From Pseudomonadota bacterium (lineage in GTDB: Bacteria > Pseudomonadota > Gammaproteobacteria > Acidiferrobacterales > UBA6901), in contig JAJXUF010000023.1 in the NCBI GenBank assembly GCA_021783175.1, positions 1-42,686 on the forward strand: a stretch of DNA of 42,686 bases, given 5' to 3'. The position numbers and the translations under genes are program-made. How positions within the stretch are numbered: the first letter of the stretch is position 1; each line of letters begins with the position of its first letter. The notes below the pieces were generated by a model. That model did no database searches and had not been told where the DNA came from. It saw only the letters and a list, made by a program, of their open reading frames with translations. This document shows positions 1-42,686 of this stretch, one piece after another.

Positions 1-212
1 GTCGGGTCGGCATAATGGACCAGATGCACGAGCATATATACGGTATCTACAGTTGCGATATAAAACATGCCGAGTGCGGCCGCGATACTCGCAATCACAG
101 CGAAAATAACAACAAGGCGGCTGTTCCAGATTAACCCTTCGAAGATCCGCTCTACATTCTTCACATTCCCTCCAATCGGCGTGACCAGATCGCCCCCGTC
201 ATAGTGGTCCAT
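1..212 (-). CDS. UPF0114 (YqhA-like) membrane protein, 3' end cut by window
   Basis: The minus strand is open from an ATG at 212 down to the window edge. The visible product has an N-terminal segment containing ERIFEGLIWNSRL, a hydrophobic stretch (VVIFAVIASIAAALGMFYIA) and then VDTVYMLVHLVHY. This is the pattern I associate with the UPF0114/YqhA family of small inner-membrane proteins of unknown function. An in-frame GTG at 164-162, preceded by GGAGGGA, would give a start nearer the usual family N-terminus, so the start is uncertain (212 or 164). Only about 70 residues are visible and the C-terminal half lies outside the window. Family assignment is from recognition, not a search. Confidence 0.6.
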   Translation of the reverse strand, partial: MDHYDGGDLVTPIGGNVKNVERIFEGLIWNSRLVVIFAVIASIAAALGMFYIATVDTVYMLVHLVHYADP

Positions 213-453
213 GATACCCTGCAGACAGCAAACCCTTGAATTACGGCGACCGCGCGAGCCGTGGATTTAAAGTCAACCCAAGCAGCTGGCAACCGCAGAT
301 GATGTGTCCGGCCGCCGCCAGCGTCGTAATTCGACGGACAGTCGCACGCGCTCGATCGCCCAGCCCGGCGCCACCGGGAGGCGACGGAATAGTCAAAAAA
401 TGCTAGATTTTCCGCGATCTTGGCGTATACAAAACATAAAGTAGGCCTTTATA

Positions 454-475
454 CCACTTCACAAGTGGGTTTTTT
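454..475 (+). terminator. Short hairpin followed by T run, upstream of the PilZ-like gene
   Basis: CCACTT (454-459) pairs with AAGTGG (463-468) around a 3-nt loop and is followed by a GT6 run (469-475). It has the shape of a small intrinsic terminator, yet lies only 13 bases before the start at 488. A poor -10-like TATACA is at 426-431, with TAGATT at 404-409. The hairpin could therefore end a transcript from further upstream or act as an attenuator in the leader. The remainder of 213-453 shows nothing else I can name. Confidence 0.35.
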
Positions 476-487
476 CGGGGAAAATAC

Positions 488-2113
488 ATGTGCGCAATGG
501 CTTTACAGTTCACGATACCTGAACAATCCGGGGCATACGCGGACGATGTGCGAGTCAGTGACACCGAGCGCTGGTTTGCCAATCTGCCGCTGCTGAACGC
601 AGCGGAAACAAGCCATAATCTGTTCAATGCCCTCACTGCCTTGAACCGTCGACCCGTTGAAAGTGAGTCACGACTGAAGGTGCTCGAACTCTATCGCCGT
701 CCGATCCTTCAGGTCTGCGACGAACACCAGAAGCGTTATATCGGCCAGCCGCTGCCGCTATCCCAGGATGGCAAGCTCGTCGCAGAAAGGGTGCGGCAAT
801 TCCAGGTCGAAATGGCCTATGGCTATAAACATGTGGTATTGGGATGGGGACAGGCAGACAAACGCGGCTCGCCAGACCGTTCGGAACTCGCGCTGGCGAT
901 ACAGCGCGCAATCCGCTATCTCACCGAGGTTTTGGCGAAGTCCTATGAACTCTACGCGCCTAGTCCCGAAGGCACCTGGCGCGAGATTCATCAGCTTTAT
1001 CGCTACGCTGAAATCGAGGGCATCACCGAGGTACCCATTCGCGACGAACTAAACAGCGCCGTCGCGCAAAGCACGGTTTCGCACGTCTACAAACAGGCCC
1101 TGCTACTGGACTTCAGTGACCCTTACCACCTGCCGGCGCGTCTGCTGCAGAAAATCAGCCGATACCTTGACGCCTATGCACCTCTGGCCCAGCTCACATT
1201 GGCAATCGCCGCGCTTCGGCCGGATTGCCAGTTCCTCATCAATCTGGTCAATGATCGCGCTGGTGTTGCGAACATCGAGAACCCGCCAATTACCACTGAG
1301 GCACAGTACCGGCTGCTTACGACGGTCGAGCTCGCCCGCGTCATGCATCAGCAGCTTTCAGCGCTGCAAGGCGGCCATCTGCCGCCGGAGGATGCATTGG
1401 GAAAGGACTTCTATGCAAACCGCGGGCAGGAGATGCTCATGCGCTTGATTACCTCGTGGGGCGTCAATCCGAAACGCTACTTCCCGCGTACAACCAAGCG
1501 CGGAATGAAGATTGAGGTCATTAGTGGCATCGATACGATCAATTGCTGGGCGAATGGCGGTTCCGTGTTCGTCCTGAGCACAAAGGAAGTTGGTCCGCAA
1601 CCGATGCGCACACAGATCAGCTCAATAGCAAGACATGACAGCAGTCAGTCGTGCGACCAGGCCCCGGGCGAGGCGTGGGATCTTGTCGACGAAAGCGCGG
1701 GCGGTTTCTCGCTGGAAAAGACCGACGCCAAGGACGAGCGCGTACAAGTCGGCGACCTTATCGCCACCCGGACACTGGGACAGGCTTCCGGCTGGGGCAT
1801 CGCAGTTGTACGCTGGGCGCGCAGCTCGGGACCGGATAATCTGGAAATGGGGGTTCAGCGCCTCGCCCCGGGAGCCGAACCGACAGCTGTGCTTCCCAGC
1901 GATGCACCCGCCAGTGACTTTAAAATGGCCCTGCGCCTACCCGAGATTAAACCCCTGCGTCAACCCGAGACTCTGATCACGCCGCGCGGAATGTTTAAAC
2001 TCCACCGAATTCTTCTGCTCGACAACGGGTACCGCACCTATCAAATTCGCGTCACCAAGCTTATCAACGTTACCGGATCGTTCGAACAGTTCCAGTTTGT
2101 ATTCGTAAATTGA
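488..2113 (+). CDS. Large PilZ-like domain protein, probable c-di-GMP-related
   Basis: The product is a 541-residue soluble protein without signal peptide or membrane segments. The first 300 or so residues are helical in character (for example SRLKVLELYRR and ERVRQFQVEMAYGYKH) and match no domain I can name. Toward the C-terminus RTTKR (334-338) fits the RxxxR motif of PilZ domains and DESAGG (401-406) fits (D/N)xSxxG. The roughly 65 residues between them is longer than usual, so either the domain has an insertion or the match is partial. The C-terminal 120 residues (VGDLIATRT, GWGIAVVRW, GVQRLAPGAE) look like a beta-barrel. Start ATG 488 has GGGGA a few bases upstream; ATG 497 is possible. 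Binding of c-di-GMP is inferred from motifs only. The gene stands alone between a hairpin and a strong terminator. Confidence 0.55.
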   Translation: MCAMALQFTIPEQSGAYADDVRVSDTERWFANLPLLNAAETSHNLFNALTALNRRPVESESRLKVLELYRRPILQVCDEHQKRYIGQPLPLSQDGKLVAERVRQFQVEMAYGYKHVVLGWGQADKRGSPDRSELALAIQRAIRYLTEVLAKSYELYAPSPEGTWREIHQLYRYAEIEGITEVPIRDELNSAVAQSTVSHVYKQALLLDFSDPYHLPARLLQKISRYLDAYAPLAQLTLAIAALRPDCQFLINLVNDRAGVANIENPPITTEAQYRLLTTVELARVMHQQLSALQGGHLPPEDALGKDFYANRGQEMLMRLITSWGVNPKRYFPRTTKRGMKIEVISGIDTINCWANGGSVFVLSTKEVGPQPMRTQISSIARHDSSQSCDQAPGEAWDLVDESAGGFSLEKTDAKDERVQVGDLIATRTLGQASGWGIAVVRWARSSGPDNLEMGVQRLAPGAEPTAVLPSDAPASDFKMALRLPEIKPLRQPETLITPRGMFKLHRILLLDNGYRTYQIRVTKLINVTGSFEQFQFVFVN

Positions 2114-2172
2114 TGCAGGGCGGCGCCAGCGCCCACGGACCGATACGAACAACCAAATACGGCGCATAAAAC

Positions 2173-2198
2173 AAAAAAGGGCCCGCGGGCCCTTTTTT
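2173..2198. terminator. Bidirectional intrinsic terminator
   Basis: GGGCCC (2179-2184) and GGGCCC (2187-2192) form a stem around GC. It is flanked by A6 (2173-2178) and T6 (2193-2198), so it works on either strand. It lies between the convergent PilZ-like gene (ends 2113) and the LysM gene (ends 2244). Confidence 0.9.
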
Positions 2199-2243
2199 GC
2201 ATGCTGTCATGCCAGGTTACAACATTTCGTCGGCCTGACCGGT

Positions 2244-2711
2244 TTACTTCCCGGCAAGAAAACGCTTGTCGGCTGAACCTTCGACGCCCAGCTTCCACGC
2301 GCCGCGCGTCTTGGCATAGTGCGTTGCCGCATCGATATCGGCAGAACCGGCGCTGCGGTCAATCGAGAAATTCTGGCCAGGGAAAATGAGGTCTGGGCCG
2401 TGCGTAATCTTGTCGCTGTTGGCCTTGTAAATCAGCGGCCACTCGTAGGGGTTGCCATAAATCTGGCTTTGGCCGGCAATCGTCCACAGGCAATCGCCGC
2501 GCGCGACCTCGTAACTCGAGGTCATGCTGGATTGCGTCGGGGCTTCCGCCGCAGGTGCGGCCGAAGTCTGGGAGGCCGGAGCGGTCGCGGCCGGAGCTTC
2601 CGTCGTGGGAGCCTGCGCGGGCTGTTTTGAGGTGGTGGCGCATGCACCCAAGGCCGCAACCATCGCGACCATCAATGAGGCCTTCAGGCCTTCCGCCAGA
2701 TTTTTCGTCAT
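2244..2711 (-). CDS. LysM-domain lipoprotein
   Basis: The 155-residue product starts with a lipoprotein signal peptide: basic residues, a hydrophobic core and the lipobox LGAC (Cys at about residue 23). A low-complexity Ala/Pro/Thr/Ser linker follows to about residue 65. A single LysM-type domain follows (YEVARGDCLWTIA, YGNPYEWPLIYKANSDKI, PDLIFPGQ), expected to bind peptidoglycan. The product is thus probably an outer-membrane lipoprotein touching the cell wall. The last 35 residues have no recognised domain. Start ATG 2711 has GGAG about 10 bases upstream. A run of eight C and six T in the leader lies just ahead of the ribosome-binding site. The neighbour arsC is divergent. Confidence 0.85.
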   Translation of the reverse strand: MTKNLAEGLKASLMVAMVAALGACATTSKQPAQAPTTEAPAATAPASQTSAAPAAEAPTQSSMTSSYEVARGDCLWTIAGQSQIYGNPYEWPLIYKANSDKITHGPDLIFPGQNFSIDRSAGSADIDAATHYAKTRGAWKLGVEGSADKRFLAGK

Positions 2712-2729
2712 TTTTCTGCGTCTCCAAAC

Positions 2730-2743
2730 AAAAAAGGGGGGGG
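2730..2743. repeat. A6G8 homopolymer tract in the LysM gene leader
   Basis: The plus strand reads A6 (2730-2735) then G8 (2736-2743). On the LysM gene strand this is C8T6, ending 18 bases before the start codon and close to the likely transcription start. Tracts of this length can slip in replication. Confidence 0.8.
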
Positions 2744-2796
2744 TAATTATTCTTTCGCAACTTTAAGTGCTTGACAAAAAACTAGCATTTCACTCG

Positions 2797-2827
2797 TTGT
2801 GATGTCAAGAAACTGCATGTTTATAAT
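2797..2827 (+). promoter_or_regulatory. Probable sigma-70 promoter for the arsC-wrbA operon
   Basis: A perfect -10 TATAAT sits at 2822-2827, with TTGTGA at 2797-2802 as a -35 (19-base spacer, long). A TTGACA also occurs at 2771-2776 but is too far away to pair with this -10. The predicted start of transcription is about 2834, giving a 44-base leader. Confidence 0.5.
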
Positions 2828-2877
2828 GCCTCTATTAGAACCCATTCGTCGGTCGGCAACAACAATTCGGAGACTGT

Positions 2878-3839
<962 letters not shown>

Positions 3840-3846
3840 TTCACCC

Positions 3847-4245
3847 ATGACCGCCGCACAACGCATGCGACTTCTCTACGCTCTGGCCATCGGCACGTAC
3901 CTGGCGCTGATTGCGCTGTCGATCCTATGGGAGGGTTGGCTCGCGCCTACACCGAATTCGCCACCGGGTCTGTGGCTCACCATCAAGTCGGTGCCACTGC
4001 TGCTGCCGCTCTTCGGCCTGCTGCATGGCAAACCGTACACCTATGCCTGGGCAAGCATGCTCGTTCTCGTCTACCTTACCGAAGGTGTCGTGCTGACTTT
4101 CACCGATCGCGCGCAAACAATATCGGTACACAGCGTGCTGACCTACGCCGCCATCGAGACCGCATTGTCGCTTGTGTTTGTTGTGTGCGCTCCGTTTTAC
4201 GCGCGCTTGCGGGCTGTCGAACTGGAAAGCGCAGCCAAGCAATAA
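3847..4245 (+). CDS. DUF2069 family inner-membrane protein
   Basis: The product is 132 residues with about four hydrophobic segments (LLYALAIGTYLALIALSILW, LTIKSVPLLLPLFGLL, WASMLVLVYLTEGVVL, TALSLVFVVCAPFYARL). This is the DUF2069 pattern; the function is unknown. I chose ATG 3847 just after the wrbA stop instead of the longer reading from 3805, because the extension would overlap wrbA and is unlike the family. It is the last gene of the arsC-wrbA operon and converges on hda with only 25 bases between stops. No terminator hairpin is obvious there. Confidence 0.85.
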   Translation: MTAAQRMRLLYALAIGTYLALIALSILWEGWLAPTPNSPPGLWLTIKSVPLLLPLFGLLHGKPYTYAWASMLVLVYLTEGVVLTFTDRAQTISVHSVLTYAAIETALSLVFVVCAPFYARLRAVELESAAKQ

Positions 4246-4270
4246 CCGGCGTGGAGGCGGCGCCGGGAAT

Positions 4271-5023
4271 CTACGGAGTCCCAGCGGCCAACAAGCTGCG
4301 AATGAACGGAATGGTCAGTCGACGCTGAGTTTCCAAGGAAACCAGGTCGATTCGATCCAACAGACTGAACAATGCGTGCGTATTGCGCGGATAACGCGAC
4401 AAAACATAGCGCGCCACTTCCTCGCCCATGTCCAATCCGCGGTTGCGGGCGCGCAAACGCAATGCTTCCAGCTTCTCGTCATCATTCAGGGGATGCAACT
4501 GATAGACGAGCCCGGCTCCAAGACGCGTCGCAAGATCAGGCAAGCCCAGCCCAAGTTGCGCGGGCGCCGAACTCGCCGCAACCAGCAACGTTCCTGCCCG
4601 GCTGCGCAGACCTTCGTACAAACGCAGCAGCGACTGCTCCCACTGCGCGTCACCGACCACGGAATCGAGATCGTCGAGACACACGAGCGCGGCCGACTCC
4701 AGACCTTCCAGGAAGCCCGGCACGAGCGCAGCCTTCGTGCGCAATGGTACGTAGGCCGGCGCAAGTCCAAGATCCTGAGCCAGGCGCGCTGCCGCCTCAA
4801 GCAGATGCGTCTTGCCGCATCCTCGTTCGCCCGCGAGAAATATCTGTTCGAATTTCCACTGTCCGCCGGCATGTGTTGCGCTGTCCGCGGAACGCTCGAC
4901 CGCGATTACTACATTCGAAACAGCTTCACGATTGCGCAACATATGAAAATTTTCAAACGACGATGCGTCGCGCAACTGAACGTTGAGGGCCAGCTGGCCG
5001 CGCGCAGACAAATGCGTGATCAT
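4271..5023 (-). CDS. hda: DnaA regulatory inactivator Hda
   Basis: The 250-residue AAA+ protein is homologous to DnaA domain III and lacks the DNA-binding domain IV, as expected for Hda. QLALNV near the N-terminus (residues 10-15) is the sliding-clamp-binding motif through which Hda meets DnaN to trigger ATP hydrolysis by DnaA after replication starts. Walker A is GERGCGKTHLL, Walker B is LVCLDDLDSV, and FIRSLL near the end corresponds to the conserved C-terminus. The start overlaps the stop of the perM-like gene (ATGA, 5020-5023). The order CDP-alcohol transferase, perM, hda is one operon. Confidence 0.9.
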   Translation of the reverse strand: MITHLSARGQLALNVQLRDASSFENFHMLRNREAVSNVVIAVERSADSATHAGGQWKFEQIFLAGERGCGKTHLLEAAARLAQDLGLAPAYVPLRTKAALVPGFLEGLESAALVCLDDLDSVVGDAQWEQSLLRLYEGLRSRAGTLLVAASSAPAQLGLGLPDLATRLGAGLVYQLHPLNDDEKLEALRLRARNRGLDMGEEVARYVLSRYPRNTHALFSLLDRIDLVSLETQRRLTIPFIRSLLAAGTP

Positions 5024-6090
5024 GCGCGCCGCGCCGGTTCTGCAGTTCCGTCGCGTGCGGCATGGCGTGACGAAAAATGGCGCCCGATAACGGCCAGCGT
5101 GGCCGCCGCTGGCAGCGCTAACAGCACCCCCATAAAGCCAAAAAGCTGCCCGCCTGCCATGACTGCGAAAATTACCGCTACCGGATGAAGGCCAATGCGT
5201 CCGCCAACCAGATAAGGCGTGAGGACCAAGCTTTCAAGCGCCTGCCCGATGCCAAAAACGACCCCTACCCAGGCCAGTGCCGTCACGTCGTGAAACTGAA
5301 GCCAGGCGGCTAAACCGGCTGCAAGCAGGCCGGAGATAAAGCCCAGGTAGGGAACGAAACTCGCCAGTCCCGCGAGCATTCCGATGAGCAGCGCAAGCTG
5401 GATCCCAACCAACCAGAGACCGGTTGAATAGACAAGAGCCAGCACCAGCATTACCGAAAGCTGCCCGCGCAGGAAGGCAGCGAGGACTTTGTCCGTTTCG
5501 CGCGCAATTTCGATCACTGAGGCCCGGCTACGCGGCGGCAAGATGGCAGGCAGCTGCGTCGCGATCCTGTCCCAGTCGCGCAACAGATAGAAGGTCACCA
5601 CCGGTACGAGAATCAGGTTCAATCCCCAGGTTGCGAGTCGCACGCCGGAACGGGTCACATAGGAGACAAAAAGCCCGGCGAAACTGCCGATGTCCTGCCA
5701 GTGCTGGATAAGTGCATTTTTCAGCGCTTGCATGTCCAGGCGCGTCGGCGCACCGACGGCTTTGCCGATGCGTGTCAGCCAGGTGTTTTGAACCCAATCG
5801 AGATAGCCGGGTAACTTGGTTATAAAACCGGCAAGCTGTTGCTGCACTTGCGGGATCACACCGACCAGGAGACCTGTCACGGCAAGGGCAAACAACAGGA
5901 ACACCAAAATAACTCCGAGCACTCGCGGAATGTGCCAGCGCTCAAGACGAGCAACGACAGGACTGGCCACATAGGCAAGCAAACCACTGAAAAGAAACGG
6001 GGTGAGGATCGCGCTCAACAAATGCAGCAAGACTCCTGCCACAGCGGCAGCCAACATCCACCACACCCAGGTGCGTTGCGATTCCGTCAT
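5020..6090 (-). CDS. perM: AI-2E family (PerM-like) permease
   Basis: The product is 356 residues, the usual length for the AI-2E/PerM family of polytopic inner-membrane proteins. Hydrophobic blocks are spread along the chain: two near the N-terminus (WWMLAAAVAGVLLHLLSAIL, LGVILVFLLFALAVTGLLVG), a long central soluble region and a C-terminal cluster with FVPYLGFISGLLAAGLAA and GFMGVLLALPAAATLAVIG. The gene overlaps its neighbours by four bases at each end (ATGA). In gammaproteobacteria this gene is regularly linked to hda. The transported substrate is not known from sequence. Confidence 0.85.
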   Translation of the reverse strand: MTESQRTWVWWMLAAAVAGVLLHLLSAILTPFLFSGLLAYVASPVVARLERWHIPRVLGVILVFLLFALAVTGLLVGVIPQVQQQLAGFITKLPGYLDWVQNTWLTRIGKAVGAPTRLDMQALKNALIQHWQDIGSFAGLFVSYVTRSGVRLATWGLNLILVPVVTFYLLRDWDRIATQLPAILPPRSRASVIEIARETDKVLAAFLRGQLSVMLVLALVYSTGLWLVGIQLALLIGMLAGLASFVPYLGFISGLLAAGLAAWLQFHDVTALAWVGVVFGIGQALESLVLTPYLVGGRIGLHPVAVIFAVMAGGQLFGFMGVLLALPAAATLAVIGRHFSSRHAARDGTAEPARRA

Positions 6091-6698
6091 GGCGTATGCC
6101 GCTCACGCTCCTTTGCGGCCGACGATGGGCGGTCGGATTCCGGCGCGCCCGGCACTGGTGCAATATCCTTCATAAATCCCCAAGTCCAGAGGTAATGGGC
6201 GCCGCTGGCTACGGTAGTTATCAGCACCAAATAGACGAGACCTTCTACCAACAACGGAAATGCAAGATTGGCGGCTTCCTGGATCAGGATCACAGACACC
6301 AGGGCAATTTGCGCCACCGTGTTGAACTTGCTCACGTAGCTCGGCCGCATCGCTACCGGACCGTATAGTGAAGTATAGGCAAGGTAACCGCCCACGATCA
6401 GCAGATCGCGGAAGGCGACACTCAACATCAGCCAAAAGGGAATATACTCGAGTATGGTAAGCATCACGTAGGCACTTACCAGCAATATCTTGTCCGCAGC
6501 CGGATCCAGAATAGCCCCGAGGCGGCTGGTCAACTTCAGGCGCTTGGCCAAAAAGCCGTCTAACGCATCTGACATGCCGGCCGCCAGGAATACCGCCAAG
6601 GCGGCGCCAAAATGCTGGTCCTTGAGCGCCAGAATGAGCACCGGCACCAACGCGATGCGCGATATCGTAATGGCGTTTGGCAGATGGGAAAGGCGCAT
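6087..6698 (-). CDS. CDP-alcohol phosphatidyltransferase (PgsA-like)
   Basis: The product is 203 residues with several membrane segments. The CDP-alcohol phosphotransferase signature D-x2-DG-x2-A-x..G-x3-D-x3-D is present in SDALDGFLAKRLK and RLGAILDPAADK, with all the metal-binding aspartates in place; the usual AR is AK-R here. The N-terminus (LPNAITISRIALVPVLI) resembles PgsA, which makes phosphatidylglycerophosphate from CDP-diacylglycerol and glycerol-3-phosphate. Since a second PgsA is often encoded elsewhere, I leave the substrate open. It is the first gene of the operon with perM and hda, divergent from purM. Phosphatidylglycerol is also the substrate of the MprF protein encoded in this window. 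Confidence 0.85.
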   Translation of the reverse strand: MRLSHLPNAITISRIALVPVLILALKDQHFGAALAVFLAAGMSDALDGFLAKRLKLTSRLGAILDPAADKILLVSAYVMLTILEYIPFWLMLSVAFRDLLIVGGYLAYTSLYGPVAMRPSYVSKFNTVAQIALVSVILIQEAANLAFPLLVEGLVYLVLITTVASGAHYLWTWGFMKDIAPVPGAPESDRPSSAAKERERHTP

Positions 6699-6824
6699 GC
6701 AAATAGCGGCTGGCTTGTCGAGTAATTAGTTTTTAAGTCAAAGCAACGGTCGGGCGGACCGCAATTCCGGTGGCGGCTCGCCGCATAAAGCACGCTATTC
6801 GAAGGGGTGGCGGGAAGTCAAGGT

Positions 6825-6853
6825 TTGCACCTGTGGCGCTGCGGGCCTACCAT
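6825..6853 (+). promoter_or_regulatory. Candidate promoter of purM-purN-DUF3108
   Basis: TTGCAC (6825-6830) and TACCAT (6848-6853) are separated by 17 bases, giving a transcript start near 6860 and a leader of about 19 bases containing GGAGG (6870-6874). Confidence 0.4.
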
Positions 6854-6878
6854 TATCTGTCCATGTTCTGGAGGCTCC

Positions 6879-7925
6879 GTGAGTAAACCGCAAAGCGCAC
6901 CACTAACCTACCGCGACGCCGGGGTTGACATCGAGGCCGGCGATGCCCTGGTCGAAGCTATCAAACCCGTGGCGCGCAGTACCCAGCGTCCCGGCGTTCT
7001 TGCCGGACTCGGCGGCTTTGGCGCGCTGTTCCAGATTCCACCTGGCCAGTACCGCGAGCCAGTGCTGGTATCTGGTACCGACGGAGTTGGCACTAAACTC
7101 AAACTTGCGATCGACAGCGGCCGACATGACACTATCGGCATTGACCTGGTTGCGATGTGTGCCAATGACATTGTGGTCCAGGGTGCAGAACCGCTGTTCT
7201 TTCTCGACTATTTCGCAACCGGAAAGCTCGACGTAGCCGTAGCCCAGGCGGTCATCAAGGGCATAGGCGAAGGTTGCCGTCAGGCCGGGGCCGCGCTGGT
7301 GGGCGGGGAAACGGCGGAAATGCCCGGCATGTATGCCGCCAAGGATTACGACTTGGCCGGTTTCTGTGTGGGCGTTGTCGAAAAATCCCGCATCATTGAT
7401 GGCACGGCCGTCGCAACCGACGATATTCTGATCGGTTTAGCATCCAGCGGACCTCATTCCAACGGCTATTCGCTGATCCGCAAGATCCTCGAGACCCGCA
7501 AGTCGCGTCTGGACGAAGCATTCGATGGCCGCACCCTGGGGGACGTCCTCCTTGCCCCAACACGCATTTACGTGAAATCGCTATTACACCTTATAAACAC
7601 GGTCCCGGTGCATGCGCTGGCCCATATCACCGGCGGTGGCCTGCCCGGCAATGTGCCGCGGGTTTTGCCAGCGGGTACGCGCGCCGTGATCGACAGACGA
7701 ACCTGGAAGCGCCCGGCCATATTTGATTGGCTGCAGCACGGGGGCAACGTTGCGGACGAAGAGATGTTCCGTGCCTTCAACTGCGGTATTGGCATGGTGG
7801 CGGCGGTCGCGGCCTCTGATGCCGAAAAAACCGTGCAAATACTGTCCCAGCATGGCGAAACGGCTTTCGTAATAGGCAAGATCGAATCTCACAAAGGCGA
7901 CAGCGAAGTCGTCATAACAGGATGA
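6879..7925 (+). CDS. purM: Phosphoribosylformylglycinamidine cyclo-ligase (AIR synthetase)
   Basis: The enzyme closes the imidazole ring of purines, using ATP to make aminoimidazole ribotide from FGAM. The 348-residue product has the expected features: [20 protein letters not shown] at the N-terminus, [51 protein letters not shown] and [11 protein letters not shown] take GTG 6879 as the start because GGAGG lies at 6870-6874 and the protein then begins as in other PurM proteins. An ATG at 6807 is open in frame but adds 24 unrelated residues. The stop overlaps purN (ATGA). The operon is purM-purN-DUF3108. Confidence 0.96.
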
Positions 7926-8611
7926 CCATGCGCCTGCCGGTCGTCGTTCTAATATCCGGACGCGGCACCAACCTGCAGGCCATTATCGATCAAAGCAGCA
8001 GCAGCGAATTTCCCGCCGAAATCCGAGCCGTCATCAGCAGCAATCCGCAAGCTCAGGGTCTCGAGCGCGCACGGCGCGCCGGGCTGACGACTGAAGTGGT
8101 CGACCACCGAAAGTATGCGTTGCGCGAGGATTTCGATCGCGCACTCATGGACGTCATAGACTCCTATCGTCCGCAACTGGTGGTGATGGCTGGCTTCATG
8201 CGCATTGTCGGGGCCGGCTTGATCCGCCACTATTCGGGGCGCCTGATCAACATCCACCCTTCGCTCCTACCGCAGTTCAAAGGATTGGATACGCATGCGC
8301 GCGCGCTTCGCAACGGGGCACGCCAACACGGCGCAAGCGTCCACTTTGTCACCCCCGAGGTCGATGGCGGACCGGTAATCATCCAAGCAGCGTTGCTGGT
8401 CCAGCCGCAGGATACCGTGCAGACGCTGGCTTCAGGCGTGCTGGCATTGGAGCATCGCATTCTTCCTCAGGCGATCAAATGGTTCGCCGAGGGACGCCTT
8501 ACCATCAAGAACGGGCAAGTACTGCTCGATGGTCGACGTTGCGCCGATCAGGGGCTTGCGAGCGGCGAGGATCAAACGGCCGAGCCGTCGTGCAACGGTG
8601 CTTCGCCGTGA
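7922..8611 (+). CDS. purN: Phosphoribosylglycinamide formyltransferase
   Basis: PurN transfers a formyl group from 10-formyl-tetrahydrofolate to GAR in purine synthesis. The 229-residue product shows the N-terminal [15 protein letters not shown] phosphate loop, the catalytic segment [17 protein letters not shown] (Asn and His) and [13 protein letters not shown] with the catalytic Asp. The start ATG 7922 overlaps the purM stop; ATG 7928 in frame is an alternative. The last 20 residues run beyond the usual PurN end. Its stop overlaps the next gene through GTGA. Confidence 0.96.
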
Positions 8612-9339
8612 ACAAGTTCGCTCCGGCAGGCATATTTCTTGTTGTCATCACGGTTGCAGCTGCCACCCCGGGCGCCGAACCCGCCCCGATTTCATCTCTG
8701 CCCGCGCATATGGAACTTCGCTACAGAGTAAACTACGGAGCCATCCCGGTTGGCTTCAGCACCCGCACGCTGGAGCGCCAGAACGACGACAGCTACCATT
8801 ACCGGCTGCGCACCTGGCCGACGGGCATAGCACGCATATTTACCCATATCGAGTGGATTGAGGAAGGGCAGTTCCGCGTGGACCACGACCAGGTTCTTCC
8901 GCTGAAATACTTAAAGTATCGCGTCGGAGCCCAAACTCCGCGCAGGGAAGAGGCGAGCTTCGAATGGGACAAGGGTCGCATTGTCTATGCCACAGGGGGT
9001 AGCGATTCGCTACCAGCCGGAACACAGGACGGAAACACGGTAATATTCGAGATGATGCTGCACCCACCGACAGATTCAGACCGGCACGAAGTGCACATTA
9101 CCACCGGCAAGAAACTGATCGTCTACGACTACAGGTTCGTGCGCCGCGAAAATCTCGATACACCACTGGGAAAGTTCGACACCCTAGTGGTGCGTTGGAC
9201 CGAGCGCACGCGCAATAAGTCAGGCGATGTGTTCACCGCCTGGCTGGCGTTAGACAAACTCAATATTCCGGTAAAGATTGTTGCCCAGCAGGATGGTGAA
9301 ACTGGCACAATGCTGATCGAGTCGGCTAGTGGCGTTTAG
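8608..9339 (+). CDS. DUF3108 secreted protein
   Basis: The product is 243 residues starting at GTG 8608, which overlaps the purN stop (GTGA). A signal peptide is visible ([24 protein letters not shown]), so it is likely periplasmic. The body contains LRYRVNYGAIPVGFSTRTLE and GKKLIVYDYRFVRRENLDTPLG followed by DTLVVRWTE, typical of DUF3108, a beta-rich family of unknown function regularly found behind purMN. A reading from 8479 in the same frame lies inside purN and is not the start. No terminator hairpin follows before the ECF promoter at 9380. Confidence 0.85.
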   Translation: MNKFAPAGIFLVVITVAAATPGAEPAPISSLPAHMELRYRVNYGAIPVGFSTRTLERQNDDSYHYRLRTWPTGIARIFTHIEWIEEGQFRVDHDQVLPLKYLKYRVGAQTPRREEASFEWDKGRIVYATGGSDSLPAGTQDGNTVIFEMMLHPPTDSDRHEVHITTGKKLIVYDYRFVRRENLDTPLGKFDTLVVRWTERTRNKSGDVFTAWLALDKLNIPVKIVAQQDGETGTMLIESASGV

Positions 9340-9379
9340 GCCAGACCACATCGAATAGCTGACGGTTGGCTACCGGAAT

Positions 9380-9408
9380 GGAATAAAAGCAAAAAACCAG
9401 GCGTCTAA
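9380..9408 (+). promoter_or_regulatory. ECF-type promoter before the sigma factor gene
   Basis: GGAATA (9380-9385) and CGTCTAA (9402-9408) are separated by 16 bases, a spacing and sequence of the kind recognised by many ECF sigma factors (GGAA in the -35, CGTC in the -10). It lies about 30 bases ahead of the ECF sigma start, as expected if the factor drives its own operon. A second GGAATG at 9375 gives a less good spacing. Autoregulation is inference. Confidence 0.65.
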
Positions 9409-9436
9409 TCTACATAAGAGGAACCAGGGGTAAACA

Positions 9437-10003
9437 ATGGATTTTCTGAATCTGTTCGGTCATTCCCGTGATACCAAGAACACGCTAGAACAAAGTCGCG
9501 CGAGACTTTTTCGCATGGCATACGCATGGTGCCATAACCGCGCCCTGGCGGACGACTTGGTACAGGAAACCCTGGCAAAGGCAATGCAAAAATCTGATCA
9601 ATTGCGTGACCCAAAAGCACGTGATGCCTGGCTTTTCAGCATCCTGACCAATTGTTACCGCGACCATTTCCGGCGCCAGCGGGCGATGGAAGACATTGAC
9701 GACATCGAGCTCCTGCACGATTCCACTCCTGAATCCGAAAACAGCCAGATTCAGATTGTCCAGAAGGTGCGGGCCGCGGTTGCCCGGCTACCGGAAGGAC
9801 AACGTCAGGTGATAAGCCTGGTGGACCTGGAAGGCTTTTCCTACGTTGAAGTTTCAGTCATTTTGGATATTCCCATTGGAACGGTAATGAGCCGCCTGTG
9901 TCGTGCCCGCGGAGCGATGCTGCGCCTGTTGGCTGGGGATTTCGGTGGCAGCGACGCCCAAGCCGCCCCGCGGCGGGACCCCAATTTGCGTAGGGTCAAA
10001 TGA
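9437..10003 (+). CDS. ECF-type RNA polymerase sigma factor
   Basis: The 188-residue product has only sigma regions 2 and 4. Region 2 is LFRMAYAWCHNRALADDLVQETL through AWLFSILTNCYRDHFRRQR (about 25-85). Region 4 is LPEGQRQVISLVDLEGFSYVEVS through IPIGTVMSRLCRARGAML, the helix-turn-helix that reads the -35. Start ATG 9437 follows AGGGG. The gene opens an operon with the anti-sigma-like DsrE protein and a free DsrE-like protein. It is probably held inactive by the next gene's product. The last 25 residues are basic and disordered in character. The inducing signal is unknown; the context suggests sulfur or redox stress. Confidence 0.93.
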   Translation: MDFLNLFGHSRDTKNTLEQSRARLFRMAYAWCHNRALADDLVQETLAKAMQKSDQLRDPKARDAWLFSILTNCYRDHFRRQRAMEDIDDIELLHDSTPESENSQIQIVQKVRAAVARLPEGQRQVISLVDLEGFSYVEVSVILDIPIGTVMSRLCRARGAMLRLLAGDFGGSDAQAAPRRDPNLRRVK

Positions 10004-10053
10004 AAAATAACTATAAAAATTCTTGGACGAATAGAGGCTTAGATGAAAAATAA
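10000..10053 (+). other. 17-codon mini-ORF bridging sigma and anti-sigma genes
   Basis: An ATG overlaps the sigma stop (ATGA at 10000-10003). The frame reads MKNNYKNSWTNRGLDEK and ends at 10053, 11 bases inside the anti-sigma gene. The 11-base string ATGAAAAATAA occurs at 10000-10010 and again at 10043-10053, so the two reading frames begin with the same MKNN or MKNx start. It may be a remnant of a duplicated start or a coupling ORF. Whether it is translated cannot be seen. Confidence 0.35.
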
Positions 10054-10789
10054 TGAAGACAAATTCTCGGACGAGTATTTGAACGCGTTCGTGGATGACC
10101 AGTTGGCCCTTGACGAAAGGGGCCGCTTGTTCGACGAAATTAGCAGGGACGAGACCGTGAACCGCAAGGTGTGCGAGTTACGCAAATTGCGCGATCTGGT
10201 ACAGATGGCCTACAAGGATCTTCCGGACCTGTCCCGGCATGAGAATAATCCGGCAAGACGCTCGCGCAAATGGCAGCGACGAATGATTGCCTGCCTGGCG
10301 CTGTCTTTAACCACCCTGACGATAGTTGGCGGTCTGCGCGGCGACAGTGGTCGCCAGATGCTTCTGGCGTCTGGCGCAACGCCGCATGTCGCCCTGAATA
10401 GCGCAACCAAGGTGGCCAGCAGCCAAGAAATCAAGGTTCTGTTTCATTTAAACAGCGGCGATCAGGCCAACATGAAGGAAGTTCTGGACGAAACGGAAAG
10501 CCTGCTCAATCTCTATAAGCGCACGCACCAACAAGCGCGTGTCGAGGTCATCGCCAACGGCGAAGGGCTGAACCTGCTGTTGGCTGGGCGTTCCCCTTAC
10601 CCTAGTCGCGTCGATAAGATGATGAAAGAGTACAAGAACCTGCAGTTCGCCGCATGTCTGAACACGCTCGATCGGTTCAAAGACCAAGGCATCAGGACCA
10701 AGCTCCTGCCGGGCGCGATCGTCATCGACTCGGGTGTTGCACAGATTGTGCGCCTGCAGCAGGAGGGCTGGATCTACATTCAGGTGTGA
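10043..10789 (+). CDS. Membrane anti-sigma-like protein with outer DsrE-like domain
   Basis: The product is 248 residues. Residues 1-80 resemble the cytoplasmic part of transmembrane anti-sigma factors (SDEYLNAFVDDQLALDE, then a helical stretch with RRSRKWQRR), but the zinc motif HxxxCxxC is absent; only Cys44 is there. Residues 81-97 form one membrane helix. Residues 128-248 form a DsrE/DsrF-like domain (KVLFHLNSGDQANMKEVLDE, ANGEGLNLLL, a lone Cys205 in FAACLNTLD, IDSGVAQIVRLQQEG). With the basic stretch before the helix inside, the DsrE part should face the periplasm. I infer it senses something through that domain and releases the sigma factor. The sigma gene is 39 bases upstream and the partner DsrE gene follows. 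Confidence 0.75.
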   Translation: MKNNEDKFSDEYLNAFVDDQLALDERGRLFDEISRDETVNRKVCELRKLRDLVQMAYKDLPDLSRHENNPARRSRKWQRRMIACLALSLTTLTIVGGLRGDSGRQMLLASGATPHVALNSATKVASSQEIKVLFHLNSGDQANMKEVLDETESLLNLYKRTHQQARVEVIANGEGLNLLLAGRSPYPSRVDKMMKEYKNLQFAACLNTLDRFKDQGIRTKLLPGAIVIDSGVAQIVRLQQEGWIYIQV

Positions 10790-10833
10790 AAACCTGCGGC
10801 GGGAAGCCGCTCGACAGACCGGAGCGCGCCAGC

Positions 10834-10890
10834 ATGAACAAAGATCCTATGTCCGAACCTTGGGCAACGGCCCCGCGGGCGGCGACGTGA
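10834..10890 (+). other. 18-codon mini-ORF coupled to the DsrE gene start
   Basis: ATG 10834 has GGAG nine bases upstream (10821-10824) and encodes MNKDPMSEPWATAPRAAT. Its TGA (10888-10890) overlaps the GTG start of the following DsrE-like gene as GTGA. It could be a leader peptide that feeds ribosomes to a poorly initiated GTG. Alternatively it could be the true N-terminus of that protein, separated by a one-base error or a programmed shift. Confidence 0.4.
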
Positions 10891-11270
10891 GCCAAGAAGC
10901 TCCATACGGCCGACAAAAAGTTGTTTATCACATTAATAGCAGTGATGCCTCGCTGCTCAGGAATGCGTTAGGCAATATTCACAATCACATTAAGGCGGTT
11001 GGCAGGGAAAATATCGAAATTAGAGTAGTCATACACGGAGACGGGGTCGACTTGCTGCGAATCTTGAATCTAGATGGCAGCTTGCAGAGCAGGATAACCG
11101 ACCTGAAGAACCAAAGTGTTGGGTTCGGTGTCTGCAGCAATACCCTTCGCGCCAAGCAGATCGACTACAAAGTAGAGCTTTTCGACGTGCACGAAACGGA
11201 TATCGTGCCCAGCGGGGTGGCGGAACTTGCAAAACTCCAACAGGAAGGCTATGCCTACATAAAGCCCTGA
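10887..11270 (+). CDS. DsrE-family-like small cytoplasmic protein
   Basis: From GTG 10887 the product is 127 residues, about the size of one DsrE/DsrF domain. It has no signal peptide. It shows KVVYHINSSDASLLRNALGNI, VVIHGDGVDLL, a central Cys83 in GVCSNTL, and PSGVAELAKLQQEGYAYIKP at the end. The same Cys-xNTL and GVA-x-LQQEG patterns occur in the outer domain of the upstream protein and in the secreted protein at 25301. DsrE-fold proteins carry sulfur on such a cysteine, so sulfur transfer is possible but unproven. GTG lacks a clear ribosome site; it is coupled to the mini-ORF at 10834. A strong terminator follows. Confidence 0.8.
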   Translation: MSQEAPYGRQKVVYHINSSDASLLRNALGNIHNHIKAVGRENIEIRVVIHGDGVDLLRILNLDGSLQSRITDLKNQSVGFGVCSNTLRAKQIDYKVELFDVHETDIVPSGVAELAKLQQEGYAYIKP

Positions 11271-11296
11271 TCAACCGGTTTCTTCTCCTCTCTTCC

Positions 11297-11321
11297 AGCC
11301 CGCGCAAGCGGGCTTTTTTTT
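11297..11321 (+). terminator. Intrinsic terminator of the sigma/DsrE operon
   Basis: AGCCCGC (11297-11303) and GCGGGCT (11308-11314) close a GCAA tetraloop and run into eight T (11314-11321). Confidence 0.95.
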
Positions 11322-11435
11322 GGCCGGAGCGGCGACTATTCTCCAATATGCCGGGACAGCGCGGGAACGCCAAATCTTTCCCGACATAATCGGCGGCGCG
11401 ACATGGGCGCCTGAACCGGAAAAGGAGCCGTTAGC

Positions 11436-12821
11436 ATGCCGCAGCCGTTTTATCACATGCCCTTCGCACAGGACATGATCTATACCTTCACCCAAACCTC
11501 GACCTGGTGGCAAGCGGCAGTCCTCCTGGCTGGCGTGGTGGCAGCCGTCCTCATCGGGGCGCGCCTGCAGAACCAACTGCAACCGGCAATCAAGCCTGGT
11601 ACGGTAACCGGCATACGCCGCACGGCAATGCGCACCGGGGTGCTGGTCACGATACCCCTGATATTATGGATCTGGTTGGCCGTCGCAATCGCCCTACTGA
11701 AACACTTCACCTCCATCCCGACCAACATTCTGCACGTTGCTAGCTTGCTGGTCGGCGCGCTTACTCTCATCCGCATGGGGGTTTTCGTGTTGCGCCACAG
11801 TTTCAGCCCGGGCAGCAAACTGAAGGCCTGGGAGTGGCTGCTGACGACAACAATCTGGAGCATCGTGGCATTACATATGCTCGGATGGCTTCCCTCGGTA
11901 ATTCAGGTGCTCGACGAATACAGTGTCGCTGTCGGGAAAACACGCATCTCGATTTACACCGTCGTCAGCTTCGTCCTCTCGATCGCCCTTTCGCTGGTGG
12001 TAGCGCTGTGGCTGGCCAATCTGATTCATAGCCGCCTCATGCGCAGTAACGCACTTGACGTAAGCACCAAGGTCGCTCTGTCCAAGCTGAGCAAGTTCGC
12101 GCTGCTGGCAGTGGCGGTGATCACAGCCATCATCAATTCCGGCATCGACCTAACCACGCTTGCATTGTTCGGAGGCGCCTTGGGCGTAGGCGTGGGACTC
12201 GGTATGCAGCGCATCGTGAGCAATTTCCTAAGCGGTTTTGTGCTGATTTTCGAGGAATCCATCCGGCCGGGCGACGTAATCGCTGTCGGCGGAACCTATG
12301 GACGCGTCGTCGCCATGCATGCGCGCCACGTGGTCGTCCACACGCGTGACGGGGTCGACATTCTTGTCCCCAATGAAAGCCTGCTGACCACGGACATCAT
12401 TTCCTGGTCATACGGCGATGACCACAATCTGCGTGTAAAACTGCCGCTGCAGATAAGTTATGAAGACGATCCGGATCGTGCCATTGCCCTGCTTGAAAAT
12501 ATTGCCCAGTCCCATCCCCGCGTGCTGCCAGAACCCGCCGCGGCGGCTTACCTCCTGGGTTTCGGTGAAAGCGGAATAAATCTGGAATTGCGCGTATGGA
12601 TCAACGACCCCGAGCTAGGTGTTGGCCGGGTCCGATCGGATCTCTTCCGCATGATCTGGAAGGAGCTCAAGGCTGCGGGAATTACCATCCCCTACCCGCA
12701 GCGCAACATACATGTCATGGACGCGGAGGAGGAATCTTCCCTTGCGCGCGGAACACAAGATAATCTTGCAAGATCTGGGCGTGGTCAAAGGCCAGCGTCG
12801 GCGGAAAATCCGGCGGCGTAA
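11436..12821 (+). CDS. MscS family mechanosensitive channel
   Basis: The product is 461 residues, larger than E. coli MscS, with extra N-terminal membrane segments (AAVLLAGVVAAVLIG, VLVTIPLILWIWLAVAIALL, VASLLVGALTLIRMGVF and others). The conserved pore-lining helix is LALFGGALGVGVGLGMQRIVSNFLSGFVL, followed by FEESIRPGDVIAV and IRPGD-type beta domain, VLVPNESLLTTDIISWSY and the C-terminal alpha/beta part. It should open on membrane tension to release solutes during osmotic downshock. Start ATG 11436 has AAGGAG 8 bases upstream. The C-terminal 35 residues are hydrophilic, and their coding overlaps the tail of the convergent Nudix gene by 107 bases. Confidence 0.92.
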   Translation: MPQPFYHMPFAQDMIYTFTQTSTWWQAAVLLAGVVAAVLIGARLQNQLQPAIKPGTVTGIRRTAMRTGVLVTIPLILWIWLAVAIALLKHFTSIPTNILHVASLLVGALTLIRMGVFVLRHSFSPGSKLKAWEWLLTTTIWSIVALHMLGWLPSVIQVLDEYSVAVGKTRISIYTVVSFVLSIALSLVVALWLANLIHSRLMRSNALDVSTKVALSKLSKFALLAVAVITAIINSGIDLTTLALFGGALGVGVGLGMQRIVSNFLSGFVLIFEESIRPGDVIAVGGTYGRVVAMHARHVVVHTRDGVDILVPNESLLTTDIISWSYGDDHNLRVKLPLQISYEDDPDRAIALLENIAQSHPRVLPEPAAAAYLLGFGESGINLELRVWINDPELGVGRVRSDLFRMIWKELKAAGITIPYPQRNIHVMDAEEESSLARGTQDNLARSGRGQRPASAENPAA

Positions 12822-13152
12822 ATAGGCTAATCGCCGCTGCATCGTCCTGCGCAAGCGGCTCTCCCCGCGCCTCGCCAACGTAGACTACCGAGGCAGTGTG
12901 ACCGCGCGCATCACGCGACGGACTGGAATAGCAGCCTAGCAAGTGCTTCAGCTGGACAGTGAGCCCGGTTTCTTCGCGCGCTTCACGGATGGCAGCGAGC
13001 TCCACGCTCTCGCCGCGGTCGACAAACCCGCCCGGCAAAGCCCAGCCATATGGCGGATTCTTGCGTTCAATCAGCACGATCGGGCGATCTATCCGGTCAA
13101 CCAGCTCAATGACGATATCGGCGGCCAAAAGCGGCGTAATCGGTGTCTTCAT
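12715..13152 (-). CDS. Nudix hydrolase
   Basis: The 145-residue product carries a complete Nudix box GX5EX7REUXEEXGU at residues 42-64 (Gly42, Glu48, REAREETGL), the Mg-binding catalytic helix that cleaves nucleoside diphosphates linked to another group. The substrate is not evident. The surrounding PLLAADIVIELVD and PPYGWALPGGFVD segments match the ADP-ribose/NUDIX-type subgroup often found in proteobacteria. Start ATG 13152 has AGGGATG-like sequence before it. Its last 36 codons lie antisense to the mscS 3' end. The 3' part (RAQGKIPPPRP) is probably disordered. Confidence 0.9.
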   Translation of the reverse strand: MKTPITPLLAADIVIELVDRIDRPIVLIERKNPPYGWALPGGFVDRGESVELAAIREAREETGLTVQLKHLLGCYSSPSRDARGHTASVVYVGEARGEPLAQDDAAAISLFTPPDFPPTLAFDHAQILQDYLVFRAQGKIPPPRP

Positions 13153-13487
13153 CCCTTGCTCCCCCGTTTGCTCACGCCAAATGGTAACAATATTGAAAGG
13201 CGCATACTGTACGATGTTTGCCCTGCTTGGTCCGGCAAACTGCCCAAAACCCAGCCTCCCGCAGGCATCAACCGAACTCGGCAGGGGCTATCAGACCGCG
13301 GCACCCGCACCAGCGCCCGATTGCCCACCGTCAACGGGTGAATAGGACACACCCGGCGGTTTAGGTGATTTACCGGCGGGACCCAGGCCGGCGAGCGGCA
13401 GCGGGGCATTTACGCTATAATTTCACGCAAAGCCGGCACGCCGGTATCGTTTTCCAGAGCTACACGCAGTTTGCAGGAGTCTTGCCT
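13153..13487. promoter_or_regulatory. Divergent intergenic region, Nudix gene / desaturase
   Basis: There is no convincing gene in these 335 bases. A perfect -10 TATAAT at 13416-13421 points toward the desaturase, but no good -35 (GAGCGG at the right distance) is seen. It may depend on an activator. AGGAG at about 13476 is the desaturase ribosome site. Short open frames on both strands here have no recognisable content. Confidence 0.5.
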
Positions 13488-14681
13488 ATGTTTCACGGAT
13501 TGGTTGTTCTTCCCTGGTGGGGCTATATCGTTGTTGCACTAGTCCTTACCCATGTCACGATCGCCAGCGTCACGATATTCCTACACCGCCACCAGGCGCA
13601 TCGTGCCCTTGAGCTGCATCCCATTATCAGCCACTTCTTTCGCTTCTGGCTTTGGCTGACGACAAGCATGGTGACAAGGCAGTGGGCAGCGATCCACCGC
13701 AAACATCACGCGAAGGTAGACACGGCGGAAGATCCGCACAGTCCCCAGCACTACGGAATTCAGCGCGTTCTGTGGCTGGGGGCGACTTTGTACCACCGCG
13801 AAGCGCGTAACACCGAAACCATCGAAAAGTATGGCCATGGAACTCCCGACGACTGGCTGGAACGGCATGTTTATACCAAGCGCCACAGCCTCGGACCATT
13901 TGTCATGCTCGCAATCAATTTGGCGCTGTTCGGTGTGATACCAGGCACGCTGATCTGGCTTGCGCAGATCGCATGGATCCCTTTCTGGGCTGCCGGCGTC
14001 ATCAACGGCATTGGCCACTTCTGGGGCTATCGAAATTACGAGGTGGCGGACGCCAGCACGAACATCGTGCCTTGGGGTATCATCATTGGCGGTGAGGAAC
14101 TGCACAACAACCACCACACATTTGCGAGTTCGGCGAAGCTTTCGTCCAAGTGGTGGGAATTCGACATTGGCTGGATGTACATCCGCATCTTGCAGATTCT
14201 AGGTCTGGCCCGCGTAAAGAAAATTCCGCCTGAGCTGGCGTTCGATACGGGCAAACAGCATATTGATCTCGACACCGTCAAGGCGGTCATCGCAAACCGC
14301 TTCCAAGTTATGGCCCAATTCGCGCGCGAGGTGATGCGCGATGTGCATCGCGAAGAGCTCAGGAAAGCCGATCGCGCGGATCGCGAATCGTGGACCCTGC
14401 TCAAGCGCGCCCGCCGTTTGATGGTACGCGAAGCGCGGCTGCTCGATGAATCAAGCAGTGAGCGGCTGGAGCGTGCTCTTGATCGCTACCAGAACCTGCA
14501 AACCGTCTACGCAATGAAGCAGAAGTTGCAGGACATCTGGCACCGCTCCGCCACAACCCAAGAAAATCTGCTGCGCGCCCTGCAGGAGTGGTGCCGCGAA
14601 GCCGAAGCAACCGGCATCCAGGCGTTGCGCACGTTTGCGCAGAAGCTGCGCAGCTGCAGACTTCCTCAGGTCTCGGCCTAG
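13488..14681 (+). CDS. desA: Acyl-lipid/acyl-CoA delta-9 fatty acid desaturase, DesA-like
   Basis: The product is 397 residues and closely resembles Pseudomonas DesA, which puts a double bond into membrane phospholipid acyl chains. The three histidine boxes that hold the di-iron centre are present: HRHQAH (33-38), HRKHH (70-74) and HNNHH (206-210). Hydrophobic segments lie at the N-terminus and at about 135-175. Residues from about 250 on form a long charged helical region, also present in DesA. Start ATG 13488 follows AGGAG; an in-frame ATG 41 codons upstream would add a non-homologous tail. It may be turned on with low temperature or oxygen, as known for DesA, but nothing in sequence shows this. 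Confidence 0.92.
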   Translation: MFHGLVVLPWWGYIVVALVLTHVTIASVTIFLHRHQAHRALELHPIISHFFRFWLWLTTSMVTRQWAAIHRKHHAKVDTAEDPHSPQHYGIQRVLWLGATLYHREARNTETIEKYGHGTPDDWLERHVYTKRHSLGPFVMLAINLALFGVIPGTLIWLAQIAWIPFWAAGVINGIGHFWGYRNYEVADASTNIVPWGIIIGGEELHNNHHTFASSAKLSSKWWEFDIGWMYIRILQILGLARVKKIPPELAFDTGKQHIDLDTVKAVIANRFQVMAQFAREVMRDVHREELRKADRADRESWTLLKRARRLMVREARLLDESSSERLERALDRYQNLQTVYAMKQKLQDIWHRSATTQENLLRALQEWCREAEATGIQALRTFAQKLRSCRLPQVSA

Positions 14682-14785
14682 AACACCGACAAATTGGTGT
14701 CGACCGCACGCGCACGCTACAGGGTGTGTGCCTAAAGGACAATCTGCGGATTCAGCGTGACGGAAGCTAACGACCTGCTGCTTGC

Positions 14786-15385
14786 CTAGATCTTGCGCGA
14801 CAAACGCTTGTGCAGCGGACTGGTACGCGGAAAATGCGCCAGCAGGAACTCCATCTGATCTGCCAGCACGCGCTTGCCCTGCAGGTAAACATACTCGGCG
14901 TGCGTCGGAGTAAATGGCACTGCCAGCAGCGTCATTCCCGAATCTTCCGGAGTACCACCGGCCTTGTGGTTGTTGCACCGCTTGCACGCCGTCACCACGT
15001 TGGTCCAGGTATCGGTGCCACCCTTGCTGAGCGGCGTGATATGGTCGCGAGAAAGATCGCGCACATGAAACTGTTCGCCGCAATATAGGCAAAGATGGGC
15101 GTCACGTGCGAACAGGGCGGGGTTGCTGAGCGGCGGAACATAGTGTTCGCGCGCCTTCATGAATGCGTGGTTGTCGCCGATCGTGGCAATGATCGAATTT
15201 ACCTCGATCACGCTACGCGCGCCGCTGACGGCGTTATACCCTCCGCGAATCCGGTAAAGCGGGACACCGCAGCTGTAGGCAACTTGCCCGAGATGGTAGA
15301 TACGAACCGCATCCTGAAAATCTATCCATTCGAGCGGCATGCCCGCTACATCGGTACGCAGGACTTGCTGATTCAGTGGGTACAC
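14786..15385 (-). CDS. HNH endonuclease family protein
   Basis: The product is 199 residues. The C-terminal half has an HNH domain with zinc ligands C99-x2-C102 and C134-x2-C137, the DH of SRDHITPLSKGG (Asp114, His115), Asn129 and His140. The N-terminal 90 residues (PLEWIDFQDAVRIYHLGQVA, GARSVIEVNSI) are the conserved extension of the chromosomal HNH proteins common in proteobacteria, with no known role. No phage or restriction genes are nearby. The start is GTG 15385 with AAAGGG upstream. It converges on desA. Confidence 0.85.
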   Translation of the reverse strand: MYPLNQQVLRTDVAGMPLEWIDFQDAVRIYHLGQVAYSCGVPLYRIRGGYNAVSGARSVIEVNSIIATIGDNHAFMKAREHYVPPLSNPALFARDAHLCLYCGEQFHVRDLSRDHITPLSKGGTDTWTNVVTACKRCNNHKAGGTPEDSGMTLLAVPFTPTHAEYVYLQGKRVLADQMEFLLAHFPRTSPLHKRLSRKI

Positions 15386-15677
15386 AACTGACCCTTTCGG
15401 TATGCCTCTGGTTTAACTCGCAATTTATCGCAAAAATCGGCTCTCGTGTATATACTCGGCGGATTGGGAGCGTTGCAGTTATACGACAGCCGCACTGATT
15501 TGTCCATTTTCCGGTCAGTTCGCGAGCCAACTCGATTCTGCGCATCTATCTGCTTTGGCCGGTGCCTATACCGCTTTACTTCAGACCGTAATTTCTTCGA
15601 ATTGTGCCGTAAGAAGGCGTGTATGCCGCCCGGAACGGACCTGAGTCAATCGTCCAACCCTGGAAACTGACAGAAAC

Positions 15678-16238
15678 ATGAACCATAAACAGGAACTCAT
15701 TGATCACTATCGCTGGCTGCGTCGCTACGGCAATAATGATTCGCACAGCGGAAACGCATCGGTTCGCATCGACCGGCGGTTCTGGATCACACCTACCGGC
15801 GCATGTGCCGACATCCTTGGCGCGGATGAGCTTGTAGAATGCAGCCTCGACGGTCAAATCGGCGACAAGGCTTCGCAGGACACGCCTTTACATCTGGCGG
15901 TCTACCGTGCCAACCCGAATGCTGGCGCCGTACTGCACAGCCATGGGCCACACACTGTTGCCATTACACTCGACGGCAAGGACTATCTGCCGCTTGATTT
16001 CGAGGGCCAGTTATATTTTCCGCGCGTGCCGGTAATCGATGTGCCGTATGATCGGTACTTTTCCGACGCCGCAAGCCGTGTTGCAGAGGCGCTAGCGCGA
16101 CACCCGGTCGCCGTAGTCCGCGGACACGGCGTCTATGCCTGCGGCGCTACGCTCAACCTTGCCTACAAATGGACCTGCTCGCTGGAACAATCAGCAAAAA
16201 CTGCATTCATTGCACGCCTGCTGGGGCGCCAATCCTGA
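15678..16238 (+). CDS. Class II aldolase/adducin family protein
   Basis: The product is 186 residues, on the short side of the family (fuculose-phosphate aldolase, ribulose-phosphate epimerase, MtnB). The zinc site is visible: His87 and His89 in VLHSHGPH and His150 in RGHGVYA. The substrate phosphate loop would be SGNASVR (24-30). At the place of the catalytic Glu of FucA (SEWRFH) the sequence reads QDTPLH, so an Asp may replace it. The substrate is not predictable. The ATG start follows a gap of about 290 bases with no clear gene; TATATACTC at about 15450 could be part of a promoter. A strong hairpin separates it from the ribosomal genes. Confidence 0.85.
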   Translation: MNHKQELIDHYRWLRRYGNNDSHSGNASVRIDRRFWITPTGACADILGADELVECSLDGQIGDKASQDTPLHLAVYRANPNAGAVLHSHGPHTVAITLDGKDYLPLDFEGQLYFPRVPVIDVPYDRYFSDAASRVAEALARHPVAVVRGHGVYACGATLNLAYKWTCSLEQSAKTAFIARLLGRQS

Positions 16239-16291
16239 TATCTGCAACTGGGACAAAATTGCGACTCGGCCGCGAAAACCCAGAAAAGCAA

Positions 16292-16316
16292 AAGGCCCGG
16301 GCTTGGCCCGGGCCTT
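16292..16316 (-). terminator. Intrinsic terminator behind rpmB-rpmG
   Basis: AAGGCCCGGG (16292-16301) and CCCGGGCCTT (16307-16316) form a 10-base-pair stem. Read on the minus strand it is followed by TTTTGCTTTT, which suits the rpmB-rpmG transcript. It may also end the aldolase transcript. Confidence 0.85.
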
Positions 16317-16346
16317 CATCAGAAGCGTGGCAAACTGCAAGACCAG

Positions 16347-16514
16347 TTATTTGATCTTCGCTTCCTTGTAAATCACGTGCTTGCGCACCACCGGATCATA
16401 CTTCTTCATCTCGAGCTTGTCGGGAGTGGTGCGCTTATTCTTGGTAGTCGTATAGTAGTGACCCGTGTCGGCACTCGACACGAGCTTGATCTTTTCACGG
16501 ACGGCCTTCGCCAT
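16347..16514 (-). CDS. rpmG: 50S ribosomal protein L33
   Basis: The minus strand between 16514 and 16347 encodes 55 residues beginning [18 protein letters not shown], then [20 protein letters not shown], and ending [11 protein letters not shown]. This is full-length L33 of the cysteine-free type (no zinc CxxC motif). The TAA stop is at 16347. It follows rpmB by 11 bases, the standard rpmB-rpmG operon, with a strong terminator downstream. Confidence 0.97.
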
Positions 16515-16525
16515 GGCTTTGTCTC

Positions 16526-16762
16526 CTAGACCTTCTCGCCGCGCGCGCGGATATCAGCCAACACACTGTCAATGCCATTCTTGTCGAGGGTGCGCAGACC
16601 CTTGGTGGACAAACGCAGGCTGACCCAGCGCTTCTCGCTCTCTACCCAGAAACGGCGATAATGCAAATTCGGCAAGAAGCGACGCTTGGTCTTGTTGTTG
16701 GCGTGCGACACGTTGTTACCCGTCATCGGCTTTTTCCCGGTGACTTGGCAGACTTTCGGCAT
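16526..16762 (-). CDS. rpmB: 50S ribosomal protein L28
   Basis: The 78-residue product matches L28: [37 protein letters not shown] and [21 protein letters not shown]. Start ATG 16762. It is the first gene of rpmB-rpmG, next to radC, as in most gammaproteobacteria. A likely extended -10 promoter lies about 45 bases upstream. Confidence 0.97.
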
Positions 16763-16807
16763 AATCCAGTTCTCCAGACATATCCCGCCAGGCGGGAAGA
16801 GCTGGCC

Positions 16808-16816
16808 TTTATACCA
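16808..16816 (-). promoter_or_regulatory. Extended -10 promoter for rpmB-rpmG
   Basis: On the minus strand TGGTATAAA is read here (TG-N-TATAAA). The -35 position (TACCCG, 17 bases away) is poor, which an extended -10 can offset. The rest of 16817-17029 holds GC-rich inverted sequence but no gene. Confidence 0.5.
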
Positions 16817-17029
16817 GATTCTGCCGCAGGCGGGTAGCCCCCCCTACCCCAAGAATGCCGGTTGGGCTGCTCCGCGCCCGGACAGCGCTGCCAAGCCTTA
16901 AACAAGGTCGCTTCGTGGGGTGACTCAGGATGGCAGCATTCACCAGCCGGTCCCAATGGACCCCAGGCGCACCGCCCTACGCGCCAGGCCCGGTTATGAC
17001 CGGGTTGCCGGCCTATTCCGGCCCGGCGC

Positions 17030-17704
17030 CTACAACAGACCCCGATCGCAAAAAGACACTACTTCGCTGTCCCCGATTACCAGATGATCAAGCACCTTAA
17101 TGTCGACCAACGACAGCGATTCTTTGAGCCGCTGGGTAAGCACTTCATCGGCCCGACTCGGCTCTGCGACACCGGATGGGTGATTATGGGCAAAAATCAC
17201 GGCCCCAGCGTTATGCGCTAGAGCCCGCTTTACGACTTCGCGTGGATAGACGGCCGTACCATTGAGCGTCCCACTAAATAGCTCTTCGAATGCCAGGACC
17301 CGATGTCGATTGTCGAGATACAGGCAGCAAAAGACCTCATAAGGCCGATCACGAAGGCATGCGCGAAGGTAAGCCTGGGTATCTTGCGGAGAGTTCAGCG
17401 TCGCGCCTCGGCGCAGTTCCTGCCCGAGGTGTCGTCGTCCGATCTCCAGGGCAGCCTGCAGTTGCGCGTATTTGGCATCCCCCAGGCCTGGAGCAGCACA
17501 GAACGTTTCGCGTCGTGCGGCAAGCAGCTCTCTTAGTCCGCCAAAACGCAAGAGCAGGTCGCGCGCCAAGTCGACGGCCGTCTTGCCAACAATACCGGTG
17601 CGCAGAAAGATCGCCAGCAATTCGGCATCTGACAGAATACCGGGGCCTTCCATGAGCAGTTTCTCGCGTGGCCGCTCACTTGCCGGCCAGTCACTGATCG
17701 CCAT
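17030..17704 (-). CDS. radC: RadC-family JAB1/MPN protein
   Basis: The product is 224 residues, full length. The N-terminal UPF0758/HhH part ([40 protein letters not shown]) is followed by the JAMM metalloprotease-like domain with H173-x-H175, Ser and D186 in [14 protein letters not shown]. The old name as a DNA repair protein is not well supported; its activity is unknown. Start ATG 17704 diverges from coaBC with 152 bases between. It belongs to the usual radC-rpmB-rpmG arrangement. Confidence 0.93.
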
Positions 17705-17817
17705 GCCTCACCTCCAATGTGCGGTTATGGTCGCGGGCACACCGAGCACGCCGATTATCACTGCTATTACTGACCGGAGCGCGCAACAGCCGGCGGGGGT
17801 GGAATTCCTTTATCCTA

Positions 17818-17846
17818 TTTCCATGCCGACTAGGCCCAAGTACACT
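17818..17846 (+). promoter_or_regulatory. Candidate promoter directly in front of coaBC
   Basis: TTTCCA (17818-17823) and TACACT (17841-17846) are 17 bases apart, with an overlapping TGTAAT at 17846-17851. The start of transcription would be within a few bases of ATG 17857. No ribosome-binding site is seen, so the message may be leaderless or nearly so. Confidence 0.35.
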
Positions 17847-17856
17847 GTAATATCTT

Positions 17857-19092
17857 ATGGCTTCACTGACAAATAAGCGCATTCTTCTGGGCGTCACCGG
17901 CGGTATTGCTGCCTACAAGAGCGCCGAAGCGGTTCGGCGCCTGCGTGATGCCGGTGCGGATGTGCGCGTCACCATGACCCGTGCCGCAACCGAATTCATC
18001 ACGCCACTCACGATGCAGGCCGTGAGCGGTCATCGGGTGCATCTTCATCTGCTTGATGCCGATTCAGAAGCGGGCATGGGGCACATCGAGCTCGCGCGCT
18101 GGGCCGATGCCGTGCTGGTAGCTCCCGCCAGCGCGAACTTCATTGCCAAACTTGCCCATGGCCGGGCCGATGATCTGCTCAGTACCCTGTGTCTGGCCAG
18201 CGGTGCTCCGGTTGCGGTCGCACCGGCCATGAACTGGCAGATGTGGGAAAATCCGGCCACCCAGGCGAATCTCGCAACCCTTGGCACAAACGGCATTAAG
18301 ATCTTCGGACCGGCCACTGGCAGTCAGGCTTGCGGCGAGACCGGAGCGGGACGCATGCTCGAGCCCGACGAACTTGTAAATTTGACCGCAGCGCTGTTCG
18401 AGATCGGCGATCTTGAGGGCGTTCACATCATCGTGACGGCCGGACCCACCTGCGAGCCGATAGACCCTGTGCGCATGATTACCAACCGCAGCTCGGGAAA
18501 GATGGGCTATGCCGTGGCAGCCGCCGCCACCGAGGCTGGCGCACGCGTCACGCTCATTTCCGGCCCGACCTCGCTGGCACCGCCCGATCGCGCGGACTTT
18601 GTCGCGGTGACTACCGCCATGGAAATGTCTGAGGCTGTCCAGCAGCGTATAGCGGCGGCACAAATCTTTATCGGAGTGGCGGCGGTTGCCGACTATCGGC
18701 CGGCACAGGTCATGACGGACAAGATCAAGAAAACGGCGGACACGCTGACGCTTGACCTGATTCGCAATCCCGACATTCTCTCGGGTGTTGCGGCACGCAA
18801 ACCGGCTCCGTTTGTTGTCGGTTTTGCCGCAGAAACCGGCGATCTGGAACGCAATGCGCGCGCCAAACTAATAGCCAAGCATGCTGACTTGATAGCTGCT
18901 AATCTGGTCGGTGTTGCGAACAGCGGAATTGGAGCCGATGATAATCGCCTGCTGCTGGTAGATGCGGCCGGCGCCATTGAACTTCCACTGCTTTCCAAGG
19001 CTCGTGCCGCTCGCGAGCTGATTCGACTGATCGCGGTTAAATACCATGCAAAAAATTCAGCTGAAAATTCTCGACTCGCGCATCGGCAGTAA
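17857..19092 (+). CDS. coaBC: CoaBC: phosphopantothenoylcysteine decarboxylase/synthetase
   Basis: The 411-residue bifunctional enzyme joins cysteine to 4'-phosphopantothenate and then decarboxylates it, two steps of coenzyme A synthesis. The N-terminal CoaC half binds FMN and shows His76 ([24 protein letters not shown]), PAMNWQMW with Asn126, and Cys159 in [13 protein letters not shown]. The C-terminal CoaB half begins near residue 190 ([29 protein letters not shown]) and includes [11 protein letters not shown] and the KIKK loop. The gene overlaps dut by 47 bases. No ribosome-binding site precedes the ATG. Confidence 0.96.
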
Positions 19093-19501
19093 ATTTCCGA
19101 TGCCGCGCTACGCTACCGACGGCTCAGCCGGCGTGGACCTCTGCGCCTGTATCGACGAGCATCTGCACATTAGCCCCGGCGAGACCCATCTGATACCGAC
19201 GGGCATTGCGATTCACATCGGCGAACATCATCTTGCTGCAATGCTGCTGCCGCGTTCTGGATTGGGCCACAAGCACGGAATTGTGCTTGGCAATCTGGTG
19301 GGTCTTATCGACTCCGATTACCAGGGGCAGATCCTTGTCTCCTGCTGGAACCGTGGTCAGGAAAACTTCGTCATCGAGCCGGGTGATCGCATCGCCCAGA
19401 TGGTGTTTGTCCCGGTAGTCCAGGCCGAGTTCCAGGTCGTCGACGAATTCGCCGAAAGCCATCGCGGCAGCGGGGGCTTCGGCCACTCGGGCCGGAAATA
19501 G
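19046..19501 (+). CDS. dut: dUTP diphosphatase
   Basis: The 151-residue product splits dUTP to dUMP and pyrophosphate, keeping uracil out of DNA and supplying dTMP synthesis. All five trimeric dUTPase motifs are visible: [46 protein letters not shown] and [10 protein letters not shown]. It starts inside the coaBC 3' end (47-base overlap), the common arrangement. It links functionally with dcd at 29618, which makes dUTP. Confidence 0.97.
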
Positions 19502-19667
19502 GACGCACGGCCCCGGGGGTTCACCGCCCGACCGGCACCGTCCAGCCATCCGCCGGATTGCGCCTCGAATCAGCGGCACCTCGTGACTGTCTCGAGATTG
19601 CCCTGCCCCTCGCCCAGGCTGCAAAAAATGGGGGTGGCGCCAGAAAACCTGCGTCTATACTCGTCAT

Positions 19668-20633
19668 ATGACCCAGTCCATAACCCGCCTGCACCTGCGC
19701 CATCTCCTGGTCATGATCTGCTGTTTAGGTCTGATCGGGCTCGCCGGCTTCCAGCTTTTTAAGCTGCCGCAGGAGGCATCGCGCGCCGGCCTGAGCCCGG
19801 TTGCGATCTCGTCTTGGACAAGCGCCGCGCAATACCGCCTCGGCGATCCCCGCTTCGGTTACCTTATCCTGATTGCAGCGTCCGGCCTTGGGATTTTTAT
19901 ATCGGGCATTGCGCTGTATCGCGCAACCCTGCGATCTGTCCGACATGACATCAAGTCGCTTGGGCGCCTCTTCAAGGATGTGCGTGACGGCGCCGTGCGT
20001 GTTGACTATCCGATGATGCTGGCAGAATTCACCGATATTTTCCGTTACTTGCGGGACTCCGGCAGCAAACTTGCGGAAAAGCAGAAGCAACTCAAGAAGA
20101 TGGGCCTGCTTGATCACCTTTCAAGACTCAACAACAGGCGCCACTTCGAGGCGCGCCTGACTGAACTGTTTTCGCTCGCCAAAACCAACGGTCCGTCATC
20201 GGTGCTCATCATCGATCTGGACCACTTTAAGTCGGTCAACGACCGGCATGGACACGACGCCGGTGATGCGTTAATTGTGAATTTTTCCGCAGCCCTGAAA
20301 AGCGTGGTGCGTAAATCCGACTTCCTTGCGCGCCTGGGCGGCGACGAGTTCTGCATCATCTATTCCTACACGGATCTGCAGAAAGCGAAGCTGCTGGTCG
20401 AGCGCTTGCGTCGCGAACTGCCGCGCGAGATCTTGCTTAAACGCAATGTCGTGCACCAGCTGCGCTGGACCGGCGGCCTAAGTGTGATCGCCGATTCCGA
20501 CACGAAATTCGACCAGGTATTGTGGCGCGCCGACCAGGCCCTGCTGGAAGCCAAACAGGCCGGCCGTAATACCACCCGCGTCCATGATCCAACCATCGGC
20601 CTGGTAAAGAAAAACACCGATCTGGCGAGCTGA
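19668..20633 (+). CDS. Membrane-anchored diguanylate cyclase
   Basis: The 321-residue protein has two membrane helices (about 11-31 and 64-84) enclosing a short periplasmic segment. A linker with a HAMP-like or coiled-coil character (about 85-145) follows, then a GGDEF domain. GGDEF is intact (224-228). An RxxD (RKSD, 215-218) five residues before it is a complete inhibitory I-site, so it should make c-di-GMP from two GTP and be feedback-inhibited. No known periplasmic sensor domain is recognised in the 30-residue loop. The PilZ-like protein at 488 could be one reader. The gene sits between dut and the phosphomannomutase gene, where most relatives have none. Confidence 0.92.
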   Translation: MTQSITRLHLRHLLVMICCLGLIGLAGFQLFKLPQEASRAGLSPVAISSWTSAAQYRLGDPRFGYLILIAASGLGIFISGIALYRATLRSVRHDIKSLGRLFKDVRDGAVRVDYPMMLAEFTDIFRYLRDSGSKLAEKQKQLKKMGLLDHLSRLNNRRHFEARLTELFSLAKTNGPSSVLIIDLDHFKSVNDRHGHDAGDALIVNFSAALKSVVRKSDFLARLGGDEFCIIYSYTDLQKAKLLVERLRRELPREILLKRNVVHQLRWTGGLSVIADSDTKFDQVLWRADQALLEAKQAGRNTTRVHDPTIGLVKKNTDLAS

Positions 20634-20759
20634 ATCCGGCTCGCCCGGCATACCTCCCGCGTCGTACGAGTGGCCGACACCGGCCGCATGCTCTAAACTA
20701 GCCGCCCATATTCGGATCAAATCTCCTGTTCCAAGCGTTATACCCGAGAAATTGACAAC

Positions 20760-22169
20760 ATGCCTGACACACATCGAGCTGGCTCCGCCGTCCCGAACAG
20801 AATCCCGGAAGAAATCTTCAAAGCCTACGATATCCGCGGTGTCGTCGATACGTCGCTTACACCGGCCATAACACAGCGCATCGGCCATGCCATAGGAAGC
20901 GAGGCGTTGGCGCGCGGCGTGCGACGCATAGTTGTAGCACGTGACGGGCGTCTCTCCGGTCCGGCTCTGCTGGAAGCCTTGGCGCGCGGTCTCAATCAGG
21001 CCGGCTGCGACGTCGTGGATATAGGGCGCGTGCCGACACCGGTGCTGTACTTTGCGACGCACCATCTAGGCACCCACTCGGGCGTGATGGTAACTGGCAG
21101 CCACAACCCGCCGGAGTACAACGGACTCAAAATGGTGCTCGCCGGAGAAACGCTTTCCAGCGGAGCCATCCAGGATCTGCGCCGGCGTCTGGTGGAAAAC
21201 GATCTCACGGCCGGTCACGGCTCGCTCAGCGAGTCCGACGTACGCGAGGCATATCTCGAGCGCATCACTTCGGACATCAGACTTGCACGCAAAATGCGTG
21301 TCATCATCGACTGCGGCAATGGTGTCGCTGGGGAGTTTGCCCCGGAACTGGCACGCCGTCTCGGCTGCGAGGTGCAGGAACTTTTTTGCGAAGTTGACGG
21401 TCACTTCCCGAACCACCATCCGGATCCGAGTCAGCCAGATAATCTGCGGGACCTCATCGAGGCCGTCAAAGGTGACAACGTTGACGTTGGACTTGCCTAC
21501 GATGGCGACGGCGATCGCCTTGGCGTGGTATCTCCGGACGGATCGATCATTTGGCCTGACCGGCAGATGATCCTGTATGCGCGGGATGTTCTGTCGCGCC
21601 ATCCAGGCGCGGAAATCATATACGATGTGAAGTCTTCGCGCTCACTGGAAGCGGCCATCACTGAAGCCGGCGGCCGACCGCTGCTTTGGAAAACCGGACA
21701 CTCTTTCATCAAGGCTAAGCTCAAAGAATCCGGAGCACTGCTGGCCGGCGAGATGAGCGGCCATATTTTCTTCAAAGAACGCTGGTACGGATTTGACGAT
21801 GGACTTTATACCGGCGCGCGTCTTTTGGAGCTGCTGTCGCGAGATCGGCGCAACCCGGCGGAGATCTTTCGTTCGCTGCCAAATACGGTGAACACACCTG
21901 AGCTGCATATCAAAATGGGTGAGGGAGAACATCATGCGCTCATCAAACAGCTGGTCCAGCAGGCCAGCTTCCCGGCAGCGCGCATAACCACTCTCGACGG
22001 CCTGCGTGTGGACTTTTCCGACGGCTTCGGCCTGGTGCGGGCATCCAACACCACGCCGGTGCTGGTATTGCGGTTTGAAGCCGACAATGCAGCGGCCCTG
22101 ACCCGTATCCAAGATGACTTTCGCGCATTGTTGGAAAAGGTTCATCCTGGCCTGGATTTGCCATTCTGA
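20760..22169 (+). CDS. Phosphomannomutase/phosphoglucomutase (AlgC/ManB type)
   Basis: The 469-residue product converts sugar 6-phosphates and 1-phosphates (mannose, glucose) for lipopolysaccharide and exopolysaccharide precursors. The phosphoserine loop VTGSHNPPEYNGLK (Ser114), the metal loop DGDGDRLG (about 248-255), the sugar loop GEMSGHIFFKE and the C-terminal phosphate loop RASNTTPVLVLRFE are all present. Relatives occur beside coaBC-dut in Pseudomonas and Xanthomonas (algC). The start ATG 20760 is preceded by a weak ribosome site. Substrate preference is not settled by sequence. Confidence 0.93.
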   Translation: MPDTHRAGSAVPNRIPEEIFKAYDIRGVVDTSLTPAITQRIGHAIGSEALARGVRRIVVARDGRLSGPALLEALARGLNQAGCDVVDIGRVPTPVLYFATHHLGTHSGVMVTGSHNPPEYNGLKMVLAGETLSSGAIQDLRRRLVENDLTAGHGSLSESDVREAYLERITSDIRLARKMRVIIDCGNGVAGEFAPELARRLGCEVQELFCEVDGHFPNHHPDPSQPDNLRDLIEAVKGDNVDVGLAYDGDGDRLGVVSPDGSIIWPDRQMILYARDVLSRHPGAEIIYDVKSSRSLEAAITEAGGRPLLWKTGHSFIKAKLKESGALLAGEMSGHIFFKERWYGFDDGLYTGARLLELLSRDRRNPAEIFRSLPNTVNTPELHIKMGEGEHHALIKQLVQQASFPAARITTLDGLRVDFSDGFGLVRASNTTPVLVLRFEADNAAALTRIQDDFRALLEKVHPGLDLPF

Positions 22170-22629
22170 TTGGACCTGCGCGAGCAGCACGGGCCGAATT
22201 GCCGATTGACTTGCTCTCGCTGTAGATCGTCGCCGAAAAAGTAAGCGCCAGCACCTGCGATAAGACACTGCCCGTCGCCCGGGATAGGCACCGATGGCGA
22301 ACTGGCTGCACTTGCTCAAGTATCGGTTGCCGCAGCAAACACTGCGTCGACGTAGCAGCTCGTCCGCAACTGTTCCAGCACTTTGCGTTAATGTCGACTG
22401 TATCGGGCTTCACGCGGCGAAACCGACCGCAAAAGGTACCCGACTGCAGTCGATCGTCGGCGATCGCCGCCCGGCAGTCGCGCCGTCTGTCCAAATCCCG
22501 TTACGCAATGCTCTCCCGCCTTGAAATGATCGGTACTTCGACTAAGTTTACCGAACGCGCAGCGGATAGGGCGTTAAACTCGCTGGCAACTTAAAGAGTA
22601 AAGCAAGAAACGAAAACCGGAGGAAATCT
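22170..22629. other. 460-base stretch without recognisable gene
   Basis: Open frames on both strands are short, arginine/serine-rich and overlap one another; none has a recognised domain. No tRNA, terminator or repeat is apparent. The end of it contains GGAGG at about 22619, the ribosome site of the next gene. The stretch could hold the promoter of the orphan gene at 22630, but no convincing -10/-35 pair was found. Confidence 0.5.
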
Positions 22630-22878
22630 ATGGATTGGCAAATGGAATTCGCTGCATCGACCAAGCAGGAGCAAAACGCACAACTGGACCCCATAAGCCA
22701 GGACAGAAAAGACGCAAAACCTGGACCAATTCTGGACAGGCCACCCACGAATCGAAACGTTGTCGAATTTGACGCTGCCAAACAGCGTTGTATTGAAGCT
22801 TTCTTTCAGCGCTACCCAGATGCTTTCCTCAACGCGCTGTTGCATGCAACCATCGCTGAATTCGGACATCTGGCATGA
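22630..22878 (+). CDS. Small hypothetical protein, 82 residues
   Basis: I do not recognise it. The start is well supported by GGAGGAAATCT just before ATG. The product is soluble; residues 1-45 are polar and probably disordered. Residues 47-82 look like two helices (DAAKQRCIEAFFQRYPDAFLNALLHATIAEFGHL). No close neighbour on either side shares its strand within 300 bases except the ankyrin gene at 23215. Codon use appears like that of its neighbours, but no function can be given. Confidence 0.55.
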   Translation: MDWQMEFAASTKQEQNAQLDPISQDRKDAKPGPILDRPPTNRNVVEFDAAKQRCIEAFFQRYPDAFLNALLHATIAEFGHLA

Positions 22879-23214
22879 AGAACCCCTCCTTTCGGCGGCA
22901 TATCGAACGCTGACCGTAACAACAGCTTCGTCGTTATCAGCGGCTTCCATTGGCACTTCGGCGGGTCCCTTTTCTGGCGGGATCCGCATTTAGCGTCTAT
23001 ATTAGTGAATGTAACGACACCAAAGATCTTGCCGTCAGCCAGGGAAGGTTGCTTATCCTGGCATGCACGGACCAGCCACGATGGAGATTCATTTCAAGCC
23101 GTGGCCGCCACGACGGCTCAGCGGGTTAATCTAGCTGTCGCATCTATCTACCCGCGTTGGCATGTTTCATGCTTGCTTTAAGGGAATAAAGCATGAACCA
23201 ATGGGGGCACGATC
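22879..23214. other. Leader region of the ankyrin/YeeE locus
   Basis: The 336 bases have no convincing gene. A GC-rich hairpin (22961-22969 with 22979-22987, one G-T pair) has no T run. A second inverted repeat at 23166-23197 sits just before the ankyrin gene. TTGGCA at 23157-23162 could be a -35, but no suitable -10 follows. Confidence 0.45.
23166..23197. repeat. Inverted repeat, candidate operator or hairpin
   Basis: TTCATGCTT (23166-23174) is repeated in reverse as AAGCATGAA (23189-23197) with a 14-base spacer. A shorter alternative stem pairs GCTTTA with TAAAGC inside it. The repeat lies 17 bases ahead of the ATG at 23215, so it could be a repressor site or a structure around the ribosome site. 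Confidence 0.6.
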
Positions 23215-24123
23215 ATGGCCTGCAGTCATACGAAAAACTGCGAACTGTTTCCGCAATTCGCATTGAACCCAGCGCTGAAAGTGTGGCAGATCCATTATTG
23301 CGAGGGCGAACACGCCCGCTGTGCCCGCTATCAGCTTTCCCTTCAAGGTAAAACAATTCCCCTCAATCTGCTGCCCAACGGCAAACGCGTGGAAACACCG
23401 CGTTCGTCAAGCGCCTACGGTGCGGCAGCGCTGTTCAACGCGATAATGAAAGACCGCGTGCACATGGTCGAGTCACTGCTGCGCACCGGCGTCAACATCG
23501 ATTCGCGTAATGCCGAAGGCATGACACCGCTAATGGCAGCAGCAAGTCATGGCAACCCCGCTATAATTCGACAGCTGCTTTCCAAGGGCGCCGAAATCGG
23601 TGCGGCCAACCTGCATGGCGCAAACGCCTACGATATCGCGATGCATCATGGACACGCCGAGGCCGCGGAACTCATTGCGGCCGCCGGCGGCCGATCAAGC
23701 GGCGCTGTGTTGCCGACAAGCGAAACGCCAGAGGAATCACTGGCCATATCGGAATCAACTAACGCTGCAGAACCGGCGGAATCGGCGCGTGTTCTGCCCC
23801 TGCCGACCGAATGGTCGCGAAGTGCGAATTCCGGACACGCATACTGCCTGCGCATCACCACCAGCGACGCTATGGCGCTGGCACAGTCAATTACGCGCGC
23901 CTGCAGCGAATGCTTCGTCGCCATCGAAGCCATGGTCCAAAAACCAACAGCAAGTGGCCAGCGGTTGGCATCGGTCATTGTTCTCACCGGACAGATTGCC
24001 GACGAGGAAACTGTCTTGCGCGTAATGCGGCTGCTTGAAGGCATGGAAATTGTTTCAGGACCCATCACTTGCATGCGCCTCGAAGCTCTGGCGGTATCAG
24101 ACCTGGCAAGGAGCGTGTCATGA
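23215..24123 (+). CDS. Cys4-ankyrin-ACT fusion protein
   Basis: The product is 302 residues with three parts. Residues 1-58 contain four cysteines (3, 9, 29, 36) in a C-x5-C...YC-x6-C pattern, with WQIHYCEGEHARCARYQL, which may hold a metal or Fe-S centre. Residues 66-157 are ankyrin repeats (GAAALFNAIMKDRVHMVESLLRTG, EGMTPLMAAASHGNPAIIRQ). A 45-residue linker follows, rich in Glu, Ser and Ala. Residues 207-290 resemble the ACT domain at the end of homoserine dehydrogenase (YCLRITTSDAMALAQ, VAIEAMVQKP, VIVLTGQ, IVSGPITCMRLE), which usually binds an amino acid. The stop overlaps the first YeeE/YedE gene (ATGA). The fusion suggests a regulator of sulfur or amino-acid metabolism; that is inference. 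Confidence 0.75.
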   Translation: MACSHTKNCELFPQFALNPALKVWQIHYCEGEHARCARYQLSLQGKTIPLNLLPNGKRVETPRSSSAYGAAALFNAIMKDRVHMVESLLRTGVNIDSRNAEGMTPLMAAASHGNPAIIRQLLSKGAEIGAANLHGANAYDIAMHHGHAEAAELIAAAGGRSSGAVLPTSETPEESLAISESTNAAEPAESARVLPLPTEWSRSANSGHAYCLRITTSDAMALAQSITRACSECFVAIEAMVQKPTASGQRLASVIVLTGQIADEETVLRVMRLLEGMEIVSGPITCMRLEALAVSDLARSVS

Positions 24124-24746
24124 ACAGCTATTGGCCCTGGTGGCTCGGATCGCTGGCGCTCGCCAGCATTACAGTTGGTTTCTGGCTGCTGTTGCGGCGC
24201 CCGCTTGGCGTATCCGGCAGCTGGGCCCGAATCGTCGGCTGGCGCGAAGCGCGCTCCGTTGAACTCGCAGAGGCGCCGTTTCGGGAAAACGAAGCGGCGA
24301 TGGGTGATGCGCTCCTGGCCGCGACGCTGGCCGAATTTGGTGAACAGGCAACTGTGATGACGCTTTCCGGCGGAAGCGGACGGTCGGCAGCTCAACCCGT
24401 TTTCCGGCAGGGCGCGGCACGCGCCCCCTGGACCGCACACCTGACGTTTCTCGCGGCCATGGCCCTAGGCGGGTTCCTTGCGTCAGTGTTCAGCGGCACC
24501 TTTGCCCTGCGCTTTGATCTTGGTTCCGCTTATACACAGTTGTTCGGCAGCGGTTGGCATTCGTGGGTGATTCTCATGCTTGGTGGCGCCATGGTTGGTT
24601 TCGGCACGCAGATGGCGGGTGGTTGCAGCTCCGGTCACGGACTGAGCGGCTGTTCGCGCCTGGTGCCCGCGAGTTTGATGGCCACAGCGATTTTCTTCGG
24701 CACCGCGGTCGCGGTGTCGTTCCTGGTGCAAATGGTGGCAATATGA
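24120..24746 (+). CDS. YeeE/YedE family transporter, half protein A
   Basis: The product is 208 residues. A membrane helix at 10-28 is followed by a soluble region of 70 residues that is unlike the short half proteins of other bacteria. Then come helices at about 107-130, 148-165 and 185-205. The family motif GGAMVGFGTQMAGGCSSGHGLSGCS holds Cys169 and Cys178. In the related full-length thiosulfate transporter, such Gly-Cys motifs move sulfur compounds through the membrane. The start overlaps the ankyrin gene stop and the end overlaps half B (ATGA both). A role in thiosulfate or sulfide-derived sulfur transport is inferred. Confidence 0.85.
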   Translation: MNSYWPWWLGSLALASITVGFWLLLRRPLGVSGSWARIVGWREARSVELAEAPFRENEAAMGDALLAATLAEFGEQATVMTLSGGSGRSAAQPVFRQGAARAPWTAHLTFLAAMALGGFLASVFSGTFALRFDLGSAYTQLFGSGWHSWVILMLGGAMVGFGTQMAGGCSSGHGLSGCSRLVPASLMATAIFFGTAVAVSFLVQMVAI

Positions 24747-25168
24747 AAAGACTCTCTTCCTTCGAGCAACATGCGACCTATGCGGCACTCGGTCTGGGTA
24801 TGGGCTTCGCCCTGAGTCGGATTGGATTCAGCAATTACGGCGAGCTTCACAGGATGTTCGTCTTTTCCGATTTTCGCCTGCTTTTTACGTTTGCCGGCGC
24901 GGTGCTTCTAACCATGATCGGCTTCCAGGTTCTTGCACGCGGACAGCGGATACCACGAAAACCCTTTCACCCCGGTACTATTCCCGGCAGCATTCTTTTT
25001 GGTGCCGGCTGGGCCCTGACTGGGTCCTGCCCGGGTATCGCCATTGTGCAGATTGGTGAAGGTCAACTGGCTGCCGCGTTTACCCTCCTCGGAATTCTGT
25101 TCGGCGTGTGGGCTCACCGCCAGGCGCACGCCCATATTTTCAGCTGGGACACTGGCGCCTGCGAATAA
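24743..25168 (+). CDS. YeeE/YedE family transporter, half protein B
   Basis: The product is 141 residues from ATG 24743, which overlaps the stop of half A. It has four membrane segments (ATYAALGLGMGFALSRIGF, LFTFAGAVLLTMIGFQVL, SILFGAGWALTGSCPGIA, AFTLLGILFGVWA). The family motif GAGWALTGSCPGIAIVQIG carries Cys96. Half A and half B together equal one YeeE/YedE transporter, as in PmpA/PmpB-type pairs. A final Cys140 is at the C-terminus. Confidence 0.87.
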   Translation: MKRLSSFEQHATYAALGLGMGFALSRIGFSNYGELHRMFVFSDFRLLFTFAGAVLLTMIGFQVLARGQRIPRKPFHPGTIPGSILFGAGWALTGSCPGIAIVQIGEGQLAAAFTLLGILFGVWAHRQAHAHIFSWDTGACE

Positions 25169-25269
25169 TCGCGCCGCCGTGGACTGACGCCGCGATCTGC
25201 CCCCTTGCAAGCCCCTGCAGGCCGCTGCAGAGGGCTTGTGCAAACGCGCGCAATAGTTCAACCTTCCTT

Positions 25270-25275
25270 TATACT
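25270..25275 (+). promoter_or_regulatory. Candidate -10 box before the secreted DsrE-like gene
   Basis: TATACT lies 25 bases before ATG 25301, with GGAG (25291-25294) between. No good -35 is seen at the proper spacing, so it may need an activator. Confidence 0.3.
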
Positions 25276-25300
25276 GCGGGCTAAGCTACCGGAGATCACT

Positions 25301-25726
25301 ATGCACTTATCTCGCGTCAGCACGCGATTACTTTTCACTGGCGTGCTGCTCTTTGCCCTGGGCTTGCAATGTGCGGCGGGCGCAGACACCAAACCCGGCG
25401 TTGTCATTCAGGTCAGCGATGACAGCTTGGCCGCCTGGAACTTCACTTTGCGCAACGTCAAGAACATGAAGAGCCAGCTTGGCAAGGTCAAAATCGAAGT
25501 CGTCGCCTTTGGGCCCGGTATATACATGCTCAGGCGCAATTCCGGGGTCGGCGACCAGCTGGATGCGGAAATGATGCAGGGGGTAACTTTCGTTGCCTGC
25601 GAAGACAGCATGCATGCCCGCAAACTCACCCGCAAAGACATGTATCCGGACCTTGTTTTTGTTCCTTCCGGCGTGGCGGAGATCGTGGCCAAACAGCTGC
25701 AGAACTGGTCCTACCTGAAACCCTAG
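25301..25726 (+). CDS. Secreted DsrE-like protein
   Basis: The 141-residue product has a signal peptide (MHLSRVSTRLLFTGVLLFAL, cleavage probably near AAGAD, residues 25-29). The mature part is one DsrE-like domain: VVIQVSDDSLAAWNFTLRNV, KIEVVAFGPGIYML, a lone Cys100 in FVACEDSMHA, and VPSGVAEIVAKQLQNWSYLKP at the end. The cysteine position and the GVAE segment match the two DsrE-like proteins at 10043 and 10887. It is likely periplasmic. The start is supported by GGAGATCACT. It follows the YeeE/YedE halves by 132 bases. Sulfur carriage on Cys100 is possible but not shown. Confidence 0.8.
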   Translation: MHLSRVSTRLLFTGVLLFALGLQCAAGADTKPGVVIQVSDDSLAAWNFTLRNVKNMKSQLGKVKIEVVAFGPGIYMLRRNSGVGDQLDAEMMQGVTFVACEDSMHARKLTRKDMYPDLVFVPSGVAEIVAKQLQNWSYLKP

Positions 25727-25762
25727 GCCGCGAGCGGACTGCCTGCATCAGCCTGAACGTCG

Positions 25763-28306
25763 TTATGCGGTCTCGCGCCCAGCGAGACGGCGGTAGAACC
25801 AGCGCTTTGCCGCTTCCGCAACCCCCAGATACACCGCAACCAGCGCCCCCAGGATGACGAGAGTCGGCCACGCAGGGGGTACGAAGCCAAGGTACGATGC
25901 CAATGGCGAGTACGGCAGAACCATGGCGACGAGTACAACCGCAAGCGATGTTGCGGCCAGCCATGGGCTCGGTTTTCTGACCAAAGGATTGAAGCGCGTC
26001 CGGATGACAAAAATCACGAGTACCTGGGTAGCAACCGACTCCATGAACCAGCCGGTGTGAAAGAGCGCCTCGCGCGCATGAAACCCGTAGAGCAACACGA
26101 AGAAGGTAATGAAATCGAAAAGCGAACTCACGGGTCCCATGACCCACATGAAGTTGCGGATGAAGGTCATATCCCATTTTCTCGGTTTCGCCAGATATGG
26201 CTCGTCCACGAAATCCATGGGAATGGGAATTTCCGAAACGTCGTACAGAAGGTTGTTGAGCAACACCTGAATCGGCAGCATCGGCAGGTAGGGCAGAATC
26301 AGTGAGGCGGCGGCCATGCTGAACATGTTTCCGAAATTGGAGCTTGTCGCCATCATGATGTATTTCATGACATTGCCGAAGGTGCGCCGCCCTTCGCGGA
26401 CGCCCTCGTATAAAGCTCCGAGATCATGTTCCAGCAGTATCATATCGGCCGCCTGTTTGGCGACATCAGCAGCGCTGTCCACGGAAATGCCGACGTCAGC
26501 GGAATGCAGACAGGAGGCATCATTGATGCCATCACCCAGATAGCCTACGGTGTGGCCGCGTCTTTTGAGTGCGAGGATGATGCGATGCTTCTGGGCCGGC
26601 GTAACCCGACAGAAAATGTTAACGTTGTTTATCCTGGCTTGCAGTGCGCGTTCATCCAACGCCTGCAGGTCGGCACCGGTCAGCAGTCCCTGCACCTCAA
26701 GGCCGAGCTTGCGGCATACATAGCGCGTGACCCGTTCATTGTCGCCGGTGACAATTTTCACCGTGATGCCGGCGCCGGCCATGGATGACAGAACTTGCGC
26801 GGCTTCGGCTTTAGGTGGATCGAAAAATGCGCAAAAGCCACTGAACACGAGTCCCGATTCGTCTTTCACCAAAACGTGGCTGCGATCAGCAGCCTCGCCG
26901 CGCCACGCAACCCCGAGAACACGGAATCCATCTGCGCCCAGCGCTTCGAACAAGCTTTGAATGCGCTCGCGCACCTCAGCATCGAGCGGTTTCGTTGCAT
27001 GCTCGCCTGACTCATACTCGGCGCACAACCGCAGGATCTCTTCCGGCGCGCCTTTAACTATCAGCCGGCGTTTGCGGCCATCATCCAGCAATACGGAAAC
27101 GCGCCGGCGCTCGAAATCAAACGGGACCTCGTCGACTTTGCGCCACCCCTCGATATCTATCTCGCCATGCTCAAGGATGGCCGTGTCCAGCGGGCTTCTC
27201 AGGCCAGTTTCGAAATAGCTATTGAGAAAAGCCAGCTTCAGCACCTCGTCGCTGTCGTGCCCAAAGACATCGAGGTGCCGTTCCAGGCGGATATGCGCCT
27301 CAGTGAGGGTGCCGGTCTTGTCGGTGCACAGAACGTTCATGCTGCCCAGGTTCTGAATCGCCTGCAGGTGTTTGGTAACCACCCGCTTGCGCGCCATGCG
27401 CAGCGCCCCTCGCGCCAGGGTCACAGTAACCACCATGGGCAGCAGCTCCGGAGTCAGACCTACCGCCAGCGCGACAGCAAACACGAACGATTCGAGCAAA
27501 GGACGATGTAGAACGATATTGACCAAAACGACGAATAACACCAGCAGCAGGGTGAGGTGCATGATCAGCATGCCGAACTGCCGTGTGCCGCGGTCGAATG
27601 CTGTGGGCGGTGGCCTGGCAATGAGAGATTCGGCAATGTCACCCAGTGCGGTTCGCGGACCGGTACAGCAAAGAACCGCGCGTGCCGTTCCGCTGACTAC
27701 GGCGCTCCCCATGAAGATACCGTTAACCGCTTCGCCGGGCCCGCCTGCCTTCGGCGCGTCACCCGTTTGCTTTTCCACCGGATAGGATTCTCCGGTCAAC
27801 AGTGATTGATCGACGAAGAAGTCGCGTGCCTCGATAATGCGCGCATCGCCCGGCACGACGTCACCGGCACTAAGCAGAACGACGTCTCCTGGCACGAGTT
27901 CGCGCAGCGGTATCTCTGCAGAGTGGCCGTCGCGCATCACGCTAGCCTTAACGGCGACTGATTGGCTGAGCTTTTCAGTCGCCTCAGCCGCGCGATATTC
28001 CTGTGTGGTATCGAGCAGCACACTGAGCGACAAGATTATTGCGATGATAACAGCGCTGGCGGCGTCGCCGGTCATCGCGGACACGCTTCCTGCGGCCAGC
28101 AGCAATACAACGAGAGGATTGCGGAAACGAGTGAACAGCTGGAGCAAGAAAGCGCGTCGCGGACGCCGATGCAGCTCATTCGGCCCAAATTGGACAAAAC
28201 GCGCGGCGGCTTCTTCCGAGCTGATGCCGTCCGCGCCGGTCTGCAATTTTTTCAGTACTTCATCGAGCGAGTTTGACCAGTACTCACCGTCCGGCCGGTT
28301 CGGCAT
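25763..28306 (-). CDS. mgtA: Magnesium-translocating P-type ATPase, MgtA type
   Basis: The 847-residue product is a type III P-type ATPase. It shows the actuator LTGES (170-174), the phosphorylation site Asp329 in CTDKTGTLT, TGDNERVT and GDGINDA (the hinge), and the membrane segments with AVGLTPELLPMVV, as well as the C-terminal helices. The N-terminal extension matches MgtA/MgtB, which bring Mg2+ in when it is scarce. The gene is alone, antisense to the secreted DsrE-like gene, with stops 36 bases apart. No Mg-responsive leader was recognised upstream. Confidence 0.92.
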   Translation of the reverse strand: MPNRPDGEYWSNSLDEVLKKLQTGADGISSEEAAARFVQFGPNELHRRPRRAFLLQLFTRFRNPLVVLLLAAGSVSAMTGDAASAVIIAIILSLSVLLDTTQEYRAAEATEKLSQSVAVKASVMRDGHSAEIPLRELVPGDVVLLSAGDVVPGDARIIEARDFFVDQSLLTGESYPVEKQTGDAPKAGGPGEAVNGIFMGSAVVSGTARAVLCCTGPRTALGDIAESLIARPPPTAFDRGTRQFGMLIMHLTLLLVLFVVLVNIVLHRPLLESFVFAVALAVGLTPELLPMVVTVTLARGALRMARKRVVTKHLQAIQNLGSMNVLCTDKTGTLTEAHIRLERHLDVFGHDSDEVLKLAFLNSYFETGLRSPLDTAILEHGEIDIEGWRKVDEVPFDFERRRVSVLLDDGRKRRLIVKGAPEEILRLCAEYESGEHATKPLDAEVRERIQSLFEALGADGFRVLGVAWRGEAADRSHVLVKDESGLVFSGFCAFFDPPKAEAAQVLSSMAGAGITVKIVTGDNERVTRYVCRKLGLEVQGLLTGADLQALDERALQARINNVNIFCRVTPAQKHRIILALKRRGHTVGYLGDGINDASCLHSADVGISVDSAADVAKQAADMILLEHDLGALYEGVREGRRTFGNVMKYIMMATSSNFGNMFSMAAASLILPYLPMLPIQVLLNNLLYDVSEIPIPMDFVDEPYLAKPRKWDMTFIRNFMWVMGPVSSLFDFITFFVLLYGFHAREALFHTGWFMESVATQVLVIFVIRTRFNPLVRKPSPWLAATSLAVVLVAMVLPYSPLASYLGFVPPAWPTLVILGALVAVYLGVAEAAKRWFYRRLAGRETA

Positions 28307-28637
28307 CGGGTGAACCCCTGTTTATAGTTGAAATCTGCCGTTGCTGCCTACGCACTCCGATTGCACAATACCGCCAGCCGCCACCGGATGCACGCGCGAA
28401 ACGCCGTTCCGAACAATTTTCCCTGCCCTTCAAGATGTCGCCTGGGCGAGACATCGTCGGTCACATGCGCAAGAATCGGGTGGCGCTTTTACCTCACGCT
28501 GGCCTAGGCTAGGCGCCACTAATGGCATTTTTGTCGACGGAGAGATTTCGGGTGTCGCAACAAATCGCAATTTTGAATGTCAGTCAGGCCGGTTTATCGA
28601 CAGGACTGCGCTCGCTTAAGCAACGCGCGAGGTTTGC
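28307..28637. other. Divergent region between mgtA and the Ada-like gene
   Basis: No gene is supported in these 331 bases. GATGTC (28434-28439) and GACATC (28450-28455) form a small hairpin. GGCCTAGGCTAGGCGCC at about 28501 is nearly palindromic. The region must hold both promoters, but no strong -10/-35 pair was picked out. Confidence 0.4.
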
Positions 28638-29513
28638 ATGAAAAAAAGGCCCAGGATAACGGATTACGACAGAATCGAAGCAGCAATCCACTTTATCGAT
28701 AGCCACTATCGCAACCAGCCGACATTAAGGGACATCGCTTCGGAAATCCATCTTAGCATTTACCATTTTCAGCGCCTGTTCCGACGCTGGGCGGGAGTCA
28801 GCCCAAAGCGCTTCCTGCAGTACCTAACAGTAGGCCACGCGCAGAAATTGCTACGCCAGTCGGCCAGCCTATTGGATACCTCGCACCATGTTGGCTTGTC
28901 GGGAAGCGGTCGACTCCACGATCTGCTCGTCAGCATGCATGCGGTCACTCCCGGTGAATGGAAACGGTTAGGGGGCGGACTGACCATCACTTACGGATTT
29001 CACCCGAGCCCGTTCGGCACCTGCCTGATCGCAACGACGGAACGCGGAATATGCAGTCTGACGTTTTGCCGCGCGGGGGAAAGCCCTGAGGCCGAAAAAG
29101 AACTTACGGCCTCGTGGCCCGGCGCGCACTTTCGTCGCTCGGAAGCCGCCACCCGCCTGGCAAGTTCCCGCATATTCCAAGGCCCAACGCGCAGGATGAC
29201 CAAACCGATCGACCTGTTCGTACGCGGCAGCAATTTTCAGATCAAGGTTTGGGAGGCGCTGATGAGGATTCCATGCGGCGCCGCGATTTCCTATCAAGGA
29301 CTGGCGCAGCATCTGCGCAAGCCGCGCGCAGCACGTGCGGTGGCGCGTGCGGTGGCGGAAAATCCAATAGCCATTCTGATTCCCTGCCATCGAGTCATTC
29401 GAAGCACGGGAGCATTCGGCGGATACCACTGGGGAGAAGCCCGAAAGAAAGCGATTATCGCTTGGGAAGGGGCACGAAGCGGAAGATCAAACCGGTCCGA
29501 CGATGGAAATTAG
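28638..29513 (+). CDS. Ada-like fusion: AraC-type helix-turn-helix + O6-alkylguanine methyltransferase
   Basis: The 291-residue product joins an N-terminal AraC-type DNA-binding domain (residues about 10-110: RDIASEIHLSIYHFQRLFRRWAG, SPKRFLQYL) with a C-terminal alkyltransferase. Residues 195-280 contain FQIKVWEALMRIPCGAAISY and the acceptor PCHRVIR with Cys250. The zinc-binding N-terminal domain of Ada, which takes the alkyl group from phosphotriesters, is missing. The protein can thus repair O6-alkylguanine; how its activator half would be switched on is not clear. It is divergent from mgtA and convergent with dcd. Confidence 0.9.
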   Translation: MKKRPRITDYDRIEAAIHFIDSHYRNQPTLRDIASEIHLSIYHFQRLFRRWAGVSPKRFLQYLTVGHAQKLLRQSASLLDTSHHVGLSGSGRLHDLLVSMHAVTPGEWKRLGGGLTITYGFHPSPFGTCLIATTERGICSLTFCRAGESPEAEKELTASWPGAHFRRSEAATRLASSRIFQGPTRRMTKPIDLFVRGSNFQIKVWEALMRIPCGAAISYQGLAQHLRKPRAARAVARAVAENPIAILIPCHRVIRSTGAFGGYHWGEARKKAIIAWEGARSGRSNRSDDGN

Positions 29514-29617
29514 ATCTGGCAATTGCGGCGCTCAACTGCCGGTGGCGGAAGGGTCCGTACAGCCAACATGCGAGAAGCGGCGGTGTTGTGGACGGATCGG
29601 CAGCGTGGCTTGTGCCG

Positions 29618-30184
29618 CTAAGTCTTGGGAAGTGTCACGCCGGTCTGGCCCTGATACTTGCCACCGCGGTCCTTGTAAGAAACTTCACAAACTTCATCGC
29701 CTTCGATAAAGATCACCTGCGCCACGCCCTCGTTGGCATATATCTTCGCCGGGAGCGTCGTCGTATTCGAAAACTCGAGGGTCACGTGCCCCTCCCACTC
29801 CGGCTCAAGCGGGGTCACGTTGACGATGATGCCGCAACGCGCATACGTTGATTTGCCGAGGCAGATGGTAAGCACGTTGCGCGGAATGCGGAAGTACTCC
29901 ACCGTGCGCGCCAGAGCGAATGAGTTCGGCGGTATGATGCATACCGGACCCCTGAAATCGACAAAACTCGATGGCGAAAAGTCCTTGGGATCGACAATCG
30001 CTGAATTGATATTTGTGAAAATCTTGAATTCTTCAGAACAGCGAATGTCGTAGCCATAACTCGAAGTACCGTAGGAAATCAGCGCACCACTGCCGTTGCG
30101 CTTGACCTGCGTCGGTTCGAATGGCTCGATCATGCGCTGTTCCAGCGCCATGCGCCGGATCCACTTGTCAGACTTAATGCTCAT
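29618..30184 (-). CDS. dcd: dCTP deaminase
   Basis: The 188-residue product turns dCTP into dUTP and ammonia, feeding dTMP synthesis through dut. [34 protein letters not shown] (with the catalytic Glu region) and GKYQGQTG at the C-terminus match bacterial Dcd. It is the usual partner of mrp and metG in this group. The mrp gene lies 53 bases upstream on the same strand; the two may be cotranscribed. Confidence 0.96.
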
Positions 30185-30237
30185 GGGGTGTTTTCGCGCC
30201 TGGAGCCCTGCCCGCTAACGGCAGAGATCCACTTCCT

Positions 30238-31329
30238 TCAGGTGTTTTGGATCACGATGTTGGGGAACTTCGCGGCGAAGTCCTTCTTCTGCAGCGACAG
30301 CTTGGCTGCGACCCGACGCGCTATGTCACGATAGATCTGTGACAGACGTCCGTCGGGATCGGCGACGACCGTAGGCTTGCCATTGTCGGCCTGCTCGCGA
30401 ATATGGACGTCGAGCGGAATCGCCCCGAGAAAATCCACGTCATACTGCTCGGCCATGCGCATGCCGCCGCCCTCGCCGAAAATGTGCTCCTCGTGTCCGC
30501 AATTGCTGCAGATATGGGTGCTCATGTTTTCGACGATGCCAAGAACCGGAATCTCGACCTTTTCGAACATCTTGAAACCTTTGCGCGCATCGAGGAGTGC
30601 GATGTCCTGCGGGGTGGTAACGATTACCGCGCCCGTTACCGGCACCTTCTGCGCCAGCGTAAGCTGGATATCGCCAGTGCCCGGGGGTAAATCGATCACC
30701 AGATAATCGATGTCCTTCCAGCTGGTCTCCCTGAGCAACTGCTCGAGCGCCTGTGTGACCATCGGGCCACGCCAGATCATCGGCGTTTCCTCGTCAATCA
30801 GATAGCCGATCGACATCGACTGCAGATGATAGCTCACCACCGGCTCCATCTTGCGTCCATCCTTGGATTCCGGTTTGGCATGAGTACCAAGCATGCGCGG
30901 CTGACTGGGGCCGTAGATATCCGCATCCAGTATGCCGACACTAGCGCCCTCTGCTGACAGAGCCAAAGCCAGATTCACGGACACTGTGGATTTACCGACG
31001 CCGCCCTTGCCGGACGCTACGGCGATGATGTTCTTCACTCCATCAATCGGCTTGACGCCCTTCTGCACGCCATGGGCTGCGATCTTGGACGAGATGTTGA
31101 TGGTCACGTTCTTAGCACCACCAATAGCTGCGACTTTTTCCTTGAGCTTGGCGGCCAGGGCATCTTGGGACCCTTTGGCCGGGTACCCCAGAACCACGTC
31201 GACGGTGACCTTGCCGCCGTCCACGCTGATTTTCTTTACGCACTTGGCAGACACCAGGTCTTGCTCAAGATACGGATCGATGACCTCTTTCAGGGCGGTC
31301 TCGACCTGCAACTGGGATACTTCTGCCAT
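30238..31329 (-). CDS. mrp: Fe-S cluster carrier ATPase Mrp/ApbC
   Basis: From ATG 31329 the product is 363 residues, as usual. An N-terminal MIP18-like (DUF59) region of about 95 residues is followed by the deviant P-loop GKGGVGKST (107-115), DADIYGPSQPRMLG and LVIDLPPGTGD (Walker B). A CSNCG (CxxC, about residue 290) would bridge an Fe-S cluster between two subunits. It hands clusters to target enzymes. I preferred the start at 31329 because GGAGAGTTTCC precedes it; an in-frame start at 31368 would add 13 residues. It is divergent from metG. Confidence 0.94.
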   Translation of the reverse strand: MAEVSQLQVETALKEVIDPYLEQDLVSAKCVKKISVDGGKVTVDVVLGYPAKGSQDALAAKLKEKVAAIGGAKNVTINISSKIAAHGVQKGVKPIDGVKNIIAVASGKGGVGKSTVSVNLALALSAEGASVGILDADIYGPSQPRMLGTHAKPESKDGRKMEPVVSYHLQSMSIGYLIDEETPMIWRGPMVTQALEQLLRETSWKDIDYLVIDLPPGTGDIQLTLAQKVPVTGAVIVTTPQDIALLDARKGFKMFEKVEIPVLGIVENMSTHICSNCGHEEHIFGEGGGMRMAEQYDVDFLGAIPLDVHIREQADNGKPTVVADPDGRLSQIYRDIARRVAAKLSLQKKDFAAKFPNIVIQNT

Positions 31330-31516
31330 GGAAACTCTCCGCAACACGCTTAAATTTTGGACCCGCAATCCTACACCCGGATTCCCGAAATGTCATGGTT
31401 GGCGAGCTTTAACAGGGGCTTATCCCGCGTGCAATCTGTGGATGTTCCGCCGTCCGAAAGCCGTGACCAGCGCCGCCGGCGTCCCAGGCGCAACCCATGG
31501 CCTAGCGGTTTTGGTT

Positions 31517-31522
31517 TACAAT
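31517..31522 (+). promoter_or_regulatory. -10 box immediately before metG
   Basis: TACAAT (31517-31522) ends 7 bases before ATG 31530, so transcription would start at or next to the start codon. No ribosome-binding site is seen between. A clear -35 is missing. Confidence 0.35.
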
Positions 31523-31529
31523 CGCGGCC

Positions 31530-33623
31530 ATGACCGAAGAAAAACGCAAGATTCTCGTCACCAGCGCCCTGCCCTATGCCAATGGCCCGATCCATCTCGG
31601 GCACCTCGTAGAATACATCCAGACCGACATTTGGGTGCGGTTCCAGAAGATGCGCGGTCACGTTTGCCATTACGTGTGCGCTGATGACGCCCACGGCACG
31701 CCCATCATGCTGCGCGCGCAGCAGGAGGGCATCGATCCGCAGCAGTTGATTGCGCGCATGAGCGCCGACCATCAGCGCGATTTTCAGGGGTTCGGCGTCG
31801 AGTTCGACAACTACGGATCCACGGACTCGCCGGAGAACCGTGATCTGGTGAGAGAAATCTACCAGCGCCTCGACCGCGGCGGCTTCATTACAACACGGAC
31901 AATCAAGCAGGCTTTCGATCCGGTGAAGAACATGTTTTTGCCGGATCGCTTCATTCGTGGCACCTGTCCGCGCTGCGGTGCGCAGAATCAGTATGGTGAC
32001 TCGTGCGAAGTATGCGGCGCTACCTACTCTCCGACCGAACTGAAAAACCCGGTTTCGGCAATTTCCGGCGCAACTCCGGTGGAAAAGGAATCAAAGCATT
32101 ACTTCTTCAAGCTTGGCAGGTTCGAGGATACTCTGCGCGCCTGGCTGTTCCCGGATATCACGCAAACACGTCACGTCCAGGCGGAGGTGGCCAACAAGCT
32201 CGATGAGTGGTTCGCAGCAGGACTCCAGGATTGGGACATTTCGCGCGATGCGCCCTATTTCGGTTTCGAAATACCGAATGCGCCGGGGAAATACTTTTAC
32301 GTATGGCTTGATGCCCCAATCGGCTACATGGCGAGTTTCCGCAGCCTTTGTACCAAAAAGGGGATTAGCTTCGACGATTACTGGGCGCAGGATTCCAAGG
32401 CTGAGTTGTATCACTTTATCGGCAAGGACATACTCTATTTTCATGCGCTGTTCTGGCCCGCGATGCTGGAAGGTGCGGGATTTCGCAAGCCCACTTCTAT
32501 CTACGCCCACGGCTTTCTCACGGTAAACGGCCAGAAGATGTCCAAATCACGCGGCACCTTCATCAACGCACGCGTCTACCTCAATCACTTGAATCCCGAA
32601 TATCTGCGCTATTACTTCGCGGCCAAGCTGAGCAGCCAGATCGAAGATATCGACATCAATTTTGACGATTTCACGGCGCGCATCAACAGTGATCTTGTCG
32701 GCAAATACGTCAATATCGCCAGCCGCTGCGCCGGATTCATCGTCAAGCGTTTCGATGGAGCGTTAAGACTGGCGCCCGAGCCAACAGCAGGTCCCGTTCC
32801 GGGAAATGGAGCGGACGCAAAAACACTGCTTGAAGAATTCCAGAACCGAGCGAAATTTATTGCCGACTGTTACGAGGACCGCGAGTTCGGCAAGGCGCTA
32901 CGCGAGGTCATGCGCCTGGCGGACCTGGCCAATCAGTACATCGACGAACTCAAACCCTGGGAAATCGCCAAGCACGAAGATTCAGCCGCGAATTTGCAGC
33001 ACGTTTGTTCGGTGGCCATTAATCTGTTTCGTCTGCTTACCATTTACCTGAAGCCCGTGCTGCCGAAACTCGCAGAAAACGTCGAACAGATACTGGCCAT
33101 AGCGCCGCTCAGTTGGGACGATACAAAAAGTCTGCTGCCAGACGGGCATCACATACGCCCCTATCAGTATCTGGCTACGCGGGTTGATGCAAAAAATATT
33201 GACGCCTTGCTGTTAGAATCGAAAGAGAGCCTGAATATGACTACCGATACGAACCGCGCAGCTTCCCCAAGTCCGGACGCCGAGGCCATCAAGCCGGAGA
33301 TATCAATTGACGATTTCTCCAAAGTGGACTTGCGCGTCGCCCGCATCGTTAAGGCGGGCTTCGTCGACGGCGCGGACAAACTGCTGCAGCTGACGGTCGA
33401 CTTGAACGAGGGCCGCATGCGCAACATATTCGCCGGCATCCGCTCTGCCTACTCGCCGGAGACCCTGGAAGGTCGCCTCACCGTCGTGGTTGCCAATCTC
33501 GCTCCGCGCAAGATGAAGTTTGGGGTTTCCGAAGGCATGGTGCTCGCGGCCGGCCCAGGCGCCAAAGACCTCTGGATCCTGGCGCCGGACAGCGGCGCGC
33601 AACCGGGTATGCGGATTAAATGA
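31530..33623 (+). CDS. metG: Methionyl-tRNA synthetase
   Basis: The 697-residue product charges tRNA-Met. The HIGH-like motif is in [12 protein letters not shown] near residue 20. The zinc knuckle pair is [17 protein letters not shown]. The KMSKS motif is at 336-340 in KMSKSRGTF. The anticodon-binding helical part covers about 390-560. Residues from about 590 to the end form the C-terminal tRNA-binding, dimerising domain ([16 protein letters not shown]), so it is the long, dimeric form. The order mrp-metG divergent is as in E. coli. A ribosome site is not visible. Confidence 0.97.
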
Positions 33624-33678
33624 ACCGCCACAATTCAGCCGGCCACCTCAGTACTCAGTGTGCGGCGGCACAGCTGCT

Positions 33679-34164
33679 TCAGTAGACCCAAGGTATCAGT
33701 TTTTTGACGCGTTTCTGATAATCCGCATAGGCTGCGAATTTCCGCGCAAGCCAGAATTCCTCGTAGGCGGCCTTGCGGTCGAAAAACAGGCCGAGCAGGG
33801 CCGTGAATGCGAGTCCCGGCCAGCTCAGCGAGATTAACGACCATCCGGCCGACGCGAGAATGATCCCGGAATAAATGGGATGCCGCACCAAGGCGTAAAC
33901 GCCGTTGTCTTTCAAAAGCGCGTTATCCAACGGCCGGGGATATGGCGTGAGATAGCGGCCAAGGGACACCGCTCCGAGGAAAATGATGGCAGCCCCCAAG
34001 ACAAGCGGCACGGCACCGGCCAGCCTGACAATCTTTCCGAGGTCGGTCCCCGGTTCGGTTCCAAACCATTCCGGCAGAAAGTACGCCAGCAGAAGGAGCG
34101 GAACTTGCACCACTACCCACCAGCTATCGCGCACAATCATTTCCGTCAAACCACGCCTTTCCAT
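33679..34164 (-). CDS. Isoprenylcysteine carboxyl methyltransferase-like membrane protein
   Basis: The 161-residue product has about four membrane segments (WWVVVQVPLLLLAYFLPEWF, IVRLAGAVPLVLGAAIIFLGAVSLG, IILASAGWSLISLSWPGLAFTALLGLFF). GVYALVRHPIYSGI matches the S-adenosylmethionine-binding region of the isoprenylcysteine methyltransferase/phospholipid methyltransferase superfamily. The methyl acceptor is not known. Two in-frame starts (34164 or 34140) are possible. It is convergent with metG and divergent from the RnfB-like gene. Confidence 0.75.
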   Translation of the reverse strand: MERRGLTEMIVRDSWWVVVQVPLLLLAYFLPEWFGTEPGTDLGKIVRLAGAVPLVLGAAIIFLGAVSLGRYLTPYPRPLDNALLKDNGVYALVRHPIYSGIILASAGWSLISLSWPGLAFTALLGLFFDRKAAYEEFWLARKFAAYADYQKRVKKLIPWVY

Positions 34165-34247
34165 AGCCTAAGAACCTCTTTCGTGCTGATAACGGGGAAA
34201 AATGTCATTATTGCGTCATTTAACGCCCAAGGCCATACTGCAATACC

Positions 34248-34937
34248 ATGCTTCCGCCTGACATTATCCCCACTGGCGGCGTCAACTGGCCGCTTGTCGC
34301 GCTGATTGACGCCAGGTTGCCCCAGACTCAGTGCACCCGTTGTGGCTACCCAAATTGCCTCGCCTACGCTCAGGCGATCGAGCGCGCGGACACCGAGATA
34401 AACCGCTGCCCGCCGGGTGGCCATGCGACCATTGCATCGCTGGCGGTACTGCTCGACCGGCCGCTCAAACCGCTCGATCCGCTTTGCGGCCGCGAACAGC
34501 CGCGTGGCCGTGCCGTCATTGATGAGGATCTGTGCATCGGTTGCCGCAAATGCATCGATGCATGTCCCGTCGATGCAATTATCGGGGCGCGTCGCTTGAT
34601 GCACTCGGTCATCGCGCAAGAATGCAGCGGCTGTGAACTCTGCTTGCCCGCGTGTCCCGTTGATTGCATCGCTATGATTCCGATAGCGACCGTCGATGTG
34701 CCGCATGGGCTTTGGGACAACTACGGCGATCGCGAAGCGGACAACTGGCGTGAGCGCAGTATTGCCCGCATCCGGCGCCTCGCCCTGCCGGCGCCAGCTA
34801 CGCAACGCCGGGATACCGGACAGGCCTGGAGAAAAGCCGAAATCCGGGCTGCGGTCGAGCGCGCACGCCGGAAACGACAAGGAATCCTGCAAAGCGTACC
34901 CAAACGACCGACGGCCAAATTTGCGCCAGATACCTAA
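34248..34937 (+). CDS. RnfB-like ferredoxin without membrane anchor
   Basis: The 229-residue product has the Fe-S domain of Rnf[19 protein letters not shown] and NRCPPGG (Cys29, 32, 37, 54), then two ferredoxin-type 4Fe-4S motifs, [16 protein letters not shown] and [15 protein letters not shown]. The N-terminal membrane helix of true RnfB is absent, and no rnfA, C, D, G or E gene is in the window. Stand-alone RnfB-like proteins next to nth are known in beta/gammaproteobacteria. A role as soluble electron carrier is likely. The last 70 residues are basic and without motif. Confidence 0.87.
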
Positions 34938-34970
34938 GGGTACCGCGTCCCGGAATCGCAGACGCCTGTA

Positions 34971-37526
34971 ATGAAAAAACCGATTCTCAATACTGTCGGC
35001 TCACTATTCGGCCTCCTGCTGTTTGGCGTCGCGTTGTGGGCGCTGCATCACGCGTCAAAACACCTCCAGTACCAGGAGGTAGCCAATCACCTTGCCGCCA
35101 TACCCTGGCACCGCCTTTTGTTTGCTTTCGTGCTCACCGTGCTGAACTACGCGGTGCTTACCGGATACGACACGCTGGCGTTTCGCTACATCGAACAGCC
35201 GCTGGAACTCGCAAAGATCCGCCTGGCCTCATTCATTGGCTATGCCTTCAGTCATAACCTTGGATTTTCCCTGGTTTCGGGTGGATCGGTGCGCTACCGC
35301 CTGTACTCGTCCTGGGGGCTGTCAGCCATCCAGGTTACCAAACTCGTGGCTTTCTGTGGCGTCACGCTATGGCTCGGATTTTTCGTCATTGGCGGCGCGG
35401 TATTCCTGCTCGAACCGCTGACCATTCCCGGACTGCTGCATCTACCCTTCGATTCGGTTCACGTCGTGGGCGCATTACTCTTGCTGCTGGCAGCCACTTA
35501 CCTGGCCTGGAGCATTTTCCAGAAGGCGCCGTTGCGGATATTTGGCTGGGAATTTTCGCTGCCGCGACCAAAGCTGGCGGCGGCACAGCTAGCGGTAGCT
35601 GTAGCCGATTGGTCACTGGCAACCGCGGTCCTTTACGTTTTACTACCTGCAAGCGGCGCGCCCAGTTACCCGGAATTTCTCGGTATGTATCTGCTCGCAC
35701 AGGTTGCCGGCATGGCCAGTCAAGTCCCGGGGGGCATCGGCGTCTTCGAGACAGTCATGGTGCTATTTCTGACTCCGGCGATTCCTTCTGTATCGGTCTT
35801 GGGCTCGCTTCTTGTGTTCCGCGGAATCTATTACTTCTTGCCGCTCGGCTTGGCCGCAACTTTGTTAGGTGGCCTGGAACTCGCGCAGCGCAAGGAGAGC
35901 TTCAAGCGCATTGGCCGGCTAGTGGGTCAGTGGTTACCAAACCTGACGCCGCATATCATCGCGTTCACGGTGTTTGTCGGCGGGGCAATCCTGCTTTTCT
36001 CCGGCGCCACCCCGACTGATCACTGGCGTCTCGCCTGGTTACGCAGATTCGTGCCTCTGCCGCTGGTCGAAGTGTCCCATTTCACGAGCAGTATCGTGGG
36101 CGTGGCCCTGCTGTTGCTCGCACGTGGTTTGCAGCGCCGGCTCGATGCGGCCTACCACCTGACGGTGGTGCTGCTCAGCGTTGGCGTCATTGTTTCGCTC
36201 CTCAAGGGTTTTGACTACGAGGAGGCGATCACGCTGGCTGTGATGCTGGCGGTGCTGTTGCCGAGCAGACGCCACTTTTATCGTCAGGCATCCCTCATTA
36301 ACGAGCGTTTCAGTGTCGGCTGGATCGCCGCAATAACCCTGGTGCTGGCAGCATCCGTCTGGCTTGGCATGTTTTCCTACAAGCACGTTGAGTACCGCGA
36401 ACAACTGTGGTGGCGTTTCGCATTCAACGGTGACGCACCACGCTTTCTGCGTGCGACAGTTGGAGCCCTAGGAGTCACTTTGATCTTCGGAATCACGCGC
36501 CTCATGCGCCCGACTCCGGCCGAACCGTCGCTGCCGGGCCCGAACGACCTTGCGCGCGCTGAACCGATCGTGCGGCAATCGCGCCACGCCGCTGCCAATT
36601 TAGCGCTGCTCGGCGATAAACATCTCCTGTTCAACGAGCGCGGCAACGCATTGCTGATGTACGGCGTACAAGGTCGTACCTGGGTCACCATGGGCGACCC
36701 TGTCGGACCGCGTCAGGAGTGGGACGAACTGGTTTGGCGATTCCGCGAAATCAGCGATCGCCATGATGGCTGGAGCGCGTTCTACCAGGTGCAGCCGGAC
36801 AGTCTTCCGCTGTACCTGGACCTCGGCCTCACAATGCTTAAGCTCGGCGAGGAGGCACGCGTGGACATGGCCGGGTTTTCGCTGGACGGCGGAACCAACA
36901 AGGGCAAACGCAATCTGGTTAACCGAATGGAAAAGGAAGGTTGCGAATTCGAGGTCATACCGGCCGCCGGTGTGGCGCCACTGCTTGCGCGTTTTCGGGA
37001 AATTTCCGAGGCCTGGCTCATCGCCAAGAACACGCGCGAGAAACGCTTTTCTTTGGGCTTCTTCGATGATGCCTACCTGCAGAGATTCCCGGCGGCGGTC
37101 GTGCGCCGCCAGGGCAAGATCGTCGCGTTCGCCAACCTGTGGCCTGCCGCTGAATACGAGGAAATCTCTCTGGACCTGATGCGCTACATGGCGGATGCAC
37201 CAGAGGGCGTCATGGAATACCTGTTTTTACAACTCATGCAGTGGGCGAAAAATGCAGGCTACCACTGGGTCAATCTCGGCATGGCGCCTCTCGCCGGGCT
37301 CCAGGATCGCGCACTGGCCCCTTTGTGGACGCGACTTGGCGCCATGGTGTTCCGCCACGGCGAGCATTTCTATAATTTCCAAGGACTGCGGCAGTACAAG
37401 GCGAAATTCAATCCGCAGTGGACGCCTCGCTACCTGGCCAGCCCCGGCGGCATCGCGTTGCCCCGCGTACTGACCGGCATCGCTACACTCATATCCGGCG
37501 GGCTAAAGGGAGTCGTGGTGAAATGA
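34971..37526 (+). CDS. mprF: MprF-like phosphatidylglycerol lysyltransferase/flippase
   Basis: The 851-residue product has the full MprF layout. About 14 membrane segments fill the first 500 residues (flippase part: YAFSHNLGFSLVSGGSVRYRLY, GMASQVPGGIGVFETVMVLFL). A soluble C-terminal DUF2156 domain (from about 535) moves an amino acid, usually lysine, from its tRNA to phosphatidylglycerol (DPVGPRQEWDELVWRF, YLDLGLTMLKLGEEARVDM, FSLGFFDDAYLQRFP, WVNLGMAPLAG). This makes the membrane less negative and more tolerant of cationic peptides and acid. The stop overlaps the virJ-like gene (ATGA), the lpiA-acvB arrangement. Amino-acid choice is not shown. Confidence 0.92.
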   Translation: MKKPILNTVGSLFGLLLFGVALWALHHASKHLQYQEVANHLAAIPWHRLLFAFVLTVLNYAVLTGYDTLAFRYIEQPLELAKIRLASFIGYAFSHNLGFSLVSGGSVRYRLYSSWGLSAIQVTKLVAFCGVTLWLGFFVIGGAVFLLEPLTIPGLLHLPFDSVHVVGALLLLLAATYLAWSIFQKAPLRIFGWEFSLPRPKLAAAQLAVAVADWSLATAVLYVLLPASGAPSYPEFLGMYLLAQVAGMASQVPGGIGVFETVMVLFLTPAIPSVSVLGSLLVFRGIYYFLPLGLAATLLGGLELAQRKESFKRIGRLVGQWLPNLTPHIIAFTVFVGGAILLFSGATPTDHWRLAWLRRFVPLPLVEVSHFTSSIVGVALLLLARGLQRRLDAAYHLTVVLLSVGVIVSLLKGFDYEEAITLAVMLAVLLPSRRHFYRQASLINERFSVGWIAAITLVLAASVWLGMFSYKHVEYREQLWWRFAFNGDAPRFLRATVGALGVTLIFGITRLMRPTPAEPSLPGPNDLARAEPIVRQSRHAAANLALLGDKHLLFNERGNALLMYGVQGRTWVTMGDPVGPRQEWDELVWRFREISDRHDGWSAFYQVQPDSLPLYLDLGLTMLKLGEEARVDMAGFSLDGGTNKGKRNLVNRMEKEGCEFEVIPAAGVAPLLARFREISEAWLIAKNTREKRFSLGFFDDAYLQRFPAAVVRRQGKIVAFANLWPAAEYEEISLDLMRYMADAPEGVMEYLFLQLMQWAKNAGYHWVNLGMAPLAGLQDRALAPLWTRLGAMVFRHGEHFYNFQGLRQYKAKFNPQWTPRYLASPGGIALPRVLTGIATLISGGLKGVVVK

Positions 37527-38959
37527 AGCGTGTCGCGATCGGCATATTGATGGCGCTTGCGGTCATCGGCCAGATGCAATCCGTGCAGGCTCAGACTCTG
37601 CACTTCGGCCGGCTGGGCAACGTAACCGTATTCCGCCAGGCACCGCACCCGGCTCACGTGGTACTCGTATTGTCGGATCGGCAGGGCTGGACCGCGCAGG
37701 ATAATGCGCTCGGCCAGGCGCTCGCCGCACCCGACACACTGGCACTGGGAATTGATATTAGGGGCTACCTCAAATACCTGGCCGGAACGAAATGCGGCTA
37801 TCCGGCCGGAGATCTGGAGGCCTTGAGCCAATATTCACAAAAGAAGCTCGGGCTTGCGCACTACATCCGGCCGGTAATTGCCGGACGCGGCGTCGGTGCG
37901 ACAATTGCCTATGGCGCTCTCGCGCAGGCGCCCATAGGTACCTTTCAGGGGGCGCTCGGACTCGATTTCTGCCCGGACACTCTGCTGTCGCGGCCATTAT
38001 GCCCAGGCGATGGCCTGCGATCACAGGCAGATCCAACAGGACCCGGGTATAGAGTGCTTGCAGGCTCGCTTACAGCTCCATGGAGGGTGCTCGACAGCCT
38101 GAACGGTAGCCGCTGCGATACGGCAAGCGCGGCAGTCTTTGTCTCACAGGTACCGGGCGCTCGCTTCAGTGTGGCGCACAGCGACAATCTTACCTCGAGC
38201 GACGCTACGCTCGCTCTCGTCCGTCAGGCCTTTCTTGATGCGGCGCAACCGGCTCCTTCTGCAACCGCCACGGCCAAGCCGGTCTCAGACCTGCCGCTTG
38301 TGGAAGTGCCGGCCACGGTTCCGTCCAACGACACTCTTGTGGTCATGGTCTCCGGAGACGGTGGCTGGGCGGGACTGGACCGTGAACTTGCAAAAGCGCT
38401 TGCAGCACGCGGCTATTCCATTGTTGGCCTAAATTCCCTGCAGTATTTTTGGAACCGACGCACGCCCGACGGAGCCGGGGCCGATCTGGCGCGCATTCTC
38501 AATCATTACCTGCAGGCCTGGAACAAGCACCAGGTTTTGCTGATAGGCTATTCGCGTGGGGCAGACGTATTGCCATTCATGGCCAACCGCCTGCCCACTG
38601 AGCTGCGTCAGCAGGTGCAGTTGATCGCGCTACTGGGGCTGGGACGGACAGTCGATTTTGAATTTCACCTGACGGACTGGTTGCCGGATACGAGCGGACA
38701 CCACAATGACTTGCCGATCTACCCTCAAGTGCAGAAACTTCGCGGACTTCACGTGTTATGTATCTACGGCGATGACGAATTGCATTCGCTTTGTCGCCAA
38801 CTCAATCCGAAAACCTTCCAGGTCCTGGGACTGAAAGGAGGGCATCACTTTGATGGCGACTATGCCGGGCTGGCCACGACCATTTTGGGCGTGCTGCCAT
38901 CCGCCCCGGATAGCGCCGGCAAAAGCGTCGCACCTGCGCCAGCGGCGACCCAAGAGTAA
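37523..38959 (+). CDS. AcvB/VirJ-like periplasmic lipase
   Basis: From ATG 37523 (overlapping the mprF stop) the product is 478 residues with a signal peptide (KRVAIGILMALAVIGQMQSVQA). It seems to hold two related alpha/beta domains. The C-terminal one from about residue 265 has VVMVSGDGGWAGLDRELAKAL and the nucleophile Ser344 in GYSRGADVLPF, and matches VirJ/AcvB. AcvB-type proteins are reported to hydrolyse lysyl-phosphatidylglycerol, so this enzyme may reverse MprF. The operon link supports this. It ends in a Pro/Ala-rich tail. Confidence 0.88.
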   Translation: MKRVAIGILMALAVIGQMQSVQAQTLHFGRLGNVTVFRQAPHPAHVVLVLSDRQGWTAQDNALGQALAAPDTLALGIDIRGYLKYLAGTKCGYPAGDLEALSQYSQKKLGLAHYIRPVIAGRGVGATIAYGALAQAPIGTFQGALGLDFCPDTLLSRPLCPGDGLRSQADPTGPGYRVLAGSLTAPWRVLDSLNGSRCDTASAAVFVSQVPGARFSVAHSDNLTSSDATLALVRQAFLDAAQPAPSATATAKPVSDLPLVEVPATVPSNDTLVVMVSGDGGWAGLDRELAKALAARGYSIVGLNSLQYFWNRRTPDGAGADLARILNHYLQAWNKHQVLLIGYSRGADVLPFMANRLPTELRQQVQLIALLGLGRTVDFEFHLTDWLPDTSGHHNDLPIYPQVQKLRGLHVLCIYGDDELHSLCRQLNPKTFQVLGLKGGHHFDGDYAGLATTILGVLPSAPDSAGKSVAPAPAATQE

Positions 38960-38995
38960 CAGCGTGCCTGCAATCCACCACGCTTGCAGCACGAG

Positions 38996-39024
38996 TTGGC
39001 AAGCACGGCAGCGAGCCGTAATAT
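38996..39024 (+). promoter_or_regulatory. Sigma-70-like promoter of the gene at 39082
   Basis: TTGGCA (38996-39001) and TAATAT (39019-39024) are 17 bases apart. The predicted transcript start is near 39031, 50 bases before the ATG, with GGAG at about 39068. Confidence 0.5.
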
Positions 39025-39081
39025 ACGCGTGTTCTTCGACAGAAATCCGTTTCTGCTTTCAAAGTCTGGAGACTTGACGAT

Positions 39082-39498
39082 ATGTCCGGCCATTTTCCGT
39101 TCAGCGGCAAGGCAAACCGACTATCGGTTTTCGCCTTCTTCGAAATCCACGGCCTGAGCCTTGAGCTGCAGGAGAACTACTACAAGTGGTGGCACAACTG
39201 GGCCAGGGACTTCGTCATGAAAGATCCCGACCTCTCGTGCACCAAGGCGGTCGAGTTCAGCCACTACCCGTTCGGCCAACATGCACACGCCAACTTTCAC
39301 CTGCACGACTACATGTGGGCCACACCGATGCTCGATCTGGGGCAGTTCATCGAGAATGTGATTCTTCCCAAGCTTGACGCCAACGCGCTGCACCAGCTGG
39401 AGCAACAGCACGACAAGATGCTTGCCGGGATCAGTCAGAAGGCTGTCCAGAATCCACGTCCCAGCCCGCCCGAAGTCGGGCGTTATCGCCACACCTGA
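39082..39498 (+). CDS. Unrecognised 138-residue protein
   Basis: I do not recognise it. It has its own promoter-like sequence and a GGAG ribosome site. The product is soluble and rich in His and aromatic residues (FFEIHGLSLELQENYYKWWHNWARDFVMK, SHYPFGQHAHANFHLHDYMWATPMLDLGQFIEN). The His/Phe/Tyr patch (FGQHAHANFHLHDYMW) could bind metal or heme, but this is speculation. It lies between the virJ-like gene and nth, in the metG-rnfB-nth region. The stop is 98 bases before the nth start. Confidence 0.7.
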   Translation: MSGHFPFSGKANRLSVFAFFEIHGLSLELQENYYKWWHNWARDFVMKDPDLSCTKAVEFSHYPFGQHAHANFHLHDYMWATPMLDLGQFIENVILPKLDANALHQLEQQHDKMLAGISQKAVQNPRPSPPEVGRYRHT

Positions 39499-39596
39499 AA
39501 CCAGCCGGCCGACAATCGCGTCGTGCGCCGCGTGCGCGCTCGGCCCACGCTGCGGGCGTCGCGCGACCGAGCCTGCTCAGCGCCGCCAAACGCCGC

Positions 39597-40229
39597 GTGC
39601 TCTTCGAGCGCCTTAAGGCGGCCAATCCCGCGCCTGCAACCGAACTGCACTACAACTCTCCATTCGAGCTGCTGATAGCCGTCATGCTTTCGGCCCAGGC
39701 GACAGACAAGAGTGTCAATAAGGCGACGTCCGGGCTTTTCCCGGTTGCCAATACCCCGCAAGCGCTGCTTGACCTCGGCCTGCGTGGACTCAAGCAGCAC
39801 ATCCGCACCATTGGCCTTTACAACACCAAGGCGGCCAACATCCTCAAAACCTGCAGGCTGTTGCTTGATCGGCACGCTGGTGAAGTACCGTCGACACGCT
39901 CCGAACTCGAGGCGCTACCCGGCGTCGGGCGCAAGACGGCCAATGTAATTCTCAACACTGCCTTCGGCGAACCCACGATTGCCGTCGACACCCACATATT
40001 TCGAGTCGCCAACCGCACCGGTTTGGCGCCAGGGAAAACGGTGCTGGAAGTGGAAAAACACCTGTTGCGCGCTGTGCCGTCGGCCTACCGGCAAGATGCG
40101 CATCACTGGCTTATCCTGCATGGCCGCTACACATGCATTGCGCGCCGACCGCATTGCGAACGCTGCATAATCAGTGATCTTTGCCTGTATCCAACAACCC
40201 AAAGGGCAAAACCCATCCACAGCGCCTGA
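39597..40229 (+). CDS. nth: Endonuclease III
   Basis: The 210-residue product is a DNA glycosylase/AP lyase that removes oxidised pyrimidines. It has the helix-hairpin-helix LPGVGRKTANVIL with the catalytic Lys and VDTHIFRV with the catalytic Asp. The C-terminal 4Fe-4S loop is C-x6-C-x2-C-x5-C (CIARRPHCERCIISDLC). GTG 39597 makes the protein begin LFERLKAANPAP, about six residues shorter than E. coli Nth. No ATG or GTG lies close upstream in frame; a CTG at 39573 (LLSAAKRR) would restore the usual KR-type N-terminus. The real start is thus unsure. Confidence 0.93.
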   Translation: MLFERLKAANPAPATELHYNSPFELLIAVMLSAQATDKSVNKATSGLFPVANTPQALLDLGLRGLKQHIRTIGLYNTKAANILKTCRLLLDRHAGEVPSTRSELEALPGVGRKTANVILNTAFGEPTIAVDTHIFRVANRTGLAPGKTVLEVEKHLLRAVPSAYRQDAHHWLILHGRYTCIARRPHCERCIISDLCLYPTTQRAKPIHSA

Positions 40230-40642
40230 GCACAAGCGGGGTCATAGCATCGCGGCGCATGCAATCACTGTCGCGCGCACCCACCCTTCTCTCAAAGTGG
40301 CGGAAAATGCGACGCCTGTGCTATGGCGTGAACATTGGCCGACAGCCGCTCGGTCTGCAAAAAGCCATAATCTCTCGGTAATTCAAAGCAAACGCAGTAC
40401 GCCACAACACATAGATGGCGGCGTCATTCCGCGGCCACCCATGTATTGTCAATGCTTTTGCGGGGTATAATTGGCTATTGGAAGGTCTCCTGAAGGCCGG
40501 GCGCGGACTGGAAGGATGCCCCGAGGCGAACGAGGAATGATCCATTCTGCAGAGTTGCTTGGTGGTATCCTCGACGCAGGGACGTGGAAAGTCGGGGACT
40601 CTAGATGCGAGTCTCCATACCCTGGAAACATAGGCTTGGCGT
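40230..40642 (+). promoter_or_regulatory. Long leader with perfect -10 before the FIST gene
   Basis: TATAAT at 40466-40471 is a perfect -10. TTGTCA at 40446-40451 is only 14 bases away, so the -35 is doubtful. From about 40478 there would be a 165-base untranslated leader before ATG 40643. It contains GAATGATCCATTC (a near palindrome) and GACTC/GAGTC pairing around 40600. A frame from 40516 to 40650 (44 residues, MPRGERGMIHSAELLGG start) overlaps the FIST start by 8 bases but has no well-spaced ribosome site. No known riboswitch or small RNA was recognised. Confidence 0.45.
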
Positions 40643-41737
40643 ATGACTAAACCCGTTGCCACCGGCCTGAGTCACGGACCGCAGGCGAATCCGGATCACG
40701 CAGCCCGCGCCGTGAGCGCGGCGCTCGAACGCGCCGAACTTGTCCGCGCCAACGGCGTACTTTTGTTCCTTACACCGCATTACGCAAACAACCCCGAACC
40801 CGCACTGCGCGCTGCCGCGCGCGCTGCGGGCAGCATGCAGATCGTTGGTTGCACGGGCGCTGGCGTGCTCACCGAAGAGGAATGGCTCCTCGATAGCCCT
40901 GGCGCAGCCGCCATGGTGTTCGGTCAGAATCTGCATCTTGACCTGCCAGGCGACACAGAAGACCAGGCAGTGCTCAGCCTTTGCACGCCATCGGGTATTG
41001 CTGCCGACTGGTTCGATATGCCGCTACCGCGCATCGGCGCGGTATCCGGCGACCTCTTTGGCCAAGGCCCGTTCAAAGTATGGAGCGGCTGCCGGGTCGC
41101 CGATGGCGGCCGCGTCGAGATCGTTGTCAACGGCAGTGACAGTGCCATCCAGGCTTCGCAGGGCGTGCGTGCGCTGACATCGCCCATTGAGATTGCGGAA
41201 GTGCAAGGCTATGACGTGTTACGCATGGGCAACTATCCGGCACTCAATGTCCTGGTGCAGTCATTACCCGTCGGCGTACGCGAGATGGAACACATCCCCT
41301 TGCACTTGATCATGGGCGGAGTCACTTTTGGCGACCCGCTTACTGCGATTCGTGATGGGCGCTACCGGCTAAACCATATCGTTTCGGCAAACATTAGGGA
41401 TCAGTCAATCACTCTTTCCCATCCCCTGGCCCGTGGACAGAAGCTGTTCTGGGCAATGCGCGATGCCCTCACAGCCGAACGCGACATGCGACTCGCGATC
41501 GAACAAACGCGCGAGCAACTGGGTGCGGATCCGCAGTTTGCGTTGCTTTTTCCTTGCATGGGTCGCGGTCCGCACTTTTATGGCAATCGCGACAGGGACC
41601 TGGATCTCATCCGGACTCGCTTTCCAGGTCTGCCAGTGATCGGCTTTTACGGCAATGGCGAAATCGGACCGCTCGACGGAAGCAATCATCTTTATCAGTA
41701 TTCCACGGTGCTGGGTCTTTTCCGGGCACGCGCCTGA
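40643..41737 (+). CDS. FIST domain protein
   Basis: The 364-residue soluble product has the FIST N-terminal domain (LERAELVRANGVLLFLTPHYA, IVGCTGAGVLTEEEW) and the FIST C-terminal domain (from about 215; FALLFPCMGRGPHFYGNRDRDLDLI, PVIGFYGNGEIGPL, YQYSTVLGLF). FIST domains are thought to sense small ligands in signal transduction, but no output domain is attached. The C-terminal CMGRGPHFYG and GFYGNGEIGP segments are conserved in the family. It is followed by the DUF1841 gene after 16 bases, probably one transcript. A long leader precedes it. Confidence 0.9.
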   Translation: MTKPVATGLSHGPQANPDHAARAVSAALERAELVRANGVLLFLTPHYANNPEPALRAAARAAGSMQIVGCTGAGVLTEEEWLLDSPGAAAMVFGQNLHLDLPGDTEDQAVLSLCTPSGIAADWFDMPLPRIGAVSGDLFGQGPFKVWSGCRVADGGRVEIVVNGSDSAIQASQGVRALTSPIEIAEVQGYDVLRMGNYPALNVLVQSLPVGVREMEHIPLHLIMGGVTFGDPLTAIRDGRYRLNHIVSANIRDQSITLSHPLARGQKLFWAMRDALTAERDMRLAIEQTREQLGADPQFALLFPCMGRGPHFYGNRDRDLDLIRTRFPGLPVIGFYGNGEIGPLDGSNHLYQYSTVLGLFRARA

Positions 41738-41753
41738 TCGGCCACCCGATACC

Positions 41754-42200
41754 ATGTTTACTCATGACCGCAAGAACATGCGCGAGGTGTTTTTTCGAGC
41801 CTGGCAGCACTACCGCGATGAAATTCCGCTCGAAGGCGTCGAGCAGTTGATCGTCACTATCGCGCAGCGACATCCGGAATATCAACCCATCCTCAATGAC
41901 GCGCAGCGTTACGCCGACCGCGACTATGCGCCGCAGCTCGGGGAAACCAACCCATTTCTGCATATGGGCATGCACATTGCCATTGCGGAACAACTATCCA
42001 TAGACCAACCGCGAGGCGTGCGCGCCCATTTCCGGGCAATCCTCGCGCGAACCGGCGATGAGCACGAAACTGAGCACCGCATGATGGACTGCATGGGGGA
42101 AATGCTTTGGCAAGCGGAGCGCGCCGGTGCAGCGCCCAATGCGGCGATATATCTCAGTTGCCTGGCACGCCTGAGCGGAATCGAAATGCGGGAATCCTGA
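41754..42200 (+). CDS. DUF1841 family protein
   Basis: The product is 148 residues from ATG 41754. The sequence HDRKNMREVFFRAWQHYRDE, RHPEYQPILNDAQRYADRDY, ETNPFLHMGMHIAIAEQLSID and HETEHRMMDCMGEMLWQAER is the DUF1841 pattern (a helical, metal-site-like family with conserved His). Its function is unknown. An in-frame upstream ATG at 41655 lies inside the FIST gene and is not favoured. The family occurs next to nth or metG in many relatives. Confidence 0.9.
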   Translation: MFTHDRKNMREVFFRAWQHYRDEIPLEGVEQLIVTIAQRHPEYQPILNDAQRYADRDYAPQLGETNPFLHMGMHIAIAEQLSIDQPRGVRAHFRAILARTGDEHETEHRMMDCMGEMLWQAERAGAAPNAAIYLSCLARLSGIEMRES

Positions 42201-42302
42201 TTATCGCGACAGGGATAAGCTTCACCCGGGACGCCGCCGAACGCTGGCCAGTCGCACAAAAAAACCGTAATCTTTTCCTTAGAGTCATTACTGGGCGTAG
42301 CG

Positions 42303-42686
42303 ATGGCAGATTTGGACATGCGCAAAAAACGCCCAAATTCGATAGGCGCGGAAGCGGACGAAACAGAAACCGGCGAACGCGGCCTTTCGCCGCCGGACGG
42401 CTGGCTGGATCGGCACGGGGATGCGCTCTACCGTTTCGCCTGCTTTCGCCTGCATGACACTGCTGTGGCCGAAGATCTGGTTCAGGAAGCCCTGCTTGCG
42501 GCCCTGCAGGCGCGCGCAGGGTTTGCCGGACGCTAAAGTGAGCGTACCTGGCTCGTCGGAATCCTCAAAAACAAGATAATAGATCACCTGCGCAAGCGCT
42601 GGCGCGAGGAACCCGTGGACCTGGCTCTTGAACCGGACGAAGCCTTGGAGGCACTTTTCAGCCCGGGCCGGACAGACCATTGGACC
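42303..42686 (+). pseudogene. Sigma-70 family factor with in-frame stop, cut by window end
   Basis: The frame from ATG 42303 reads the start of an ECF-like sigma factor: WLDRHGDALYRFACFRLHDT, VAEDLVQEALLAALQ and ARAGFAGR. Then TAA (42534-42536) stops it. The same frame continues without further stop to the window end: SERTWLVGILKNKIIDHLRK, then EEPVDLALEPDEALEAL. This is the expected rest of region 2 and beyond. At the TAA place relatives usually have a Ser, so a TCA-to-TAA change is likely. Either the gene has a nonsense mutation or the base is a sequencing error. The 3' half lies outside the window. Confidence 0.8.

Follow-up and report, generated by a model that had tools for sequence, protein, structure and literature searches.

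Three neighbouring genes on the forward strand appear to encode an extracytoplasmic function (ECF) sigma/anti-sigma switch that signals extracytoplasmic sulfur and whose freed sigma factor drives sulfur oxidation, a reading to which we give a probability of roughly two in three. Because the promoter of this operon also precedes sox genes in relatives, the cell may use the operon to sense sulfur in its surroundings. The genes, the folds, the conservation and the promoter motif common to the sigma and sox genes were computed here. The window, i.e. the whole stretch of 42,686 nucleotides that was analysed, carries the three genes with a promoter-like element before them at 9380 and a hairpin plus T-run behind them at 11297, as follows.

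9380..9408, + strand: predicted promoter of the sigma factor's own operon, GGAATA-N16-CGTCTAA, with presumed autoregulation
9437..10003, + strand: ECF sigma factor, 188 amino acids (Sigma70_r2 and Sigma70_r4_2, TIGR02937)
10043..10789, + strand: predicted membrane anti-sigma factor, 248 amino acids (RseA_N profile match, DsrE fold), with an RseA-like part at about residues 10-58, a probable membrane helix within 73-96 and an outer DsrE part at 130-248 containing the invariant Cys205
10887..11270, + strand: DsrE-family protein, 127 amino acids from a GTG start, with Cys83 (PF02635, 9.5e-12)
11297..11321, + strand: terminator-like hairpin (GC stem, 7 pairs) with a run of seven T behind it, from a terminator scan

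The three genes, the GGAATA-N16-CGTCTAA element and the GC stem with its seven T were all found where the sequence-only reading had placed them. The number of terminator-like sites in the region, 3 versus 2.8 in shuffled sequences, is not above chance. The neighbours of the operon look housekeeping-like by eye (e.g. purM, purN, dut and coaBC), and no sulfur cluster was seen by eye among the neighbouring genes. The assignment of the first gene was confirmed: its short product is an ECF sigma factor with regions 2 and 4 scoring over the curated Pfam cut-offs (Sigma70_r2 5.8e-13, Sigma70_r4_2 1.9e-15) and with 72.7 bits against TIGR02937, for which the cut-off is 42.9.

A protein search gave 271 relatives, 120 of which were listed, and one genome scan gave 39 loci (L001-L039). 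Twenty-one of the 39 locus titles say merely Proteobacteria, Pseudomonadota or Gammaproteobacteria, and the other 18 include Sulfuricaulis, Acidiferrobacterales, Muproteobacteria, Thioalkalivibrio, Thiodiazotropha, Thiotrichaceae and Chromatiales. Sulfur oxidation is known in many of these named groups. After the fragment in L039 was dropped, 41 full-length anti-sigma factors were available, one from the window and the others from 38 loci, of which two have two copies each. A sigma gene lies directly upstream of the anti-sigma gene in 38 of the 41 cases and a DsrE gene directly downstream in 33.

The likeness of the inner half of the membrane protein to anti-sigma factors had been named beforehand as a point on which the reading could fail, and it held when profiles were compared. 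Alignment with hhalign of the inner 78 residues of 25 family members to 20 RseA_N domains taken from the searched genomes gave a probability of 95.3 and an E-value of 2.2e-8 over residues 10-53; 100 column-shuffled profiles gave at most 14 and the reversed profile 0.3. The inner domain of the window protein had no Pfam match. Among the N-termini of the same 25 proteins, window included, zf-HC2 was matched in 12 (best E 2.1e-4) and RseA_N in four (best E 0.018), but unrelated Pfam families also match one to five of the 25 at E 0.001-0.02 and so Pfam alone is weak support for the inner domain. The Hx3Cx2C motif that defines the zinc-binding class I anti-sigma factors (PMC7406223) was absent by eye from the family alignment, which has a single conserved Cys44 instead. 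When PDB sequences were searched with the profile of the inner domain, no anti-sigma factor was matched and all matches were weak (best E 0.18). An AlphaFold2 (AF2) model of a sigma-anti-sigma fusion had a pTM of 0.42. As with RpoE and RseA, the sigma and anti-sigma genes are adjacent and the inner domain is related to RseA_N; unlike that system, the outer half is a DsrE domain, the promoter and the predicted regulon differ and in the model the stretch from residue 58 to the membrane helix lacks a clear fourth anti-sigma helix. The profile match is strong and relates the inner domain to RseA_N and the class I anti-sigma type; the membrane protein would bind the adjacent sigma factor and probably restrains it.

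The outer half had been described as DsrE-like, and both the family profile and the fold comparison bear this out. The window domain itself scored below the Pfam cut-off (16.4 versus 22.7 bits); the family profile of the anti-sigma factor found 1l1s at E 3.5e-15. The AF2 model had a mean pLDDT of 80.3, with 93-98 by blocks of ten in the outer domain, and its Foldseek search matched 1l1s with a target TM of 0.90 and E 2.7e-9, DsrEFH chains being listed at ranks 7 and 10. The outer half is thus modelled with a DsrE/DsrF (PF02635) fold and a conserved cysteine. This fold is shared with 1l1s (MTH1491), 2pd2 (ST0148) and DsrEFH (2hy5), and Cys205 aligns with a cysteine of 1l1s and of 2pd2; none of the three has an anti-sigma part, whereas here the DsrE domain forms the outer half of a membrane anti-sigma factor. 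Cys205 had been called the lone conserved cysteine. It is indeed invariant, being Cys in 41/41 full-length anti-sigma factors, but it is not alone as Cys44 is kept in 39/41. In our reading it would most likely be loaded with sulfane sulfur, as a putative persulfide.

The third protein had been taken for a soluble, free DsrE partner. The GTG start at 10887 matches the start in the related locus L003; a 99% identical listed protein has 136 amino acids, which would fit a TTG start at 10860. The window protein has no export-like N-terminus, and to that extent the description stands, but 30 of the 33 third proteins open with a hydrophobic segment resembling an export signal (29 by a simple hydropathy figure and that of L027 by eye from a later start). 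Those without such a segment are the window, L002 and L003. Given that 30/33 look exported, a soluble partner would be a trait of the window and its two near relatives.

The preferred reading can be stated as a series of steps. The anti-sigma factor would hold the sigma factor at the membrane via its RseA-like domain, and the periplasmic DsrE domain would meet reduced sulfur. Sulfane sulfur would most likely be loaded on Cys205, either directly or by exported DsrE proteins, and the sigma factor would then be freed by conformational change or proteolysis. The freed sigma factor would transcribe its own operon together with soxX, soxY and soxB, and also genes for YeeE/YedE transporters, exported DsrE proteins and a YeiH-type transporter. 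In this scheme we infer how the sigma factor is bound and released, the topology, what the signal is and what happens chemically at Cys205. The invariant Cys205, the usually exported DsrE neighbour and the predicted regulon are consistent with such a sulfur-loading model. A more specific version, which we put forward tentatively and consider possible rather than probable, is that the sulfur transfer is itself the signal: exported DsrE proteins made under the sigma factor would hand sulfane sulfur to Cys205, thereby freeing the sigma factor and switching on Sox. If true, sulfur-oxidising Gammaproteobacteria would have a positive loop by which a sulfur relay in the periplasm is tied to transcription.

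An alternative, in our view unlikely, is that the sigma factor does control sox but that the DsrE domain serves for docking. The signal would then be the state of a partner DsrE protein, either the product of the third gene or the exported DsrE under sigma control, and not sulfur on Cys205. DsrE-family proteins do form hetero-oligomers, e.g. DsrEFH and TusBCD, and docking would suit both the adjacency of the third DsrE gene in 33/41 cases and the presence of exported DsrE genes among the predicted targets. However, Cys205 never varies, whereas the cysteine of the third protein is Cys in 30/33 and Ser in 3/33, and the third gene itself is a remnant in L001 and was not found in L008.

The promoter motif was examined first at the sigma genes. 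Within the window, GGAATN{16,18}CGTCTA occurs once versus 0.04 expected and the looser GGAAN{17,19}CGTC six times versus 4.87 expected; the strict motif was found nowhere else in the window, the YeeE/DsrE genes at 24.1-25.7 kb included. GGAATA-N15/16-CGTC was present at 37 of the 42 sigma ORFs of the relatives and window, the GGAATA and CGTC letters in these 37 promoters being fixed by the search pattern; these sites had already been picked out with a looser pattern. For three loci (L025, L026 and L038) the start of the longest ORF, which was the one used, overlaps with the site. Four of the five sigma genes lacking the motif are those of distant sigma factors in L026, L033 (two) and L034, and the fifth, in L029, is at the end of a contig. 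In L034 and L036 it is instead the anti-sigma gene that has the motif in front of it. Both strands of the 639 kb of L001-L039 hold 44 motif sites versus 2 for the reversed pattern: 36 sigma promoters, the two in L034 and L036, two that precede a DsrE gene running divergently (L010 and L012) and four others. L010 and L012 each hold one more sigma/anti-sigma pair, which has this promoter too.

Across 30 whole genomes (G001 etc.), GGAATAWN{14,15}CGTC was found at 217 sites versus 81 for the reversed pattern, and 60 regions were hand-picked among the matches listed. The regions fetched from these genomes contain 128 distinct sites. At 68 of them a gene resembling one of 13 reference proteins (sulfur-related proteins and the operon's own) starts within 330 bases: sigma 32, soxB 10, DsrE 8, YeeE/YedE 7, soxX 5, soxY 4 and YeiH-type 2. 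The other 60 have no recognised gene downstream. A site precedes soxB, soxX or soxY in 17/30 genomes and sox, yeeE, dsrE or yeiH in 21/30, and in the fetched regions of 9/30 no sulfur target was found. One genome with a site before soxX is G024 (L026, Gammaproteobacteria bacterium Milos-ODIII6). As the references were chosen after the sites had been seen and many regions were hand-picked, this tally describes and does not test. NCBIfam models named SoxB, SoxX and SoxY with scores over their cut-offs, the YeeE/YedE transporter matched TsuA models below cut-off, and Pfam gave Sulf_transp, DsrE and Cons_hypoth698 on the targets, the last of which we take to be the YeiH-type family. One of the dsrE entries, in G011, is a site within the anti-sigma gene and ahead of the third gene (L011 2212) and is probably due to chance. 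The gene behind a G015 site was considered as SQR-like; it had no Pfam match and was left uncounted.

The suggestion of a sulfur-sensing sigma switch thus gains regulon support, since the sigma and sox genes share a promoter motif and sites also lie ahead of yeeE/yedE, dsrE and yeiH in relatives; the sensing itself stays at the level of inference. For the window the regulon is predicted from relatives with 59-61% identical anti-sigma factors. A thiol or redox-stress switch, in which Cys205 or the cytoplasmic Cys44 is oxidised and sox belongs to a wider regulon, could explain why Cys44 is kept in 39/41 and why a site is followed by a DsbG-like gene in G001 (scoring below the NCBIfam cut-off) and by a DUF255 thioredoxin-like gene in G018. 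Against this, all 36 of the recognised non-sigma targets are sulfur-related, though the references offered were sulfur-related and operon genes and elsewhere non-sulfur genes are found too; we regard such a switch as improbable.

The SoxY-anchored counts alone are independent of the hand-picked regions. Before that anchoring, the pattern GGAATAN{15,16}CGTCTA was found in the 30 genomes at 23 sites in 14 genomes versus 10 for the reversed pattern; the genes downstream are sigma, soxY, soxX and YeeE/YedE, and the same set of sites also precedes carbonic anhydrase, TPR, metallo-beta-lactamase-fold and unidentified genes. SoxY (PF13501) is found in 26/30 genomes with the system, and four have no match, including Thioalkalivibrio denitrificans (G025, L027), which does carry the operon. 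Within 30 soxY loci of these genomes (the best 30 of 42 matches, 88 kb) the strict motif has 16 sense sites, all on the sox strand, in 14 loci of 14 genomes, with none antisense and none reversed. It is absent from 25 RseA loci (80 kb) of genomes with the system. The comparison set came from the family of G030 with 96 genomes, 41 of which matched the family profile. Twenty were taken as carriers of the anti-sigma factor (19 matched over nearly full length, G055 from position 49) and 55 had no match, 'without anti-sigma' meaning no match at E 0.001, with 27 of the first-look candidates scored for many genomes. SoxY is present in 19/20 carriers and also in 44/55 genomes without the system, and therefore the presence of sox is independent of it. 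The 30 best soxY loci returned from the 55 genomes (99 kb) have the strict motif neither sense nor antisense and twice reversed. The contrast between 14/30 and 0/30 soxY loci gives a Fisher value of 1.7e-5 for sets that differ in kinship; within the G030 family, where 4/29 with-system soxY loci (from 18 of the 20 genomes) have the strict motif, with none antisense, the contrast with 0/30 is weak (Fisher 0.052). The loosest pattern, GGAAY-N16/17-CGT, gives 21 sense and 6 antisense sites in the first with-system set, 8 and 5 in the second and 3 and 10 in the without-system set. That another ECF sigma factor with a similar promoter reads the sox sites, the likeness being coincidental, is very unlikely: many ECF promoters have GGAA-type -35 elements and L010 and L012 have their second pair, but the motif is absent from the 30 soxY loci of genomes in which no anti-sigma factor was detected.

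ECF control of sox is already known (PMC3445524); what is new here is the proposed DsrE sensor, together with the link through a conserved promoter. In Arcobacter butzleri the ECF factor sigma2 (AB1044) activates the sox operon, as seen by arrays, RT-PCR and an activity assay, and sigma7 opposes it by repressing sox (PMC3445524). ECF control of sox with an anti-sigma factor resembles our prediction; sigma2 belongs to a network with nap and hydrogenase genes, is set beside the present system by description only, and 'DsrE' does not occur in the main text of that paper. RpoE1 and RpoE4 (ECF26) of Sinorhizobium meliloti are activated through sulfite and control sorT (PMC3511301). They too are autoregulated ECF sigma factors in sulfur oxidation with co-transcribed anti-sigma genes, but their target is sulfite oxidation (sorT), the parts of that paper drawn on here mention no DsrE sensor, and its authors assume that sulfite must arise intracellularly (PMC3511301). 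In Hyphomicrobium denitrificans, SoxR and sHdrR with the YeeE-like SoxT control sulfur oxidation (PMC11582611, PMC12423496, PMC10451225). Control of sox by sulfur and the involvement of YeeE-like transporters are shared features (PMC11582611); SoxR and sHdrR differ in being repressors, called ArsR-type (PMC12423496, PMC10451225), rather than a sigma factor with a membrane anti-sigma factor. 'DsrE' is likewise absent from the main text of the class I anti-sigma survey (PMC7406223), and the titles and abstracts listed on anti-sigma factors with DsrE or persulfide and on ECF sigma factors with sox, which come largely from outside the subscription journals, yielded no anti-sigma factor with a DsrE sensor. 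How regulators sense external sulfur is described as poorly understood (PMC11582611). A membrane anti-sigma factor with a sulfur-handling outer domain and a promoter shared with sox would be a concrete, testable candidate sensor, and this candidate system predicts further regulon members.

Two groups of sites, L117/L126/L138/L147 and L114/L130/L142, are kept in sister genomes; behind neither group is there a clear ORF. Among the four genomes closest to the window (G001, G002, G003 and G008), three have a site ahead of soxB, three ahead of YeeE/YedE, two ahead of an exported DsrE gene and three ahead of a porin gene, and in all four a site is followed by a gene that looks guaB-like by eye.

In regions around sites of the motif (GGAATA-N15/16-CGTC), one such site was kept together with its flanks across four sister genomes (L117, L126, L138 and L147). 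No clear open reading frame was found downstream of this site in any of these four regions, and a small RNA or a short gene may possibly lie behind it. A guaB-like gene, assigned by eye, was found 85-174 bases downstream of the motif in L115, L127, L140 and L146, one region from each of the four genomes nearest the window. The motif was also followed by a porin-like gene in three sister genomes (L122, L137 and L145), for which the NCBIfam PorB match was under the cut-off.

The window itself contains a YeeE/YedE-type gene with a DsrE gene beyond it:

within 24114-25726: YeeE/YedE-type gene, PF04143 on 24114-24743
25301-25726: DsrE protein with a signal-like N-terminus, PF02635 1e-7

A pattern search of the window showed no strict motif upstream of these genes.

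In two loci of close relatives of the window's organism, the small DsrE gene after the anti-sigma gene was reduced to a remnant (L001, 11044-11250) or not found (L008). Second tandem pairs of sigma and DsrE-anti-sigma genes, each with its own predicted GGAATA/CGTC promoter, were present in two loci of relatives:

L010 7770-9143: second pair
L012 7694-9066: second pair

A divergent DsrE gene, likewise with the motif, adjoins the second pair in both.
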